A stretch of DNA of 64,000 bases from Actinobacteria bacterium IMCC19121. GTDB lineage: Bacteria; Actinomycetota; Actinomycetes; Nanopelagicales; Nanopelagicaceae. The position numbers and the translations under genes were made by a program. The stretch is taken from positions 1,364,001 through 1,428,000 of the forward strand of contig CP015605.1 in the NCBI GenBank assembly GCA_002284895.1, in the 5' to 3' direction. Position 1 is the stretch's first letter; each line of letters starts with the position of its first letter. The notes beneath the pieces were generated by a model. It was not told where the DNA came from. It saw only the letters and a program-made list of their open reading frames with translations, and made no database searches. Of the stretch, positions 1-64,000 are shown piece after piece.

Positions 1-1009
1 ATGCATCCATTAAAAATGTAAGCGTGCAGCGATCAACACCTGCTGCAGGCTCAATGACGTAAGGCGTCCAGCGTTCTCCCTTTTCTTGATCAAAGTAAGA
101 CAAGTCTTTTCCAGATGCAGCAGAGTGGGCTTTAAGATCAAAATCTGTGCGGTTAGCAATACCTTCTAGCTCGCCCCACTCAGTTCCAGCAAACTCAAAC
201 TTGTATTCAATATCTGCTGTGCGCTTTGAATAGTGCGACAACTTCTCTTTTGGATGATCATAAATACGCAAGCGATCAGGATTAATACCAAGACCGGTAT
301 ACCAAGCCACACGAGTATCAATCCAGTATTGGTGCCATTCTTCATCAGTTCCTGGGACTACAAAGAACTCCATCTCCATCTGCTCAAATTCACGTGTGCG
401 GAAAATAAAGTTTCCTGGAGTGATTTCATTACGGAAAGACTTACCAATCTGGCCAATACCAAATGGCGGCTTCTTTCGTGAAGTAGTCATTACTTGATCA
501 AAGTTAATAAAGATTCCTTGAGCAGTTTCAGGACGCAAAAACGCTAGCCCTGATTCATCTTCAACTGGTCCCAAATAAGTCTTGAGCATTCCGCTAAATT
601 GTTTTGGTTCAGTGAACTGACCTTTGTTGCCACATGCTGGGCAGTTAATATCGGCTAGTGATGCCGGCGCTTTTTTGTGCTTAGCTTCATATGCCTCTTC
701 TAGGTGATCGGCGCGGTAGCGCTTGTGGCATGCGGTGCACTCTGTCAGTGGATCACTAAATGTTGCAACGTGTCCTGATGCTTCCCAGACTTCTTTTGCC
801 AAAATTACACATGAGTCAAGACCGACTACATCTTCGCGGCCTGTAACCATAGATTTCCACCACTGGCGCTTGACGTTGTTTTTTAGCTCAACACCTAATG
901 GGCCGTAGTCCCACGATGCACGAAGCCCGCCATAAATTTCAGAGGATGGAAAAACAAATCCTCGACGCTTTGATAATCCAACGATATTTTCTAAACGATC
1001 CGTTGCCAC
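1..1009 (-). CDS. glyS: Glycyl-tRNA synthetase, N-terminal part (runs off window)
   Basis: Charges tRNA-Gly with glycine in the cytosol. About 336 codons are present; the C-terminal part lies beyond the left edge. The start is a GTG at 1007-1009 ([18 protein letters not shown]) preceded by a GGAG-type ribosome site; no ATG fits. Visible features are the class II entry segment [20 protein letters not shown], two zinc-type CxxC pairs (CPACGNKGQ and [10 protein letters not shown]), and, at the left edge, the segment [19 protein letters not shown] leading to motif 3. This is the homodimeric single-chain GlyRS of actinobacteria, not the alpha2beta2 GlyQ/GlyS type. It lies in the glyS-zur-uppS-recO neighbourhood typical of the phylum. 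Confidence 0.95.
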
Positions 1010-1071
1010 AATAATCTCCGTCCGGCTGGCTGTCGGCGAAAAGCAACTGGTGTTACTTCCGTGGATGAATT

Positions 1072-1356
1072 TTACTCTGAGTAAGGCTTTTCATATGCAC
1101 CGGGCTCGTCAATTGCCTGTGCAAGAAGTGGGATCGCATTCATCTTCACGTTGTTATTGCTCAGAGCTCTGCGATAAGAACCCACATTTTCCCAATGGGT
1201 CACCAGTGTCCAAAGTGAGCTCTCATCTAGATTTTGGCCAATTTCACCTTTTACAAAGCCTGCACATTGCGACAGCGCCTCCAGCGCAACGCAGAGCTCT
1301 GCCTCAAAGTGGGCGGCATTGCCTAGGGCAACGTTAAATCTGGCGATTGCGAGCAT
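1072..1356 (-). CDS. Antibiotic biosynthesis monooxygenase (ABM) fold small protein
   Basis: A 94-residue protein with the ABM/dimeric alpha-beta barrel pattern: an N-terminal strand MLAIARFNV, a helix ([19 protein letters not shown]), and a central stretch [21 protein letters not shown] typical of the family. Such proteins act as small cofactor-free oxygenases, haem-degrading enzymes or dimeric stress proteins; the substrate cannot be read from sequence. The ATG is 6 nt downstream of a -10-like TAGGCT (1363-1368, minus strand), so the mRNA is probably leaderless. It ends 62 nt before glyS on the same strand and may be weakly co-transcribed. Family assignment is by pattern only. Confidence 0.7.
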
Positions 1357-1393
1357 GAGCTGAGCCTATAGCTCGGGGCGAGCCTGGATATGG

Positions 1394-1414
1394 AAATGAA
1401 AATCATTTTCATTT
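1394..1414. promoter_or_regulatory. Zur/Fur-type operator
   Basis: A 21-bp inverted repeat, perfect except for its central base; core aatgaaaatcattttcatt. It matches the actinobacterial Zur box pattern (TGAAAATnATTTTCA type). It sits immediately 5' of a -10-like TACTTT (1419-1424), itself 6 nt before the ATG of the ZIP transporter, so bound repressor would cover the promoter. The second gene of the operon is zur, which implies zinc-responsive autoregulation. The site is directly visible; identity of the regulator is inferred from context. Confidence 0.85.
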
Positions 1415-1430
1415 GTGCTACTTTTCACCC

Positions 1431-2171
1431 ATGAATATTGCAATCGTTTTAGCCGCAGTCACTGCCATCGCTACATCTGCCGGTGGATTCCTGGCCATTC
1501 GCTCACGCGATCGCCTTCACTTAGTTCTGGGTTTATCAGCAGGTCTACTGCTGGGACTTGTGGCCTTTGATCTTTTGCCTGAGGTCTTTGAACTTAACAA
1601 CCAAAGCTTTGGCAATGTTCCTGTTGTCTCAATCGCATTTGTTGCAGGTTTTCTTGCCCTACATTTTGCTGAACAAATCTTCGGCTCCCATGAACCAGCT
1701 GAATCTGATTACGGCCATGAGCATGACCACTCTGTAAACATTGCTGGAACTCTTGGAGCCCTTGCAATGGGTGGTCACGTTTTCCTCGATGGCGTGGCTC
1801 TTGGTCTTTCATTCAAGATCAGTAACGCACTTGGATTAGCAGTCTTTATTGCAATTCTCTCCCACGCTTTTTCTGATGGCTTGAATACAGTCTCATTACT
1901 TATCAAAAGTGGTCATTGGACCAAACGTGCAATTGCTCTCCTTGGGCTTGATGCAATTATGCGAATTGGTGGAGCAGCCCTTGGCACATATGTTGTGATC
2001 AGTGATCCAACTTTGGGAATCTATCTAGCCATGTTCTCTGGTTTTGTCATCTATCTTGCGACTTCACATATTTTGCCTGAAGCTCATTCTCGCCATCCTT
2101 CCAAAATCACGATGCTTATGACAGTGCTTGGTGTCGTTGCTATGTGGCTCATTGTTGGAAACATTGGATGA
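1431..2171 (+). CDS. ZIP family zinc/metal importer
   Basis: A 246-residue polytopic membrane protein that probably imports Zn2+ under zinc limitation. About eight hydrophobic segments are visible. The His/Asp-rich loop (SDYGHEHDHS, residues 92-101) precedes the signature helices: H116xxxD120 in GGHVFLDGVALG and H145xxxD149 in ILSHAFSDGLNT, the metal site of ZIP proteins. I chose ATG 1431 because an upstream in-frame TTG (1413) falls inside the Zur box, while 1431 lies 6 nt after a TACTTT -10 element (leaderless). It overlaps zur by ATGA. Zinc is favoured over Mn or Fe because of the Zur box and the zur partner. Confidence 0.9.
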   Translation: MNIAIVLAAVTAIATSAGGFLAIRSRDRLHLVLGLSAGLLLGLVAFDLLPEVFELNNQSFGNVPVVSIAFVAGFLALHFAEQIFGSHEPAESDYGHEHDHSVNIAGTLGALAMGGHVFLDGVALGLSFKISNALGLAVFIAILSHAFSDGLNTVSLLIKSGHWTKRAIALLGLDAIMRIGGAALGTYVVISDPTLGIYLAMFSGFVIYLATSHILPEAHSRHPSKITMLMTVLGVVAMWLIVGNIG

Positions 2172-2536
2172 GTCGTTCAAATCCACGTGTAGTCAGCGTT
2201 CTTGAGCGAGCCGGAGGATTCGCAAGTGCTCAAGAGGTGTACCGACTTATGCAACGAGAGGGTGAAAGTATTGGTTTAACCACCGTCTATCGCTCACTTC
2301 AATCTCTAGTAAATGACAAGATCGTCGATGTTTTGCGGCGTGAGGATGGCGAAGCTATTTACCGGCTTTGCGGTGATACTCATCATCATCATCACTTAGT
2401 ATGCAAAAGCTGTGGTGACACTGTTGAAATCGAAGGCGGAGCAATTGAAAAGTGGGCCAAGACAATGGCTCAAGAGTTTGGCTTTCGCGATGTTGGGCAC
2501 ACAGCAGAAATCTTTGGCCTTTGCCCTAAGTGTTAA
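2168..2536 (+). CDS. zur: Fur-family zinc uptake regulator
   Basis: A 122-residue Fur-family repressor. The N-terminal winged helix carries the recognition helix [15 protein letters not shown] (about residues 33-47). The C-terminal dimerisation/metal domain has a His run (H72-H76), C79xxC82 and C119xxC122, the structural zinc site, plus H111. It is co-transcribed with the ZIP importer (ATGA overlap at 2168-2171), and the operon has a Zur-like box. Fur and Zur look alike at this level; the zinc assignment comes from the ZIP partner and operator. It converges with uppS, the two stop codons sharing a TTAA. Confidence 0.9.
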
Positions 2537-3237
2537 GCCTTACCAAATCTACGATCGCGCTGTGAATACTCTTCTATAGCTTTCCATAATGTTTTGCGTG
2601 TTACATCTGGCCACAGCACATCCATAAAAACTAGCTCTGCATAAACACTTTGCCACGGCAAGAAATTGCTGGTGCGCTGCTCACCTGATGAGCGCAAGAA
2701 CAGGTCCACATCACTCATTTTGGGTGAATCTAAATACTTAGCAAATACTTTGTCAGTAATTGAATCAGCCTTTACTTTGCCCCTCTTCACATCACGCGCT
2801 AACTCAGCAGCGGCATCAACAATCTCAGCGCGACCACCATAATTAACACACATATTCAAAGTCAGTGTTTTGTTCTTAGCAGTTAACTCTTCGGCCTCTT
2901 CCAACTCATTAATAACACTGCTCCATAGGCGCTTAGAGCGACCTACCCAGCGGATTCGAACACCCATCTCATTCATCTGATCACGGCGGCGCTTTAACAC
3001 ATCACGATTAAAACCCATAAGAAAGCGAACTTCATCCGGTGATCTTCGCCAGTTTTCAGTTGAGAATGCATAAGCACTTAACTCTTTAACGCCAAATTCA
3101 ATTGCACCTTGCACCACATCAAAAAGTGCAGCCTCTCCTGCTTCATGTCCTGCTGTGCGCGGCAGACCACGTTGCTTTGCCCAGCGACCATTGCCATCCA
3201 TAACAACGGCAACGTGATTTGGAATATGAATTGTCAT
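2533..3237 (-). CDS. uppS: Isoprenyl (undecaprenyl/decaprenyl) diphosphate synthase
   Basis: A 234-residue cis-prenyltransferase that makes the polyprenyl diphosphate carrier lipid for cell-wall synthesis. The N-terminal [14 protein letters not shown] contains the catalytic Asp14 and the phosphate-binding GNGRWA; the C-terminal signature [17 protein letters not shown] is also clear. Chain length of the product (C50 or C55) cannot be told. It overlaps recO upstream as ATGA (3234-3237), a conserved actinobacterial pair. uppP at 57.5 kb acts on the same lipid cycle. Confidence 0.95.
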
Positions 3238-3965
3238 ACTCGCTCCACCATTGGCAAACTCCTTAAACCGCGCTCAAGGTGCCATTGTAAATAGGCAGCG
3301 ATTAATCCACTAGCCTCTCGGCGATGTTTTCCTTCACTTGCGCTAGCGCTTTCCCAATCACTACTAATGAGTGCACCCATTAACTGCAAGGTTTCCATTG
3401 CAGGGGTTGCACATGCAGATGGTCGGCAGTCATTACAGACAGAGCCTCCCCCGACTAATGAGAAATATCTGTGGGGGCCAGGTTTTTCACACCGCGAACA
3501 AATAGTCATCGATGGTGCATAACCAGCAACAGCTAAAGAGCGCAGCAAGAATGCATCAAGAATGAGCAGAGGTTCATATCTGTTTTCAGCTAACGCTTTC
3601 ATTCCACCCACAACTAATTGAAACTCTTGCAGCGCAGGTTCGTGCTCATTAGGTGAAAAGCGCTCAGCAGCTTCTAAGATCGCTGAAGCCACTGTCCAGC
3701 GCTGATAATCCTGAGTAAGTGCTTCTCCATAATTCATCAACGCTTCAACTTGTGTAATGGTGTCAAAGGTTTTTCCCACATGGAGTTGGATATCAACGTG
3801 ACTTCCAGGTTCAAGCCGTGCGCCAAATTTAGACATGGTGCGTCTGACACCTTTGGCAACGCCTCGAATACGCCCGTGATCTTTTGTCAGCATCGTGATG
3901 ATGCGATCGGCTTCACCGAGTTTTTGGGTGCGAAGGACAATTGCCTCATCCCGATACAAACTCAT
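3234..3965 (-). CDS. recO: DNA repair protein RecO
   Basis: A 243-residue RecFOR-pathway mediator that binds DNA and SSB and helps load RecA on gapped DNA. The N-terminal OB-fold begins [20 protein letters not shown]. The central helical region is followed by a zinc-finger with C156xxC159 and C177xxC180 ([15 protein letters not shown]). Length is normal for the family. The ATG lies 7 nt after a TACCTT element (3973-3978, minus strand), suggesting a leaderless recO-uppS transcript. Confidence 0.93.
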
Positions 3966-3987
3966 ACGGGCAAAGGTAGTGCGTTGG

Positions 3988-5836
<1,849 letters not shown>

Positions 5837-5845
5837 ACGCTCAGG

Positions 5846-7159
5846 CTAAAGAACTGGCAAATAACGATCTAGTTCATAGGCACTGACCTGGCGGCGATAG
5901 TCCTGCCATTCAGCGCGCTTATTGCGCAATACATATTCAAAAACATGCTCGCCCAAAGTTTGGCGCACTAATTCACTCTTTTCCATCTCTGCAATGGCTT
6001 CATTGAGATTTGATGGCAATGAAATTGGATCCTTTGAATCGCTTAATACATAGCCTTCTTCAACGCCTTTTAGCCCTGCTGCCAACATCACTGCATATGC
6101 AAGATATGGATTACATGCTGTATCTGGTGATCTAAATTCAATTCTCGTTGAGTTTTCTTTCTTTGGCTTATACATCGGCACGCGCACTAATGCACCGCGA
6201 TCACTTGGACCCCAGTTAACAAAAGCAGGTGCTTCTCCCCCGCCATGTAAGCGCTTATAGGAGTTAACCCACTGATTAGTAATTGCAGTGATTTCTGGTG
6301 CGTGCTTGAGAAGTCCGGCAATAAATGAACGACCAACGCTTGAGAGATTTAACTCAGCTTTTGGATCATAGAAAGCATTTTCTTCACCTTTAAACAGTGA
6401 AACGTGGGTGTGCATTCCACTACCAGGATGATCAGTAAATGGCTTTGGCATAAAGGAGGCGTGGAAGCCTTGATCCATTGCTACTTCTTTAATCACATGG
6501 CGGAAAGTCATGATGTTATCTGCAGTACTTAACGCATCTGCATAACGCAGATCAATTTCCTGCTGACCAGGTGCACCTTCATGATGTGAGAACTCAACTG
6601 AGATTCCCATGGCTTCTAATAATGTAATTGCTTGACGGCGGAAGTCATGGCCAACAACTGCTGGTGTGTGATCGAAATATCCACCTTGATCAACTGGAAT
6701 AGGTGCTTTGCCAGCTTCTGGTTTTTCTTTAAACAAGAAGAACTCAATCTCTGGGTGGGTGTAACAGGTGTAACCCATGCTGGCTGCTTTTTCTAAAGTA
6801 CGTCGCAACACATTGCGAGGATCAGCAGGAGATGGTGTGCCATCTGGCATCACGATGTCACAGAACATTCGAGCAGCACCTGGAGCTTCTGTGCGCCACG
6901 GCAAAATAGAAAATGTTGCAGGATCTGGTTTTGCCAACATATCCGACTCAGTCACACGTGCAAAGCCCTCAATTGCAGAGCCATCAAAGCCAATACCTTC
7001 AGCAAAAGCATTCTCTAACTCAGCTGGTGCGATAGCTACGGATTTTAGAAAGCCTAAAACATCTGTAAACCACAAACGCACAAAGCGAATATTGCGCTCT
7101 TCAAGGGTGCGAAGAACGAACTCTTCTTGCTTGCTGATTTCGGTACTCATGGACGGCAT
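5846..7159 (-). CDS. glnA: Glutamine synthetase, GlnA2-type (GSI-alpha-like)
   Basis: A 437-residue glutamine synthetase closely patterned on actinobacterial GlnA2: EEFVLRTLEERNIRFVRLWF at the N terminus, GFDGSAIEGFARV, the ammonium/metal segments, the ATP-site region SGMHTHVSLF and the C-terminal WQDYRRQVSAYELDRYLPVL. It makes glutamine from glutamate and ammonia as a dodecamer. The loop that carries the adenylylated Tyr in GSI-beta enzymes here reads DSKDPISLPSN without a Tyr, so control by adenylylation is unlikely. Start is uncertain between ATG 7159 and ATG 7150; no SD is seen for either. A TAATCT element lies 12 nt before 7159. Confidence 0.93.
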   Translation of the reverse strand: MPSMSTEISKQEEFVLRTLEERNIRFVRLWFTDVLGFLKSVAIAPAELENAFAEGIGFDGSAIEGFARVTESDMLAKPDPATFSILPWRTEAPGAARMFCDIVMPDGTPSPADPRNVLRRTLEKAASMGYTCYTHPEIEFFLFKEKPEAGKAPIPVDQGGYFDHTPAVVGHDFRRQAITLLEAMGISVEFSHHEGAPGQQEIDLRYADALSTADNIMTFRHVIKEVAMDQGFHASFMPKPFTDHPGSGMHTHVSLFKGEENAFYDPKAELNLSSVGRSFIAGLLKHAPEITAITNQWVNSYKRLHGGGEAPAFVNWGPSDRGALVRVPMYKPKKENSTRIEFRSPDTACNPYLAYAVMLAAGLKGVEEGYVLSDSKDPISLPSNLNEAIAEMEKSELVRQTLGEHVFEYVLRNKRAEWQDYRRQVSAYELDRYLPVL

Positions 7160-7195
7160 TGTTACAAATGCAGATTACGGCTGTGTTAACTGCCT

Positions 7196-7708
7196 TTAAA
7201 TGACAAAGAAGTCAGCGTGATCCAGGTCAGTTTTTGGGGCTAAGTCCTTAGTAATTACGGCATTAGCACTGATGCGCGATCCCTCGCCTATGGTCACATT
7301 TCCAAGTACGCGCGCACCAGCGCCAATAATTACATTATTTCCAATTGTTGGATGACGCTTGCCATATTCAATGCCACGAGCTCCCAGGGTTACATCGTGA
7401 TAAATCATCACATCATCGCCAACAATTGATGTTGCGCCAATAACTACACCCATACCGTGATCAATAAAGAATCTACGTCCAATAACTGCTGCCGGATGAA
7501 TCTCAATTCCTGTTGTGAAGCGCACGGCATTTGAGTGAATGCGGGCAAGAAGTTTTAACTTTTTCTTCCACAGCACATGCGAAATCCGATGTCCCCACAC
7601 CGCGTGCACACCTGGGTATGCCAAAGCGACCTCTAAGCGATTTCGCGCCGCCGGATCATGGCTGATCGCGTTATCAAGGTCTTCAATGATGCGCTTTAGA
7701 ATTGCCAT
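7196..7708 (-). CDS. cysE: Serine O-acetyltransferase
   Basis: A 170-residue short-form serine acetyltransferase that makes O-acetylserine, the substrate of CysK. The N-terminal helical part ([17 protein letters not shown]) is followed by the left-handed beta-helix of hexapeptide repeats, containing [16 protein letters not shown] with the catalytic His, [13 protein letters not shown] and [19 protein letters not shown]. It starts 3 nt after the cysK stop, so the two form a cysK-cysE operon whose only obvious promoter is upstream of cysK. Confidence 0.95.
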
Positions 7709-7711
7709 TAA

Positions 7712-8638
7712 TTAGTCAACCAAGTCCTCGTGGAGAACTGTTGATAGATAGCGCTCACCATTGGAAGCACAGATAACAACAATATTCTTGCCTGCAAACT
7801 CTGGACGCTTAGCAATCTCTGATGCAGCCCACAGCGTTGCACCAGATGAAATTCCAGCAAGGAATCCTTCTTCTGCTCCAGCACGGCGTGCATATTTAAT
7901 TGCATCGGCTGCAGTTGCATCCAAGATCTCGTCATAGACAGTGCGATCTAAAACATTAGGAATGAAGTTAGCTCCAATGCCCTGAATTGGGTGTGGTCCT
8001 GGCTCTCCGCCATTGAGAATTGGAGATGCAGCTGGCTCAACACCAAAGACCTTGATTGCAGGGTTTTTCTCTTTTAAGTAACGGCCTGTTCCAGTAATTG
8101 TTCCGCCCGTACCAATTCCTGAAACAAAGGCGTCAACTTTTCCATCAAGGTCGCGCCAAATCTCAGCACCCGTTGTTTTGTAGTGAATCTCTGGTCCTGC
8201 CTGATTTTCAAATTGGCGAACTAAGACAGCGCCAGATTCTGCAAGCTTTTCTGCAGCAGCAACTGCGCCCTTCATGCCTTCTGCAGCCGGAGTGAGTACT
8301 AACTCTGCCCCGTATGCACGAATGAGCTTGCGACGCTCTTTTGAAACCGATTCAGGCATGGTCATGATTGCCTTATATCCACGAGCTGCAGCAACCATAG
8401 CCACTGCAATTCCTGTGTTTCCAGATGTTGCTTCAACAATTGTTCCGCCAGGCTTTAACTCACCACTTGCTTCGGCTGCATCGATCATTGCCACACCCAG
8501 GCGATCTTTAACAGATGATGTTGGGTTATAGAACTCCAGCTTGGCATAGACATTTCCTGCCGCGCCATCGGTGATCTTATTGATGCGCAGTAGTGGTGTG
8601 TTTCCAAAAATTTCTGTGATGCTGTTATAAATCTTCAT
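7712..8638 (-). CDS. cysK: Cysteine synthase A (O-acetylserine sulfhydrylase)
   Basis: PLP enzyme (308 residues) that converts O-acetylserine and sulfide to cysteine. The PLP Lys is K44 in NPTSSVKDR; the substrate loop TSGNTG and the phosphate-binding GTGGTITGTG are present. It starts at ATG 8638 with SD GGGAG 4 nt upstream. The 5' leader carries a Cys-rich upstream ORF (8698-8775), implying control by cysteine supply. First gene of an operon with cysE. Confidence 0.96.
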   Translation of the reverse strand: MKIYNSITEIFGNTPLLRINKITDGAAGNVYAKLEFYNPTSSVKDRLGVAMIDAAEASGELKPGGTIVEATSGNTGIAVAMVAAARGYKAIMTMPESVSKERRKLIRAYGAELVLTPAAEGMKGAVAAAEKLAESGAVLVRQFENQAGPEIHYKTTGAEIWRDLDGKVDAFVSGIGTGGTITGTGRYLKEKNPAIKVFGVEPAASPILNGGEPGPHPIQGIGANFIPNVLDRTVYDEILDATAADAIKYARRAGAEEGFLAGISSGATLWAASEIAKRPEFAGKNIVVICASNGERYLSTVLHEDLVD

Positions 8639-8787
8639 AATTCTCCCTAGGTAAATTGAAATAGATAGTTAAAACTGCAGGCAAAGCGAGCTAAAAATCA
8701 GCAGCTGCAGGAAGTAGAGAGGCAGAAATCAACCACGCGATTTCGCGTGAATAACCAGTTGATGATTGATTTCATAATGCAATTCTA
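8639..8787 (-). promoter_or_regulatory. cysK leader: promoter, Cys-rich leader ORF and hairpins
   Basis: Minus-strand order: -10-like TAGAAT (8782-8787), leader ORF start at 8775, a perfect 7-bp stem cacgcga/tcgcgtg with a 2-nt loop (8734-8749) inside the ORF, the Cys codons, the ORF stop (8698-8700), a ctgcag...ctgcagtttt pairing, then the cysK SD. The leader segment CTCTCTA (8715-8721) can pair over 7 bp, with one G-U, with TAGGGAG at the cysK SD (8643-8649). A stalled ribosome on the Cys codons would uncover the SD. Elements are visible; mechanism is inferred. Confidence 0.65.
8698..8775 (-). CDS. cysK leader peptide, Cys-rich C terminus
   Basis: A 25-residue ORF ending DFCLSTSCSC followed by TGA: four Cys in the last eight residues, directly upstream of a cysteine synthase gene. 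The ATG is 6 nt after a TAGAAT -10 element, the same spacing as the leuA leader peptide, so it should be translated from the very 5' end of the mRNA. Cys-rich uORFs acting as cysteine-responsive attenuators are known in mycobacteria; this one is shorter in Cys codons but has the same position. It is unlikely to be a chance ORF given the Cys clustering and promoter spacing. Confidence 0.75.
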   Translation of the reverse strand: MKSIINWLFTRNRVVDFCLSTSCSC

Positions 8788-8830
8788 CTGAGATTGATTA
8801 ATAGTGCGAGTTGCAAGTAACTTGCAGAAA

Positions 8831-10480
8831 CTACTGCTCATTCCAGCGTGATGTCATCGGCAAACGACGATCTTTTCCAAAAGCCCGGCCTGAAACTTTG
8901 GTGCCAGGTGGATATTGGCGGCGCTTGTATTCAGCCTTATCAACTAATGAAATAACACGGCGCACTAATTCAGGATCAAAGCCATCTGCAAGCAATGCTT
9001 CATACCCATGATCTTCATCAACATAGGCTCGAAGGACCTGATCTAGAAGTGCATAGTCAGGCAATGAATCTGAATCCTTTTGGTCTGGGCGAAGTTCTGC
9101 ACTTGGCTCCTTAGTAATGGAGCGCTCTGGAATAGGAGGAGTTTGTCCTGCAGCAACTGCCTGAGCATTTCGCCATGTTGCCAGCGCCCACACATCTGTT
9201 TTATAAATATCTTTTATGGGAGCAAATCCACCAACGGCATCGCCGTAAAGAGTTGAGTAACCAACAGCTAGTTCGCTCTTATTTCCAGTTGCTAAAACTA
9301 GATGTCCTTCTTGATTTGAAATACCCATCAATGTGGTTCCGCGAACTCTGGCCTGCAAATTCTCCTCAGCCAAACCCTTAAGAACCATATTGCCCATATA
9401 AGCATCAACCATGGGGGCTATTGGAGTGATCCTGAAGTGAATTCCTGTGGCATCTGCTAGTGCTTGCGCATCTTCAACAGAATGGCCAGATGAATACTTA
9501 CTTGGCATAGCAACGCCGTTTACACACTTTGCACCTAGTGCATCAATTGCAATGGCAGCTACTAAGGCTGAATCAATGCCACCCGATAAACCAAGGACTA
9601 CAGATCTAAATCCATTTTTACCAACGTAATCGCGAAGCCCCATAACAAGGCCCGCCCACATTTCTGCCTCATCTGAAAGGGGCGTTGCAATTGAAGAATT
9701 GAGTGAATCTGCATGCACCGCAGGCTCTTGTGAGATAACAACATCTGGCTTTGATGATCCCTCGATGCAATCAATATCTATCACAATGAGTTCATCATCA
9801 AACTGAGCAGTTCTAGCAAGGACACTTCCATCTTTACCAACAACGATTGTGTCGCCATCAAAGACCAGATCATCCTGGCCACCAGTCATGTTGACGTATG
9901 CAACAGGTGCACCAATTTCCTTGGCCCGCTTTTGCACAAGAGCTAGTCGAACATCATCTTTGTTTCTCTCAAAGGGTGAGCCGTTAGGAACGACTAATAA
10001 ACCTGGAGTTCTTGCACTAATCGAATCCAGTGAATGCCAAATATCCTCACAGATTGCCACGGCGACATCTACTCCATGGATTCGAACAACGAGGGATTCA
10101 TCTCCTGCTACAAAGTTTCTAAACTCATCAAAGACGCCGTAATTAGGCAGGTGGCGCTTTACATATCTGGCCTTGATTTTTCCATCATGGATAACTGCAA
10201 CGCAGTTTTTTGGGCCTTTATCTAGGTAGCCAACAACTGCCACCACATCACCTGTGATTGCCGCAGCGATTTCCTCAATAGTTCTGATGCTGGCTGCTTG
10301 AAAGGATGGACGAAGAGCTAAATCCTCAACTGGATATCCAGTCACAATCATTTCTGGAAACACGATCAGATTGGCGGCTTGTTCTTGGGCCTTTTTCACT
10401 GATTGCGCGATGAGCCCAGCATTGCCCGCAAGGTCACCAACCGTTGGGTTGATTTGGGCTAGCGCCACGCGCAACTTCAT
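8831..10480 (-). CDS. nadE: Glutamine-dependent NAD+ synthetase
   Basis: A 549-residue two-domain enzyme. The N-terminal nitrilase-type glutaminase (about 1-260) has the triad E43 (FPEMIVTGYP), K108 (VKRHLPNYGVFDE) and C144 (AICEDIW); it feeds ammonia to the C-terminal synthetase, which has the PP-loop SGGIDS at 299-304. It converts nicotinic acid adenine dinucleotide to NAD+. The ATG is 6 nt after TACACT (10487-10492, minus strand), so leaderless. It is divergent from panB. Confidence 0.95.
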   Translation of the reverse strand: MKLRVALAQINPTVGDLAGNAGLIAQSVKKAQEQAANLIVFPEMIVTGYPVEDLALRPSFQAASIRTIEEIAAAITGDVVAVVGYLDKGPKNCVAVIHDGKIKARYVKRHLPNYGVFDEFRNFVAGDESLVVRIHGVDVAVAICEDIWHSLDSISARTPGLLVVPNGSPFERNKDDVRLALVQKRAKEIGAPVAYVNMTGGQDDLVFDGDTIVVGKDGSVLARTAQFDDELIVIDIDCIEGSSKPDVVISQEPAVHADSLNSSIATPLSDEAEMWAGLVMGLRDYVGKNGFRSVVLGLSGGIDSALVAAIAIDALGAKCVNGVAMPSKYSSGHSVEDAQALADATGIHFRITPIAPMVDAYMGNMVLKGLAEENLQARVRGTTLMGISNQEGHLVLATGNKSELAVGYSTLYGDAVGGFAPIKDIYKTDVWALATWRNAQAVAAGQTPPIPERSITKEPSAELRPDQKDSDSLPDYALLDQVLRAYVDEDHGYEALLADGFDPELVRRVISLVDKAEYKRRQYPPGTKVSGRAFGKDRRLPMTSRWNEQ

Positions 10481-10556
10481 TTTTCAAGTGTAACGGGGGT
10501 ACCCTTGTGCCTGTACCCGGGGACTGCCTATCGCAGCCTCGAGGAGAGGACAGTAC

Positions 10557-11369
10557 ATGGAAAGCCTTTATGGTGGCGCGCTGCACAGACGCGTAACAAT
10601 CGCCGATCTGCAAGCGGCTAAGGTCCGCGGTGAAAAATGGGCGATGCTTACTTCTTATGAGCAGATGACTGCCGAGATTTTTGATGAAGCCGGCATCCCA
10701 GTCCTTCTAGTGGGCGATAGTGCTGGAAACAATTTTCTCGGTGAAGCCAACACAATTCCTGTAACAGTCGATGAGCTAATTCCATTGACCCGCGCAGTTG
10801 TGAGAGCTTCCAAGCGCGCTTTGGTCCTTGCCGATCTGCCCTTTGGTTCCTATGAATCATCTCCAGAGCAAGCACTTGCAACTTCTACTCGCTTTTTTAA
10901 AGAGGCCGGGGCTATGGGCGTCAAAATTGAAGGTCCACATATTGCAACCGTTGAAAAATTAGTGGCCTCAGGAATTCCAGTCATGGGACATGTTGGTTTA
11001 ACACCGCAAGCCGTGCATTTATTGAGTGGTTATCGAGTCCAAGGTCGCACCGATGGTGAGGCAATTGTGCAAGCAGCACTTGCTCTTGAAAAAGCCGGGG
11101 CCTTTGCCATTGTCTTAGAGCTAGTCCCGGCTGAATTAGCGGCGAAAATTACTGCTGCCTTAAAGATCCCAACAATTGGAATTGGGGCTGGAGTTAATTG
11201 CGATGCCCAGGTTTTAGTCTGGACAGACATGATGGGCATTACAAAGAATCCACCTAAGTTGGCTAAGGCCTATAGAAATATGCGATCTGAGATGCTGGCG
11301 GCAGCTGGCGAATTTGCTGCAGATGTTAAAGCTGGTCAATTTCCAGCAGCCGAACACACTTTCAACTAA
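10557..11369 (+). CDS. panB: 3-methyl-2-oxobutanoate hydroxymethyltransferase
   Basis: First enzyme of pantothenate synthesis (270 residues, TIM barrel): transfers a hydroxymethyl group from methylene-THF to 2-oxoisovalerate. Metal Asp residues D54 (LVGDSAGNNFLG) and D93 (VLADLPFGSY) and the catalytic Glu of FAIVLELVPAELA are visible. Start ATG 10557 has a strong SD, GAGGAGAGGA. A -10-like TACCCT at 10500-10505 would give a short leader of about 45 nt. It shares 2-oxoisovalerate with leuA nearby. Confidence 0.95.
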   Translation: MESLYGGALHRRVTIADLQAAKVRGEKWAMLTSYEQMTAEIFDEAGIPVLLVGDSAGNNFLGEANTIPVTVDELIPLTRAVVRASKRALVLADLPFGSYESSPEQALATSTRFFKEAGAMGVKIEGPHIATVEKLVASGIPVMGHVGLTPQAVHLLSGYRVQGRTDGEAIVQAALALEKAGAFAIVLELVPAELAAKITAALKIPTIGIGAGVNCDAQVLVWTDMMGITKNPPKLAKAYRNMRSEMLAAAGEFAADVKAGQFPAAEHTFN

Positions 11370-11379
11370 TCTCACCCTC

Positions 11380-12672
11380 GTGGCTAAATACGCGATAGAC
11401 CTATCTCCCCTGCGCAAATCCGCTGACTTTCGCTATCTCTGGAGCGCTGGACTGATCTCGTATTTCGGCTCGATGATTACCTATGTTGCAGTTCCTTTTC
11501 AGATTAAAGAGCTCACTAACTCATATGTGGCAGTGGCCGTCAGCGGACTCGTTGAGATAGTTCCGCTGGTTATTTTTGGCCTCTATGGCGGGGTCTTAGC
11601 CGATTCCATTGATCGCAAGAAGTTAATCTGGATCACCGAAGCCCTTTCACTGCTTTTAACCGGCATTCTCTTAATCAACTCGCTGCTTGACTCCCCCAGC
11701 ATTATTTTGATTTATGTAGTCGCAGGTTTATTTGCAGCAGTGAGCGGCCTTCGACAACCTGCCATGTCTGCGGCCTTGCCCAGATTGGTTGATCATGAAG
11801 ATATGACGGCAGCCTCGGCGCTGATGAGTCTTCGCTGGCAAGCAGGTGTCATCATCGGTCCGACAATTGGCGGAGTTCTCATCTCAACTTTTTCAGTCTC
11901 TATTGGCTATGGCGCAGATATTGCAACCTTTGTTATCTCTCTTATTTTGCTAGCAATGATGAGCAATATCCCTCCCTCCAAAGAGGCCGAAAAGCCATCC
12001 CTGGCAGCCCTTTTGGATGGCATCAAATACTCCTTTGCTCGCAAGGATTTACTAGGAACGTATTTGATTGATTTGGCTGCAATGTTTTTTGCAATGCCCA
12101 CAGCCTTGATTCCTTTTTGGGCAGATCAGTTAGGGGCTGTGTGGGCACTTGGTCTGCTCTATGCCGCAGGCACCGTTGGTTCTGTTGTCATCATCCTTAC
12201 AAGTGGCTGGACGAAAAATGTTCGCTTCTATGGCCGTGCAATTATGTGGGCGGCCATGGGTTGGGGCGCAGCTATTGCTCTGGCCGGTGCCACTAATTAC
12301 CTTGCCCTGGTACTGCTTTTTCTAGCATTGGCCGGAGCATCTGACATGGTCAGTGCGCTGTTTAGATCAGCGATGTGGAATCAAACAATTCCCGATAATT
12401 TGCGTGGACGCCTTGCTGGAATCGAATTGTTGTCTTACTCACTTGGACCATTGGCCGGACAAATGCGTGCAGCTTCGATGGCTGCGGCATTTTCTTTAAC
12501 TTTTTCCGTCACTGCTGGCGGAATTATCTGCATCATTTCAGTGGCCCTACTGGCCGGTTTTTTCCCAATTTTGAGAAAATTCGACATAAAAACCGATAAA
12601 AATGCCCTCGAAAAGGCCGCTGAAAGTGAAAAATCACGCTCAAACCCTCAATCAGGGGACGAGATATCGTGA
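11380..12672 (+). CDS. MFS transporter, MFS_3/EntS-like exporter
   Basis: A 431-residue protein with about 12 transmembrane helices and the motif GGVLADSIDRKKLI between helices 2 and 3, typical of major-facilitator exporters; DHEDMTAASALMSLRWQAG and RGRLAGIELL fit the enterobactin-exporter-like (transmembrane secretion effector) group. Substrate unknown. I place the start at GTG 11380 (VAKYAIDLSPLRKS), 7 nt after TAATCT (11367-11372), because an upstream in-frame start would overlap panB and add non-matching residues. The C-terminal tail is charged and low complexity. Confidence 0.8.
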   Translation: MAKYAIDLSPLRKSADFRYLWSAGLISYFGSMITYVAVPFQIKELTNSYVAVAVSGLVEIVPLVIFGLYGGVLADSIDRKKLIWITEALSLLLTGILLINSLLDSPSIILIYVVAGLFAAVSGLRQPAMSAALPRLVDHEDMTAASALMSLRWQAGVIIGPTIGGVLISTFSVSIGYGADIATFVISLILLAMMSNIPPSKEAEKPSLAALLDGIKYSFARKDLLGTYLIDLAAMFFAMPTALIPFWADQLGAVWALGLLYAAGTVGSVVIILTSGWTKNVRFYGRAIMWAAMGWGAAIALAGATNYLALVLLFLALAGASDMVSALFRSAMWNQTIPDNLRGRLAGIELLSYSLGPLAGQMRAASMAAAFSLTFSVTAGGIICIISVALLAGFFPILRKFDIKTDKNALEKAAESEKSRSNPQSGDEIS

Positions 12673-12897
12673 TTTTGGGAAAAATTAGCGATTTTTAATA
12701 TTTTTTCGATTTTTTGCTCTATCAAATAAATTATTTAGTGAAATTTTCCGTAAATGCATAAAAAATAAATAAAAAGAATTTGCGACACGCACCTAAATAA
12801 ATGTCACAAAATGTTGGCATTTTTACCTAAATGATGTCACGCTTATCCACGAAAAGGTTTGGGTGACGGATCCGAACCATTCCGATAGGAGAAGTAC
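12673..12897 (+). other. AT-rich intergenic region upstream of the lysine-rich protein gene
   Basis: A 225-bp non-coding stretch, very AT-rich at its left (repeated cgattttt tracts near 12690-12715). No ORF of note. It should hold the promoter and leader of the gene at 12898, whose SD (TAGGAGAAG) ends just before GTG. I could not pick a convincing -35/-10 pair. Confidence 0.5.
12791..12840. repeat. Pair of short direct repeats (acctaaat..atgtcac)
   Basis: Two copies, 12791-12807 and 12825-12840, share acctaaat followed by a/g-atgtcac and are spaced 34 bp start to start, close to three helical turns. They lie in the leader/promoter region of the lysine-rich protein gene and may be a regulator site. 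Nothing more can be said from sequence. Confidence 0.4.
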
Positions 12898-13278
12898 GTG
12901 GCCGCAGCAAAGAAAGCAGCACCAAAGAAGCGCCGTAAGAAGGCAGCTGCTCCAGCAGCTCCAAAGAAGCGCCGTAAGAAGGCTGCTGCAGTAGCAGCAC
13001 CAAAGAAGCGCCGCAAGAAGGCAGCAGCAAAGAAGGCTGCTCCAAAGCGTCGTAAGAAGGCAGCAGCTAAGAAGGCTGCTCCAAAGCGTCGTAAGAAGGC
13101 AGCAGCTAAGAAGGCTGCTCCAAAGAAGCGCAAGAAGGCAGCAGCTAAGAAGGCTGCTCCAAAGCGTCGCAAGAAGGCAGCAGCTAAGAAGGCTGCTCCA
13201 AAGCGTCGCAAGAAGAAGGCAGCAGCTGCTACAGCTGCTCCAAAGAAGCGCCGTCGCAAGAAGGCAGCTGCTAAGTAA
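12898..13278 (+). CDS. Histone H1-like Lys/Ala/Arg repeat protein
   Basis: A 126-residue protein built almost entirely of Lys, Ala, Arg and Pro, with no acidic or aromatic residue. It consists of nine units around the core AAPK(K/R)RRKKAAAKK, encoded by near-identical 36-39 bp DNA repeats. It resembles the basic C-terminal tails of actinobacterial HupB and chlamydial Hc1/Hc2, but no globular HU domain is attached. It most likely coats or compacts DNA or binds RNA. Start is GTG 12898 with SD TAGGAGAAG. A strong terminator follows at 13291. Reading frame and repeats are certain; the DNA-binding role is inference from composition. Confidence 0.85.
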   Translation: MAAAKKAAPKKRRKKAAAPAAPKKRRKKAAAVAAPKKRRKKAAAKKAAPKRRKKAAAKKAAPKRRKKAAAKKAAPKKRKKAAAKKAAPKRRKKAAAKKAAPKRRKKKAAAATAAPKKRRRKKAAAK

Positions 13279-13290
13279 TTAGCAATTAAA

Positions 13291-13319
13291 AAAACCCGCC
13301 ACTTTATGTGGCGGGTTTT
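13291..13319. terminator. Bidirectional rho-independent terminator
   Basis: A 12-bp stem, aaaacccgccac / gtggcgggtttt with loop tttat, followed by a T-run on the plus strand and flanked by A-run on the other side. It ends the lysine-rich gene and also serves the convergent marR gene at 13339. Confidence 0.93.
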
Positions 13320-13338
13320 TTTTATGCAATTTTATTAT

Positions 13339-13821
13339 TTAATCATTACTACCATCTTTGCGAAGTGACTCCTCCACTCGAGTGAAAATCGTTGCTATCA
13401 CTTCTTGATCAGCCTTTGATAAATGATCCACAAATCTGTTTCGCACACTCTCCACATGATCTGGAGCTGCTGCCACAATTACTTTCCAGCCCTTGGCAGT
13501 CATCACTGCAAAGTAGCCACGTTTATCTGATGGGCATGCCTCGCGCTTTACCCAGCCAGCCTTTTCCATCACTTTCATTCGGTGCGATAAACGCGAGCGC
13601 GATAGCAAGGCAATGTCTGCGAGTTCACTCATTCGCATTTTGCGATCAGGGGCATCACTGAGAAGGGCCAAGATTTCATAGTCTGGCATTGATAAATCAT
13701 GGCTATCTAAATCACTATCTAGGGCCTCTAATAAGCGACGGCTGGCGATGATGTAACGGCGCCAGGCCTTCATTTCGGCAGTATTGAGCCACCGGGGTGC
13801 GGTAGCGTTTTGGCCTGCCAT
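13339..13821 (-). CDS. MarR family transcriptional regulator
   Basis: A 160-residue winged-helix regulator: DYEILALLSDAPDRKMRMSELADIALLSRSRLSHRMKVMEKAGWV is the HTH with recognition helix, followed by the wing KREACPSDKRGYFAVMT. It probably represses itself through a perfect 16-bp palindrome at 13842-13857. ATG 13821 lies 7 nt after TAGACT (13829-13834). It is divergent from tgt, so tgt could share the operator, though that is inference. Confidence 0.88.
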   Translation of the reverse strand: MAGQNATAPRWLNTAEMKAWRRYIIASRRLLEALDSDLDSHDLSMPDYEILALLSDAPDRKMRMSELADIALLSRSRLSHRMKVMEKAGWVKREACPSDKRGYFAVMTAKGWKVIVAAAPDHVESVRNRFVDHLSKADQEVIATIFTRVEESLRKDGSND

Positions 13822-13841
13822 AGTTATCAGTCTACGCTAAC

Positions 13842-13857
13842 AGTTGAAGCTTCAACT
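13842..13857. promoter_or_regulatory. Palindromic operator between marR and tgt
   Basis: A perfect 16-bp palindrome agttgaagcttcaact, 8 bp upstream of the marR -10-like element and 27 bp before the tgt start. Size, symmetry and position fit a MarR-family operator. Confidence 0.65.
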
Positions 13858-13884
13858 ACTTTTAATTTTAAGGAAGGTGAGCCA

Positions 13885-15126
13885 GTGAGTACGGGTTTCT
13901 CCTTTGAGATTAAATCTAGCCAAGAAGGCTCTATGGCCCGCGTTGGAACTATCACCACTCCCCACGGCGCAATCCAAACACCAGCTTTTATTCCGGTGGG
14001 AACTAAGGCCACAGTTAAAGCTGTTCTCCCAGAGGCTATGGCAGATCTTGGAGCACAAGCTCTCCTTGCAAATGCCTATCACCTCTATCTGCAACCTGGC
14101 TCTGATGTCTTAGATGAGGCCGGCGGTCTGGCCCAATTTATGAACTGGCCTGGCCCAACTATTACCGACTCTGGTGGCTTCCAAGTTTTATCCCTAGGTG
14201 TGGGATTTAAAAAAGTATTGGCGATGGATGCCCAAACATTTCGCCGAGATGATGTGATTGCAGATAACAAAGAACGCCTGGCCCATGTTGATGATGAGGG
14301 TGTGACTTTTAAATCTCATTTAGATGGCTCAATGCACCGCTTCACCCCAGAGATTTCCATGAAGGTTCAACATGAAATCGGCGCTGACATCATCTTTGCC
14401 TTTGATGAGTGCACCACTTTGCATAACACCCGCCGCTACCAAGAGTTAGCGATGGATAGAACCCTGGCGTGGGCAGTTCGTTGTTTAGATGAACATAAGC
14501 GATTAACAGATGAGCGATCTACTAAGCCCTACCAAGCCCTTTTCGGTGTTATCCAAGGGGCTCAATATGAAGACTTGCGCAAAAAAGCTGCCGGGGATTT
14601 AGGTGCACTTGTTTCATCTGGGCAGGCCTTTGATGGCTTTGGTATTGGTGGGGCGCTAGATAAAGATTCACTGGGAACAATCGTTTCTTGGGTCAATCAG
14701 GTGCTGCCAGAAAATAAACCCAAGCACTTATTGGGTATTGGCGCACCAGAAGATCTCTTTGTGGGGGTTGAAAACGGCATAGATACATTTGATTGCGTAT
14801 TAGCCTCCAGAATTGCACGAACGAGTGCTGTGTATACGATGGAAGGGCGTTTTAACCTGTCTAATAGCGCCTACAAGCGCGATTTCACGGCCATTGACGA
14901 TGAATGTGACTGTTACACATGTACGCACTACACACGGGCTTATATGCACCATGTATTCCGTGGCAAAGAAATCATCGCTGCAACCCTTGCAACTATCCAT
15001 AATGAGCGCTTTATCGTGCGCTTAGTAGATCAGATGCGACAAGCACTCCTGGATGGCAATTTCACCGAAATGAAGGCTGATTTCTTAGGCCGCTATAAGC
15101 ACCGCAGCGGCCAGTCTCGGGATTAG
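13885..15126 (+). CDS. tgt: tRNA-guanine transglycosylase
   Basis: A 413-residue TIM-barrel enzyme that exchanges guanine-34 for a queuine precursor in tRNAs with GUN anticodons. Visible: ITDSGGFQVLSLG with the substrate Asp, FGVIQGAQYEDLR, the nucleophile segment TFDCVLASRIARTS and the zinc site CDCYTCTHYTRAYMHH. Start GTG 13885 has SD GGAAGGTGA; upstream in-frame starts would overlap marR and its operator. No queuosine synthesis genes are seen nearby, so the cell may salvage the base. Confidence 0.93.
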   Translation: MSTGFSFEIKSSQEGSMARVGTITTPHGAIQTPAFIPVGTKATVKAVLPEAMADLGAQALLANAYHLYLQPGSDVLDEAGGLAQFMNWPGPTITDSGGFQVLSLGVGFKKVLAMDAQTFRRDDVIADNKERLAHVDDEGVTFKSHLDGSMHRFTPEISMKVQHEIGADIIFAFDECTTLHNTRRYQELAMDRTLAWAVRCLDEHKRLTDERSTKPYQALFGVIQGAQYEDLRKKAAGDLGALVSSGQAFDGFGIGGALDKDSLGTIVSWVNQVLPENKPKHLLGIGAPEDLFVGVENGIDTFDCVLASRIARTSAVYTMEGRFNLSNSAYKRDFTAIDDECDCYTCTHYTRAYMHHVFRGKEIIAATLATIHNERFIVRLVDQMRQALLDGNFTEMKADFLGRYKHRSGQSRD

Positions 15127-15128
15127 CT

Positions 15129-15740
15129 CTAGCGCGAAATGACTTTAGGCAGATTCCAATTGAACTTAATTGAAATCTCGCGAACTGCCACAACAGCAAC
15201 ACCTGATACCAAGGCAGTAACGGCCTCATTGATACCAAGTGAGGTCATAGCGATATAGAACATAGCCCCCGCAACCGCGCTAGTTCCCACAGTTTCACGG
15301 TGCAGCAATACTGGCTGGACTTGGCACAAAATATCTCGAAACAACCCCCCAGAAACTGCGCCAACGATTGCCAAGACCAGAGCAGCTAAAACCGGGGCAT
15401 TATGGGTGAGTGCAAACTGGGCACTAGAGACCGTTGCCACGGCAAGGCCCAATGTGTCCAGAGAAAGTGCAAAGCGCCCCACTTCTTGTTTCTTTCCAAT
15501 TGCAATTGTTATTACAACCGCTGCAATGATGGGGAAAAATAACCATGGGTGTTGAATCCACGGTGGTTGTTGGCCCATGAAAACATTGCGAAGAGTTCCA
15601 CCAGAGATAGATGCAATGGCAGCGATCAGAAGTATGCCGCCGTAATCAAGGCCTTTATTGGCTGCAACGCGAGCGCCCACTAATGCAAAAGCAAAGGTGG
15701 AGACAAGATCTAGGGCATAAACCAGAAGCTCTAAATCCAT
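15129..15740 (-). CDS. TRIC/UPF0126 family membrane protein (cation channel-like)
   Basis: A 203-residue integral membrane protein made of two homologous UPF0126 halves of three helices each (FALVGARVAANKGLDYGG with ISGGTLRNVFMG; LAVATVSSAQFAL with VSGGLFRDILC) plus a seventh helix. Bacterial members are structurally related to TRIC trimeric monovalent-cation channels. It starts 6 nt after the ABC ATPase gene stop, so the two are probably co-transcribed. It converges with tgt with 2 nt between stops. Confidence 0.85.
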   Translation of the reverse strand: MDLELLVYALDLVSTFAFALVGARVAANKGLDYGGILLIAAIASISGGTLRNVFMGQQPPWIQHPWLFFPIIAAVVITIAIGKKQEVGRFALSLDTLGLAVATVSSAQFALTHNAPVLAALVLAIVGAVSGGLFRDILCQVQPVLLHRETVGTSAVAGAMFYIAMTSLGINEAVTALVSGVAVVAVREISIKFNWNLPKVISR

Positions 15741-15746
15741 CTGTTT

Positions 15747-17396
15747 CTACTTCTTAGAAGCTAGTCGAGCCTCACGACGTACGCGCTGCTCTGCAGGATC
15801 TGGCACTGGCACAGCAGAAATCAAGCGGCGGGTGTAATCATTTTTAGGGTGCTTCAAAATCTGATCACGATCGCCTTCTTCAACGAGTAATCCATCCTGC
15901 ATTACTGCGATGCGGTGAGACAAGATGTCCACGACTGCTAAGTCATGGCTGATAAATAGACAAGCAAAGTTCAACTTACCTTGTAGTTCCTGCAGCAGGT
16001 CAAGAAATCTGGCTTGCACAGAAACATCCAACGCAGATGTTGGCTCATCGGCAATGAGTAGATCAGGAGTCAGAGCTAGTGCGCGAGCAATACCAACGCG
16101 CTGGCGCTGTCCACCTGAGAGCTCATGTGGATAGCGGTTTCGGTAGCTGCGTGGAAGCTCTACCTGATCGAGCAAATCTTCTATCTTGTGAGCAAGATCT
16201 GAACCCTTTGCAAGACCTGCCAGAAAGATTGGCTCGCCAATTGATTCACCAATTGGAAGACGTGGGTTGAGAGAGCTGGCTGGATCTTGGAAAACAATTC
16301 CAGTGTGGCGGCGAATTGAAGAGAGATCTTTCTGAGATGCATGGCTGATGTCTTTTCCAACTATCTCGATAGATCCTTCCTTGATTGGGAGAAGACCAAT
16401 GGATGCACGGCCCACAGTGGTCTTTCCTGAACCAGATTCACCCACCAAGCCAACGATTTCACCTGGATAGATTTCAAGGTTGAAGTTCTTCACTGCCACA
16501 AATGCTGGGATGCGTCCACGTTTTGGATATTCGATAGTCACATCGCTCAGCTTTAATACTGGAGCTGGCTTTGCACTTTCCTTATATGGCAGCGCACGCT
16601 TTTTAGAAGTACCAAGGCTTGGAACAGCAGCTAATAGCTGCTGGGTGTAAGGATGAACTGGCTTTTTAAAGATCTGCTCAGCAGTTCCCTTTTCAACAGT
16701 AATGCCATCTTTCATCACCAAGATCTCATCAGCCATATCTGCAACAACACCCATATCGTGAGTGATCAGAAGGATGGCTGAATTTAACTTACCTTTAAGA
16801 TCTCGCATCAAATCTAGAATTTCTGCTTGAACTGTCACATCCAGGGCCGTAGTTGGCTCATCTGCAACTAGAAGTCCTGGATCACAAGCAAGTGCTTGAG
16901 CAATCATGGCGCGCTGGCGCTGTCCACCAGAGAGTTGGTGAGGATATTTATCAATTGATTTCGCTGGATCTGGAATGTCAACCATGGTGATTAATTCAAG
17001 GGCGCGAGCATGAGCCTCTTTCGGACCCATATCAAAGTGATTACGTAAAGTTTCCATGATCTGGAAACCGATGGTGTAAACAGGGTTAAGAGCTGTCATT
17101 GGCTCCTGGAAAATGTAGGCAACTTCTTTACCGCGGAATTTGCGCAGTGTTATTGCTTTTGCATTGAGCATTTCCTGGTCTTTAACTTTAACTGATCCAC
17201 TCATGCGCGCATTAGATGCAAGCAATGACATTAAACCCAGAGCTGTAGTTGATTTACCAGAGCCTGATTCACCAACAATGGCAGTTACTTTGCCAGGTTG
17301 TAGGGACAAGTTCATATCGATAACAGCTGGATACCAAACTCCATCTACCCAGAAATCGACATTGAAATCCTTGATCTCTAAGACTGGCTTACTCAA
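15747..17396 (-). CDS. Fused double ABC ATPase of a peptide-type importer (DppD-DppF fusion)
   Basis: A 549-residue protein with two complete ATPase domains, each with Walker A (GESGSGKST), an LSGGQRQR signature (followed by AMIAQAL, then VGIARAL) and Walker B (VADEPTTALD, then IADEPTSALD). It energises the oligopeptide/nickel-type importer encoded by 17994-22610. The start is TTG 17396 with SD GGAGG at 7-nt spacing. It is separated from its permease genes by a gene on the opposite strand, so it needs its own promoter; a TACAGT element at 17420-17425 (minus) is a candidate. Confidence 0.93.
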   Translation of the reverse strand: MSKPVLEIKDFNVDFWVDGVWYPAVIDMNLSLQPGKVTAIVGESGSGKSTTALGLMSLLASNARMSGSVKVKDQEMLNAKAITLRKFRGKEVAYIFQEPMTALNPVYTIGFQIMETLRNHFDMGPKEAHARALELITMVDIPDPAKSIDKYPHQLSGGQRQRAMIAQALACDPGLLVADEPTTALDVTVQAEILDLMRDLKGKLNSAILLITHDMGVVADMADEILVMKDGITVEKGTAEQIFKKPVHPYTQQLLAAVPSLGTSKKRALPYKESAKPAPVLKLSDVTIEYPKRGRIPAFVAVKNFNLEIYPGEIVGLVGESGSGKTTVGRASIGLLPIKEGSIEIVGKDISHASQKDLSSIRRHTGIVFQDPASSLNPRLPIGESIGEPIFLAGLAKGSDLAHKIEDLLDQVELPRSYRNRYPHELSGGQRQRVGIARALALTPDLLIADEPTSALDVSVQARFLDLLQELQGKLNFACLFISHDLAVVDILSHRIAVMQDGLLVEEGDRDQILKHPKNDYTRRLISAVPVPDPAEQRVRREARLASKK

Positions 17397-17428
17397 TTGA
17401 TTGCCTCCATCTGTGAGAAACTGTACTC

Positions 17429-17992
17429 ATGAGCAATGTCGAGAAATTCCGTCCCGGCAGCGCCCTTGTAAGTGGAGCGGTTCTGATTTTTTTCTTCACC
17501 GGCTTCATTATTCAAAGTGCTATTTACGGCGGCGACATTGCCTTGACCATGCTGATCTGCAGCGCTGGAATTATCAGTGCTTACCTGCTCTTTCTCAGAC
17601 CCTACGTTTTGATCTTTGATGAGGGAATCAAGATTATTAACCCAACCAAAGAGATCACCGTTACCTGGGATCTGGTTGATCAGATCGATACCAAATACAG
17701 CATGTCCATCAGCGTTGGTGATCAAATCTTCCACGCGTGGGCCGCTCCCGCTCCAAGTCGTACTCACCAGAGACGTCTTCACAAGAGTGACCTTCTTCCC
17801 GGTGCTGATCCGCTTCGTCGTGTTGGTGACTCGTCGCGAAGTGATTCGGGTGTTTGTGCCCATATTGCCAAGTTGCGCAAGAAAAGCTTTGTCGGCGTTA
17901 GTAATTCCCAGTTCGAAGTCAGAAGCGATGTGCGCATCCTGGCTCTGGATATCGCGCTCATCGTGATTGCTCTGGCAATCGCTATTTTCTAA
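17429..17992 (+). CDS. PH-domain membrane protein of unknown role
   Basis: A 187-residue protein: two N-terminal transmembrane helices (about residues 12-55), a PH-like domain (YVLIFDEGIKIINPTKEITV with the strand WDLVDQIDTKYSMSISVG, then FHAWAAPAPSR), a charged linker and a C-terminal transmembrane helix (ILALDIALIVIALAIAIF). Actinobacteria have many such bacterial-PH proteins; function unknown. It lies between the ATPase and permease genes of the peptide importer but on the other strand, 32 bp from the ATPase start and 1 bp from the permease stop. The frame is preferred over the antisense ORF because it shows the PH pattern and membrane segments. Confidence 0.75.
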   Translation: MSNVEKFRPGSALVSGAVLIFFFTGFIIQSAIYGGDIALTMLICSAGIISAYLLFLRPYVLIFDEGIKIINPTKEITVTWDLVDQIDTKYSMSISVGDQIFHAWAAPAPSRTHQRRLHKSDLLPGADPLRRVGDSSRSDSGVCAHIAKLRKKSFVGVSNSQFEVRSDVRILALDIALIVIALAIAIF

Positions 17993-17993
17993 T

Positions 17994-19082
17994 TTAGTCA
18001 TGTGCTTGCGCCAACTTTCTAGCAGATGCTGATTCTTGGCGTTCCTTCTTAGAAATACGACGGCGCTGACGTGGATCAAAGGCATCACGCAATCCATCAC
18101 CAATGAAGTTAATACTCAAGGCGATAGAGATGATGAACAGTCCTGGATACCAAAATAGCCATGGACGAGTCGTAAATGAATCCTGATATTTGTTAATCAA
18201 AAGACCCAGTGAAACATCTGGCTCAACCACACCAAAGCCGATATAACTAAGGGCAGTTTCTAGCAAAATCGCACCTGATAGCAACAAGGTCACTGACACG
18301 ATGATCACACCAACAGCGTTAGGCAGGATGTGCTTAAAGATAATGCGGCGATTAGAGGCACCTGCAACGCGGGCAGCATCAACGAATTCACGCTCGCGAA
18401 GCGTTAAAAACTCACCGCGGACCAAACGCGATAAACCAGTCCAAGCAAAGAGGCCTAAGTAGAACGCTAGGAATATCGCTCCAAGGTTTCCGAAGTGGTA
18501 ACCCACTACAGAACCAATGATGATTGCAGGAATTGTGATGATGAAGTCTGTAAAGCGCATCAAAACTGCGTCAACTTTGCCACGGTAGTAGCCAGAGATT
18601 GAGCCAACGATTGTTCCAATAGTTCCTCCAAGGAATCCAATTACAACCATTACTGAAAGTGAGCGCTGTGTGCCCTTCATAACAAGTGAGAAGAAATCTC
18701 TTCCAATGTCATCCTGGCCAAATGGGTGATCTCCTAAGCCAATTCCATTTCCGCCTAAAGCTTTAGGAAGAAGTGAAATCGTCGGGCAACCCACTGTGTC
18801 ATTAGGGCAATCTCCATAACGAAGATCAGGAATATCCTCTGGTGACCACTTCCACCAACCCTTCACATGCCAGATACCTAGGAATCTAAAATCAAGGGCA
18901 GTAAATACAAAGACCACAATAAATAAAATAACGCCGAGTGAAAATACTGCCGCGCGGTGGCGGAAGAAGCGACGGCGAACAATCTGTCCCTGGCTTAATC
19001 CTTCAATTTCCTTGTTGGCAATTGCGTTCTCACCAGATGAATTAACTTCTGCATTCTGGGCAGCTTTTTTCTTGAAAATCAT
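17994..19082 (-). CDS. Peptide-type ABC importer permease (DppC/OppC-like)
   Basis: A 362-residue inner permease. A cytosolic N terminus precedes the first helix (VFSLGVILFIVVFVFTALDF); the extracytoplasmic loop contains LGDHPFGQDDIGRDFFS, typical of OppC; the EAA loop EFVDAARVAGASNRRIIFKH contacts the ATPase. The start overlaps the DppB-like gene stop (TAATG). It forms the importer with the genes at 19082 and 20766. Confidence 0.92.
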   Translation of the reverse strand: MIFKKKAAQNAEVNSSGENAIANKEIEGLSQGQIVRRRFFRHRAAVFSLGVILFIVVFVFTALDFRFLGIWHVKGWWKWSPEDIPDLRYGDCPNDTVGCPTISLLPKALGGNGIGLGDHPFGQDDIGRDFFSLVMKGTQRSLSVMVVIGFLGGTIGTIVGSISGYYRGKVDAVLMRFTDFIITIPAIIIGSVVGYHFGNLGAIFLAFYLGLFAWTGLSRLVRGEFLTLREREFVDAARVAGASNRRIIFKHILPNAVGVIIVSVTLLLSGAILLETALSYIGFGVVEPDVSLGLLINKYQDSFTTRPWLFWYPGLFIISIALSINFIGDGLRDAFDPRQRRRISKKERQESASARKLAQAHD

Positions 19083-20626
19083 TATGCGCCTCCTCCTACA
19101 CGAATTCGAGGATCTAAGGCTGAATACAACAAATCTGCTACTAAGTTAGCTAGAACCGAAAGTGTGGCAGTAATGAAAAATACGCCCATTAATAAGTTCA
19201 AGTCATAACCAAGTAAACCCTGGCGGAACAAGGTTCCCATTCCAGACCAGCCAAATACGCTCTCGGTGATAAGAGCACCACCGATAACACCTGCAAAATC
19301 CACCACCATGATTGTCGTTAAAGGAATCATTGTGTTTCGGAAAGCATGGCGCATGATCACTGTGCGCTCAGTTAATCCCTTAGCGCGCGCTGTGCGGATG
19401 TAATCCTGGTTTAGCACTTCAAGCAAAGTTCCGCGTGAATAGCGGATGTATCCAGCAAATGAAATCAACGTGAGAGCAACCGTTGGCAGGAATAAGTGGG
19501 TGACAATATCGAGTGATTTGAGCCAATAATCAGGGGTATCAAGCAAATCGCTTCGCTGACCAATGGTTGGCACTGGGCGATAGTTGATGGCATCGGTTTC
19601 CATATATGGCTTCCACGTTTGCATGAACTTATCGACAACTACTAAACCAGCAGAGAGAACTGCAGTAATGATTGTTGTTCTAACGATTGGTGCACGGTCA
19701 ATTTTTGAATATGAGAGTCCAACAAAGACTGCAATCGTGATAGTCACACAAGCCATCAAAAATACAGGTAACGACCCTGGGTGCTTATCAAATACCCATT
19801 GTGCTGGGTAATAAAAAACAAGTGAAAGACCAGCCATAGTCAAAGAGGCTTTGAGAGCAGCTTTATTGATAAGTCCAACTGATAATTGTGTTACTCCATA
19901 TGCGATACCAACTGACATCGCCGTGATAACTATTGGACCAAGACCTGGATTGAGGAACCAACCAGAAACACTAAACAATGTAACGATAGAACCGGCAATA
20001 AGTGCAGCTGAGAAAAATGCCGTCCAAAATGCTTTTCGTGATCCGCCTATTACCGAAGCCCAGAAAATGGCGCTGAATAGAGATATCCCGATAATCCAGC
20101 CTAAGGGCACCTTAGGTTCTCGTAAGAAATTATTAAATGAGATGGCTAGGTACTCCTTAAGAAGTACGGCCACCCAGAAAATCGGAAGTGAGAACATGAG
20201 AAATGAAACAAAAGTCATTGAGTAGTCAAAACGGCTGTATTGACGAAGTGCGGTCACGATTCCAATAGCAATGCCAAGCACGATTGCAAAAATAGTTGCA
20301 GCTAAAACAAGACGAATAGTTACTGGAATTGCGAGGGCAAGTGAGTGAGCAACAGTTGAACCATCACGGCTCATTCCAAAATCTGGTTTACCGATAAAAA
20401 TTCCGAAAATACCCTTAATCCACAAGAAATAACGGGCGGGAGGGGGAACATCAAGTTGTAGTTCTCTCGTCAAAGATGCGACTAAGAAATCTCGGTTGGG
20501 ATCTGTGCTGAGTTTTAAATCAGCAAGTGGGTCACCTGAAATTGCCGCCATGTTATAGAGAATGAAACTTGAGCCAAAAAGGATGACGCTTAAGATGCCA
20601 AGGCGGCGCATAATAAATGCAAGCAT
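19082..20626 (-). CDS. Peptide-type ABC importer permease (DppB-like, enlarged)
   Basis: A 514-residue permease, markedly longer than usual DppB proteins of about 310-340. N-terminal MRRLGILSVILFGSSFILYN and the C-terminal EAA loop YIRTARAKGLTERTVIMRHA are standard. Between them lies an insertion of roughly 190 residues with about six additional hydrophobic helices (for example IIGISLFSAIFWASVIGG and LPVFLMACVTITIAVFVGL). The ORF is uninterrupted, so this is a real enlarged form rather than a frameshift artefact; similar long forms occur in other actinobacteria. Confidence 0.88.
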   Translation of the reverse strand: MLAFIMRRLGILSVILFGSSFILYNMAAISGDPLADLKLSTDPNRDFLVASLTRELQLDVPPPARYFLWIKGIFGIFIGKPDFGMSRDGSTVAHSLALAIPVTIRLVLAATIFAIVLGIAIGIVTALRQYSRFDYSMTFVSFLMFSLPIFWVAVLLKEYLAISFNNFLREPKVPLGWIIGISLFSAIFWASVIGGSRKAFWTAFFSAALIAGSIVTLFSVSGWFLNPGLGPIVITAMSVGIAYGVTQLSVGLINKAALKASLTMAGLSLVFYYPAQWVFDKHPGSLPVFLMACVTITIAVFVGLSYSKIDRAPIVRTTIITAVLSAGLVVVDKFMQTWKPYMETDAINYRPVPTIGQRSDLLDTPDYWLKSLDIVTHLFLPTVALTLISFAGYIRYSRGTLLEVLNQDYIRTARAKGLTERTVIMRHAFRNTMIPLTTIMVVDFAGVIGGALITESVFGWSGMGTLFRQGLLGYDLNLLMGVFFITATLSVLANLVADLLYSALDPRIRVGGGA

Positions 20627-20687
20627 GTAAGTTCAGACCTTTCAGGTTTAAACGGCTTTGTATAAATCCACTGACGGAATCATAGCG

Positions 20688-20727
20688 TCAAAGAGGCGCC
20701 CGGGTTAGTCCCCGAGCGCCTCTTTGA
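20688..20727. other. Stable intercistronic hairpin between binding-protein and permease genes
   Basis: A perfect 12-bp stem tcaaagaggcgc / gcgcctctttga with a 16-nt GC-rich loop. No U-run follows on the minus strand, so it is probably an mRNA-stabilising or partial-termination element that lets the binding protein be expressed above the permeases. Confidence 0.75.
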
Positions 20728-20765
20728 ACTGCTTTTTAGAGTTAGAAACTAAAGATTATTAATCC

Positions 20766-22610
20766 TTAGTATGTCCACTCCCAGTAGTTCCAGACCATCT
20801 GTGGTGATAGAGGAGCTGGCTTTACATTCTTGAGGTCCTTGTTAACTGCAACAACACCTGGGTGAACAAACACACCAATAGTGACTGCATCAGCATTTGT
20901 TAAACGCTCAATCTGAATGTACTTAGCTGCAAGAAGTGAATCAGACATTGGAACATCCAATGTTGAAATGATTCCATCAACAGCTGGGTTGCTATATCCA
21001 AGGATGTTGTTTCCACCATTGGTGTCAAAAACCTCAGCTGATTGACGCTGAGTTACAGATGATGCTACCCATGCGAAGAAGTATGCATCGTAATCTGAGT
21101 TACCAAGCTTTGATGGCCAGTCGGTACGAACGTCACCAACTAGTTCAAAACCAACCTTTGCCATGTTTGCCTTTGCAAGAGCAAATTCAGATGCACGACG
21201 TGGGTTGTTTCCTGGAACTAGAACGCGAACCTTAAGAGGTTGCTTCAATGCATTTGGATAATACTTCTGAACAAGAGCAAGTGCACTTGCATTACGAGTT
21301 TCTTGTGTTCCACGTGAGTAGAACGCTGAACCGTTTGCTGCAGTTACCTTGTCATAAGTTGCAGAACCTGGTGAAACCCAAGTTGACTGGATTGGAGTTG
21401 TAACACCGTTAATTGGTGCAATCAACTTCTCCATGATTTCGTTACGAGGAATAGCGAGCAAGAACGCCTTGCGAAGAGCAAGAGATTTTGCGCCATCTTT
21501 TACAGAGAATAGTCCTGTGTATGGAGCCTCATCAGGGACAGTGTCATAGTGCAGATCCCAGTGTTCGTAGGCTACGTTGTTCACGCCCACTAAGTTCACT
21601 GCAGAAATAGCCTTGAGCTTTGCAACACCATCAGCTGTTGCCTGACCTGCGTACACATCTAGCTCACCATTTGCAAGAGCCTGTGCAGCTGCAGTTCCAT
21701 CACCAATGAACTTGAAAACAACCTTATCGATTGTTCCGCTCATTGCAGGTCCTGAGTTGTACTTAGGGTTCTTAACAAGTGTTACTGATGTCTTAGCAAC
21801 TGCGCTATCAAGGATGAATCCACCATTGCTTACAAGAAGAAGTGGGTTTGTCTTTGAATCAACAGTTGTAATTGTGTAATCCTCAGACCAGATCTTTCCC
21901 ATCTTCTTAAGAAGAGCGGTGTCCTTAGCCTTGAATGCAGCTAGGAAGCGATCTTTAGCATCTTGGTTGACCGCAGCTGTTTGAAGAGATGTCTTACCAT
22001 CAGCCATCAAAACCAATGTGTGAACTGCAGCTGGTCCTGGGCCATAAAGATCCCAGTTAGCAATTGGCTTCTTGTACTGAAGTGTTACAGACATCTTGTC
22101 AGCAGAAAGAACTGGCTCTCCAACGATGTTATCGGCATAGACACCTGAGTATCCAAGGCCGTTAAAGGCTGGCTTTGCAGTCTTGCTCTTTGGGTCACCT
22201 AGACCAGCTGCGATTGAATATGCATCGCTGCCAAGAACGTGTGAAAGAAGTAGGTCAACGCCATCAATTGGTGTGCCATCTGACCACACACGGCCTGGGT
22301 TAACTGTGTACTGAACTCGGAAGTCAGTAGCTGACTTCTTAGTGATCTTGTATGAACCAAAAATTGTGTTCTTTACAAGTTCTTTCTTGTTGTTGTAATA
22401 GTTAAAGCCTGCACCTTGCAGATATGAAACCGCTGAACAGGTTGTTGAGTTTGTAGCTGAAAGGCTGCAGTTCAATCCTGTGATTGGGTTAGTTTCATGC
22501 AAGATAACAGTTGAACGAGTTGCTGCTTGAGCTGGAGTTAACAGTGAAACTGCCAATGCCGCTGCTGCTGCAACCGCGAACGCATACTTTGCGTTGCGAT
22601 TTAACTTCAT
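20766..22610 (-). CDS. Extracellular solute-binding protein, family 5 (peptide-type)
   Basis: A 614-residue secreted binding protein for the ABC importer. N-terminal signal peptide (KYAFAVAAAAALAVSLL) with an AQA-like signal peptidase I site; no lipobox Cys. Mature features of SBP_bac_5: GRVWSDGTPIDGVDLL and the C-terminal lobes with FAWVASSVTQRQ and NNILGYSNPAVDGIIS. Start ATG 22610 has SD GGAGG 4 nt upstream; an in-frame GTG/TTG start farther upstream would put 18 extra residues before the signal peptide. Ligand class (peptide, nickel or other) is not resolvable. Confidence 0.92.
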   Translation of the reverse strand: MKLNRNAKYAFAVAAAAALAVSLLTPAQAATRSTVILHETNPITGLNCSLSATNSTTCSAVSYLQGAGFNYYNNKKELVKNTIFGSYKITKKSATDFRVQYTVNPGRVWSDGTPIDGVDLLLSHVLGSDAYSIAAGLGDPKSKTAKPAFNGLGYSGVYADNIVGEPVLSADKMSVTLQYKKPIANWDLYGPGPAAVHTLVLMADGKTSLQTAAVNQDAKDRFLAAFKAKDTALLKKMGKIWSEDYTITTVDSKTNPLLLVSNGGFILDSAVAKTSVTLVKNPKYNSGPAMSGTIDKVVFKFIGDGTAAAQALANGELDVYAGQATADGVAKLKAISAVNLVGVNNVAYEHWDLHYDTVPDEAPYTGLFSVKDGAKSLALRKAFLLAIPRNEIMEKLIAPINGVTTPIQSTWVSPGSATYDKVTAANGSAFYSRGTQETRNASALALVQKYYPNALKQPLKVRVLVPGNNPRRASEFALAKANMAKVGFELVGDVRTDWPSKLGNSDYDAYFFAWVASSVTQRQSAEVFDTNGGNNILGYSNPAVDGIISTLDVPMSDSLLAAKYIQIERLTNADAVTIGVFVHPGVVAVNKDLKNVKPAPLSPQMVWNYWEWTY

Positions 22611-22796
22611 AGATCCTCCTCGAGGGATAAGTAAAAGCGTCTGTGGAGAGTCGACCTGCCCCATAGGCGCTTTTGGTGGTGTGAGTCTGCCCGAATTGAG
22701 CGTATTAACGCAACAGGAGAATGGTTTGCATGAGCGTGGGATTTGTAACGATGTTCGTAATAAAGATGGTATGAAGCTCTGCAGGAGGGGTGATTT

Positions 22797-24101
22797 TTAC
22801 CCAGCCGTGCGAGCTGCCTCAATCTTGGCCGTGGTCAACTTAGGGGCAGCCAATGCCCAGAGCAACAGACCCAAGGCCATCCCAATTAGATAAGGGGCCC
22901 GCAGCGCATTTTCTCTGGAGAGCACATGAGTCAATGCGCTCACTAGCCCTCCCCCCACAAACATCCCGATGGGAATAGATCCCCAGGCAAAGAATCTATA
23001 GACGCTGTTAACACGACCTAATAAATGCGTAGGGATGATGCTTTGGCGAAGAGAGACAGTAATTGTGTTCCACAAAATTGCAACGAAAGATTCAACAACT
23101 GTAACAACCCAGACAACTTGCCACGAAGAAGTCACACCAATTACCAGTGCACCTAAAGGAGCAGCAGCCAGAGCTAGGGACAGTGAAGGACCGCTACCAA
23201 ATGTGGCAGAAACTTTAGGAGCAAGTATTCCCCCAATTGTTCCGCCCACAGCGCCAGCAGTGCCAAGAATTGCAAAAGTGAAAACTGATGTGTGCAGAAC
23301 TTCTTGGGCAAATAAAATATAAACAGCACCGACCATGGTGCCAATGCCATTCATTGATCCCAGAATTATTGCCATGGGGCGAAGTAATGGATGGGCCCAC
23401 AACCACACATAGCCTTCTTTAATCTCTGCCTTGAAATTAATCTTCTCACGTGGTTTCTCATCCGCCACTGGCTTGAATGTGCCTTGAAGGGAGGCAATAA
23501 GTGCAACTGCAAAAAAGAAAGATGCCGCATCAAAGAAAAACGGGATAAAGATTGCCACACCTATCAATAGTGAACCAAGTGGCGGCCCAATAAAACTATT
23601 AGTCAATGATTCAGCCGACCACATGCGCCCATTGGCAGTCTCTAGATTCTCTTTATCAACAACTGATGGCATCAAAGTCTGAGCGCTGTTATCGCGCAAA
23701 ACTTCTGCCAAACCAAAGAGAAAGGCCGTAATAAGTAAAGTGAAGTAAATCGGCCAGTTAGTCTCTAAGTTGGTAATAGTGGTTAGTTCATCAAGGGCTG
23801 GAAATGAATCCTTATTGAAGAAAACAACTAGCCCCACAAAAACAGTCAATAAACCCCGCATGAAATCCATTGCCACAATGAGTTTTCTGCGATCAAAGCG
23901 ATCAGTTAGAACTCCGGCATGTAATGTGAAGACCAACCACGGCAGACGTGATGCAAAGCCTGCAGCAGCAATTAAAATAGGTGAGCGAGTAACAGCTGAT
24001 GCCAGCCATGGATAGGCAACCATAGAAACACCATCACCCAGGTTAGAAATAGCCGTTGCAGTCCACAGTTTCCAATAGGAAGAGCCGAGCTTTTTAGTCA
24101 T
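22797..24101 (-). CDS. MFS transporter, MFS_3/EntS-like exporter
   Basis: A 434-residue protein with about 12 transmembrane helices and the loop HAGVLTDRFDRRKLIVAMD between helices 2 and 3, plus ENLETANGRMWSAESLTNSFIG typical of the transmembrane secretion effector group. It is translationally coupled to the upstream paralogue at 24094 (8-nt overlap). The pair may form a heterodimer or simply be a duplication; substrates unknown. Confidence 0.82.
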   Translation of the reverse strand: MTKKLGSSYWKLWTATAISNLGDGVSMVAYPWLASAVTRSPILIAAAGFASRLPWLVFTLHAGVLTDRFDRRKLIVAMDFMRGLLTVFVGLVVFFNKDSFPALDELTTITNLETNWPIYFTLLITAFLFGLAEVLRDNSAQTLMPSVVDKENLETANGRMWSAESLTNSFIGPPLGSLLIGVAIFIPFFFDAASFFFAVALIASLQGTFKPVADEKPREKINFKAEIKEGYVWLWAHPLLRPMAIILGSMNGIGTMVGAVYILFAQEVLHTSVFTFAILGTAGAVGGTIGGILAPKVSATFGSGPSLSLALAAAPLGALVIGVTSSWQVVWVVTVVESFVAILWNTITVSLRQSIIPTHLLGRVNSVYRFFAWGSIPIGMFVGGGLVSALTHVLSRENALRAPYLIGMALGLLLWALAAPKLTTAKIEAARTAG

Positions 24102-25326
24102 TGTTTAGCACCTCTTCTACTGTGCTTTCACCAACATGGAGAAGAAACTTCAGTGAAAGAAGTGCAATCACTGTTGCAATTGCACCGCCAATTAATAAGG
24201 GAAGGCGTAACCCCCCTTTAGCTATGAGGCCACCAAGTAAAGATCCAAAGGGCATTAATCCCCACACTAATGTGCGCCTAGTTCCATGTATGCGTCCAAA
24301 AAGATGTCCCGGAATAACGTTTTGATAAGTGGCCATAAGAAGAATATTCCAGTTGGTTATTGTGAAAGAGGCCATGAAAGCTAGAGCAACATAGACATAA
24401 ATAGTGGGTGATAAACCTTGTAGAAGTATAAGAAGTGAACTCAGAAAGATACTCACAGCCATAACTTTGCTGCGACCAAATTTGGAAGAGAGCTTGGGCG
24501 CTACTAGCGCTCCAATAATTGCTCCGGATCCTTGAATAGTTAAAGCCAGTCCAAAGAAGGCAGGTTTGAGATTTAACTCATTTAAGATAAACAAAATGAT
24601 GGTGGAAGTGGACATGGAATAACACACACCAATACTGGCAGTTATTACAACAAGTCTGAGTAACGGCTTGTTGTTATATAGGTAGTGAATTCCAAATCTC
24701 ATGTCTTCAACAAAATCTGGTTTCTTATCAGCGCTTTCTTCAATGCGTATATCTTGCAAGAATTTAACCGGAATAGATGCAGCTAGCGCAGCAGCAACTA
24801 AAAAACCTACGCTGTTAATGACAAAGGGCAGATAAATAGCCACTGCATAGAGAAAGCCACTGAGCGGAGTTCCGATAAATCCTTGAACTACGGTTTCTGA
24901 GATTTGAAATCTGGAATTGCCTTTCTCATACTCACTCTTGTCTAGGATTTGTGGAATCAAAGACTGTGAAGTGATATCCGCCGTTACTTCACACATTCCA
25001 ATCACAAAAGTTGCTAGCAGCAATATGTAAATTGTGATCGTATTGGTAGCAATGGAGAGCGCAATGAGAGCAGCAATCACAAATCTGGCCGCATTAGCTC
25101 CGGCTAATAAGAATCTTCTATCTACGCGATCAACAATGGCCCCAATAGGAATGGCGAATAAAAGCCAAGGCAGCATGACCAGCGCGCTAATTGCTGAAAT
25201 CAGAACAGGGTTCTTAGTAAGTGTGACTGCAAGAAGAGGAGCGGCCGCAATGAGAACCCCGTCGGCTAAATTCGAGGTAAGGCTGGCGCCCCACATGCGA
25301 TTAAAGGCTGGTCCTAGGGATTTCAT
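24094..25326 (-). CDS. MFS transporter, MFS_3/EntS-like exporter (paralogue)
   Basis: A 410-residue paralogue of the preceding gene: IPIGAIVDRVDRRFLLAGAN matches the loop 2-3 motif and EYEKGNSRFQISETVVQGFIG the second conserved segment. I place the start at ATG 25326 (MKSLGPAFNRMWG), 7 nt after TAGGCT (25334-25339), rather than the upstream TTG. First gene of a two-gene exporter operon; substrate unknown. Confidence 0.82.
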   Translation of the reverse strand: MKSLGPAFNRMWGASLTSNLADGVLIAAAPLLAVTLTKNPVLISAISALVMLPWLLFAIPIGAIVDRVDRRFLLAGANAARFVIAALIALSIATNTITIYILLLATFVIGMCEVTADITSQSLIPQILDKSEYEKGNSRFQISETVVQGFIGTPLSGFLYAVAIYLPFVINSVGFLVAAALAASIPVKFLQDIRIEESADKKPDFVEDMRFGIHYLYNNKPLLRLVVITASIGVCYSMSTSTIILFILNELNLKPAFFGLALTIQGSGAIIGALVAPKLSSKFGRSKVMAVSIFLSSLLILLQGLSPTIYVYVALAFMASFTITNWNILLMATYQNVIPGHLFGRIHGTRRTLVWGLMPFGSLLGGLIAKGGLRLPLLIGGAIATVIALLSLKFLLHVGESTVEEVLNND

Positions 25327-25349
25327 GCGCGCCAGCCTAATGCGCAAAA

Positions 25350-25814
25350 CTACAGAGCTAAGTTCTTGGTGATCTGATCTGCGTGCTCAATGGCGTGGCG
25401 TGTGTAAACGGCAAGCCATTGTTCAAGTGAGAACTCACCGCGCTCTGAGTGAATACAAAAATTCTTCAGCTGTGCTGGTTCAAGGCGCTTAATGATTTCA
25501 AGTGATCCCGCACGCACTGCCTTAAAGACAGCAATCGATGTTTCTACAGGCAAAACGGTGTATCCAAGAGTTGGGTTCTTACCCCAAGCACCTTCGTCAT
25601 AACCTTGAATAGCAGATCCAGGTTCTGCAACTAAGCGCTTTAAGCGCGCAAAAGACTGTGCCTCACTATCGGCGCAGTGGTGAATAACTTGGCGAGAACT
25701 CCAATCCTCCCCCACGCACACATCTAGCTTTGATTCAGGAACATTGGTGGCAATAGTTAAAAACTCATTCGTTGCCTTTTCATAAGCAGCGGCAATCTCG
25801 GCTATAGATGACAT
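25350..25814 (-). CDS. DinB/YfiT-like thiol-transferase-fold protein
   Basis: A 154-residue four-helix-bundle protein of the DinB superfamily. The metal-binding His triad is visible: H46 (RQVIHHCADSE), H140 and H144 (YTRHAIEHADQI). In actinobacteria such proteins include mycothiol-dependent transferases and maleylpyruvate isomerase relatives; the substrate here is unknown. Its start shares one base with the stop of a small membrane protein gene upstream, so the two are translationally coupled. Confidence 0.8.
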   Translation of the reverse strand: MSSIAEIAAAYEKATNEFLTIATNVPESKLDVCVGEDWSSRQVIHHCADSEAQSFARLKRLVAEPGSAIQGYDEGAWGKNPTLGYTVLPVETSIAVFKAVRAGSLEIIKRLEPAQLKNFCIHSERGEFSLEQWLAVYTRHAIEHADQITKNLAL

Positions 25815-25963
25815 CAGTTTCCAATCTGTAATTGTGAAGAGTGACTCTCAACAAAATGATCGTCATCCTCGACTTTATCTACTAAGAGAACGATGACAAT
25901 TACAAGAAGCCCAGCAATGATTCCAAGTAGTAGGCCCGACTTCTTATCCAGATTAATTTGCAT
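25814..25963 (-). CDS. Small single-pass membrane protein, 49 residues
   Basis: Encodes one strong transmembrane helix (GLLLGIIAGLLVIVIVLLV, about residues 10-28) flanked by a Lys N-side and an acidic/His tail (DKVEDDDHFVESHSS). It starts 6 nt after a near-perfect -10 TATATT (25970-25975, minus strand), so leaderless, and its TGA stop overlaps the DinB gene ATG as TGATG. Promoter spacing, coupling and the membrane segment argue that it is real. Function unknown; it might anchor or assist the DinB-fold protein. Confidence 0.7.
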   Translation of the reverse strand: MQINLDKKSGLLLGIIAGLLVIVIVLLVDKVEDDDHFVESHSSQLQIGN

Positions 25964-25987
25964 GGCGTAAATATAGCCCCAAAGAAA

Positions 25988-26027
25988 AGAACGGCCCGGT
26001 TCGCATCGCTGCGAGCCAGGCCGTTCT
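25988..26027 (-). terminator. Rho-independent terminator of pstS
   Basis: Arms agaacggcc (25988-25996) and ggccgttct (26019-26027) with further inner pairing; on the minus strand the stem is followed by TTCTTTTCTTT-like U-rich sequence. It lies 22 bp past the pstS stop. Confidence 0.9.
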
Positions 26028-26048
26028 ACCCTCGATCTTTAAAGCGGA

Positions 26049-27200
26049 TTAACCGATCTTTGCTACCTGAGCAAGTGACTTCTTAAGAAGCTCACCGTCG
26101 ATAACGCTGAAGCCAAGTGCAGCGCCAACATCCTTAGAGCACTTTGTGCTCAAGATGTAGTTAGCGAATGCCTTTACTGCTGCAGCCTTAGTTGCATCTG
26201 GGTACTTAGTATCAGCTAGAAGGTAAGAAACGATACCTAGTGGGTAAGCGCCCTTTTCCTTAGTTGCATAGTCATATGTGAGGAAGCCGTTTGCATCCTG
26301 AGTAGCAGATGCAAGGAATGCACCCACACCAGTTGAATCTGGAACTACTGATGATCCAGCTGGGTTAATTAAGTTCGCAATTTTTAGGTTGTTTGCTGTT
26401 GCATAGTTAACTTCAGCGTATGTAATTGAGTAAGCAGTCTTTCCAGCAAGCTGTGCAACACCAGTTGATGAAGCAGCTCCAACTACACGGCCTAAGTTAG
26501 CTGTGTCATTGATGTTTCCTGGGAATGCATCCTTGAATACCTTGTTCTTAGCCTTTGGCCAAACAGCAGATGCTGACTTATTCAAGTAGTTAGTGAAGTT
26601 CTCTGAAGTTCCAGAAGAATCTGAACGGTAAACAACCTTGATTGGCTTATCTGGCAATGTGTAGTGCTGTTGTACAACCTGAGTACGAAGAACTACTGGA
26701 TTTCCCTTTGCATCTTTTGCAGGGTTTCCATTCTTATCTAGCTTGTAAATAACTTTTGTTGTTGAACGGTTGTTATCAGCAACAATTGCTGGATCGTTCC
26801 AACGTGTGATTGTTCCACCGAAGATTCCAGCAACAGTTGCTGCTGAAAGAGAAAGAGTTGTCTTTGCTGGAAGGTTGTGCAAAATTGCGATTGGTGCTGC
26901 AACTAGTGGCACGTGAATAAGTGAAGCGCGCTTTGTTGCTGCTGTGTAAGCACCATCTGACATCCAGAAGTCACCGATTGACTTGTCTGAGTTAGCTTGT
27001 CCTGTACCTGATGATGATGAAGCGTAAACATATGTATGTCCTGAACCGCTTGCAGCGAATCCAGCTTTGCAACCTTCGATAAGTAGAGCAGGAAATGATG
27101 CTCCTGAACCTTGAAGATCAACTGCATATGCTGGTGTTCCTGCTACTAGACCGAACGCGAGTGCAAGTGATGCAACTTTCGCGAGCTTAGAAATTCTCAT
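26049..27200 (-). CDS. pstS: Phosphate-binding protein
   Basis: A 383-residue extracellular phosphate receptor of the Pst importer. Signal peptide ends near AYAVDL (about residue 26) with no lipobox Cys. Phosphate-site segments are visible: GSGASFPALL, YASSSSGTGQ, MSDGAYT and VVYRSDSSGTSENFTNYL. Unusually it is the last gene after phoU-pstC-pstA-pstB and has its own promoter region with PHO-box-like repeats (27256-27306). ATG 27200 with SD AGGGG at 6-nt spacing. Confidence 0.95.
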   Translation of the reverse strand: MRISKLAKVASLALAFGLVAGTPAYAVDLQGSGASFPALLIEGCKAGFAASGSGHTYVYASSSSGTGQANSDKSIGDFWMSDGAYTAATKRASLIHVPLVAAPIAILHNLPAKTTLSLSAATVAGIFGGTITRWNDPAIVADNNRSTTKVIYKLDKNGNPAKDAKGNPVVLRTQVVQQHYTLPDKPIKVVYRSDSSGTSENFTNYLNKSASAVWPKAKNKVFKDAFPGNINDTANLGRVVGAASSTGVAQLAGKTAYSITYAEVNYATANNLKIANLINPAGSSVVPDSTGVGAFLASATQDANGFLTYDYATKEKGAYPLGIVSYLLADTKYPDATKAAAVKAFANYILSTKCSKDVGAALGFSVIDGELLKKSLAQVAKIG

Positions 27201-27211
27201 TTATTTCCCCT

Positions 27212-27248
27212 CATAGGTTTTGATTTGAACTACGAGGCCAAACCTATG
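27212..27248. repeat. Inverted repeat in the pstS leader
   Basis: Perfect 9-bp arms cataggttt (27212-27220) and aaacctatg (27240-27248), 19 bp apart, one overlapping the likely pstS -10 (TAGGTT) and the other adjoining its SD. Could form a leader hairpin or be a DNA site. Confidence 0.5.
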
Positions 27249-27255
27249 GAGCCAG

Positions 27256-27306
27256 GGTTAACGAATAAGGGGTGCTGGTTTAACGCAAGTAAACCTTTAG
27301 GTGAAC
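27256..27306 (-). promoter_or_regulatory. PHO-box-like direct repeats upstream of pstS
   Basis: On the minus strand: GTTCACC (27300-27306), GTTTACT (27288-27294), GTTAAAC (27278-27284) and GTTAACC (27256-27262). They lie at about 0, 12, 22 and 44 nt, i.e. near an 11-nt period, as in actinobacterial PHO boxes bound by PhoP/RegX3-type regulators. The likely -10 (TAGGTT, 27241-27246) follows. Confidence 0.75.
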
Positions 27307-27318
27307 AAATGGTGTCTT

Positions 27319-28197
27319 TTAGCCAAAGCGTCCGGTCACATAACTCTCTGTTCGAGAGTCCTGTGGGCGGGAGAAAATCTCAGAAGTTGGAGCAACTTCG
27401 ATCATCTGGCCAGGTCCTCCATCGGAGAGGAAGAAGGCGGTGTAGTCAGAGACACGAGCAGCCTGTTGCATATTGTGAGTAACAATAATGATTGTCATCG
27501 TGTCTGAGAGATGGCGAATGGTGTCTTCAATGCGAAGGGTTGATCCTGGGTCAAGTGCTGAACATGGTTCATCCATGAGCAGAACTTGAGGGCGAACAGC
27601 TAGAGAACGTGCAATACATAAACGCTGCTGCTGACCGCCTGAGAGAGATCCACCGTGAGCACCTAAACGATCTTTAACTTCATTCCACAAACCTGCACGC
27701 TCTAAGCACTCTTCCAACAAATCATCTTTGTTTTCAACTTTAAGTTGAGCTAGCTTGAGACCTGAAAGAACGTTCTCACCGATAGTCATTGATGGGAATG
27801 GGTTTGGCTTTTGGAAAACCATACCGATTTGTAAGCGAATCTTGGTTACATCTGTGCCTGGGGCATAAACATCTTTGCCATCAAGTAGAACTTCACCAGC
27901 CATTGCAGCACCAGGAATGAACTCATGCATACGGTTAATTGTTCGAATAAAGGTTGACTTACCACATCCTGATGGACCAATTAAGGCAGTCACAGTGCCT
28001 GCTGCAAAATCTAATGAGATATTTGAAAGTGCGTGGTGCTTACCAAACCATGCGTGCACGCCACGGGTCTCAAGGCCAGTTCCAAGTGCTGCCGTCCCTG
28101 GCACCTTAGGCGCTTTGGCGTTAGCAACATCTGCCAATGATGATGGCTTTACTGATGTCTGCATTTCTTGGTTCTCGCTTTCATGTGAGGTGGTCAT
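27319..28197 (-). CDS. pstB: Phosphate importer ATPase
   Basis: A 292-residue ABC ATPase. Walker [11 protein letters not shown]-loop region [10 protein letters not shown] typical of PstB, signature [15 protein letters not shown], Walker [13 protein letters not shown] and switch VTHNMQQA are all present. N-terminal extension of about 40 residues is low complexity. Start chosen at ATG 28197, which overlaps the pstA stop as ATGA; a TTG start farther upstream would lie deep in pstA. Confidence 0.96.
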
Positions 28198-29237
28198 TTT
28201 GAAACCTTTCGGGATCCGAGGAAGCGTGCCGTTGTGAAGAGAATGAGTACTAGACCGACTAGAACAAGCAGGCCAGCCCAAGCACGAGTGATTGCTTCAG
28301 GTGAGCCAGCGTTAAAAGATTTCCAGATGTAATAAGGCAGTGAACCCATCGGACCTGTGAAAGCGTTTGGATTAACTTTGTCGCCACCACCAGTGAGAAG
28401 AAGAATTGGTGCAGTTTCACCAGCGATGCGTGCCACACCCAAAATGACTGCAGTGACTAAACCACTTCGAGCAGCTGGAAGAACAATCATCGCAACAGTT
28501 CGCCACTGAGTTCCTCCAAGTGCAGTTCCGGCCTCACGCAAATCATTTGGGATCAAATTAAGAACTTCTTCTGATGTTCGCGCAATTGTTGGAATCATCA
28601 AAATAGTTAGAGCAAGTGCTCCCATAAATCCTGAATAACCCTTTGTGATGGGATAGAGAATTGCTGAGAGAATAAATAAACCGGCAACAATCGATGGCAC
28701 ACCGCTCATAGCCTGAACAAGAAAGCGAATTGGCCCAGTGAAACGTCCCTTAATTTCAGTCAAATAGAGTGCCGTCAAAATTCCAATTGGAACACTCATG
28801 ATTAATGCCAGCACCATCAATGTAAGAGTTCCAGTTATTGCGTGGAGTAATCCACCGTTTGAAAGCGGATCAGTTGGTGTTGCTAAAGACATGTCATTGG
28901 TAAAAAGGCTAAAACTGATGCCAGGTAGGCCTTTTTGCAGGACCGTTAGCAAGATGCTCGCCGCGGGAATAACCGTGACGATTGCACCAATGGCAACTAG
29001 CGAATTAACTAGAGCATCCTTTGCTGCAGCGTTTCCGCGTTGGATTCCCTTAAATACTGTTGTGAAGATCGCATAAGCGATAAAGAAGCAAACAAAATAA
29101 GCCAGCTTGCCCTTAAGCGCAGTTAAGAACACAAGTAGGTATGAGCTCAGCAGCGAACCTACAAAAATAGCTCCGTCGATTGCCCGATCTTTAGCTGAAG
29201 CTGCCCAGGGTTTTGAGGGAGTAGCAGTCATAGTCAT
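28194..29237 (-). CDS. pstA: Phosphate importer permease PstA
   Basis: A 347-residue permease with about eight hydrophobic segments; the first ones are an actinobacterial N-terminal extension. The MetI-type core contains [31 protein letters not shown] and the EAA loop [25 protein letters not shown]. Start 2 nt after the pstC stop; stop overlaps pstB. Forms the phosphate channel with PstC. Confidence 0.95.
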
Positions 29238-29239
29238 TA

Positions 29240-30223
29240 CTATCGCCCTGACTTTCCAGTGGTCTTTACGATTACGTTAGCAATTGCATTCACAATCAAT
29301 GTTAGAAGGAAAAGAATTAGACCTGCAGCCATAAGTGCCTTAATTTCATAAGGGCTTGCATCGCCAAATTTAAGAATAATTAATGAGGCAACGTTTCCAC
29401 CAGCACCTAGCAACATCTGCCAGTTAACTTGGAAAACAATATTGAGCACTGTAAATACTGCAACAGTTTCACCCATTGCACGTCCAAGGCCAAGCATTGC
29501 TCCACCGATAACACCGCTGCGACCATGTGGAATAACAACGGCTTTGATCATTGCCCAACGTGTGGCCCCAAGTGCATATGCAGCTTGAATGCGATCAAGT
29601 GGTGCTTGGGAGAAAATTTCACGAGAAACCGATGTAATGATTGGAATAATCATGATGGAGAGCACTACACCTGCAACAAAAGGTGAGCGCGTATAGACAG
29701 GTACTTGCATATCAAAAAATGGAATAAAACCTAGGTAGCGATGTAGAAGCTTTGCCCAATATTCAACACTTGGCATGAGGACTAAGAAGCCCCAAATTCC
29801 AAAAAGAATTGAAGGGAATGCTGCCATCATGTCGATGATTGTTATAAGGATTTTCTTGAGCCAGCCAGGTGCGTAAAAGTTCAAGAAAAGCGCTGAAAAC
29901 ACTGATATAGGAACGGCTATGACCACGGCTATGAGAGAACATAAAATCGTTCCAACCAGCATTGCTGCTAAACCAAAGTGGCTATCTAAAACATTTCCTG
30001 CATCATCTGTTGAAATTGACCAATCAGAGTGAGTAATAAATCCAATGCCTTCTTGGCGTAAGACTTCAAAGCCTCGGTAGCCAAGGAAAATTGCAATCAA
30101 GCCAAGAATTGCCAATGACGACAATCCCCCACCTGTCACCACGCCACGAAATATCTTGTCTGAACGACGTGGTTCAGTAACAATTTCTCGTGGTGCTGGA
30201 ATTACTAACTCTTGTGTTGGCAT
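29240..30223 (-). CDS. pstC: Phosphate importer permease PstC
   Basis: A 327-residue permease with six core transmembrane helices. Typical PstC segments: SDWSISTDDAGNVLDSHFG in the extracytoplasmic loop, AAFPSILFGIWGFLVLMP, and the EAA loop IQAAYALGATRWAMIKAVVIPHG. It starts 2 nt past the phoU stop, so phoU-pstCAB are one operon. Confidence 0.95.
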   Translation of the reverse strand: MPTQELVIPAPREIVTEPRRSDKIFRGVVTGGGLSSLAILGLIAIFLGYRGFEVLRQEGIGFITHSDWSISTDDAGNVLDSHFGLAAMLVGTILCSLIAVVIAVPISVFSALFLNFYAPGWLKKILITIIDMMAAFPSILFGIWGFLVLMPSVEYWAKLLHRYLGFIPFFDMQVPVYTRSPFVAGVVLSIMIIPIITSVSREIFSQAPLDRIQAAYALGATRWAMIKAVVIPHGRSGVIGGAMLGLGRAMGETVAVFTVLNIVFQVNWQMLLGAGGNVASLIILKFGDASPYEIKALMAAGLILFLLTLIVNAIANVIVKTTGKSGR

Positions 30224-30225
30224 TA

Positions 30226-30879
30226 TTATGATGCGTACTTTCCTGTTACTAGGAAATAAACTCTTCGCGAAATAGAAACTGCGTGATCGGCATATCGCTC
30301 GTAGTATCGTCCGAGTAAAGTCAAATCAATTGCTGTTTCAATTCCATGCTTCCATGTTGGCTCAATCAAGACCGCGATGAGTTTTCGGTGCAGGTCATCC
30401 ATCACATCGTCATCTCGTTCAACTTCCAGTGCCATTTCAGTATTTCGTGTAGAAATAACTAGACCAACTTTTTCGGTTATAGCAACTGCAGCAACGCCCA
30501 TGGCTTGAATAATTGAAACCAGCTCTGGTGGCACTGCTGCATTTGGATGACGCAGTCGGGCAACCTTGGCAACGTGGTGAGCTAAGTCGCCCATTCGTTC
30601 TAAATCTGAACCCATGCGTAACGCCGTTACCAGGGCACGCAAATCTGATGCAACCGGTTGCTGTCTTGCAATAATGTCGATGATGCGTGAATCAGTTTCA
30701 TGCTGATAGTCATCAATTTTGACATCGGTTGCGATCACTTCTTCAGCAAGTTTTAAGTCGCATGAAAGAATTGCAGTTGTTGCTTTTGTCATCGAAGCAG
30801 AAACCATCGCAGTAAGGTCGACCAGAGACTGCGATACGTTGTCTAGTTCATCTTGGAATACAGATCTAATGAGGGCCAT
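30226..30879 (-). CDS. phoU: Phosphate signalling protein PhoU
   Basis: A 217-residue all-helical protein with two PhoU repeats; conserved metal-cluster segments include DYQHETDSRIIDIIARQQPVA, LRALVTALRMGSDLERMGD and GRYYERYADHAVSISRRV. It links Pst transport state to the sensor kinase. It heads the operon, and the divergent senX3-regX3 pair starts about 90 bp away, with a PHO-box-like element between. ATG 30879 is 7 nt after TAGGTT (30887-30892, minus strand), so probably leaderless. Confidence 0.95.
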   Translation of the reverse strand: MALIRSVFQDELDNVSQSLVDLTAMVSASMTKATTAILSCDLKLAEEVIATDVKIDDYQHETDSRIIDIIARQQPVASDLRALVTALRMGSDLERMGDLAHHVAKVARLRHPNAAVPPELVSIIQAMGVAAVAITEKVGLVISTRNTEMALEVERDDDVMDDLHRKLIAVLIEPTWKHGIETAIDLTLLGRYYERYADHAVSISRRVYFLVTGKYAS

Positions 30880-30923
30880 GGCGCTAAACCTATGTGGAGG
30901 TGATGAATAGAGGCCCTTGGTTA

Positions 30924-30941
30924 GGTGAACAGAAGGTAAAC
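30924..30941. promoter_or_regulatory. PHO-box-like element between phoU and senX3
   Basis: On the minus strand GTTTACC (30935-30941) and GTTCACC (30924-30930), exactly 11 nt apart, the classical spacing of actinobacterial PHO boxes. It is placed to control the phoU-pst operon and possibly senX3-regX3. Confidence 0.8.
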
Positions 30942-30970
30942 TGGCGATTTGAGCCTATAGAGTGAGGGCT

Positions 30971-32035
30971 GTGAAGTTCTTGCGCCGAGATATTGAGGCC
31001 CCAGAACCTAGAGCCTTGCCCGAAATGCTCCTAGAAACGCTCAATCTCCTGGATGGAGATTCCATGATTCTGGCCCCTGGGGAAATTCCATTATTTATCA
31101 CCGCTGGTGTTGAGACTCTAGGAATTTTAAAAGATGGCCGGGTTCAAAGCTCTGAGTTGATAGCAACTGTTCGTGTGGTTCGTCGTACGAATAACCAACA
31201 GGTTGGCATGATTGAAATTCCCCGTGGACCCATTGGAGAAGGTAAGCACGAGTTGACTGTGAAAGTTCTCCCATTAACTAAAGATGACTTAGTTTTAGTT
31301 CTTATCAGTGATGAAAGTGAAGCGCAGCGCGTTCATGATGTTCGCCGAGACTTTGTTGCAAATATTTCACATGAGTTAAAGACTCCAATCGGTGCGCTTT
31401 CTCTTTTGAGCGAAGCAGTTCTCGGTTCAAAAGATGATCCAGCATCAGTTGTTAAATTCGCCACCCGCATGCAATCTGAGGCAAAGCGCTTAACTGATTT
31501 AGTCCAGGAGATTATCAATTTGTCTCGAGTTCAGGATTCTGACCCATTACAGCTGGCTCAAGAAGTAAGCGTTGAATATGTCATCAGAGAAGCTATCGAT
31601 CAATGCCAAATCACCGCTGATAGTCGCACTATCACCGTGAGTTATCTTGAAAATAGCGATGCTGTTGTCTTGGGTGATCGCGACCAGTTAATCATGGCAG
31701 TCCATAATTTAATTGAAAATGCCATCAACTATTCACCTGAAAATACCAAGGTTTCAGTCACCACTACCAGCGAATCTGGAATCATTGATATTTCAGTAAC
31801 TGATCAAGGCATTGGGATATCAGAGTCAGAGCAAGATCGAATTTTTGAACGTTTCTATCGTGTTGATCCAGCTCGTTCTCGCCAGACTGGTGGAACGGGG
31901 TTAGGTCTCTCAATTGTTAAGCACGTTGCAGCAAAGCATGGCGGTGAAGTAAAGGTCTGGAGCGTCGAAAACGTCGGAAGTACTTTTTCAATCCGACTAC
32001 CCATCTATGAAACACCTATGGAGAGCGTTGAATGA
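30971..32035 (+). CDS. senX3: SenX3-type sensor histidine kinase, soluble form
   Basis: A 354-residue kinase. A PAS-like N-terminal domain (about 15-115) precedes HisKA with the phospho-acceptor H134 in ANISHELKTPIGALS, then HATPase_c with N-box HNLIENAINYSPEN, DQGIGISE and GGTGLGLSIV. No transmembrane helix is visible, whereas described SenX3 proteins have N-terminal membrane segments; sensing presumably goes through PhoU/Pst. GTG 30971 is preferred over GTG 30962 because TATAGA (30956-30961) directly abuts the latter. Overlaps regX3 as ATGA. Confidence 0.9.
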   Translation: MKFLRRDIEAPEPRALPEMLLETLNLLDGDSMILAPGEIPLFITAGVETLGILKDGRVQSSELIATVRVVRRTNNQQVGMIEIPRGPIGEGKHELTVKVLPLTKDDLVLVLISDESEAQRVHDVRRDFVANISHELKTPIGALSLLSEAVLGSKDDPASVVKFATRMQSEAKRLTDLVQEIINLSRVQDSDPLQLAQEVSVEYVIREAIDQCQITADSRTITVSYLENSDAVVLGDRDQLIMAVHNLIENAINYSPENTKVSVTTTSESGIIDISVTDQGIGISESEQDRIFERFYRVDPARSRQTGGTGLGLSIVKHVAAKHGGEVKVWSVENVGSTFSIRLPIYETPMESVE

Positions 32036-32718
32036 CAAAGATACTTATCGTTGAAGACGAGTCATCATTTTCTGAGGCATTAGCTTTCTTGCTTGGAAAA
32101 GAAGGTTTTGAAGTCAGTGTTGCCGAAGATGGCCGAGCTGCGCTCAATCTCTTTGCAAAAGAAGGGGCTGACTTAATTCTTCTTGACCTCATGATTCCAG
32201 AAGTATCAGGTGTTGATGTTTGCCGAACAATCCGCACAACGTCACAAGTTCCAATCATCATGCTGACTGCAAAAGATGCCGAAATAGACAAGGTCGTTGG
32301 TCTTGAACTTGGTGCAGATGACTATGTTACTAAGCCTTATTCTTCGCGCGAATTAATCGCTCGTATCAAAGCAGTACTGCGCCGTGGGATTCCAGACAGT
32401 GATGTGCACGGTGATCATGATGTTGTCTCAGTTGGACCCATCAAATTAGACACAGCAAGACATCAAGCATCTATCAATGGTGCTCCGGTTGGTTTACCAC
32501 TCAAGGAATTTGAATTATTAGAGTTCTTGATGCGCAACGCTGGCCGTGTTCTAACGCGCTCACAACTCATTGATCGTGTGTGGGGCGGGGATTACTTTGG
32601 AGACACAAAGACCCTGGATGTTCACATCAAGCGTTTGCGATCAAAGATTGAAGCAGATCCAGCTAACCCTGTATTGATTCAGACCATCCGTGGTCTTGGT
32701 TATAAGTTAGAGAATTAG
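32032..32718 (+). CDS. regX3: Response regulator RegX3
   Basis: A 228-residue OmpR/PhoB-family regulator. Receiver domain with acidic pocket IVEDE, phospho-acceptor D52 (LILLDLMIPE), Thr/Lys switch MLTAKDAEID; C-terminal winged helix with RSQLIDRVWGGDYFGDTKTLDVHIKRLRSKIE. Partner of the kinase encoded just upstream; predicted to bind the PHO-box-like sites at 27.3 and 30.9 kb. Converges with gabT with overlapping stops. Confidence 0.95.
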   Translation: MTKILIVEDESSFSEALAFLLGKEGFEVSVAEDGRAALNLFAKEGADLILLDLMIPEVSGVDVCRTIRTTSQVPIIMLTAKDAEIDKVVGLELGADDYVTKPYSSRELIARIKAVLRRGIPDSDVHGDHDVVSVGPIKLDTARHQASINGAPVGLPLKEFELLEFLMRNAGRVLTRSQLIDRVWGGDYFGDTKTLDVHIKRLRSKIEADPANPVLIQTIRGLGYKLEN

Positions 32719-34055
32719 AGAGAAGCAAAAGCATCATCAAGAACGCTTAAAGCATCCTTGAGAAGCTCATCTGTAATAACAAGTGGTGGCAAAAAGCGCA
32801 CAACGTTTGAATAAGTACCAGCAGTAAGAACTAATACGCCCTGACTCTGGCAATACTTAACAACTGCATTCATGGCTGCTGTGTTTGGATTCTTAGTACC
32901 TGGCTCTACTAATTCAATTGCCTGCATAGCACCGCGTCCACGCACTTCACCAATAACGGGATACTTCTTAGCAAGTTCGCGAAGTGATGAACCTAAAATT
33001 TCACCAATGTGCTTGGCACGGGCAACAAGGTTTTCTTCCTCCATTGTCTCCATTGCGCCAAGGGCAGCGGCGCATGCAATTGGATTTCCACCATATGTTC
33101 CGCCAAGACCTGATGCATGAACTGAATCCATCACTTCTGCACGGCCTGTAACTGCTGCAAGTGGAAGTCCACCAGCAATTCCTTTAGCCGTGACAACCAT
33201 GTCTGGAACTACGCCTTCTTCTTCAACTGCAAACATGTGTCCTGTGCGGGCAAAGCCAGTCTGGACTTCATCTGCAATAAAGACGATTCCGTTATCTTTT
33301 GAATATTTTGCCAGCGCTGGAAGGAATCCCTTAGGTGGAACGATAAATCCACCTTCGCCTTGGATTGGCTCAATCAAAATCGCAGCAACGTTATGTGCTC
33401 CAATTTCTTTATCAATTTTATGTGTGACCATATCAATGGCATCTTCGGTAATCGTTGCTTGATCGCCCACCCAATGGAATGAATAAGGCATTGGCACGCG
33501 ATAAACCTCAGGAGCAAAGGGACCAAAGCCCTCCTTGTATGGCATGTTCTTTGCAGTCAGCGCCATAGTTAAATTAGTACGACCGTGATAGCTGTGTTCG
33601 AAAACAACAATTGCTGGACGCTTGGTGTAGTGACGCGCAATTTTTACGGCGTTTTCAACTGCTTCAGCACCTGAGTTAACAAGTAATGACTTTTTCTTAT
33701 GTGAACCAGGAGTCATTGCATTGAGCTTTTCGCATACTTCGATGTAGTTCATATAAGGAGCAACTGTGAAACAAGTATGTGTAAAGGCCTGCACTTGTTC
33801 GATAACGCGATCGACAACTCGTTGGGCGGCATTACCTACGTTTGTAACACCAATTCCTGAACCTAAATCAATAATCTGGTTGCCATCGATATCGAGCAAG
33901 ATTGCATCACTTGCACGTTCAATAACAACTGGAATTGCCATACCCAATCCGCCTGACGTCGCTTCTGTGCGGCGCTTGAGCGCCTCAGTAGATTTTGGCC
34001 CCGGAATAGCGGTAACCAAACGACGTTCTTGAGTCAGATTTGTAAGTGTGGTCAT
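32715..34055 (-). CDS. gabT: 4-aminobutyrate aminotransferase
   Basis: A 446-residue class III PLP aminotransferase that converts GABA and 2-oxoglutarate to succinate semialdehyde and glutamate. PLP Lys K291 (VVTAKGIAGGLPL), the phosphate site NSGAEAVENA and the Asp of FIADEVQTGFARTG are present. N-terminal match to actinobacterial GabT is good. ATG 34055 is 6 nt after TAGACT (34062-34067). Its divergent neighbours (decarboxylase, PuuC-like dehydrogenase) suggest polyamine/GABA turnover. Confidence 0.9.
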   Translation of the reverse strand: MTTLTNLTQERRLVTAIPGPKSTEALKRRTEATSGGLGMAIPVVIERASDAILLDIDGNQIIDLGSGIGVTNVGNAAQRVVDRVIEQVQAFTHTCFTVAPYMNYIEVCEKLNAMTPGSHKKKSLLVNSGAEAVENAVKIARHYTKRPAIVVFEHSYHGRTNLTMALTAKNMPYKEGFGPFAPEVYRVPMPYSFHWVGDQATITEDAIDMVTHKIDKEIGAHNVAAILIEPIQGEGGFIVPPKGFLPALAKYSKDNGIVFIADEVQTGFARTGHMFAVEEEGVVPDMVVTAKGIAGGLPLAAVTGRAEVMDSVHASGLGGTYGGNPIACAAALGAMETMEEENLVARAKHIGEILGSSLRELAKKYPVIGEVRGRGAMQAIELVEPGTKNPNTAAMNAVVKYCQSQGVLVLTAGTYSNVVRFLPPLVITDELLKDALSVLDDAFASL

Positions 34056-34112
34056 GGGAAAAGTCTAAGGCCTTATTTCGCATCAGAGGACCTAGTAGTT
34101 ACCCTTGGCGCT

Positions 34113-35546
34113 ATGAGTTCACTGAGAGATTCGGCACCGCTTCTAGATGCCTACCTCTCATACTTTGAAACCAAGCGCACACCTTTCACAATCCCAGGTC
34201 ACAAGCAGAGGGCCTCACGCCTAGATGCAGATTTGGGTGCTGTGGTTGATGCTGACACGCCTTTATATGGCGGCCTCGATGAGATCAAATTAACCAACCA
34301 AACATTAAAGAAAGCTGAAGCCTTAGCTGCCACATTGTGGAAGGCCGACTTTGCTCGCTTTTCAACTGGTGGATCAACACATGCCAATCAAGCAATGGTT
34401 TTGGCTCTAGGAAAACCTGGAGACAAAGTTGCACTTTCTCGCACAGCACACCGTTCAATTCTTAGCGCCCTTGTATTAGCAGGCCTTGAACCAATCTGGT
34501 TATCACCTGAAATTGATGCAGCAACAGGTTTGCCGATGGGAATCTCGGTAACTGAGTTTGAAAAGGTAGTAAATCAAAAACCTATTGCGCTACTTCTAAC
34601 TGAGCCAGGTTATCTGGGCACTTTGTCTGATTTAGGCGCACTGGTTAAAAGTGCACACGCCCATTCAATTCCAGTCATTGTTGATGCAGCATGGGGTGGT
34701 CACTTTGGTTTTTCTTCTTTAACACCACAGCATTGCTTGCAATTGGGTGCTGATGCACTGATAACAAGTGTTCACAAAGCCCTTCCTGGATACAGCGCAT
34801 CTGCATTACTACTTGCCCAAGGTAAGTTGCTTAACCTAGATCGCATTGAACAAAGCTTTGAAACTACTCACACCACTTCCCCTGCCGGTGCTCCCCTGGC
34901 ATCTATTGATGGATGCCGCGCTCTACTTCAAACTCGCGGAGAAGAGTTGATTTCTCAACTAGTTACGAACGTTGAGAGCTTTAAAACAAAGGTCCAGACA
35001 AATTTCGATTTACCCGTCTTTTTAAACACTAGTGATTTCGCCGCAGGCCGCTTTGATCCAACCAAGGTTGTTCTTCGAGCTAATCAATTAGGTTCTTCTG
35101 GAGTTGAGATTGAGAAGAAATTACAAGCTCAAAACATCCGCGTTGAGATGGCTGATAACGACACAGTCGTATTCCTGGCAACTCTGGCAGATTCTTCTGA
35201 GGGGTTTGATCATTTGACCAATGTGCTAGTTCCAATCCTCAAAACACTGCAAACAACTGCGCGCCCAACTGCCACATCACTGAGCTGGTCAGTAGTGCCA
35301 ACAGTTGCCATTTCCATGCGCGATGCCTACTTTGCAGATACCCAGATGGTGGCTGCCAAAGATTGTGTGGGCCGGGTATCAGCTGACTTAATCGCTCCCT
35401 ATCCCCCAGGTGTTGCTGTAGTTGCACCTGGTGAAGTTTTAACTTCACAGATTCTTGATGGTCTGGCAACAACCAAGGCTGCAGGTGTGCGCATCGCTTA
35501 TGCCACAGACCCATCTCTTGCTACCTATCGCGTTACTAGAAATTAA
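34113..35546 (+). CDS. Orn/Lys/Arg decarboxylase family PLP enzyme
   Basis: A 477-residue fold-type-I PLP protein. FTIPGHKQ near the N terminus, FSTGGSTHANQAMVLAL, DAAWGGHFGF and the PLP motif H221-K222 (ALITSVHKALPGYSAS) define the family; the C-terminal domain contains IAPYPPGVAVVAPGE. Length equals the short Gram-positive form (SpeA/YaaO-like). Substrate could be arginine, lysine or ornithine. I use ATG 34113 (MSSLRDSAPL), 7 nt after TACCCT (34100-34105); a farther upstream start would overlap gabT. Confidence 0.85.
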   Translation: MSSLRDSAPLLDAYLSYFETKRTPFTIPGHKQRASRLDADLGAVVDADTPLYGGLDEIKLTNQTLKKAEALAATLWKADFARFSTGGSTHANQAMVLALGKPGDKVALSRTAHRSILSALVLAGLEPIWLSPEIDAATGLPMGISVTEFEKVVNQKPIALLLTEPGYLGTLSDLGALVKSAHAHSIPVIVDAAWGGHFGFSSLTPQHCLQLGADALITSVHKALPGYSASALLLAQGKLLNLDRIEQSFETTHTTSPAGAPLASIDGCRALLQTRGEELISQLVTNVESFKTKVQTNFDLPVFLNTSDFAAGRFDPTKVVLRANQLGSSGVEIEKKLQAQNIRVEMADNDTVVFLATLADSSEGFDHLTNVLVPILKTLQTTARPTATSLSWSVVPTVAISMRDAYFADTQMVAAKDCVGRVSADLIAPYPPGVAVVAPGEVLTSQILDGLATTKAAGVRIAYATDPSLATYRVTRN

Positions 35547-35570
35547 CTTAAACCCGCTAGCATCTGTGAC

Positions 35571-37055
35571 ATGTCCGATACAAAAACTTGGCAGTCCCGC
35601 GCACTTGATCTAAAGCCTCAATCACAGATTTTTATTAATGGAAAATATGTTGATGCTGCAAGTGGAAAGACCTTTAAGAACTACTCACCAAGTGATGGCC
35701 ACTTAATTTGTAATGTGGCTTCCGGTGATGGCGAAGACATAAATCGCGCAGTTGCATCTGCGAAAAAAGCTTTTGATTCCGGTATCTGGAGTGAGATGAA
35801 TCCGCGCGATAAGAAAGCGATTATGTTGCGCTGGGCTCAATTGTTAAATGAGAATCGAGAAGAATTAGCGCTACTTGAAGCAATTGACACAGGACGCCCC
35901 ATTAGTGATGCATTGAGTGTGGATGCACCTAACTCTGCGCGAGTGATCCAGTGGTATGCCGAGACTATTGATAAGACTTACGATGAAATTGCACCAGCCC
36001 CACGCAACGCCCTCGCAATGGTTACACGTGAGCCTCTTGGAGTTATCGGAGCAGTTGTTCCTTGGAACTATCCAATGTTGATTACAAGTTGGAAACTAGG
36101 TCCAGCTTTAGCTATGGGCAACAGCATTGTTGTGAAACCAGCGGAGAACTCATCTTTAAGTGCACTAAAGATGGCAGAGCTAGCAACTGCTGCAGGTTTA
36201 CCGGCTGGAGTATTTAATGTTGTGCCAGGTCTTGGCGCTGAAGCTGGACAAGCACTTGCTCGCCATATGGATGTTGCAAAGATTGCATTCACAGGCAGCG
36301 GTCCAACTGGTCGCAAAATGATGCAATACGCCGCAGAATCAAATATGAAGCAAGTTTCACTTGAGCTCGGTGGCAAGAGCCCTCAAGTTGTTCTCAACGA
36401 CTGCACTGACTTAGAAGCTGCTGCATCAACTATCGCTTGGGCTATTTATTACAACGCAGGCCAGACATGTAATGCAGGCTCACGCATCATCGTTGAAAAA
36501 GGCGTGAAAGAAGAGTTATTCGCACACCTTCATAAATTCTTAGAGAGCTTTGTTGTTGGTAATCAATTTGATCCGACAACTCAGATGGCAGGACTAGTTT
36601 CTGAACTTCAACGCGATCGTGTTAACGCCTACCTTGACCTTGTTGGTCAAGATGGAGAAAAGATTGTTTATGGTGGTCAAAAAACTTCAGGTAAAGATCT
36701 GCTGATTAAGCCAACGTTGATTGATAACGTCAAACCTGAATCACGTCTTGCCCAAGAAGAAATCTTTGGACCTGTTCTAGTTGCTATCGATGCTAAAGAT
36801 GAAGCTGAAGCTTTGCAGTTAGCGAACGGAACTGAATACGGACTTGCGGCATCGGTGTGGACAAATAACGTTGCACGAGCACATAAGTTTGCCCGCAAAC
36901 TTCGTGCGGGAACTGTTTGGGTTAACACTTTCGACATGCTCGATGTCATCACACCATTTGGTGGCTTTGGGGCATCTGGCAATGGCCGCGATAAGTCACT
37001 GCATGCACTCGATGCCTACAGTGCACTTAAAACAACGTGGGTGGATCTAAATTAG
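35571..37055 (+). CDS. Aldehyde dehydrogenase, PuuC-like
   Basis: A 494-residue NAD(P)-dependent aldehyde dehydrogenase with catalytic C300 (YNAGQTCNAGSR), E265 (VSLELGGKSPQ) and N166 (VPWNYPM). The sequence is close to the gamma-glutamyl-gamma-aminobutyraldehyde / aminobutyraldehyde dehydrogenase group, which fits the gabT and decarboxylase neighbours, though aldehyde specificity cannot be proven. ATG 35571 is 7 nt after TAGCAT (35558-35563), so it has its own leaderless promoter. Confidence 0.87.
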   Translation: MSDTKTWQSRALDLKPQSQIFINGKYVDAASGKTFKNYSPSDGHLICNVASGDGEDINRAVASAKKAFDSGIWSEMNPRDKKAIMLRWAQLLNENREELALLEAIDTGRPISDALSVDAPNSARVIQWYAETIDKTYDEIAPAPRNALAMVTREPLGVIGAVVPWNYPMLITSWKLGPALAMGNSIVVKPAENSSLSALKMAELATAAGLPAGVFNVVPGLGAEAGQALARHMDVAKIAFTGSGPTGRKMMQYAAESNMKQVSLELGGKSPQVVLNDCTDLEAAASTIAWAIYYNAGQTCNAGSRIIVEKGVKEELFAHLHKFLESFVVGNQFDPTTQMAGLVSELQRDRVNAYLDLVGQDGEKIVYGGQKTSGKDLLIKPTLIDNVKPESRLAQEEIFGPVLVAIDAKDEAEALQLANGTEYGLAASVWTNNVARAHKFARKLRAGTVWVNTFDMLDVITPFGGFGASGNGRDKSLHALDAYSALKTTWVDLN

Positions 37056-37204
37056 CTTCTGCCTAAAAAGTTTCACAATATGAACCAATCCTTGCAACTG
37101 GATGAACACTCAGGTTTTGGCTTGGCATTTAGTAGCCGCCTTATAAATCAAGGGTTAGTCTTTCTCTCATCGGAGTAAGGCAATAATTTCTAAGGGGTTA
37201 GAAC

Positions 37205-38305
37205 GTGAAAATGAAGGCAGCGGTTCTAGATGGCATCGGTTCAAAATTTGAAGTCCGTGAAGTTGAACTAGATAAACCAAAATCTGGAGAACTACTTGTA
37301 AAGGTTGCAGCTAGTGGATTGTGCGCAAGTGATTTAAACGCTGTCGATGGAAAGCGCAAGCTAGTTCCATTTCCTGCAGTTATTGGCCATGAAGCCGCTG
37401 GTGTTGTTGTTGAGGTGGGTCCTGATGTAACAGGAGTTGTTGCTGGCGATCACGTCATTATGTCAATCGTTCCTAACTGTGGAACTTGTGACTACTGCAA
37501 GAGTGGGCGACCTAACTATTGTTCTACCGCAGGAAATGCAATGTCAGTTGGCGGTTTATTTGATGGCACTTCACGCCTTAGCCAAAATGGTGAAAAACTT
37601 AATCACTTCTTAACCGTGGCCTCTTTTGCCGAATACGTCGTAGTTCCCGTTTCAGGCGCAGTTGTGATTCCTGAAGAGATGCCACTTGATCGCGCCGCCC
37701 TTATTAGTTGCGCAGTGCTTACTGGCTACGGCGCAGTGATAAATACTGCCAAAGTAAAGCCAGGTTCAACTGTTGCAATCTTTGGTTGCGGTGGAGTCGG
37801 ATTAAATATTGTGCAGGGTGCTCGCATGGCGGGTGCAACAACAATTATTGCCGTTGATGTAACACAGGAAAAACTTGATTTAGCTAAAAAGGTGGGTGCT
37901 ACTCATGTCATCAATGGAGCAACTAGTGATCCAGTGGCAATGGTGAAGGAAATCTGTGGCGGCGTTGACTACGCCTTTGAGGCTTTGGGGCGTGAGAGCA
38001 CCATCCAACAGGCTTGGGGCACCGTCGGTGTGGACGGAACGCTCATTTTGGTGGGCCTAATGAAAAATGGTGCCACCATCACGCTCGATGCTGGCCCTTT
38101 TGTCAATGAACAGTCAATTAAGGGCTGCTACTTTGGCTCAGCAAACCTAAGAAAAGATGTACCAGCGTTAGTAAAAAGTTATCTAAATGGCGAACTATTC
38201 CTAGACGAGCTCATATCTGAGCGGATAGGTTTAGAGGGTCTTAACTCAGCCTTTGATCGTTTAAGGGCTGGGGAGGGGGCGCGAAACGTATTGGTCTTCG
38301 ACTAA
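37205..38305 (+). CDS. Zinc-dependent alcohol dehydrogenase
   Basis: A 366-residue medium-chain dehydrogenase. Catalytic zinc ligands C40 and H62-E63 (PAVIGHEAAGVV), structural zinc C92, C95, C98 and C106 (NCGTCDYCKSGRPNYC), and NAD-binding GCGGVGLNIVQGARMAGA. Start GTG 37205 has SD AGGGG at good spacing. It precedes an ABC importer and an enolase-superfamily dehydratase, so its substrate may be a polyol or hydroxy-acid taken up by that system (inference). Confidence 0.88.
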   Translation: MKMKAAVLDGIGSKFEVREVELDKPKSGELLVKVAASGLCASDLNAVDGKRKLVPFPAVIGHEAAGVVVEVGPDVTGVVAGDHVIMSIVPNCGTCDYCKSGRPNYCSTAGNAMSVGGLFDGTSRLSQNGEKLNHFLTVASFAEYVVVPVSGAVVIPEEMPLDRAALISCAVLTGYGAVINTAKVKPGSTVAIFGCGGVGLNIVQGARMAGATTIIAVDVTQEKLDLAKKVGATHVINGATSDPVAMVKEICGGVDYAFEALGRESTIQQAWGTVGVDGTLILVGLMKNGATITLDAGPFVNEQSIKGCYFGSANLRKDVPALVKSYLNGELFLDELISERIGLEGLNSAFDRLRAGEGARNVLVFD

Positions 38306-38337
38306 TTCGTTTTACGTAAGTACAAAATTCCAGACCG

Positions 38338-38363
38338 CTTGCGCTCAACACGTGTAGTGCAAG
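38338..38363. promoter_or_regulatory. Candidate operator upstream of the ABC importer genes
   Basis: Outer arms cttgc and gcaag enclose an inner perfect acacgtgt. The two symmetries are offset by one base. Its size and place, about 50 bp before the SD of the binding-protein gene, suggest a regulator site; no regulator gene lies in the cluster. Confidence 0.35.
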
Positions 38364-38414
38364 AGGTAAGGATGTATGACAAAACACATACCACTTACAA
38401 CTAGGAGGAACGTA

Positions 38415-39545
38415 GTGAAGTTTTCAAAACTAACTAGCGGATCAGTAGCTGCAGCACTTGTTGTTGCACTTGCGGTCCCAGCACTAAGTACTTCTTCTGC
38501 ATCAGCTGCTGTTGACTATTCAAAGATCACCAACGCCTCACAAGGTGGCGGCATGACCGGTCTTGCAGCTGCATGTAAGAAAGAAGGACAGCTCAACGTA
38601 ATCGCTTTGCCTCTTTATTGGGCAAACTACGGCGAAATGATTGAAGGATTCAAGAAGACTTACGGCGTCAAGGTTGATGAAGCTAACCCAGAAGGTTCTT
38701 CACAGGAAGAAATTGATGCTGCAGTCACAAACAAGGGAACTAACCGTTCACCTGACGTGTTCGATATTGGTCTAGCTGTTGCAGTGAAGTACCTCAACAC
38801 TGGTACTTTTGCTCCATACAAGACCAAGCTATGGCAGTATCTGCAGTTCGCACAAACAATTGATCCTTCTGCTCAGGTTTCACCTAACTACACAGGAACG
38901 ATGACAATTGGTTACAGCGGAACTCTTGGAACTATCACCAAGCTTGATGATCTTCTAGATCCAAAGTTCAAGGGCAAGATTGCTCTTAACGGAGATCCAC
39001 AAGGCTCATCAGCGGCTATGAACGGTATCTTTATGATTAATAAGGCACTCGGTGGAACTTTTGATGATGTCACAAAGGGTGTTGCATTCTTTGCAAAGCT
39101 CGCGGCAGCAGGAAACTTCATCAACGTTAACCCAACAGAGGCAACTATTGCTTCAGGCCAAACTCCAGTTGTGATCGATAACGGTTACATCCAAGCTGGC
39201 GTCATTAAGACAATGGCTGCTGCTGGCAAGGTATGGAAGATGTACACACCTGCTGCAGTTGGTTCTACATACAACAGCGCAGTATCTGCATGGGCACCAC
39301 ACCCAGCATGTGCTCGTCTATGGATGGAATACACACTTGGTGAAACAGGTGCAACTGTCTGGGCTAAGGGTGGAGCAACTCCTACTCTATGGGTATGGCT
39401 ACTTAAGACTAAGCGTGCCTCTGCAGAAGGTAAAGCAGCAATTGGTGTGAGCAAGGTTGTTGCTGAAAAAGCAACTTCTGATCAAACTGCCAAAGCTCGC
39501 CTCTACCTAAAGACTGCATGGCCTGCAGCTGTAGGAACAAAATAA
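38415..39545 (+). CDS. ABC importer substrate-binding protein (Fe3+/polyamine/thiamine-type superfamily)
   Basis: A 376-residue secreted binding protein with signal peptide (SGSVAAALVVALAVPALS) and an SASA-type cleavage site; no lipobox. The mature part has the type II fold pattern LNVIALPLYWANYGEMIEGFKK, SPDVFDIGLA, DDLLDPKFKGKIALNGDPQG and SAWAPHPACARLWMEY. Start GTG 38415 has SD AGGAGG at 5 nt; an ATG 39 nt upstream is in frame but lacks one. Ligand unknown; it belongs with the permeases at 39559 and 40473 and the ATPase at 41285. Confidence 0.88.
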   Translation: MKFSKLTSGSVAAALVVALAVPALSTSSASAAVDYSKITNASQGGGMTGLAAACKKEGQLNVIALPLYWANYGEMIEGFKKTYGVKVDEANPEGSSQEEIDAAVTNKGTNRSPDVFDIGLAVAVKYLNTGTFAPYKTKLWQYLQFAQTIDPSAQVSPNYTGTMTIGYSGTLGTITKLDDLLDPKFKGKIALNGDPQGSSAAMNGIFMINKALGGTFDDVTKGVAFFAKLAAAGNFINVNPTEATIASGQTPVVIDNGYIQAGVIKTMAAAGKVWKMYTPAAVGSTYNSAVSAWAPHPACARLWMEYTLGETGATVWAKGGATPTLWVWLLKTKRASAEGKAAIGVSKVVAEKATSDQTAKARLYLKTAWPAAVGTK

Positions 39546-39558
39546 GAAGTCAATTCAA

Positions 39559-40476
39559 TTGACTCAGCTTCAATACAAGGGAACCGGTTCTGCCACTGGC
39601 AGGACCGGTTCTCGGTATTGGCGCAGTAAAAGTGCATATCTAGGTGTAATCCCATTCTTGATTGTTAGTGGATTATTTCTTCTCTATCCAACATGGAATG
39701 TCGCATCTGGTGCTTTTCAAGATAATTATGGAAAATTTAGTACTTCTGTACTAAAGCAAGTTTTTAACTCCCCCGTTGCACGACATGCATTTGCTAACTC
39801 ACTCGAAATCTCTATTAAGACAGCAATTGCTGGTGCAATTATGGGTGGCCTTTTTGCCTGGGCAATTGTTAATGGCAAGCGTGATGGATATTTCTACCGA
39901 TTCTCTGTGGCTTTGAGCTCTGTGCTCGCCCAGTTCGGTGGCGTTATGTTGACCTTCGCTTTCTTAGCAACTTTTGGTTTTAATGGACTTGTTGCAAACT
40001 TTGCACTCAAAGTTGCGCCTAATTCTTTCCTTGCAGAATCCTCGTGGCTCTATGGGATGCTGGGTTTGAGCGTTCTCTATACTTTTTTCCAGATCCCTCT
40101 GATGGTTCTAGTTTTCTTACCAACACTTGAAAATTTAAAGCCACAGTGGCGCGAAGCATCTGATGCACTAGGCGGAAAAGCATGGGAATACTGGCTGCGC
40201 ATTGGTATTCCTATTCTTACTCCTTCATTTGCAGGAGCGGCTCTCCTTCTCTTTGTTAACTCTTTTTCTGCTTACGCCACAGCTCAAACTCTTATTAATC
40301 TTACGGATTTCCTGACTCCCCTTGAGATCGCAACTGCGCTAACAAGTGAGACTGGTGGCTCTAATCCCGCTGAGGCCAAATCCTTGTCATTTTTCATGGT
40401 TGTCGTGGTGATTATCGCGATGACTTTATATGCCCTGCTTCGCCGCCGTGTTAGTAGATGGGAGCAGCGTCGATGA
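39559..40476 (+). CDS. ABC importer permease 1 (PotB/FbpB-like)
   Basis: A 305-residue permease with six transmembrane helices (first YLGVIPFLIVSGLFLLYPT) and the EAA loop WREASDALGGKAWEYWLRIGIP. Start is taken as TTG 39559, the only in-frame start close behind the binding-protein stop; no clear SD, so a slightly different start is possible. Stop overlaps the next permease as ATGA. Confidence 0.88.
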   Translation: MTQLQYKGTGSATGRTGSRYWRSKSAYLGVIPFLIVSGLFLLYPTWNVASGAFQDNYGKFSTSVLKQVFNSPVARHAFANSLEISIKTAIAGAIMGGLFAWAIVNGKRDGYFYRFSVALSSVLAQFGGVMLTFAFLATFGFNGLVANFALKVAPNSFLAESSWLYGMLGLSVLYTFFQIPLMVLVFLPTLENLKPQWREASDALGGKAWEYWLRIGIPILTPSFAGAALLLFVNSFSAYATAQTLINLTDFLTPLEIATALTSETGGSNPAEAKSLSFFMVVVVIIAMTLYALLRRRVSRWEQRR

Positions 40477-41267
40477 AAAGGACATGGGGTGTGCGCATCT
40501 GGCGTTGGTCAATAATTGCCGTAGTTGGGGCTTACTTATTGGTTCCTCTGTATGCCATGTTTGATTTCTCAACTAAGCCTTTTGGATTCCAAGATAAGGG
40601 ACGCACATTTAGAGCCTGGCAAATTATTCCTTCTCAACAAGATTTAATGATCTCAATTGCAAGATCTCTCATAACCGCCGGCATCGTAATGTCTCTCATT
40701 CTCTTTCTTATTGTTCCAACTGCAATTTGGGTTCATTTGAAACTGCCATTGCTGCGCCGTCCATTTGAACTTCTGTGTTTGCTCCCTCTTGCAATCCCAG
40801 CAATCGTGATTGTGGTCGGTATTGCACCTCTTTATCGCTGGATTTCAATTCACTTAACTGAATCCCCCATCACACTCTCTGGTGTGTATTCAATGCTCAT
40901 TTTGCCCTACACATACCGATCCTTATCTGCTGCCCTAGATGCAGTAGATATCCACACATTGGCAGAGGCTGCCCGCACTCTTGGTGCTAATACTTCCCGA
41001 GTAATCTTTGGAATCATCATGCCAACTATTAAGACTGGCATCGTCAATGGTTCATTCATTGCGATCGCACTTGTTATGGGTGAATTTACGATTTCAAATA
41101 TCCTCAACTACAAGACTTTCCAGGTAGTAATCGCCCAAATCGGTCGCACCAATGGAAACGTGGCTGTTGCAGTTTCTCTGGCTTCAATTCTCTTTGTTCT
41201 TGTTCTACTTCTAGCCATCCCTACTAAGAAACGTCGAAGCGCAGTACTCGACGTTGACCTCGTCTGA
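40473..41267 (+). CDS. ABC importer permease 2 (PotC/FbpB-like)
   Basis: A 264-residue permease with six transmembrane helices and EAA loop LAEAARTLGANTSRVIFGIIMP. Partner of the preceding permease, translationally coupled through the ATGA overlap at 40473-40476. Confidence 0.9.
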   Translation: MKRTWGVRIWRWSIIAVVGAYLLVPLYAMFDFSTKPFGFQDKGRTFRAWQIIPSQQDLMISIARSLITAGIVMSLILFLIVPTAIWVHLKLPLLRRPFELLCLLPLAIPAIVIVVGIAPLYRWISIHLTESPITLSGVYSMLILPYTYRSLSAALDAVDIHTLAEAARTLGANTSRVIFGIIMPTIKTGIVNGSFIAIALVMGEFTISNILNYKTFQVVIAQIGRTNGNVAVAVSLASILFVLVLLLAIPTKKRRSAVLDVDLV

Positions 41268-41284
41268 ACCGAAAGGACCATAAG

Positions 41285-42334
41285 TTGAGCTCCTCGACAT
41301 ATGTACAACTAGTTGATCTCGCCAAGCATTTTGGAAAGGTCAGAGCACTCGATGGCTTAAGCCTTGACATCGCACAAGGTGAACTCGTAGCACTGCTTGG
41401 TCCATCAGGTTGTGGCAAGACAACGGCCCTTCGCGCCCTTGCTGGCTTGCAAGAGTTAGATCGAGGTCAACTCATTGTTGATGGCAAGGATGTAACTTTC
41501 CAAAACGCAAACAAGCGCGGAATGGGAATGGTTTTCCAGGCTTACTCACTCTTTCCACACATGACTGCTCGTGAAAATGTTGAATACGGCTTAAAGCTAA
41601 AAGCACATAAGACTGCTGGCGATAAGCGAAAAGCACGCTCTGCTGAACTCCTAGAACTTGTTGGTCTATCAACTCACGCCAACCACTTTCCACATCAACT
41701 CTCTGGTGGACAGCAGCAGCGCGTTGCATTGGCCCGTGCACTTGCAATTTCACCAAAGGTTTTGCTCTTAGATGAGCCACTCTCAGCTCTGGATGCAAAG
41801 GTTCGCACACAGTTGCGCGAAGAAATCCGTCGCATTCAAATTGAACTTGGAACTACTACCCTCTTTGTTACACACGATCAAGAAGAAGCACTCAGTATTG
41901 CCGATCGCGTAGGAGTTATGCGCAACGGCCAACTAGAACAAATCGCTGCTCCTTCAGAGCTCTATGACCGCCCTAAGACATCTTTTGTTGCTGAATTCGT
42001 TGGATTAACCAATCCAATCTCTGGCAAAGTATCAGGTGGCTCAATTGAGATTCTAGGAAGCGTAGTAAAAACTCTTCCCGGCTCTGTAACTTCTGGAACA
42101 GGAATTGCTCTCATTCGCCCAGAGAGCATTGATGTTGTTGCAAGCAAGTCAGGCAATGCAAAAGTTGCAGCAGCAAGCTTTCTTGGAGCTTCATGCCGCT
42201 TAAACATCACGATGAACGATGGAGCAAAAGTAACAGCTCAGCTTCCAAGCTCTGATGCTGCTGGTATCGGTGCAGGTGCAACGGTTTCTGTTTCACTTCT
42301 AGACATGCCAGTTTTCGTGAAGGCTGCGGGATGA
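41285..42334 (+). CDS. ABC importer ATPase (PotA/FbpC-like, with TOBE domain)
   Basis: A 349-residue ATPase. Walker A GPSGCGKTT, Q-loop MVFQAYSLFPHMT, signature [16 protein letters not shown], Walker B VLLLDEPLSALD, switch FVTHDQEEALSIADR; the C-terminal TOBE-like region (from about 235) contains ALIRPESIDV. Start TTG 41285 with SD AAGGAC. Stop overlaps the dehydratase gene as ATGA, a direct sign that uptake and dehydration are coupled. Confidence 0.92.
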   Translation: MSSSTYVQLVDLAKHFGKVRALDGLSLDIAQGELVALLGPSGCGKTTALRALAGLQELDRGQLIVDGKDVTFQNANKRGMGMVFQAYSLFPHMTARENVEYGLKLKAHKTAGDKRKARSAELLELVGLSTHANHFPHQLSGGQQQRVALARALAISPKVLLLDEPLSALDAKVRTQLREEIRRIQIELGTTTLFVTHDQEEALSIADRVGVMRNGQLEQIAAPSELYDRPKTSFVAEFVGLTNPISGKVSGGSIEILGSVVKTLPGSVTSGTGIALIRPESIDVVASKSGNAKVAAASFLGASCRLNITMNDGAKVTAQLPSSDAAGIGAGATVSVSLLDMPVFVKAAG

Positions 42335-43440
42335 TCTTTGGCTCAATTACAAAGCTAGAAACTTTCACTGATGAATTCGTTTGCTTTGTAAAAGTTACAA
42401 CTTCTGATGGACATATCGGTTGGGGACAAACCTCTAACTATCACTCAGATATCACTGCACAGATTTTTCATCGCCAAGTAGCTCCATGGGTATTGGGTAA
42501 AGATGCATCCGATATTGGGGCGCTAGTCACTCTCGTTGAAGCAAGAGAACATAAATTTCCTGGAAGTTATCGTGCACGTGCAAATGCTGGTTTAGATACC
42601 GCGCTTTGGGATCTGCGGGGCAAGGTTGAGGGCAAACCAGTCGTTGAACTTCTTGGTGGAAGCGCAAAGAAACTTCGCACGTATGCATCTTCTATGCGCC
42701 GTGACATCACACCACAAGAGGAAGCGCAGCGGTTAGTAAAACTTCGTGATGAGTTTGGCTTTGATGCATTCAAATGGCGTGTTGGCGCAGAATGCGGAAA
42801 TGACATCGATGAATGGCCAGGGAGAACAGAAGAAGTTGTTCCTGTGGTTGCTCGAGCACTCGGTGAAGGCATCGCTAAATTAGTAGATGGCAACAGTGGT
42901 TTTTCACCCAAGCGGGCCATTGAAGTTGGCGTACTACTTGAGGCAGAAGGCATTAGCCACTTTGAAGAGCCTTGCAAATACTGGGAACTTGAAGAAACCA
43001 AGCAAGTAACCGATGCGTTAAATATTGACGTAACTGGTGGTGAGCAAGATTGGGACCTAGTTACATGGCAGCGCATGATTGATATGCGAGCTGTGGATGT
43101 TTTACAGCCAGACATTATGTATATGGGTGGCATCTGGAGAACGTTAAAGGTTGTAGAGATGGCTAAGAAGGCTGGAATGCCCATCACTCCCCACAGCGCC
43201 AATCTTTCCCTCGTAACTATCGCCACCATGCATCTTCTTGGAGCAATACCTAATCCAGGAAAATATCTTGAGTTTTCTATTGAAGGTTTTGAGTACTACC
43301 CATGGCAAAAAGATCTTTTTCTTGGAAATCCTTTTGCAATTGAAGGTGGAAAAGTCCAAATCCCACAGGCTCCAGGCTGGGGTGTTGAAATCAATCCTGC
43401 TTGGCTAGTTAAAGCTAAGTATCAAGTTTCAGAAATTTAA
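42331..43440 (+). CDS. Enolase-superfamily dehydratase (mandelate racemase/muconate lactonizing group)
   Basis: A 369-residue enzyme. Metal ligands D186 (LVDGNSG), E212 (FEEP) and E238 (GGEQ), base pair D261/H288 (PDIMYMGG, TPHSAN) and K148-x-R150 (FKWRVG). His-Asp dyad plus KxR places it in the mandelate-racemase subgroup, whose members mostly dehydrate acid sugars; exact substrate unknown. Last gene of the importer operon, translationally coupled to the ATPase, so it probably acts on the imported compound or its oxidation product. Confidence 0.88.
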   Translation: MIFGSITKLETFTDEFVCFVKVTTSDGHIGWGQTSNYHSDITAQIFHRQVAPWVLGKDASDIGALVTLVEAREHKFPGSYRARANAGLDTALWDLRGKVEGKPVVELLGGSAKKLRTYASSMRRDITPQEEAQRLVKLRDEFGFDAFKWRVGAECGNDIDEWPGRTEEVVPVVARALGEGIAKLVDGNSGFSPKRAIEVGVLLEAEGISHFEEPCKYWELEETKQVTDALNIDVTGGEQDWDLVTWQRMIDMRAVDVLQPDIMYMGGIWRTLKVVEMAKKAGMPITPHSANLSLVTIATMHLLGAIPNPGKYLEFSIEGFEYYPWQKDLFLGNPFAIEGGKVQIPQAPGWGVEINPAWLVKAKYQVSEI

Positions 43441-43937
43441 GCTGTAATCGTTTTTCTAATCATTCGCTGATAAAACTTTCCAGGCTGACGGCTACTGGGT
43501 TGTGGTCCACCCATTTCAACAAAGCCCAGTTTTTCATAAGCGGCTATGGCTAAATCATTATCTGTCCACACACCAAGGCCTTGGACTAACCAGTCTCGTG
43601 TTGGTGCATGTTTATCTACGTATGCGAACATGGATTTCATTAAACCCACTCCACGAAAATCCGGATCACTCCAGCATCCGCCGATCCAGCACGTTGCACC
43701 AAAATCACCTTCTAGATTTTCGACATACATCATGGCTCCATCCACACCATCTACGGATGCAACTAAAAAGGTTTGCTTTGCAAATTCAATGTGCCATCGT
43801 GATTCATCAAAGTTACTCTCATTTTCATAAGTCCCACCGAAAGCGTGAGGACTATCCAATAGAGCTCGTAAGCGAATATCGCGCAGCCGTGCCCACTCAT
43901 CACTATGCAATTCAACGCATGTGATGGTCTGAGGCAT
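43437..43937 (-). CDS. GNAT family N-acetyltransferase
   Basis: A 166-residue acetyl-CoA-dependent transferase. The CoA-binding motif A is FRGVGLMKSMFAYVDKHAP, followed by WTDNDLAIAAYEKLGFVEMGG. Acceptor unknown. ATG 43937 lies 6 nt after CATAAT on the minus strand, so probably leaderless. Stop overlaps that of the dehydratase gene (convergent). Confidence 0.85.
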   Translation of the reverse strand: MPQTITCVELHSDEWARLRDIRLRALLDSPHAFGGTYENESNFDESRWHIEFAKQTFLVASVDGVDGAMMYVENLEGDFGATCWIGGCWSDPDFRGVGLMKSMFAYVDKHAPTRDWLVQGLGVWTDNDLAIAAYEKLGFVEMGGPQPSSRQPGKFYQRMIRKTITA

Positions 43938-43955
43938 TTGGCAATTATGCCCTAC

Positions 43956-44192
43956 TTACTTCTTATATTTCTTAGGCACAATCTTGTTCGCATGGTGCTT
44001 GGCTTTTACTAACAGTCTCTCAGCCCAAGCAAATTCAAGGGCTAAAACAATTAATCCAGCAATTACCAACGGCATTGTGAATGGACCTGGGAGCACAACT
44101 AATGCCAACCCGAGAACAACTAAGAAGGAACCAACAGAAAAGGCAATTACTTGCCTCAACCGCTTGGGTAGAAGTAACCAATTTTTCTTCAC
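43956..44192 (-). CDS. PGPGW-motif small transmembrane protein (TIGR02611-like)
   Basis: A 78-residue protein with two transmembrane helices and the motif VVLPGPFTMPLVIAGLIVLA, the PGP(G/F) signature of this actinobacterial family of unknown function. GTG start at 44192 directly abuts the terC stop (TAAGTG), so it is the second gene of the TerC transcription unit. Confidence 0.75.
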   Translation of the reverse strand: MKKNWLLLPKRLRQVIAFSVGSFLVVLGLALVVLPGPFTMPLVIAGLIVLALEFAWAERLLVKAKHHANKIVPKKYKK

Positions 44193-45182
44193 TTACTTGT
44201 CCTCATCTTTGTGCTCGGTAAGGCGGCCAGGGTGGGCCTTCATCTCTGGATTCTGCTTGCTCTTTATCAAGCTGGCAATAGTTGAAATCAACAAAATTGT
44301 AGCAATCACCGCAAGGCTAATTGGGGTTGGAATCTTGGGAACATTTTCAAAGATTTCATGGGCATATGTGAGCATCAACTTAACGCCAATAAACATCAAG
44401 ATAAATGAGAGACCAAGTGAAAGGTAGATCAATTTATCGAGTAAACCCTTAAGAAGGAAATACAAGGCGCGCAATCCTAATAGAGCAAAGGCATTTGCTG
44501 TAAAGACTAGGAAGGTTTGTGATGTGACGCCAAAAGTTGCTGGAATTGAATCCAGAGCAAAAAGCAGATCTGTTGATGCAATTGCAACAATGACTAGGAA
44601 CATTGGGGTAGCAAATCGCTTACCACTGACCTTGATGAACAGTTTTGATCCATGGAACTCATCAACCATGGCAATGCGCTTTCTGAGTGTGCGCACCATG
44701 AAGTTATCATTTGGTTCTGGGTCTTCATCCCAATGCTTGAAAAGACTTACGCCTGTCCAAATTAAGATGGCTCCGAATATTGCAAAAGTAAATGAGAATG
44801 CAGAGATTGCAACCGCACCGATTGAGATAAAGATGGCTCTAAAGACCAATGCAAGCAGCACGCCAATGAGAAGAACTCTCTGATGATGAATGCTTGGCAC
44901 GGCAAATTGAGCCAAAATGATGACGAAGATAAATAGGTTATCGATTGAAAGTGAGTACTCAACTAAATATGCGGCAAAGAACTCTGTGCCATATGTCGAC
45001 CCAAAGTAGGACCACACCCACATACCAAAGCCAACTGAAATGCTGACATAGAACAATGTTGTCGCAACAGCCTCTTTGAATTTAACATCGTGAGCTTTTC
45101 GAGAAGCCGTAAGTAGATCCACCACAATGAGAGCCAGAATGAGTCCAATGGTGATTGACCAGATGAGCGTTGAAACCTGCAT
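44193..45182 (-). CDS. TerC family manganese/metal exporter-like membrane protein
   Basis: A 329-residue protein with about nine transmembrane helices. TerC signatures: YLVEYSLSIDNLFIFVIIL, AIASTDLLFALDSIPATFGVT, FTANAFALLGLRALYFLL with the acidic membrane residues thought to bind metal. Several TerC proteins export Mn2+. I use ATG 45182 (MQVSTLIWS) with SD GGGAG; an upstream in-frame start lies in the riboswitch. The preceding yybP-ykoY-type element supports a manganese role. Confidence 0.92.
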   Translation of the reverse strand: MQVSTLIWSITIGLILALIVVDLLTASRKAHDVKFKEAVATTLFYVSISVGFGMWVWSYFGSTYGTEFFAAYLVEYSLSIDNLFIFVIILAQFAVPSIHHQRVLLIGVLLALVFRAIFISIGAVAISAFSFTFAIFGAILIWTGVSLFKHWDEDPEPNDNFMVRTLRKRIAMVDEFHGSKLFIKVSGKRFATPMFLVIVAIASTDLLFALDSIPATFGVTSQTFLVFTANAFALLGLRALYFLLKGLLDKLIYLSLGLSFILMFIGVKLMLTYAHEIFENVPKIPTPISLAVIATILLISTIASLIKSKQNPEMKAHPGRLTEHKDEDK

Positions 45183-45189
45183 GAATTTC

Positions 45190-45310
45190 TCCCTTGATAG
45201 CCATGAATAGAACATGGTCAAGGTCTCCCTAACCGAATGATCGGCCAGCGCCCCGGGTTTTTACACCGTACTGACGAGGTAGCTGTAGTGAGGTACTCCC
45301 CTTAAACGCT
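45190..45310 (-). ncRNA. yybP-ykoY-type manganese riboswitch
   Basis: Upstream of terC on the minus strand are the conserved blocks of this class in order: AAGGGGAGTA (45294-45303), CGTCAGTACGG, and GGGAGACCTTGACC (45216-45229) that form the two metal-binding loops. The expression platform is the short stretch before the terC SD. The class senses Mn2+ and usually controls TerC/Mn exporters. Boundaries are approximate. Confidence 0.85.
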
Positions 45311-45359
45311 TAAATCGTAAGGCTAATGAGCACGAACTGCAAATCAATACACTACTTGT

Positions 45360-47510
45360 GTGTTAGAAAGTTGGACTCGTCGTCTCCTTCGCTATAGGAC
45401 TCCAATTGTGGCGATCTGGCTACTCATAACAGTAGTTGGGTTAGTGGCTGCAGGAAACCTCAATCAATACTTAACAACTTCACTTAACGTTCCTGGAAGT
45501 GAATCTGAAAAAGCTAGCCAGATTCTTAATACTAATTTTGGAGAAAATACCGAAGGCACATTTACTGTTGTTTACAAGTACACCAATGCAACCAAAGAAG
45601 AACTAGCAGGTATTGTGCAAGCCGTTGAAAAAGCAAGTGCAGTGATTCCAGGATCACAGATTGGTGCACAAAAATCACTTGTGGGAACCCTCTATACCAA
45701 CATGACTACTCCGCTTTCCTTAGTTGAAGCCGCTGCATACACCACTCCACTTCGGCAAGCACTGGTCCAACAGGGATTAACCGGTGCTTACGTCACTGGA
45801 CCGCCAGCCATTGAAAAGGATGTCACTCCCGTATTGGCCCGTGATCTTCAACGCGGCCAATTGGTTGCAGTGGTTATAGCCCTTCTGCTTTTACTTCTTT
45901 TGCTCGGATCAACCTGGGCCATTTTCATCCCTTTAATCTTTGCAACAGCATCAGTTTCATTAGCCCTTGGAATCATCTATCTCATTGCTCAAAGACTCTT
46001 GATGGTTCTCTATGTCCCAAATATCGTCGAACTCATTGGCCTTGGCCTTGCTATTGATTATTCACTACTTATGGTGCACAGATATCGTAGAGAGCTACTT
46101 AGCAACGTAGATGAAGAAGTCGCACTCATACGCACGATGCAAACCGCAGGTCGAACAGTTGTTTTATCTGGCATAACCGTCTCTGTTGCACTCTCCACTC
46201 TGCTTCTTGTTCCTGTCCCCTTTGTGAGATCTCTGGGTATTGCTGGAGTGTTAGTTCCTCTGGTTAGCGTTATCGCTGCATTGACCCTGCAACCAGTACT
46301 GCTCTCACTCTTAGGCCAGCGTGTTTTTAGCGATGGTTATCAAGGCATTATGGGCAAGAAAGACCCACTTGCTGGTCTTTGGGCCAAACTATCTCGTTGG
46401 GTGATCCCACGCGCTCAATCAGTTTTTGCAATCACACTTATTGCACTCCTGATGGCAGCATCATTAGTTTCTAAATTAGAAATCACTCCCAGTTCACTCA
46501 CTGCTATTCCAGCAAATCTTGAATCAGGCGCGGTTCTCAGTGACATCGCTAAAAAGGTTGGCCCTGGAGTCATCACGCCACATGAGATTGTCATCGATTT
46601 AGGAGCACCAAATAGGGCTGCAACTGAACAGGTGGAAGCAGCACGATTGGCTCTGGCAACTTCTATTTCCACAATGCCAGAAGTTTTCATGGTGGCATCT
46701 GGCAAGCAGGCGCAGTATGTGGACTCCACCGGTCAATTCATTCGCATGTATGTCATTGGTAGCAATGCAATTGGAGATAAAAAGACTCGGGAATTAGTTG
46801 AGAATGTTCGATTACACATCACTTCTGTGAGCGGATTTCCCACCGGAGCCCAGATTTATTTAGGTGGCTCCCCCGCCCAAGGTGTTGATCTTATTAGTGC
46901 AATCCTTGGTAGCTTGCCATCGATCATCCTCTTACTCTTACTTATAGCTTTCTTGCTCTTAGCTCGCGCATTTAGATCTCTGATTCTGCCCATAAAAGCG
47001 ATTCTCATGGATCTAGTTTCTATTTCTATTTCCTTTGGATCACTTGTTGCCATCTTTAAGTTTGGCTTTGGTTCCACCTTGCTTGGGACCTATCAATTAG
47101 ATCAAATTGAAGCGTGGGTTTTGATCTTCATGTTTGCGGTTCTCTTTGGCTTATCGATGGATTATGAGATTTTCTTAGTCTCAAGGATGCGAGAGGCAAA
47201 AGATGCAGGTGCATCCAATAACGATGCAATCACTCACGGTATTGCTCACACCAGTGGTGTGGTGAGCGGTGCAGCAATCATTCTTGTGGGAGCGTTAAGT
47301 GGCTTTGTATTTGGCCACTTTGCAGGTCTGCAGGAGTTAGGTATTGGACTTGCTGTTGGAATAATCATCGATGCCACAATAATTCGCGGGCTTCTTCTTC
47401 CTAGTTCCATGGTGCTGCTAGGTCGCTGGAATTGGTGGTTACCGCAAGGCCTGGCTGGTTTGTTAAAGGTAAAAGCCTCGCCCCTGGAGAGACCAGAAGC
47501 GAGGCTTTAA
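45360..47510 (+). CDS. MMPL family RND transporter
   Basis: A 716-residue RND permease with two homologous halves, each with a large extracytoplasmic loop after the first helix and five or more further helices. Typical segments: GLGLAIDYSLLMVHRYRREL in half one and FGLSMDYEIFLVSRMREAKD in half two, carrying the proton-relay Asp-Tyr pairs. MMPL proteins export lipids, siderophores or toxic compounds; no substrate clue here. GTG 45360 is the likely start. The final codons contain one arm of a hairpin that can end transcription of the convergent gene. Confidence 0.9.
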   Translation: MLESWTRRLLRYRTPIVAIWLLITVVGLVAAGNLNQYLTTSLNVPGSESEKASQILNTNFGENTEGTFTVVYKYTNATKEELAGIVQAVEKASAVIPGSQIGAQKSLVGTLYTNMTTPLSLVEAAAYTTPLRQALVQQGLTGAYVTGPPAIEKDVTPVLARDLQRGQLVAVVIALLLLLLLLGSTWAIFIPLIFATASVSLALGIIYLIAQRLLMVLYVPNIVELIGLGLAIDYSLLMVHRYRRELLSNVDEEVALIRTMQTAGRTVVLSGITVSVALSTLLLVPVPFVRSLGIAGVLVPLVSVIAALTLQPVLLSLLGQRVFSDGYQGIMGKKDPLAGLWAKLSRWVIPRAQSVFAITLIALLMAASLVSKLEITPSSLTAIPANLESGAVLSDIAKKVGPGVITPHEIVIDLGAPNRAATEQVEAARLALATSISTMPEVFMVASGKQAQYVDSTGQFIRMYVIGSNAIGDKKTRELVENVRLHITSVSGFPTGAQIYLGGSPAQGVDLISAILGSLPSIILLLLLIAFLLLARAFRSLILPIKAILMDLVSISISFGSLVAIFKFGFGSTLLGTYQLDQIEAWVLIFMFAVLFGLSMDYEIFLVSRMREAKDAGASNNDAITHGIAHTSGVVSGAAIILVGALSGFVFGHFAGLQELGIGLAVGIIIDATIIRGLLLPSSMVLLGRWNWWLPQGLAGLLKVKASPLERPEARL
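47472..47508 (-). terminator. Terminator of the secreted-protein gene, embedded in the MMPL coding end
   Basis: Arms aaagcctcg (47472-47480) and cgaggcttt (47500-47508). On the minus strand the stem is followed by TTTT; it lies 15 bp past the stop of the 47523 gene but inside the last codons of the MMPL gene. Confidence 0.65.
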
Positions 47511-47522
47511 CCTACCCTCGAG

Positions 47523-49184
47523 CTACTTTGTAACAGTTATTGCGAAGTGCACTGATGGAAGTTGATACCCAAGTGCAAGACCTGGGAAATCTCGATCTGC
47601 AGTCAAGATTGGCAACATTCCATAAGGAGTACCAGCAAATGATGGCTGGTTTGTATACATCAATGGATGTAAGTCAATGATGTGAGTACCTGGGGCACCT
47701 GTTGCCTTCAAGTGAATTACCATATAGCCATTGGAGTTAAATCCACATCCATAACCGATATAGCTGTTGTCATAGGTAACAGCCAAAGTGTTATCTAGCT
47801 GAGTCCAGCCCACACCCTTCATTGCAATAGTGAACTCTTCGCCAACTTTAAACTTATTAGTTGGAACTCCAGAGCCATTGCGTGATTCAGGCATTGGGAT
47901 TGGATCTGCTTTTGCAATTCCAGCACTTAGTACTTTCCCTTTTTTATCTGTGTAGTTGAAAATGCTCTCCTGCACATAGAAAGGAACTTGTGCTTCAACC
48001 ACATCACCCTTTTTAATCTGGATAACGTGGAATCCACCTAAGTTATCTGGAATCTCTACCTCTTTTGAGAAATCAGCAGAAGTGACATCGACAGTTCCTA
48101 GTGGGATACCGTTATAGATCCAACAGGTGCTAGTTGGGCAGTTAACACGGCTACCAACCACTGTTGACCACACAAGTGTGTGCACACCACTAGTTACCAT
48201 TCCCTTAACGTTGATGGTGGTCTTAGAGCCCACTATGCCTTCATTTTTAGAAAGCGTAGCTACTGCCTTAGAGGCTGGATCTAAACCTAAATCAGTCAAA
48301 GTTGTGCGAAGTGAAACGGTAGGTGTGACTTTCTTTGGATAGACAATATAGGCAGCAGGAGCTCCTGCATCTTTAGTGATTCTAAAAATAGCCGAGCCAC
48401 CATTTGCAAAAGGCACTGGGGATTGAATGATGTTGAGGTAAGTGATTCCGATTCCATCTTGAACCTGAAGCACGTGATTACCAATAGCGCCAGATGCACG
48501 AATGACTGCTTTAGCAGTTCCTCGTGTCCATAGCGCTTGCATTTCACCTGCAAAGTTGTTATCCCATAGAACAGATCCACCAGCGGTATAGAGGCTTGCA
48601 CCTAAACCAGTGTAAGTAACGGTGATGGGTGTACCAATTGGCCCACTTGTTGGCGTAATCGAAACCTTTCGGCTTATCTGATAGCCGCCATGAGCAAGTG
48701 AAACTCCATTAGCAACTGCATAAATATCATGAATTCCACCGAAATCTGATGGAACCTTTGTCTTATAGGTAAAGGCTCCGTTGGCATCAGTTGTTACATT
48801 TGCCATGACGATATTTACTTTGGTGAATTTAACTCCCATGTAGTTAACAGAGTTAGGTAAAACATCTGCAACCCACGTTGCATTACTAGTTCCCCACACC
48901 AGAGATAACTCAGTATTAGCAGCTAAGCCAGCTCCTGAAACTGAGAAAGCATCTCCGATGAATCCCTGCTGTGGCGTAACAACCAAGTTCGCACTTGGCT
49001 CAGGAAGCGTAAATGCCGCAGCCGTTGTGCCAGTGAAGGGAAGTGGTGCCACACCAGAAATATCTGCTGGAGCGGTTAAGTTAATTTGTGTTGAAGCAGT
49101 ATCTGCAGCTTGTGCTGGCGAAATTACCGCCAACCCAAGCAGTGAGGCACATACTGTCTTTAGAGCTTTTGATTTCACTCTCAC
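47523..49184 (-). CDS. Secreted protein with repeated Ig/IPT-like domains
   Basis: A 553-residue protein with signal peptide (TVCASLLGLAVISPAQA). The mature part has about four beta-rich repeats that each begin with a G-rich turn (FIGDAFSVSGAGL, PIGTPITVTYTGLG, IVGSKTTINVKGM, KVGEEFTIAMKGVG) and end with a GGIHDIY/IGNHVLQV/GGFHVIQI/PGTHIIDL motif, resembling IPT/TIG or Ig-like surface domains. No enzyme motif or membrane anchor is seen. GTG start at 49184, or a second GTG two codons on. Follows the gene at 49224 by 39 bp, so probably one operon. Function unknown. Confidence 0.75.
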   Translation of the reverse strand: MRVKSKALKTVCASLLGLAVISPAQAADTASTQINLTAPADISGVAPLPFTGTTAAAFTLPEPSANLVVTPQQGFIGDAFSVSGAGLAANTELSLVWGTSNATWVADVLPNSVNYMGVKFTKVNIVMANVTTDANGAFTYKTKVPSDFGGIHDIYAVANGVSLAHGGYQISRKVSITPTSGPIGTPITVTYTGLGASLYTAGGSVLWDNNFAGEMQALWTRGTAKAVIRASGAIGNHVLQVQDGIGITYLNIIQSPVPFANGGSAIFRITKDAGAPAAYIVYPKKVTPTVSLRTTLTDLGLDPASKAVATLSKNEGIVGSKTTINVKGMVTSGVHTLVWSTVVGSRVNCPTSTCWIYNGIPLGTVDVTSADFSKEVEIPDNLGGFHVIQIKKGDVVEAQVPFYVQESIFNYTDKKGKVLSAGIAKADPIPMPESRNGSGVPTNKFKVGEEFTIAMKGVGWTQLDNTLAVTYDNSYIGYGCGFNSNGYMVIHLKATGAPGTHIIDLHPLMYTNQPSFAGTPYGMLPILTADRDFPGLALGYQLPSVHFAITVTK

Positions 49185-49223
49185 GATCTCTCCGTTCTTA
49201 GTAGTTGATAGAAATGGGTTTCC

Positions 49224-50165
49224 CTATGCCTTTGGAAGGGCGAAGAGTGTGAGCATGGATGCCACGGTCCAGTTAGGTGTGAAGGTTCCAGTTGCACCTT
49301 TTAATGCTGGACTAACCTGGACAGTGCGGTAGTAGCTCACGCGGTCATAGACAGGTCGACCATCACTACCTATGACGCGCTTTCCATCTACAGTTTGTGG
49401 AACTAGCTTTGTAGAAAGCACCTTCATAGATGTTGAATCTTTAGCGACCATGGTGACTTTGTAATTGATAACACCAAGAGTGTTATACAAAGGTGCAGCA
49501 CCTGTTCTTAGAACTGCAGTCCAAAATGCGATTCCGCTGTGATTTCCATATGAAAGCGGAATGGGATCTTTAACGCCAGCAATTTCAATGTATGCCTTTG
49601 CAGTGTTCTTTGAATCCATTACTGCCCCACCCTGATCAGAGTTATTGGCATAAACACGAAAGACAATGCCTTGACCAACGATGTATTCGTTAGTGATTGC
49701 ACAGCTAACGCCAAAGCGTGGTCCGAGAGCACCAGAGGTACCGCTGGCTAAAACAGTGTCAACATAGATATGAATAGGTGAAACCACACCTTGAGTTGGC
49801 ACACCAACTTTTACATTCAACGTTGGTGAATCAGCTGGGGCAAAGTTTGCCAAATCACTAGGAGTAAGTGAACCTGATAGAGCTGCAGGACCTGCAGCTG
49901 CTGGTACCCAAGAGCATTTAGCAACAAATGGTGCAACTGTTGTTGTGGCCACAGCATCGCAACCAGCAATTACTTTGCCGCTGAGTTTGAAAGCTACTAC
50001 TCCAGCCACACTTGCAGTTGCATTTACTACGATTGGATCTAGTTGATAAACACCACTACCACCAGAGAGAACAAGCGTTGATGGCGCTGGCGCTGCCACT
50101 GCCGATGGTGCTCCGCTCATCAAAGCCATAGCTGAGATTACAATTCCTGCGATTACTTTTTTCAT
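49224..50165 (-). CDS. Secreted Ig-like protein of unknown function
   Basis: A 313-residue protein with signal peptide ending SAVAAPAP. An N-terminal beta domain (LVLSGGSGVYQLDPIVVNAT) is followed by a conserved-looking segment with FGVSCAITNEYIVGQGIVFR and IPLSYGNHSGIAFWTAVLRT. Not assignable to a family by eye. SD AGGAGAA 5 nt before ATG. Lies between two other secreted proteins on the same strand, suggesting a common surface or extracellular role. Confidence 0.7.
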   Translation of the reverse strand: MKKVIAGIVISAMALMSGAPSAVAAPAPSTLVLSGGSGVYQLDPIVVNATASVAGVVAFKLSGKVIAGCDAVATTTVAPFVAKCSWVPAAAGPAALSGSLTPSDLANFAPADSPTLNVKVGVPTQGVVSPIHIYVDTVLASGTSGALGPRFGVSCAITNEYIVGQGIVFRVYANNSDQGGAVMDSKNTAKAYIEIAGVKDPIPLSYGNHSGIAFWTAVLRTGAAPLYNTLGVINYKVTMVAKDSTSMKVLSTKLVPQTVDGKRVIGSDGRPVYDRVSYYRTVQVSPALKGATGTFTPNWTVASMLTLFALPKA

Positions 50166-50195
50166 AACTTTTCTCCTTGTTGTACCTAGGTCAAA

Positions 50196-50849
50196 CTATT
50201 TAGTAATGATGTTTCCTGCTAGATCGAGTATGAAACTTGTTGATTCAGAAGAGTTCACAATTCCTTTGCTATTGATATCAAAGGTGCCTTTTACGGTAAG
50301 AGTTCCTGAAGCACCTGCATACTTACCTGACCCACCTGTGATTTTTGCGCTGCCTTTAATGGTGATAGTTGCTGGCGCAGAATCTGAATCTGCGCACCCT
50401 TGAGAAGAAGAATCAAAAGTTAAGTTAAGGCTATTTCCTCCACCAGTAATGACGCCTTTGCCATCAAAGTTGTCACAGAGATTTGCAGGTACAGCAGAAG
50501 CAGTTCCGCTCATACCTGTGAGTCCACTGACGTTGCCTGTCCCGGTACCATCAACTTTGGTCACTTGAATGAGGTTGCCATCACCAAAGAGAATTGAAAT
50601 CTTTCCTTTGTATGTTCCTGAAAAAGCAACAGATCCAGCTTTAGTAGCTGTTGTTGCTGCTGGCTTTGTAGTGGTGTAACCAACTGGACACTTTGGAGAT
50701 GTCGCAGTTACTTTCTTTACTACTGTTCCCTTGTAACAAGTAATTGTTTTCTTTGCTGCTGCATTAGCAACGCTTACGTTGCCAGCGACAAGTGAAATCG
50801 CCGCAAATGCAACGAGAATCTGTGCAAATTTTCTTCTCTGTACTTTCAT
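50196..50849 (-). CDS. Small secreted protein with ITCYKG-type N-terminal motif
   Basis: A 217-residue protein: signal peptide (ILVAFAAISLVAGNVSVANA), a short Cys motif KTITCYKGTVVKKVTATSPK followed by CPVGY, a Thr/Ala linker, then a Gly/Ser/Thr-rich beta domain ending ITGGSGKYAGASGTLTVKG. The two N-terminal Cys plus CDNFDGKG and QGCADSD Cys may form disulfides outside the cell. Function unknown. It is 30 bp upstream of the 50165 gene start, so first in the secreted-protein operon. Confidence 0.7.
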   Translation of the reverse strand: MKVQRRKFAQILVAFAAISLVAGNVSVANAAAKKTITCYKGTVVKKVTATSPKCPVGYTTTKPAATTATKAGSVAFSGTYKGKISILFGDGNLIQVTKVDGTGTGNVSGLTGMSGTASAVPANLCDNFDGKGVITGGGNSLNLTFDSSSQGCADSDSAPATITIKGSAKITGGSGKYAGASGTLTVKGTFDINSKGIVNSSESTSFILDLAGNIITK

Positions 50850-51065
50850 TTTTCTCTCATCTCTCCCTGAAATACTTCTATTTGCTTACAGGTGAATCGT
50901 TTCACTGCAATATTTTTTAGTGAGGTTTTTTCTGAGGGGTACCTCTAGCCCGTATATCTCTTGGGTCACTTTTAACGATGCCTTTATTCCCTACATCACA
51001 GGGTGAAAGATGGGCTTTATTAAGGAGTGCTAGCCCTAAAGAGAAATTTGACATAGGGTGCGGGG

Positions 51066-52568
51066 GTGAACAAAAACGTAGATGCAGATTTCCTAGCCCT
51101 TCCACTAGCAGCCGTTAGTGATGCCGCGATCAGTACCGCAAAAGATGCCGGTGCATCCCATGTAGATGTGCGAATAGAGCGCACGCGCAATGGTTTGCTC
51201 TCGCTGCGTGATGCTCGTCCTGAAACACAAAGTGATGAGACCAATGCCGGTTTAGGTGTTCGCGTTATTGTCAATGGAGCGTGGGGCTTTGCATCATCTC
51301 CTGAAATCTCTGTCGATGTTGCCAAGAAGCTGGCGCTAACTGCCGTTGCAATGGCTAAGACATCAAAGCCACTCTCAACAGAGTTAGTCTCACTTGTAAC
51401 AGAGCCTGTGTATGCAAACCAAACCTGGGTATCTGAGTATGAAATCGATCCTTTCTCAGTTTCTGATTCAGATAAGAAGGATCGCTTAGCAGATTTAAGT
51501 AATCGCTTACTTAAGAGTGCAAACGTTAATCACACATCTGCCCACACTATGTTTGTTAAAGAACAAAAGCACTACGCCGATTCATATGGCACCAGCACCA
51601 CACAGCAACGTGTGCGCATTCAAACTCAGATTGAAGCAATCTCTATTGGAGATCATGGCTTTGAATCCATGCGCACCTTGGCACAACCTGCCGGCTTTGG
51701 CTGGGAGTGGATGGGTAACTCCCATTGGAAATGGGATGATGAGATTGCAGAACTTCCTTCTCTTTTGGCTGAAAAGGTTGCAGCACCTTCAGTTGAACCT
51801 GGTCGCTATGACGTATTAGTTCATCCTTCAAATCTTTGGCTAACAATTCATGAGTCAATTGGCCATGCAACTGAACTAGATAGAGCAATTGGTTATGAAG
51901 CAAACTATGCCGGAACATCTTTTGCCACACCAGATAAGTTAAATACGCTCCAATACGGCTCAAAGCTGATGAATGTCACTGGTGATCGCGCCACACCTCA
52001 TGGCCTTAGCACAGTGGGCTTTGATGATGAAGGCGTTGCTGCCCAGCGCTGGGACATCATTAAAGATGGTGTTCTTGTTGGTTATCAGTTAGATCGTCGC
52101 ATCGCTGCCCGCGTTAATCGCGATCGCAGTAATGGTTGCGCCTTTGCAGATTCACCCGCCCACGTGCCAATTCAGCGCATGCCTAACGTTTCTTTGCAAC
52201 CAAATCCAACAGGTCCAACTTATGAGGAAATGGTTGCTTCTATGGAAGATGGAATCATCATTAAGGGTGATAAATCCTGGTCTATTGATATGCAGCGCTA
52301 TAACTTCCAATTTACTGGTCAACAGTTCCACCGTGTTAAGAACGGCAAAATCGTTGGTCAACTCAAAGATGTTGCTTATCAAGCAACGACAACTGATTTC
52401 TGGGGATCAATGAAGGTTGTTGGTGGACCTTCAACCTATGTTCTAGGCGGTGCCTTTAACTGCGGTAAAGCCCAACCAGGTCAGATTGCAGCGGTAAGTC
52501 ATGGTTGCCCAGCGGCAATCTTCGACAAAGTAAACATTCTCAATACTGTTGCGGAGGCTGGAAAATGA
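51066..52568 (+). CDS. tldD: TldD metalloprotease subunit
   Basis: A 500-residue zinc protease subunit of the TldD/TldE heterodimer, which digests unfolded or leader peptides. Zinc motif H262-E263-x3-H267 (IHESIGHATELD) and the C-terminal Cys-containing AFNCGKAQPGQIAAVSHGCP are present. GTG 51066 lies exactly 6 nt after TAGGGT (51054-51059), so leaderless. Coupled to tldE by ATGA. Confidence 0.93.
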   Translation: MNKNVDADFLALPLAAVSDAAISTAKDAGASHVDVRIERTRNGLLSLRDARPETQSDETNAGLGVRVIVNGAWGFASSPEISVDVAKKLALTAVAMAKTSKPLSTELVSLVTEPVYANQTWVSEYEIDPFSVSDSDKKDRLADLSNRLLKSANVNHTSAHTMFVKEQKHYADSYGTSTTQQRVRIQTQIEAISIGDHGFESMRTLAQPAGFGWEWMGNSHWKWDDEIAELPSLLAEKVAAPSVEPGRYDVLVHPSNLWLTIHESIGHATELDRAIGYEANYAGTSFATPDKLNTLQYGSKLMNVTGDRATPHGLSTVGFDDEGVAAQRWDIIKDGVLVGYQLDRRIAARVNRDRSNGCAFADSPAHVPIQRMPNVSLQPNPTGPTYEEMVASMEDGIIIKGDKSWSIDMQRYNFQFTGQQFHRVKNGKIVGQLKDVAYQATTTDFWGSMKVVGGPSTYVLGGAFNCGKAQPGQIAAVSHGCPAAIFDKVNILNTVAEAGK

Positions 52569-53947
52569 TTTCTGCTCAAGATCTAATTGAAAAGATCACA
52601 TCGGCTGCAACGTGTGATGACTGCATTGTTGTTGTGCGCGATAAGACGCAAGCCAACCTACGTTGGGCTGGTAGCACATTAACTACTAATGGTGTTATCC
52701 AAGAGCGCAGCGTTACAGTTATTGCATTCGTTGCCGTTGATGGTGGCATGGCATCTGGTGGCGTTTCTCGCACAGATGTCTCACTTGCAGATGTTCCAAA
52801 GCTGCTCGAAGAAGCTATTGCAGCAGCAAAGGCATCAGGTCCAGCCGATGATTACGCACCTCTTGCTACAAACGTATCAATTGGTGATTGGTCAGGCGCT
52901 CACGTTCCAACAGGACCAGAAGTGTTTTCTACTTTTGCTCCAGCGTTAGGAGATATGTTCTCTCGCTCGGTTGCAGATAAAATCGAACTCTTTGGATATT
53001 CAGAACACACCAATGAAACAACCTGGGTTGGATCAAAGGGTGGGTTGCGCTTGCGCAAAGATTCACCAGTTGGCCGCGTAGAGATGACTGGAAAGTCTCA
53101 TGATCGCTCACGCTCCACATGGGCTGGCGTTGAAACTCGTGACTTTAAAGATGTATCTGTTGCAAACATCGATGCCCAGATTCGCCAACGTTTAACCTGG
53201 CAGGGCACAAAAGTAGATCTTCCAGCTGGTCGCTATGACACCATCCTTCCTTCAGGATCTGTTGCAGATCTCTTCACCTACATGATGTGGGTATCAACTG
53301 CTCGTGATGCTCATGAAGGTCAATCTGTGTTTTCTAAAAAAGGTGGGGGAACTCGCATCGGTGAGAAGCTTTCAAATGTTTCTCTGCAGTTCTTTACCGA
53401 TCCTGAGTTCAAGCAGCTGCCTGCATCTAACTTTGTAGCAACCGCTGTGAGTTCACCATTCTCATCTGTCTTTGATAATGGTCAGCCAATCAAGCGCGTT
53501 GACTGGCTAAAAGATGGTGTCTTGCAATCTCTGGTTCAAACTCGAGCTTCAGCAAAGCTGACTAACCTTGATTTCACACCAATCGGTGAAAACCTAGTCA
53601 TGAGCGTTGATGGAGCAAGTGGAACTCTGGAAGATCTAGTGAAGAAAGTTGATAACGGACTACTTCTTACAACCTTCTGGTATATCCGCATGGTTGATCC
53701 CAACTCACTACTTCTAACAGGCTTAACTCGTGACGGTGTTTATCACGTTAAGGGCGGTGAAGTAGTTGGTGCAACCAATAATTTCCGTTGGAATGATTCA
53801 CCGGTTTCAGCCCTCTCTCGCATCGCACATGCTGGTGCATCTGAATGGACTCAACCACGTGAATGGGCTGGCGATATGTCCAATATGTCAGTTCCACCAC
53901 TAGTGATTAAAGATTTCAATATGTCGACGGTGAGCCCAGGAAGCTAA
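52565..53947 (+). CDS. tldE: TldE/PmbA non-catalytic protease partner
   Basis: A 460-residue homologue of TldD without the HExxxH motif, as expected for the structural partner. Typical segments are RYDTILPSGSVADLFTYM and LVMSVDGASGTLEDLVKK. ATG 52565 overlaps the tldD stop (ATGA). The two are expected to form one protease; no peptide precursor gene is seen near them. Confidence 0.9.
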   Translation: MISAQDLIEKITSAATCDDCIVVVRDKTQANLRWAGSTLTTNGVIQERSVTVIAFVAVDGGMASGGVSRTDVSLADVPKLLEEAIAAAKASGPADDYAPLATNVSIGDWSGAHVPTGPEVFSTFAPALGDMFSRSVADKIELFGYSEHTNETTWVGSKGGLRLRKDSPVGRVEMTGKSHDRSRSTWAGVETRDFKDVSVANIDAQIRQRLTWQGTKVDLPAGRYDTILPSGSVADLFTYMMWVSTARDAHEGQSVFSKKGGGTRIGEKLSNVSLQFFTDPEFKQLPASNFVATAVSSPFSSVFDNGQPIKRVDWLKDGVLQSLVQTRASAKLTNLDFTPIGENLVMSVDGASGTLEDLVKKVDNGLLLTTFWYIRMVDPNSLLLTGLTRDGVYHVKGGEVVGATNNFRWNDSPVSALSRIAHAGASEWTQPREWAGDMSNMSVPPLVIKDFNMSTVSPGS

Positions 53948-53958
53948 ACCCCTGACGG

Positions 53959-55245
53959 TCATCGCTCGTAGGAGTCGAGGATTTCTCCATTAAAGGAGAC
54001 AAACTCAACTTTCACATTTGATGGCCCCGCACTAACCTTAAGAAATCCTGATCCGCCAACACCTTTGCCTGAAATGTAGCCGTACTGGGTAACATCTATT
54101 TTGTTTCCTGGATGACTTGGCTGAGGCAACGTTTGATAAATAATGCCATCTAACTCTTGCTTTACATAGAGATGGTCGTGACCCTTAAAAACGAAACCAA
54201 CATTGTTTTCTATCAAAAGTTGGTGAATCGGCTTCCCCCAACTTGGGCGCTTTGTATCAAATCCATAAGTGCCATCTTTATTGTTTCCACCCCATTCATT
54301 GAGCTTTGCAATCTCAACTCCCCCGCGTGACTGTGGGTCTCCGACCAATAAATGATGAATATAGATGAATTTATGCTTTGCTTTTGATGCCTCAAGAGTG
54401 GATTTAAACCAGTCGTACTGAGCCTTGCCTAATGTCCACTCCCATCCATCAATAGTTGGATTTTTAGTTGTGTATGTGAATGGGTCCAGGGAGATGTGAA
54501 GTGAATTTGGTCCGCTAAAAGAGTAATAGGCAAGATCTCCGGTTTGTTCTGGAAAGTACTCTTTGCGATATTTCTTTGTATTAAAGGTGCTGTATCCAAG
54601 TTCACCATCATGATTACCTAATGTAATCAAAAGAGGCACTGTTCCTAATTTTTCATAAAAACCTTTCATGAGTTCAAATCGGCCCCGAATGTTTTTCTCA
54701 CTCTTATCGGATAACTTGTCGACCATAAAAATGTCTCCAAGATCCATTAGAAAGGAGGGAGCTGCGGCGACAATTTGTTTAAGGGTTCCGTTATATACAT
54801 CTGCACTTGAATTTTCATCCATATGTGGATCTGCTTGAACCGCAAATACCTCGGTAATTCCAGCTTTTGCAGTGGTAAGTGAAGTCTGAGGTAGGGCAAG
54901 GAATGTTTTGAGAGTTCCTGTTGCATAGCGCACTCGGTAATAAACCTTTGATGACGCGTTGAGCCCAGTTATCGAAATATTTGCCGTTCCAGCTTTTGCT
55001 ATGTTCACAATGGGAGTTTTGCCTGTGTAGGCGACCTTGCTATATCCATATTCAACATATACACGGGCGCTTGTACTTGCTGTGATCAGAAGGTTAATTT
55101 GGCTATCACTTGGATTGCCCAATTGTTTAACACTTATAGCTGAATTAGCTGCAAATACCTTTGTAAATGGTAATGAGAATAGTGTGACTAAAAAGGAGGA
55201 TTTTAGAAATGTTCTACGGTTTACGGAATTAAATGACTCGTTCAT
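53959..55245 (-). CDS. Tat-exported calcineurin-like metallophosphoesterase
   Basis: A 428-residue secreted phosphoesterase. Twin-arginine signal NRRTFLKSSFLVTLF, then a fibronectin-like/purple-acid-phosphatase-type N-terminal domain (about 35-135), then the catalytic domain with the full metal set: QADPH, DLGDIF, LGNHDGE, IHHLL and FKGHDHLY. Substrate (phosphate ester) unknown. It starts 2 nt after the stop of a paralogue, so a tandem duplication in one operon. Confidence 0.88.
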   Translation of the reverse strand: MNESFNSVNRRTFLKSSFLVTLFSLPFTKVFAANSAISVKQLGNPSDSQINLLITASTSARVYVEYGYSKVAYTGKTPIVNIAKAGTANISITGLNASSKVYYRVRYATGTLKTFLALPQTSLTTAKAGITEVFAVQADPHMDENSSADVYNGTLKQIVAAAPSFLMDLGDIFMVDKLSDKSEKNIRGRFELMKGFYEKLGTVPLLITLGNHDGELGYSTFNTKKYRKEYFPEQTGDLAYYSFSGPNSLHISLDPFTYTTKNPTIDGWEWTLGKAQYDWFKSTLEASKAKHKFIYIHHLLVGDPQSRGGVEIAKLNEWGGNNKDGTYGFDTKRPSWGKPIHQLLIENNVGFVFKGHDHLYVKQELDGIIYQTLPQPSHPGNKIDVTQYGYISGKGVGGSGFLKVSAGPSNVKVEFVSFNGEILDSYER

Positions 55246-55247
55246 AG

Positions 55248-56801
55248 CTAATCTTTCGGTTTGACCACATAGCTATGCGCAAGCTCTAAGTTCTTTCTGG
55301 AACTGTCTTCATTTCGAGCGGCTAGAAAATACTCGACTTTAGCTTGTGTCGAAGAAACAGTCACCCTCACATGTCCTGAGTTAGGTGCTTTTGTTCCACT
55401 CTTGTATGCATCTGAATTAAACATTGAGAACGTGTCATCAGCTGGATTAGGCATTGACTGATAAATCAAGCCATCTCGTTCTTGGGTGCAGAAAATATGG
55501 TCATGGCCTTGAAAGAAAATATTTACTTTATGCTTCACCATGAGGTCATGGATTGGGAGTTCCCAATTTGGCCGCTCTTTTGCAAATGTTGTGGTTCCTT
55601 TTGGATCTAATCCGCCCCACTCATAGTTTGTGGAAACTTCTACGGCCCCTCGGCCCGTGCCCATGACATGGTGGGCAAAAACAAATCGGTACTTTGCTTT
55701 ACTATTTTCAAGAGTCTTTTTCAGCCAGGCATATTGCTCATCCCCAATGCCGATACTCCAAAGATTTGAAGTCTTCCCATTTCCACCGCCAGGTGCAGGT
55801 GATGCTACAGAGGTTGCTCCCTTCTTAGGTTTTGGTGTTGCCGCAGTTGCTCCTTGATCTTCTGGAACTAGAACTCCAGCAACATTATCTACCGCCGTTG
55901 CGGAGTGCCAATAAGGATCAAGAGTTACAAAGAGTGCGTCTCCCCAAGTCCATGAGTAATAATCTCGAGGTAAGCCAACTCCTGAAATCTCTGTTTGATT
56001 GCCGGAATAAAATGCATCTGGGGCAGGAAGTGGGAAGTATTTCAATCGAGCATTGCCTGCAAGAACAGCTGGATTGGCTGTACTTCCATCAAGTAAATAT
56101 GCGGCGGCTTGCTCATGATTACCATTGATTAAGTAAATTGGTACCGATGATCCTGCTGCTGCAAGCCAATTTCTATGAGTGCTATATATTTTCTCAACAT
56201 TAGATTTGTTCGCTTGTCCCTTACTAATCAGCGGATCAATACTAAAATCATCGCCCATTAATATATGAAAATCGGGCTGTTGTGATGCGATGTTAGCCAA
56301 GGTAACTGCATATAGCTCAACGTTAAACATTTTTCCTGCACGTTCTGGGTGTGTATCACCATGAACTGAAAATGAAAAAGTTGATCCTGATTTACGTGCG
56401 GTCGTAAATGAATATTGCTTTCCTGAACTAAATGTTGAGGCTCCACTACCTTTATGGTTCACTCGGTAATAAACCTTGGTGCTGGCTTTGAGCCCAGTAA
56501 GTTCAAAGACTGCAGGGTTGGAAACATTTACAGTTAATTCCTTGGTTTTGGCGCTATAGCGAGTTTTTGTGTAACCGTACTCAATCACTGCTATAACTGG
56601 TTCAGTAGCCATTACATTGACTGCGATAGAAGTATTTGTTGGACGGCCTAAAACTTGAGTTATCACCGGGGTGCTAACTCCAAATGCCTTTCCCAATGGT
56701 GTCGAAGCAAATGCGCTCACTGCGGCGAGACCAAAAAGAGAGCGTCTTGAAATTGGATTCTTGGCCCAACTCTTTAAGAGTTCTTTTGCACCTTCACTCA
56801 C
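55248..56801 (-). CDS. Tat-exported calcineurin-like metallophosphoesterase (paralogue)
   Basis: A 517-residue paralogue of the downstream gene. Twin-arginine signal ISRRSLFGLAAVSAF, beta-sandwich domain (ITQVLGRPTNTSIAVNVMA), catalytic motifs VHGDTHPE, LMGDDFSID, INGNHEQ, FAHHVMG and FQGHDHIFC. It has an extra low-complexity Pro/Ala/Gly insert (TAATPKPKKGATSVASPAPG) before the QYAWLKKTLE helix. GTG start 56801 with SD GAGGTGG. Possibly active in scavenging organic phosphate; no PHO-box was recognised upstream. Confidence 0.87.
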   Translation of the reverse strand: MSEGAKELLKSWAKNPISRRSLFGLAAVSAFASTPLGKAFGVSTPVITQVLGRPTNTSIAVNVMATEPVIAVIEYGYTKTRYSAKTKELTVNVSNPAVFELTGLKASTKVYYRVNHKGSGASTFSSGKQYSFTTARKSGSTFSFSVHGDTHPERAGKMFNVELYAVTLANIASQQPDFHILMGDDFSIDPLISKGQANKSNVEKIYSTHRNWLAAAGSSVPIYLINGNHEQAAAYLLDGSTANPAVLAGNARLKYFPLPAPDAFYSGNQTEISGVGLPRDYYSWTWGDALFVTLDPYWHSATAVDNVAGVLVPEDQGATAATPKPKKGATSVASPAPGGGNGKTSNLWSIGIGDEQYAWLKKTLENSKAKYRFVFAHHVMGTGRGAVEVSTNYEWGGLDPKGTTTFAKERPNWELPIHDLMVKHKVNIFFQGHDHIFCTQERDGLIYQSMPNPADDTFSMFNSDAYKSGTKAPNSGHVRVTVSSTQAKVEYFLAARNEDSSRKNLELAHSYVVKPKD

Positions 56802-56905
56802 GGCGCCACCTCATTCCATGTCTAATAAGGAAAGGGTAAATTCATTTGAAGACGAGTTCTACAGTATTTTCTGTGGGTTCCTTGTGAATTAGAGATTTGG
56901 GTTCG

Positions 56906-57478
56906 CTAGCTAGGAAAGTTAGTTTTCTTATACGCCTTACCGCTTTGATCATAGGTAATCCATAAACCTGACTGCTCCCCTGCCGCAAATGAACCAGAGC
57001 GCATCTTGGTTCCATCTTTTCTAAACCACTCCCAATACCCATGCATTTTTGCCTGCTTCATTTTCCCTTTAGCTTTAAGCACGCCATTGCCATAAAACTC
57101 TAAGTACTCACCGCTTTTGTTGGGATAGGAAGCATTGATCTGAGCAATTCTGACCTTAATAATCTTCTTTAGAAGTGCGCGTGGAAAGGGCTTATCTAGT
57201 GCAAAATGAATGGAGCCTTTGGTCTGAACGTATTTAGCTAACTCTCTTTCTAGATACTTATTAGTAGAGCCGCTATAAGGAAAAAGTGAGTTATGGGCTT
57301 TATAGCCATCAAAGCCAAGAATTGGCACACCTTCTATGGCAAAGGTGGGAATGCCGTATTTAATGATCTCTTGGGCAGTTGGTAGCTCTTCTAGGATCTC
57401 TTTGCGAAGCTGGCTCAGGATATCGCGCTGAGCTTTATTAAATTTCTTTAAGTGCGCAGTGATTTGTGCCTTGCTCAT
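56906..57478 (-). CDS. DUF1801 domain protein with MORN-like C terminus
   Basis: A 190-residue protein. The N-terminal DUF1801 domain (AQRDILSQLRKEILEELPTAQEIIKYGIPTF ... FPYSGSTNKYL) is a small iron-chaperone-like fold of uncertain role. The C-terminal part (about 125-190) has three YwqK/MORN-like beta-hairpins: GEYLEFYGNGVLKAKGKM, HGYWEWFRKDGTKMRSGSF and SGLWITYDQSGKAYKK. The start overlaps the uppP stop by ATGA, so co-translated with it. Confidence 0.8.
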   Translation of the reverse strand: MSKAQITAHLKKFNKAQRDILSQLRKEILEELPTAQEIIKYGIPTFAIEGVPILGFDGYKAHNSLFPYSGSTNKYLERELAKYVQTKGSIHFALDKPFPRALLKKIIKVRIAQINASYPNKSGEYLEFYGNGVLKAKGKMKQAKMHGYWEWFRKDGTKMRSGSFAAGEQSGLWITYDQSGKAYKKTNFPS

Positions 57479-58317
57479 GGATTAATAATGCCCGCGCTCA
57501 ATAGGACCAACACTATAGCTCCAAGTGCGATTCTGTAGATAATGAAGGGCATGAAGGATTTTGTTGTTACAAACTTGAGTAACCAGGCAATGACGGCGTA
57601 GCCAACTACAAAGGCAATTGCTGTGGCAATAAAGGTCTGTGGCAGGGTGTAAACATTAGAAGCACTTGCTCCAAAAGCACCTTTGAGTTCATAGAGCCCA
57701 CTGCCAAAGACTGCTGGCAGAGCCAAGAGGAATGAATAGCGCAGCGCAGCTTCGCGGGTGTAACCGAGATAGCGACCCATTGCAATCGTTGCGCCAGAGC
57801 GTGAGACACCTGGAATCAATGCAAGTGATTGGGCTAGACCGTAAAGGATGCCATGTTTGACGTTGAGTTCACTCAAGCCCTTCTCTTTCTTGCCAAAGTG
57901 ATCTGCTAAACCAAGAATCACACCGAAGATAATCAAGGTTGAAGCAATGAGCCAAAGTGAGCGGAAATCATTAGTAATGATGTCTTTGCCGAGGTATCCC
58001 AGGATAACGATTGGAAGACTACCTACAACAATGAGCCAGCCCATGCGAGCTAGCGGTTTTTGATCAGCAACTAACTCTTTTCGCAATACAACTTGATTAA
58101 ACCAGGCCAAAACAATGTTTTTAATGTCATTTCTAAAAAAGATAAGAACGGCTAACTCTGTGCCAATTTGGGTAATTGCCGTGAAGCGGGCTCCTGGATC
58201 TTGAGCATTGCTAAAGAACTCTCCAACAATGCGCTGGTGGGCACTAGATGAAATAGGTAGAAACTCTGTAAGACCTTGAATGATCCCCAGAACTATTGAT
58301 TCAAACACTGTAAACAC
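57475..58317 (-). CDS. uppP: Undecaprenyl-diphosphatase UppP (BacA)
   Basis: A 280-residue membrane phosphatase that recycles undecaprenyl diphosphate and gives bacitracin tolerance. Both signatures are clear: GIIQGLTEFLPISSSAHQRI near the N terminus and ALIPGVSRSGATIAMGRYLG in the middle; eight transmembrane helices. GTG 58317 or GTG 58308 could be the start; the latter has a better placed AAGG SD. Functional link with uppS at 2.5 kb. Confidence 0.95.
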   Translation of the reverse strand: MFTVFESIVLGIIQGLTEFLPISSSAHQRIVGEFFSNAQDPGARFTAITQIGTELAVLIFFRNDIKNIVLAWFNQVVLRKELVADQKPLARMGWLIVVGSLPIVILGYLGKDIITNDFRSLWLIASTLIIFGVILGLADHFGKKEKGLSELNVKHGILYGLAQSLALIPGVSRSGATIAMGRYLGYTREAALRYSFLLALPAVFGSGLYELKGAFGASASNVYTLPQTFIATAIAFVVGYAVIAWLLKFVTTKSFMPFIIYRIALGAIVLVLLSAGIINP

Positions 58318-58371
58318 CTTTTCATCTCGCTATTAATGACCAATGGTAACTGGTGAGCAATTTAAATGAGG

Positions 58372-59559
58372 TTAAATGGTGATTTTTTCAGGCTTACCTG
58401 CAAAATAACCAACACCAGCTAGAAATAGTCCAAGGATCACAGGCACAAGCAATGCTGTGTTCCAACTCAAGGTTGAATCAAAGATTGCTCCAACGATTCC
58501 CGGGGCAAAAGCTGCCATGAGATAACCGATGGATTGCGCCATGATTGAGAGAGATCGAGTCTCTCCGGCTTCAATGCTGCGTGTAACAGTTAAAAGCAGC
58601 GACAAAGGAAATGTAATGGAGAGTCCGATGTTTGAGATCAATAACCAGATGACTAAACGCCAACCGCTATCGAGTATGACAGCGGCAAAGCTTGCTGAAA
58701 TCATGATGCCTAGGAGTAATAGAAGAGTACGAATGTTTTTAAGCTTGGATGCGTAATGAGGCGCAGCAATACCAACGAGTGAACCAAGCAACCCTGTAAT
58801 TGAAACTGCTAATCCAGCATGTCCTAGGGTGTAACCCTTTGAAACCAAAATTGTTGGTAGCCAAGTAGCTGTGCCATAGAAGAGCATTGATTGCAGACCA
58901 AAAAAGATTGCAATGCTCCAAGCACCAGGTTTTCTAAACAGAGCAGCGTGAAACTTAGAGCTCACTTCCATATGCCCTGATTCCTTAGATTTTGATATCC
59001 GCAGTAACCACCAGCTAGATGAAATCACACCAATGACTAGCCAAGGGATCATCGATAAGCGCCAGCCCCAGGATGTGGCTTGAGCCAATGGCACTGCAAC
59101 TGCCACAGAGATCGCGGCAAAAGTACCCATAATTGTTATATAGATTCCGGTGAGCAGTCCTGAATGTTCTGGAGCATTCTCTTTCACCCACACAGGCAAA
59201 GAAAAGTTAAGAACAGCAATAGCAATGCCAACTGTTACAGATGAAATAAAGAGCATTGGCACATTACCAACGGTTCTAAGAAAAATTGCAGCTGATAAAA
59301 CTGTCAGTGTCCAAGCAATAACTTTGTTAGTTCCACCAATTTTGCCCACAAGTGGCATTAAGAAGGCACTTCCTGCAAAACAAAGAACTGAAAGTGAAGT
59401 CAGGAATGAGAGGTGAAAAGAGCTCAGGTTGTACTGCTCTTTAAGAATCGGATAAAGCGGGCTCATAATGGTTAATCCAGCCCGCATATTGATTGCTGTG
59501 ATGAAAATAGGTAGCCCGACTCGAATCGCTTCACGATTGGTCATAGCTGGCATCGACAT
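58372..59559 (-). CDS. CynX/NimT-type MFS transporter
   Basis: A 395-residue transporter with 12 helices; FITAINMRAGLTIMSPLYPILKE at the N terminus is the hallmark of the cyanate/nitroimidazole transporter group. Substrate unknown. ATG 59559 is 6 nt after TAGGCT (59566-59571, minus strand), so leaderless. Confidence 0.85.
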   Translation of the reverse strand: MSMPAMTNREAIRVGLPIFITAINMRAGLTIMSPLYPILKEQYNLSSFHLSFLTSLSVLCFAGSAFLMPLVGKIGGTNKVIAWTLTVLSAAIFLRTVGNVPMLFISSVTVGIAIAVLNFSLPVWVKENAPEHSGLLTGIYITIMGTFAAISVAVAVPLAQATSWGWRLSMIPWLVIGVISSSWWLLRISKSKESGHMEVSSKFHAALFRKPGAWSIAIFFGLQSMLFYGTATWLPTILVSKGYTLGHAGLAVSITGLLGSLVGIAAPHYASKLKNIRTLLLLLGIMISASFAAVILDSGWRLVIWLLISNIGLSITFPLSLLLTVTRSIEAGETRSLSIMAQSIGYLMAAFAPGIVGAIFDSTLSWNTALLVPVILGLFLAGVGYFAGKPEKITI

Positions 59560-59620
59560 TACTTAAGCCTATCTTGGAAAGCTTTTGTATGAAGTAAAAC
59601 TTGTCAGCAAAAGCTACTAA

Positions 59621-59950
59621 TTACCCCAGTAATGGGCGTAGTTCAACTTTTCTATTACAACTTCTAGAGCCCTCGGCGGCAAGTTCCTTGGCAATCTCCA
59701 AAGTCTCTGCCTCAATAATCCAAAAACCACTATAGAACTCATCGGATGAAATAAATGGTCCATCGCTGCTTTTGTTTGCGCCATTACGGTTATCAAAAAC
59801 TATTGCAGAAGCAGGTGAATCTAAACCGCCAGCAAAGATGCGCTGGCCGTGGGCAGAGAGCTTGTCATTGAAATCATCAATAGCCTGAATCTCTTGCGGT
59901 GTGTGAGGAGATCGTGTTTGGCTATCAATGACTGAGACAAGAAATTTCAT
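59621..59950 (-). CDS. YCII-related domain protein
   Basis: A 109-residue dimeric alpha-beta barrel protein (MKFLVSVIDSQT ... FISSDEFYSGFWIIEAETLEIAKELA). Role of such proteins is mostly unknown; some are small-molecule enzymes. I choose ATG 59950, 6 nt after a perfect -10 TATAAT (59957-59962, minus strand), over an upstream start that would add 22 unrelated residues. Confidence 0.8.
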   Translation of the reverse strand: MKFLVSVIDSQTRSPHTPQEIQAIDDFNDKLSAHGQRIFAGGLDSPASAIVFDNRNGANKSSDGPFISSDEFYSGFWIIEAETLEIAKELAAEGSRSCNRKVELRPLLG

Positions 59951-60014
59951 TGCCAGATTATAGATTATTAAGTGACAGCGCAGGTATGTGGCCTTGATTG
60001 AGTAGGATTTACTC

Positions 60015-60377
60015 ATGAGTCTGTATGAGGAAGAAGTCCAAACTCGTTGGGGCGATACTGATGCCTATCGCCAATCAACGTCCAAAACCTCTAAATACTC
60101 AAAGGATGACTTTGCTGCGGCAAAAGTAGATCAAGAAGCTGCAACTGAACTATTTGTTTATGCCTTCGGTAACAGTCTTGCCATTGACTCCCCCAAGACT
60201 AAAGAAGCTGTCATTGCTCACAGAGCAGCAATAACAAAATGGTTTTATGACTGCTCAGTTGAGATGCAGAAGAACTTGGCAGTGATGTATGTAGAGGACC
60301 CACGCTTTAAGGAGTATTACGACGGACGTGTAAAGGGTTTAGCTCAATACGTCCATGATGCTATCTGGGCTCAGTGA
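60015..60377 (+). CDS. Stand-alone TipAS-type drug-binding domain protein
   Basis: A 120-residue all-helical protein matching the TipAS antibiotic-recognition domain: YEEEVQTRWGDTDAYRQS at the N terminus and WFYDCSVEMQKNLAVMYVED followed by DPRFKEYYDG. In TipA-like regulators this domain follows a MerR HTH; here no HTH is encoded upstream, and the ATG is 6 nt after TAGGAT (60003-60008), so the short protein is the primary product. It may sequester thiopeptide-like or other drugs. Converges with an SMR pump gene with 7-bp overlap. Confidence 0.82.
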   Translation: MSLYEEEVQTRWGDTDAYRQSTSKTSKYSKDDFAAAKVDQEAATELFVYAFGNSLAIDSPKTKEAVIAHRAAITKWFYDCSVEMQKNLAVMYVEDPRFKEYYDGRVKGLAQYVHDAIWAQ

Positions 60378-60694
60378 GCTGCTCCGCCTAGATTCATTAC
60401 TACTACGCCAAGAATAATAATTGCCATGCCAATAATGTTTAACTTAGAAAGATGCTGATCAAAGAAGATCACGCCTCCAATGGCAGCTCCCATAATTCCC
60501 ACACCAGACCAGATGGCATAGGTAATACCCACTTCAAGTTTTTTAAGCGAAATTGCCATGAGTGAGAAGGCGATTGCATAACCCACTGCCACACCAATTG
60601 ATGGCCACAGTTTGCTCAGCCCGTCGCTAGCTTTAAGAAATAGCGTTCCAGCTATCTCAGCAACAATTGCAATTGAAAGTAGGAACCAGGCCAT
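60371..60694 (-). CDS. Small multidrug resistance (SMR/EmrE-like) transporter
   Basis: A 107-residue four-helix pump. E13 (AIVAEIAGTLFLKAS) is the proton/drug-binding Glu; AIWSGVGIMGAAIGGVIFF and LNIIGMAIIILGVVVMNL are typical. Could export cationic drugs or guanidinium. ATG 60694 is 7 nt after TAGTCT (60702-60707, minus strand); an in-frame upstream start would overlap the neighbouring gene. Confidence 0.9.
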   Translation of the reverse strand: MAWFLLSIAIVAEIAGTLFLKASDGLSKLWPSIGVAVGYAIAFSLMAISLKKLEVGITYAIWSGVGIMGAAIGGVIFFDQHLSKLNIIGMAIIILGVVVMNLGGAAH

Positions 60695-60708
60695 AGTGGG
60701 CAGACTAC

Positions 60709-61254
60709 CTAGATATCTCGCTCTCGCCAAGCCATAACCATAGAAGGCATTGAGGCATAAGCAAACAAGGTGGCAATCATTAGATAGCTTCCATCATTGC
60801 CTTCTGGTTGAAACATCTGTAATTCAGGCCCAAAAAACATCAACGATAAGAGTCCTAGGACTACATAGCCCATCGCATAGTAGGCATATCGAATCGAAGT
60901 ATCTCGCACCTTAATTTGGCGTTCGTCTAGAAGTTCATTAGGTGCATCGCCTATGCCCCTAACGCTTATGCGAAGGAACAAATAACCCACTAGAACAGCA
61001 AAAATAACGAAGATCGCCGTAACACTATAAATAACAATTTCAGCTCCGCCAGATAAGTTCATTTTCGTTTTCAAAGTGGGCCAGTAACTTCCCATCGATA
61101 CGGCGATAAGACCCACGGCCATCAGGGCAACTAGAACTCTGCGATTTCGCTGAGGTCTAAGCCATCCGAATTTTGAGTTCTCATCAGTCAGTAAGGACTT
61201 GACTCCTTTTTCAGTAACGCCCTCAAACCAATAAAACTTGTTCTTCTTCGACAT
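60709..61254 (-). CDS. Four-helix membrane protein paired with an XRE regulator
   Basis: A 181-residue protein with a charged N terminus and four transmembrane helices (about 40-58, 71-96, 122-141, 157-176); the segment LLDERQIKVRDTSIRYAY between helices 2 and 3 resembles the DER motif of DUF2178-like proteins. It starts 2 nt after the XRE gene stop. Such HTH plus membrane-protein pairs are common and of unknown role. Confidence 0.7.
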   Translation of the reverse strand: MSKKNKFYWFEGVTEKGVKSLLTDENSKFGWLRPQRNRRVLVALMAVGLIAVSMGSYWPTLKTKMNLSGGAEIVIYSVTAIFVIFAVLVGYLFLRISVRGIGDAPNELLDERQIKVRDTSIRYAYYAMGYVVLGLLSLMFFGPELQMFQPEGNDGSYLMIATLFAYASMPSMVMAWRERDI

Positions 61255-61256
61255 TA

Positions 61257-61490
61257 TTATTTTCCTTTCTTAAATGGGTTAAGGGAAAAGAGCTCTGATA
61301 CTTCTTGGTTCAGTGACTTCGCTATTCGCAAAGCAAGAACGAGTGAAGGGCTGTACTCCTCACGCTCTAAGTAACCAATGGTTTGGTAGTGCACGCCAGC
61401 CTTATCGGCAAGCTCCTGCCTAGATAGCCCTAAGGCGGCACGTACTTCTTCGATGCGGTTATAGACCGGCTCTTCGGGATTGCGACTCAT
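61257..61490 (-). CDS. XRE family small HTH regulator
   Basis: A 77-residue Cro/CI-type HTH protein: YNRIEEVRAALGLSRQELAD, VHYQTIGYLEREEYSPSLVL is the recognition part. ATG 61490 is chosen because the in-frame ATG four codons upstream lies within a 26-bp perfect palindrome that must be operator. No SD, so leaderless. Probably autoregulates the XRE/membrane-protein operon. Confidence 0.88.
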   Translation of the reverse strand: MSRNPEEPVYNRIEEVRAALGLSRQELADKAGVHYQTIGYLEREEYSPSLVLALRIAKSLNQEVSELFSLNPFKKGK

Positions 61491-61516
61491 GCTATATAGC
61501 ATATATGCTATATAGC
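61491..61516. promoter_or_regulatory. 26-bp perfect palindrome, XRE operator/promoter
   Basis: Two gctatatagc arms flank a central atatat; the whole 26 bp is self-complementary and abuts the XRE start codon. It includes -10-like TATGCT/TATATA sequence, so repressor and polymerase would compete for the same bases. Confidence 0.8.
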
Positions 61517-61532
61517 ATTAATGCAACATTAG

Positions 61533-61557
61533 AAGAAGAGTCGCCCTATAAGCCGGA
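61533..61557. repeat. Distal copy of the rnpB 3'-end direct repeat (att-like)
   Basis: 25 bp identical to 63016-63040, the 3'-terminal 25 nt of rnpB, in the same orientation (begins aagaagagtcgccctataag). It lies between the XRE operator and the terminator of the doxX gene. It looks like one end of an integrated module. Confidence 0.85.
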
Positions 61558-61564
61558 AAAGCTA

Positions 61565-61600
61565 AGGCCCCGCATAGTCGATAGCGCTTATGCGGGGCCT
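61565..61600 (-). terminator. Terminator of the doxX gene
   Basis: A perfect 12-bp stem aggccccgcata (61565-61576) / tatgcggggcct (61589-61600), followed on the minus strand by a short T-run. It lies 18 bp past the doxX stop. Confidence 0.88.
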
Positions 61601-61617
61601 ATACAGCTATCGGTTAC

Positions 61618-61968
61618 TTAAAGGAAAAGTGTTACCAACGCCAAAATTCCCAAAACCAGTGGAGGAATTACTGGTTCTTTACGTTTGCGGTGATAATTAA
61701 TTGCGCCCGCCATGATCAGGAAGAGTCCTACTGCAGCAGCCTTTGATAGACCTTCTGCGATTGAAAGAGCATGAGGAAGAATTAAGCCAGCAGCGCCTAA
61801 CACTTCCGCAAGACCAATCAGCTTAATTTGAGGAGCGGTGAAATCAGCTGCCCAGCCCATGTTCTTATTCGCAAGTAACTTCTCACGGCTTGAAGCTAGC
61901 TTCATCATTCCTGAGCCAAAGAATGCAAATGCAGCAATTCCGGCAACAATCCAATATGCAATACCCAT
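61618..61968 (-). CDS. DoxX-like small membrane protein
   Basis: A 116-residue protein with four hydrophobic helices (MGIAYWIVAGIAAFAFFGSG start; GLAEVLGAAGLILPHAL in the second helix) typical of DoxX-like proteins, often linked to redox or thiol stress. I choose ATG 61968 with SD GGAGAG (61974-61979); longer in-frame starts run into the marR promoter. Divergent from a MarR gene that likely controls it. Both lie between two rnpB-derived repeats. Confidence 0.82.
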   Translation of the reverse strand: MGIAYWIVAGIAAFAFFGSGMMKLASSREKLLANKNMGWAADFTAPQIKLIGLAEVLGAAGLILPHALSIAEGLSKAAAVGLFLIMAGAINYHRKRKEPVIPPLVLGILALVTLFL

Positions 61969-62049
61969 CACAACTCTCCATAATCTATTCGTCTGCCCCA
62001 TGAAATTGATGGGCCGTTTTAATGTAGACATAATTGAACAGTTATTTGG

Positions 62050-62061
62050 TTGATATGTCAA
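62050..62061. promoter_or_regulatory. Candidate MarR operator between doxX and marR
   Basis: ttgatatgtcaa, an imperfect 12-bp inverted repeat (TTGA-N4-TCAA), 8 bp before the TAAAGT -10 of the marR gene. Confidence 0.45.
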
Positions 62062-62081
62062 CTTTCTGCTAAAGTGCGCTC

Positions 62082-62579
62082 ATGGAAACATATGGGCTAT
62101 CAGTCAAGCAATTCAGGGCTTGGCGTTCATTTCATAAGCTCAGGACTCAATTGCTTCCATATATGTCTAAAAAGATTTATAAGAACACTGGCTTATCTCC
62201 TGCTGAATACGTTTTATTGGTCGCACTCCTAGAGTCCCCTACTGGCGCACTTCACTCCAGTGAGATTTCCGATGAGTTGGATTGGGAAAAAAGCAGAATT
62301 TCCCATCAAGCGAAGCGTATGGAAGAACGCGGCTTAGTCACCCGCTTTACTTGCGAATCTGATGCCAGAAGTTGCGTTATAGAAATAACACCCTCTGGAA
62401 GAAAATATATGAAAGAAGCGCTTCCTATTCAGTTTCAAGATGTGAAGCACTGCTTTGCCGATCTTCTATCCCCAGCACAACTAGATGCGCTAATCGAGAT
62501 TTCTCAAATAGTTTCAAAACATCTTGCAGAAAAACATTTGGCAGATTCGGATAAGCGCTCATTTGTCGGGGCAAAATAA
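62082..62579 (+). CDS. MarR family transcriptional regulator
   Basis: A 165-residue winged-helix regulator with the HTH region ALHSSEISDELDWEKSRISH, then QAKRMEERGLVTRFTCESDARSCVIEITPSG as the wing. ATG 62082 lies 6 nt after TAAAGT (62070-62075), so leaderless. Divergent from doxX, its probable target. Its stop is 3 bp from an rnpB-derived repeat, so the doxX-marR pair forms a self-contained module between two repeats. Confidence 0.9.
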   Translation: METYGLSVKQFRAWRSFHKLRTQLLPYMSKKIYKNTGLSPAEYVLLVALLESPTGALHSSEISDELDWEKSRISHQAKRMEERGLVTRFTCESDARSCVIEITPSGRKYMKEALPIQFQDVKHCFADLLSPAQLDALIEISQIVSKHLAEKHLADSDKRSFVGAK

Positions 62580-62581
62580 TA

Positions 62582-62606
62582 AAGAAGAGTCGCCCTATTA
62601 GCCGGA
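62582..62606. repeat. Middle copy of the rnpB 3'-end direct repeat (att-like)
   Basis: 25 bp matching 63016-63040 with one mismatch (ctattagccgga instead of ctataagccgga). It separates the doxX-marR module from the module with the broken phzF. Confidence 0.85.
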
Positions 62607-62727
62607 GACGACATTGTTATGCGTAACAGCACGTTTAAGAAATGTAATTGCCCTCAATATTGCCCCCAAAGTATTGATCAAAGTTTGGCGACTTTTTAGA
62701 TTTCAAAAAATGAGGTATGAATACCCA

Positions 62728-63000
62728 ATGAAGCGGCGGTATCTGGAGATAGATGTCTTCGGTGCGGAGCCTTCGCGTGGAAATGCCTTAGGTGTCGTTC
62801 TCGATAGTGAAGCTCTCACCACAGACGCAATGCAAGAGTTTGCTGCATGGACGAACTTTTCAGAAACTACTTTTTTGTTTCCTTCAACAGCCGAAGGGGC
62901 AGATTACAAAGTTAGAATTTTCACTCCTACACGTGAGCTTCCCTTTGCCGGACATCCGACGCGATGTTGCCATCGACAAGAACCTTGGACAGGTCGTTAA
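62728..63000 (+). pseudogene. Truncated PhzF-family gene (N-terminal fragment)
   Basis: About 78 residues match the N terminus of PhzF-like isomerases/epimerases: RRYLEIDVFGAEPSRGNALG, NFSETTFLFPS with the catalytic E46, and RIFTPTRELPFAGHPT. The match then stops abruptly, where LGTAHA-type sequence would follow, and 12 unrelated residues lead to a stop; full PhzF proteins have about 270-300 residues. The following 16 bp lead straight into the rnpB 3' end. An ATG at 62728 is 6 nt after TATGAA. This is a remnant; whether the 90-residue product is made is unknown. Confidence 0.8.
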
Positions 63001-63015
63001 TCTTTAGGCTTTGAT

Positions 63016-63040
63016 AAGAAGAGTCGCCCTATAAGCCGGA
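63016..63040. repeat. rnpB-proximal copy of the 25-bp direct repeat (att-like)
   Basis: The 3'-terminal 25 nt of rnpB, comprising the 3' strand of helix P1 and part of the conserved CCGGCTTATAG block. It is the presumed target sequence that the two distal copies reproduce. Confidence 0.85.
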
Positions 63041-63369
63041 TCCTGTCCTCTTGCGAGGGATCACCATCCATCTAGATCTGTAATTACTTACAGATTCAAG
63101 CAACCTACCCGTTGACTCGAGCGAGCAGCTCTCAAGCGCCAACTGCATGGTCTTGCTCCAAGTGGGGTTTACATAGCTAACTGCATTGCTGCAATTACTG
63201 GTGGTCTCTTACACCGCCGTTTCACCCTTACCAACTTTCGTTGGCGGTTTGCTTTCTGTTGCACTAATCCCGCGGATTGCTCCGGGTGGGCGTTACCCAC
63301 CACTTTGCTCTTTGGAGTCCGGACTTTCCTCGGTACTTTCGTAACGCGGTGATCCGGGCGACTCTTCTT
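63016..63369 (-). ncRNA. rnpB: RNase P RNA, bacterial class A
   Basis: Catalytic RNA that matures tRNA 5' ends. On the minus strand the conserved regions appear in order: GAGGAAAGTCCGGACTCC, GTAACGCC, GCAACAGAAAGCAAACCGCC, GTAAGGGTGAAACGGCGG followed by AAGAGACCACC, and ACAGGATCCGGCTTATAG. The ends pair as helix P1 over 14 bp (aagaagagtcgccc at the 5' end with gggcgactcttctt at the 3' end), which fixes the boundaries to within a few nt. Length about 354 nt is normal. Confidence 0.96.
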
Positions 63370-63409
63370 GCTCAATTGTAGTCCAACAATATGGCCCTAG
63401 GATTGGTCA

Positions 63410-64000
63410 ATGACAAGCGCTACTTTGCCCAATGACCCACAGTGGAAGCGCGCTCACACTCTTCTTTCAACTAGTGACACCTCGGCTGATCTAGCTTTAA
63501 TTGGTGTTCCAGCACATCTGTCTTCAATCTCACCAACACATGCCGATCAAACACCAGATGCAATCCGTAACGCTTTAGCTAGATACTCCACCTACTCCAC
63601 ATCTGACAACCTTGATCTTGCAGATAATCCAATTGCAGATTTAGGTAACGTGGAATCCCCAGATGGCGTTGAGGGAATTGGCCGTGTGCACGGCGCAGTT
63701 AAAGGGTTATTAGGTAAGCACAAACTCCTCATTGCCCTTGGCGGAGATAACTCCATTACTTACAGCGTTGCATCAGGCTTATGGCCTGATTTATCTAACG
63801 TTGGCCTGATTACCTTTGATGCTCACCATGATCTTAGAGATGGCCATAGCAATGGATCGCCTGTGTGGGAGTTGATTCAGGCGGGGATGCCAGGTAAAAA
63901 CATTGTTCAGATTGGTATTGCAGATTTTGCTAATAGCGCCCAATACAGCGCGCGCGCTAAAGAAAATGGAATCACAGTAATTCCGCGCTGTGATCTTCGC
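63410..64000 (+). CDS. hutG: Formimidoylglutamase/agmatinase-type ureohydrolase, N-terminal part (runs off window)
   Basis: 197 codons of an arginase-superfamily hydrolase. Metal motifs: GGDNSITY (an Asn where most ureohydrolases have the His of GGDHS) and DAHHDLRDGHSNGSPVWELI. The pattern matches actinobacterial formimidoylglutamases of histidine breakdown, but agmatinase or another ureohydrolase is possible given the polyamine genes elsewhere in the window. ATG 63410 is 6 nt after TAGGAT (63398-63403), so leaderless. Confidence 0.8.
   Translation, partial: MTSATLPNDPQWKRAHTLLSTSDTSADLALIGVPAHLSSISPTHADQTPDAIRNALARYSTYSTSDNLDLADNPIADLGNVESPDGVEGIGRVHGAVKGLLGKHKLLIALGGDNSITYSVASGLWPDLSNVGLITFDAHHDLRDGHSNGSPVWELIQAGMPGKNIVQIGIADFANSAQYSARAKENGITVIPRCDLR

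Follow-up and report, generated by a model that had tools for sequence, protein, structure and literature searches.

A probably leaderless uORF with cysteine codons and conserved internal pairing as a putative attenuator of the cysK-cysE operon in freshwater actinobacteria

The region upstream of the cysK-cysE operon in the window, i.e., the whole stretch of 64,000 nucleotides analyzed here, is probably a cysteine-responsive attenuator, in which a ribosome translating a leaderless upstream open reading frame (uORF) of 25 codons would stall at the cysteine codons and thereby open an otherwise closed fold. It is very likely that the uORF serves as a cysteine sensor. Pairing inside the uORF exceeds what the encoded peptide requires, and this in-ORF pairing is the new part of the finding. 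The host genome is a single contig of 1.51 Mb. On the minus strand, an ORF resembling NAD+ synthetase (judged by eye, ending at 8831) is followed by the uORF, cysK and cysE, the products of the latter two being named via NCBIfam. A sequence-only reading had placed a 25-codon ORF ahead of cysK-cysE, and the sequence bears this out. The observation is real apart from one counting error: the tail FCLSTSCSC contains three cysteines within its last eight residues (TGC at 8724-8722, 8709-8707 and 8703-8701) and not four, as had been claimed. The features referred to below are:

8806-8817, minus strand: conserved upstream promoter element CTTGCAACTCGC (TTnGCAAnTnGC as consensus of the family), separated by 18 nt from the -10-like box
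8782-8787, minus strand: -10-like box TAGAAT, separated by 6 nt from the ATG of the uORF
8698-8775, minus strand: uORF MKSIINWLFTRNRVVDFCLSTSCSC, 25 codons (8775-8698), stop codon 8700-8698, probably leaderless
8765-8773, minus strand: 5' arm of helix P1, GAAATCAAT, from the G of the start codon into codon 4, window leader fold
8744-8749, minus strand: 5' arm of helix H1, CACGCG, third base of the Phe codon plus Thr and Arg codons, covariation at wobble positions
8734-8739, minus strand: 3' arm of H1, CGCGTG, Arg-Val codons, then U-rich GTTGATTTCTG
8725-8733, minus strand: 3' arm of P1, GTTGATTTC, codons V-D-F, window leader fold
8715-8721, minus strand: candidate anti-Shine-Dalgarno (anti-SD) CTCTCTA, Leu-Ser-Thr codons, predicted by the minimum-energy fold to pair with 8649-8643
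8705-8710, minus strand: 5' arm of hairpin H2, CTGCAG, Cys-Ser codons, predicted fold, not family-wide
8671-8680, minus strand: 3' arm of H2, CTGCAG (8680-8675) plus TTTT, predicted fold, not called a terminator
8643-8649, minus strand: SD region of cysK, TAGGGAG, read from the sequence
7712-8638, minus strand: cysK, cysteine synthase A (NCBIfam TIGR01139, 435.7 bits, cut-off 350.95)
7196-7708, minus strand: cysE, serine O-acetyltransferase (NCBIfam TIGR01172, 219.8 bits, cut-off 210.65)
5824-5777 (region 5712-5824), minus strand: leuA leader MNTRSLLLSCRGGVK, ATG 5824-5822, TACCCT 6 nt before the ATG

The analysis covered the regions upstream of cysK at 80 genome loci and 110 family places, 30 of the latter being already among the loci and 80 newly fetched. 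Full-length cysK matches in G070:C95, G160:C90, G131, G155, G165 and G184 were left out, as were partial or weaker matches; all of these full-length matches except G070:C95 belong to g8, a genus without the leader. With a strict motif, the leader was found in 79 of 168 distinct upstream regions. A laxer motif, which adds L110, L111, L116, L124, L126, L129, L170 and L178 (none of which entered the structure tests), identified the uORF in 82 of the 110 family cysK upstream regions and left 28 without it. L185-L192, which gave no tblastn match to cysK in their short coding part, stand outside the count of 168 and inside that of 110. All 19 sampled cysK regions of the window's genus carry the uORF; counted by genus, it is present in all sampled regions of g1 (19), g2 (17), g4 (19), g17 (17), g11 (4), g9 (3) and g14 (1) and two of four in g16, while with the laxer motif none was found in the sampled regions of g8 (0 of 22) or of g5, g7 and g12 (0 of 4 combined). 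Conservation of the ORF in near relatives, a check that the sequence-only reading had suggested, was thus confirmed. Many g1 genomes are without a close cysK (best match near E 1e-64) and fall outside the count of 82 in 110. The existence of many same-genus genomes of this kind fits the alternative CysM-CysO-Mec route that passages of a published study describe for some acI strains (PMC5301498); according to the same passages, the four acI strains of that paper are without assimilatory sulfate reduction and differ in their routes to cysteine. Also note that the records containing L009, L011, L013 and L022 are titled Bifidobacterium breve or Streptomyces griseus; they carry a cysK and leader of the window's family, and the titles look mislabelled.

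In 76 of the 79 leaders, the exceptions being L113, L114 and L119, a TANNNT box is followed at a distance of 6-7 nt by an in-frame ATG or GTG, and this spacing suggests that translation of the uORF is leaderless. The equal spacing of 6 nt claimed for the cysK uORF and the leuA leader holds (TAGAAT for the former and, read by eye, TACCCT for the latter), and a consensus scan found no sigma-70-type promoter with both hexamers at either of them. Further upstream, the TTnGCAAnTnGC element has a column information of 1.07-1.58 bits at nine fixed positions. A similar GCAACTCGC also precedes cysK genes without the uORF, e.g., in L173, where the box lies 6 nt before the cysK ATG, which suggests that cysK itself is leaderless there. 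In the window's own genome, the pattern TTNGCAANTNGC has 28 matches as compared with 17 for the reversed control pattern, and the window's own promoter misses it by the first base. As TANNNT was correctly spaced in only one of these matches, L234, we do not propose a regulon sharing the promoter element.

Two helices that were absent from the sequence-only reading are located within the uORF. P1 pairs codons near the start with the Val/Ile-Asp-Phe codons and encloses H1, in which the Thr codon and the next Arg codon pair with the codon for the Arg three residues after the Thr and that for the following Val. The wobble bases of the H1 Thr/Arg pair are complementary in 37 of 56 distinct leaders, where 23 are expected and none of 5000 shuffles reached as high a value. 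Among 36 wobble-position pairs in the motif, H1 alone departs strongly, two others having p values of about 0.02. Over 54 nt, L007 and L008 differ solely at the two paired wobble bases of H1, which are A-U in one and C-G in the other. For P1, the duplex energy in 68 distinct leaders is -7.4 kcal/mol as opposed to -5.3 kcal/mol after synonymous recoding (Wilcoxon 4.5e-8), and to -6.4 kcal/mol when partners are swapped between leaders. Individual leaders show this to a modest extent, with a mean rank of 0.28 and 13 of the 68 ranking below 0.05; those g2 leaders whose N-terminus is longer have a weak P1, as do a few others. When the register was varied in the 62 distinct leaders with a standard start, the highest paired fractions occurred at registers -8 (0.73) and -4 (0.78) in the two leader types, respectively; the permutation test flags some registers other than that of P1 as well and is therefore inflated by relatedness. 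Thirty-two of these leaders (Ser-Ile type) form a gapless alignment, in which 85.3% of the cells pair as compared with 23-49% when the arms are slid; 22 cells changed on both sides, as opposed to 6.9 in shuffles, none of 500 of which reached that number. Neither the doubly changed pairs nor the pair types in these 32 leaders were more numerous than in shuffles, and the H1 wobble position is unpaired in 14 of the 32. In the 14 leaders of the Glu-Ile type, which use the other register, 97.8% of the cells pair as compared with 26-47% when slid, and no covariation measure in this alignment was clearly above shuffles. For the 16 leaders outside both alignments, P1 was assessed by duplex energy and recoding only. 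Without being prompted, RNAalifold predicted all of P1 and H1 for the Glu-Ile alignment and, for the Ser-Ile alignment, five of the nine P1 pairs together with a different apical helix in the region of the Trp codon, weakly (-2.9 kcal/mol). Over the leaders as a whole, the analysis shows pairing inside the uORF that goes beyond the needs of the peptide.

The sequence-only reading had further proposed that the segment between the cysteine codons masks the SD of cysK. The complementarity is indeed present, 8721-8715 matching 8649-8643 over 7 bp with one G-U, and the Cys region occludes the SD in the fold of minimum energy predicted for the window leader. Among dinucleotide shuffles of this leader sequence, 4.3% match the exact SD 7-mer equally well (7 bp, at most one G-U), and 31% match some 7-mer over GGAG; because of the latter figure, the anti-SD pairing taken alone is weak evidence. 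Its conservation in near relatives, the second check suggested, was not borne out: the exact 7-bp anti-SD occurs in 5 of the 24 nearest (VDFC) leaders, i.e., L001 (the window), L010, L084, L085 and L093, and L004, L005 and L007-L009 show a shifted pairing of their Phe-Cys-Leu codons with the SD instead. Across 79 leaders, the pairing probability of the SD core (0.76) is not above that of shuffles (0.80) and is little changed by a modelled ribosome stall (0.72-0.74). In the window, it is 0.95 in the free RNA and drops to 0.68 once a ribosome is modelled as stalled on the first cysteine codon, the value of 0.95 being not clearly above that of the window's own shuffles (0.89, sd 0.11). Nor is the whole window leader fold unusually stable (z -0.41, 55 of 200 shuffles being at least as stable). 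Synonymous recoding gave a more local picture. Pairing between Cys region and SD ranked at or below 0.05 in 9 of 14 RVVDFC leaders, the subclade of the window (window 0.03), and in 1 of 10 RIVDFC leaders. The codon usage behind the recoding was that of five window genes, which use TGC less often than TGT, a bias that may favour low ranks here and in the corresponding test for H2. As codon usage came from these five genes and the leaders are related, this amounts to moderate support for SD pairing, confined to the near subclade. The anti-SD was therefore rejected as a family-wide conserved element. What stands of the SD-masking design is a local version: masking is possible in the near subclade, where codon choice favours it in the RVVDFC leaders.

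From these elements we propose the following course of events. The transcript would begin with, or immediately beside, the ATG at 8775, and its 25-codon uORF would be translated by 70S ribosomes, presumably from a leaderless start, as far as the terminal cysteine codons. When charged tRNA-Cys is scarce, the ribosome would stall at these codons and cover the RNA around 8725-8701. In the free RNA, this segment is predicted to fold onto the SD region of cysK and to form a hairpin with 8680-8675; a ribosome sitting on it would open cysK-cysE expression, with either of these downstream structures as the putative output. When cysteine is plentiful, the ribosome would run off and the closed fold would form. 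The hairpin made up of P1 and H1, which ends just before the first cysteine codon, would probably act as a timer, either by pausing the polymerase or by refolding. A pause of the polymerase at H1 is a natural guess, since a U-rich stretch follows H1 immediately before the first cysteine codon. We tentatively extend this idea, while regarding it as rather doubtful, to a conserved timing device: the hairpin, formed by codons near the start with Val-Asp-Phe codons and by the Thr/Arg wobble bases, might pause the polymerase over the cysteine codons until the first 70S ribosome engages, thereby coupling leaderless translation to transcription without a 5' UTR, explaining the conservation of the peptide body and letting the output structure drift between genera. 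If the hairpin is a pause signal, it would show how ribosome and polymerase stay coordinated on a leaderless message that is devoid of a 5' UTR. Since it is visible at wobble bases, it can be tested by synonymous mutations alone.

The output step could also be a different one. It is a real possibility that the region acts by transcription attenuation, with H2, which lies over the last cysteine and stop codons, or Rho halting the polymerase unless a ribosome is stalled on the cysteine codons; all other steps would be the same. Rho was proposed for mycobacterial cys leaders in 2005, as stated in passages of PMC1262725. H2 ranked at or below 0.05 after synonymous recoding in 12 of the 24 VDFC leaders (window 0.03), but at 0.30 or worse in six of them. 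Strong hairpins at or after the uORF stop are found in some leaders (z -3.1 in L076, -2.9 in L164, -3.6 in L118); over all 79 the mean z is -0.62, with 27 leaders below -1 and 11 below -2. These hairpins, however, look unrelated between genera, so that the output structure seems to differ between them, and L103-L107 have almost no structure near the uORF stop. In the window, the scan of 8600-8850 called a single terminator-like hairpin, which is H1 inside the uORF, and no intrinsic terminator in the stretch separating the uORF from cysK; as it was restricted to loops of 3-8 nt, H2 could not be called by it. With hairpins that look unrelated across genera and a negative scan, H2 was rejected as a common terminator for the family.

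Selection acts on the uORF at the level of the peptide. The consensus of 23 aligned peptides is MxxIxxWLFTRRRVIDFGRAxxCxC, with W7, F9, R13, D16 and F17 invariant, and pN/pS is 0.19 across ten body codons in 59 distinct leaders. Following the D-F, D-L or D-Y motif, 37 of the 82 leaders have three cysteines, 32 have two, ten have one and three have four. In a count by eye of g1 leaders plus L013 and L103-L107, the Ser between the last two cysteines is encoded by AGC in 26 of the 27 leaders listed and by AGT in L086; the preceding Ser codon varies, and AGC between the cysteines often yields the palindrome GCAGCTGC. The invariant residues, the single cysteine in ten leaders and the recurrence of an R-R-x-[VI]-D-[FY] core beside other sulfur genes could all be understood if the body W-x-F-T-R-x-R-V-x-D-F acted in the exit tunnel as a nascent arrest peptide that senses cysteine or a thiol, the final cysteine being a trigger rather than a codon counter. 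Part of the conservation of the body can, however, be explained by P1/H1 pairing, and we consider such an arrest unlikely. That the product is a small protein working in trans is very improbable: peptide-level selection would agree with it, but the uORF keeps a fixed position and promoter spacing with respect to cysK, and the families it resembles are named leader peptides.

In a search with the profile of the 23 peptides, the window uORF, itself one of the 23 rows, scored E 2.3e-15, and a second leader was found in the same genome (MSLASFFTKRRVVDYGRLAGSLCRM, G000:C1:483811-483864, L199:1509-1563, E 2.3e-5), 49 nt before a DUF4395 gene. Relatives that have only a distant cysK paralogue (E about 1e-63 to 1e-65) carry similar leaders ahead of rhodanese-like genes in at least five cases, one of these genes being assigned by Pfam. 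Class-wide, 73 of 197 genomes gave a match at E ≤0.01. Among the matches listed from outside the family, all start at profile position 8 or later, i.e., without the N-terminal part, except those in G330 (1-25) and G379 (6-16). Two of the class-level peptides, when trimmed to the core, exceed the NF042934 cut-off of 27 (32.8 and 31.6 bits). The window peptide matched none of the NCBIfam families at E up to 1, and six relatives from cysK leaders gave sub-threshold matches or none (best 18.3 bits against a cut-off of 27 and 17.2 bits against 45), so that neither it nor they reached the curated cut-offs of NF042933, NF042934 or NF042936. In 61 genomes of the order, four had a match to NF042934, none of them above the cut-off; the match in L194 is without a cysteine before the stop and was discarded as a probable chance match. 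Judged from sequence, the window leader appears to work like the known actinobacterial Cys-rich leader peptides, to which the profile links it while the formal family assignment failed. At gathering thresholds, Rfam identified only RNase P in the whole window (RNase P RNA class A, 63016-63365, minus strand).

With this probable member, cysteine-sensing leaderless uORFs are extended to cysK-cysE of abundant, streamlined freshwater actinobacteria. A search of open-licence papers retrieved no report of this cysK leader in this group. The suggestion of the sequence-only reading that the SD-masking form may be undescribed is nevertheless too strong as far as the mechanism is concerned: passages of PMC1262725 describe pairing of leucine codons with the SD of leuA already in 2005, and M. 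smegmatis cysteine leaders are described as translation attenuation in those of PMC13236596 (2026). The leuA half of that reading is accordingly known in kind. In the window, the Leu codons CTCCTCCTT of the leuA leader are complementary to the leuA SD AAGGAG, and its hairpin CCTCGCTGCGGGG-TTTG was called terminator-like by the scan; the leader (LLLSCRG) resembles LeuL1 of S. lividans as presented in part of PMC8079986 and looks like the published LEU element. In LEU, as outlined in the passages concerned (PMC1262725), the SD of the gene is paired with codons of its leader, as is predicted here for the window; the codons are those for Leu, and a pseudoknot is included. At cysK, pairing between sensor codons and SD is not conserved in the manner of LEU (exact in 5 of 24 VDFC leaders).

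Polycysteine leaderless short ORFs are known from mycobacteria (Canestrari et al. 2020, as cited in passages of PMC13236596, PMC9031893 and PMC9094748), and Cys-rich leaderless uORF candidates upstream of cysA2/Msmeg_5788 and nirA/Msmeg_4527 are named in PMC4633059, again in the passages concerned. As far as those sources describe them, they are leaderless short ORFs, as the uORF studied here probably is, and share with it cysteine codons near the stop and a position upstream of cysteine or sulfur genes. In contrast to them, the target here is cysK-cysE, the peptide has a Trp-containing N-terminal extension, there is pairing inside the ORF, and the cysteines number one to four and are often non-adjacent. 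NF042933 (Ms5788A), NF042934 (putative leader peptide) and NF042936 (Ms4527A) share the core [KR]-R-x-[VI]-D-[FY]...C, but the window peptide is unmatched by these families, and its relatives match them weakly, below the cut-offs. In 2005, Seliverstov et al. described candidate leader peptides ahead of cys operons in Mycobacterium, P. acnes and B. longum, with the cysteine codons lying close to the stop (PMC1262725); whereas the relevant passages of that paper report no conserved hairpin capable of termination, the cysK leaders analyzed here have conserved pairing inside the ORF.
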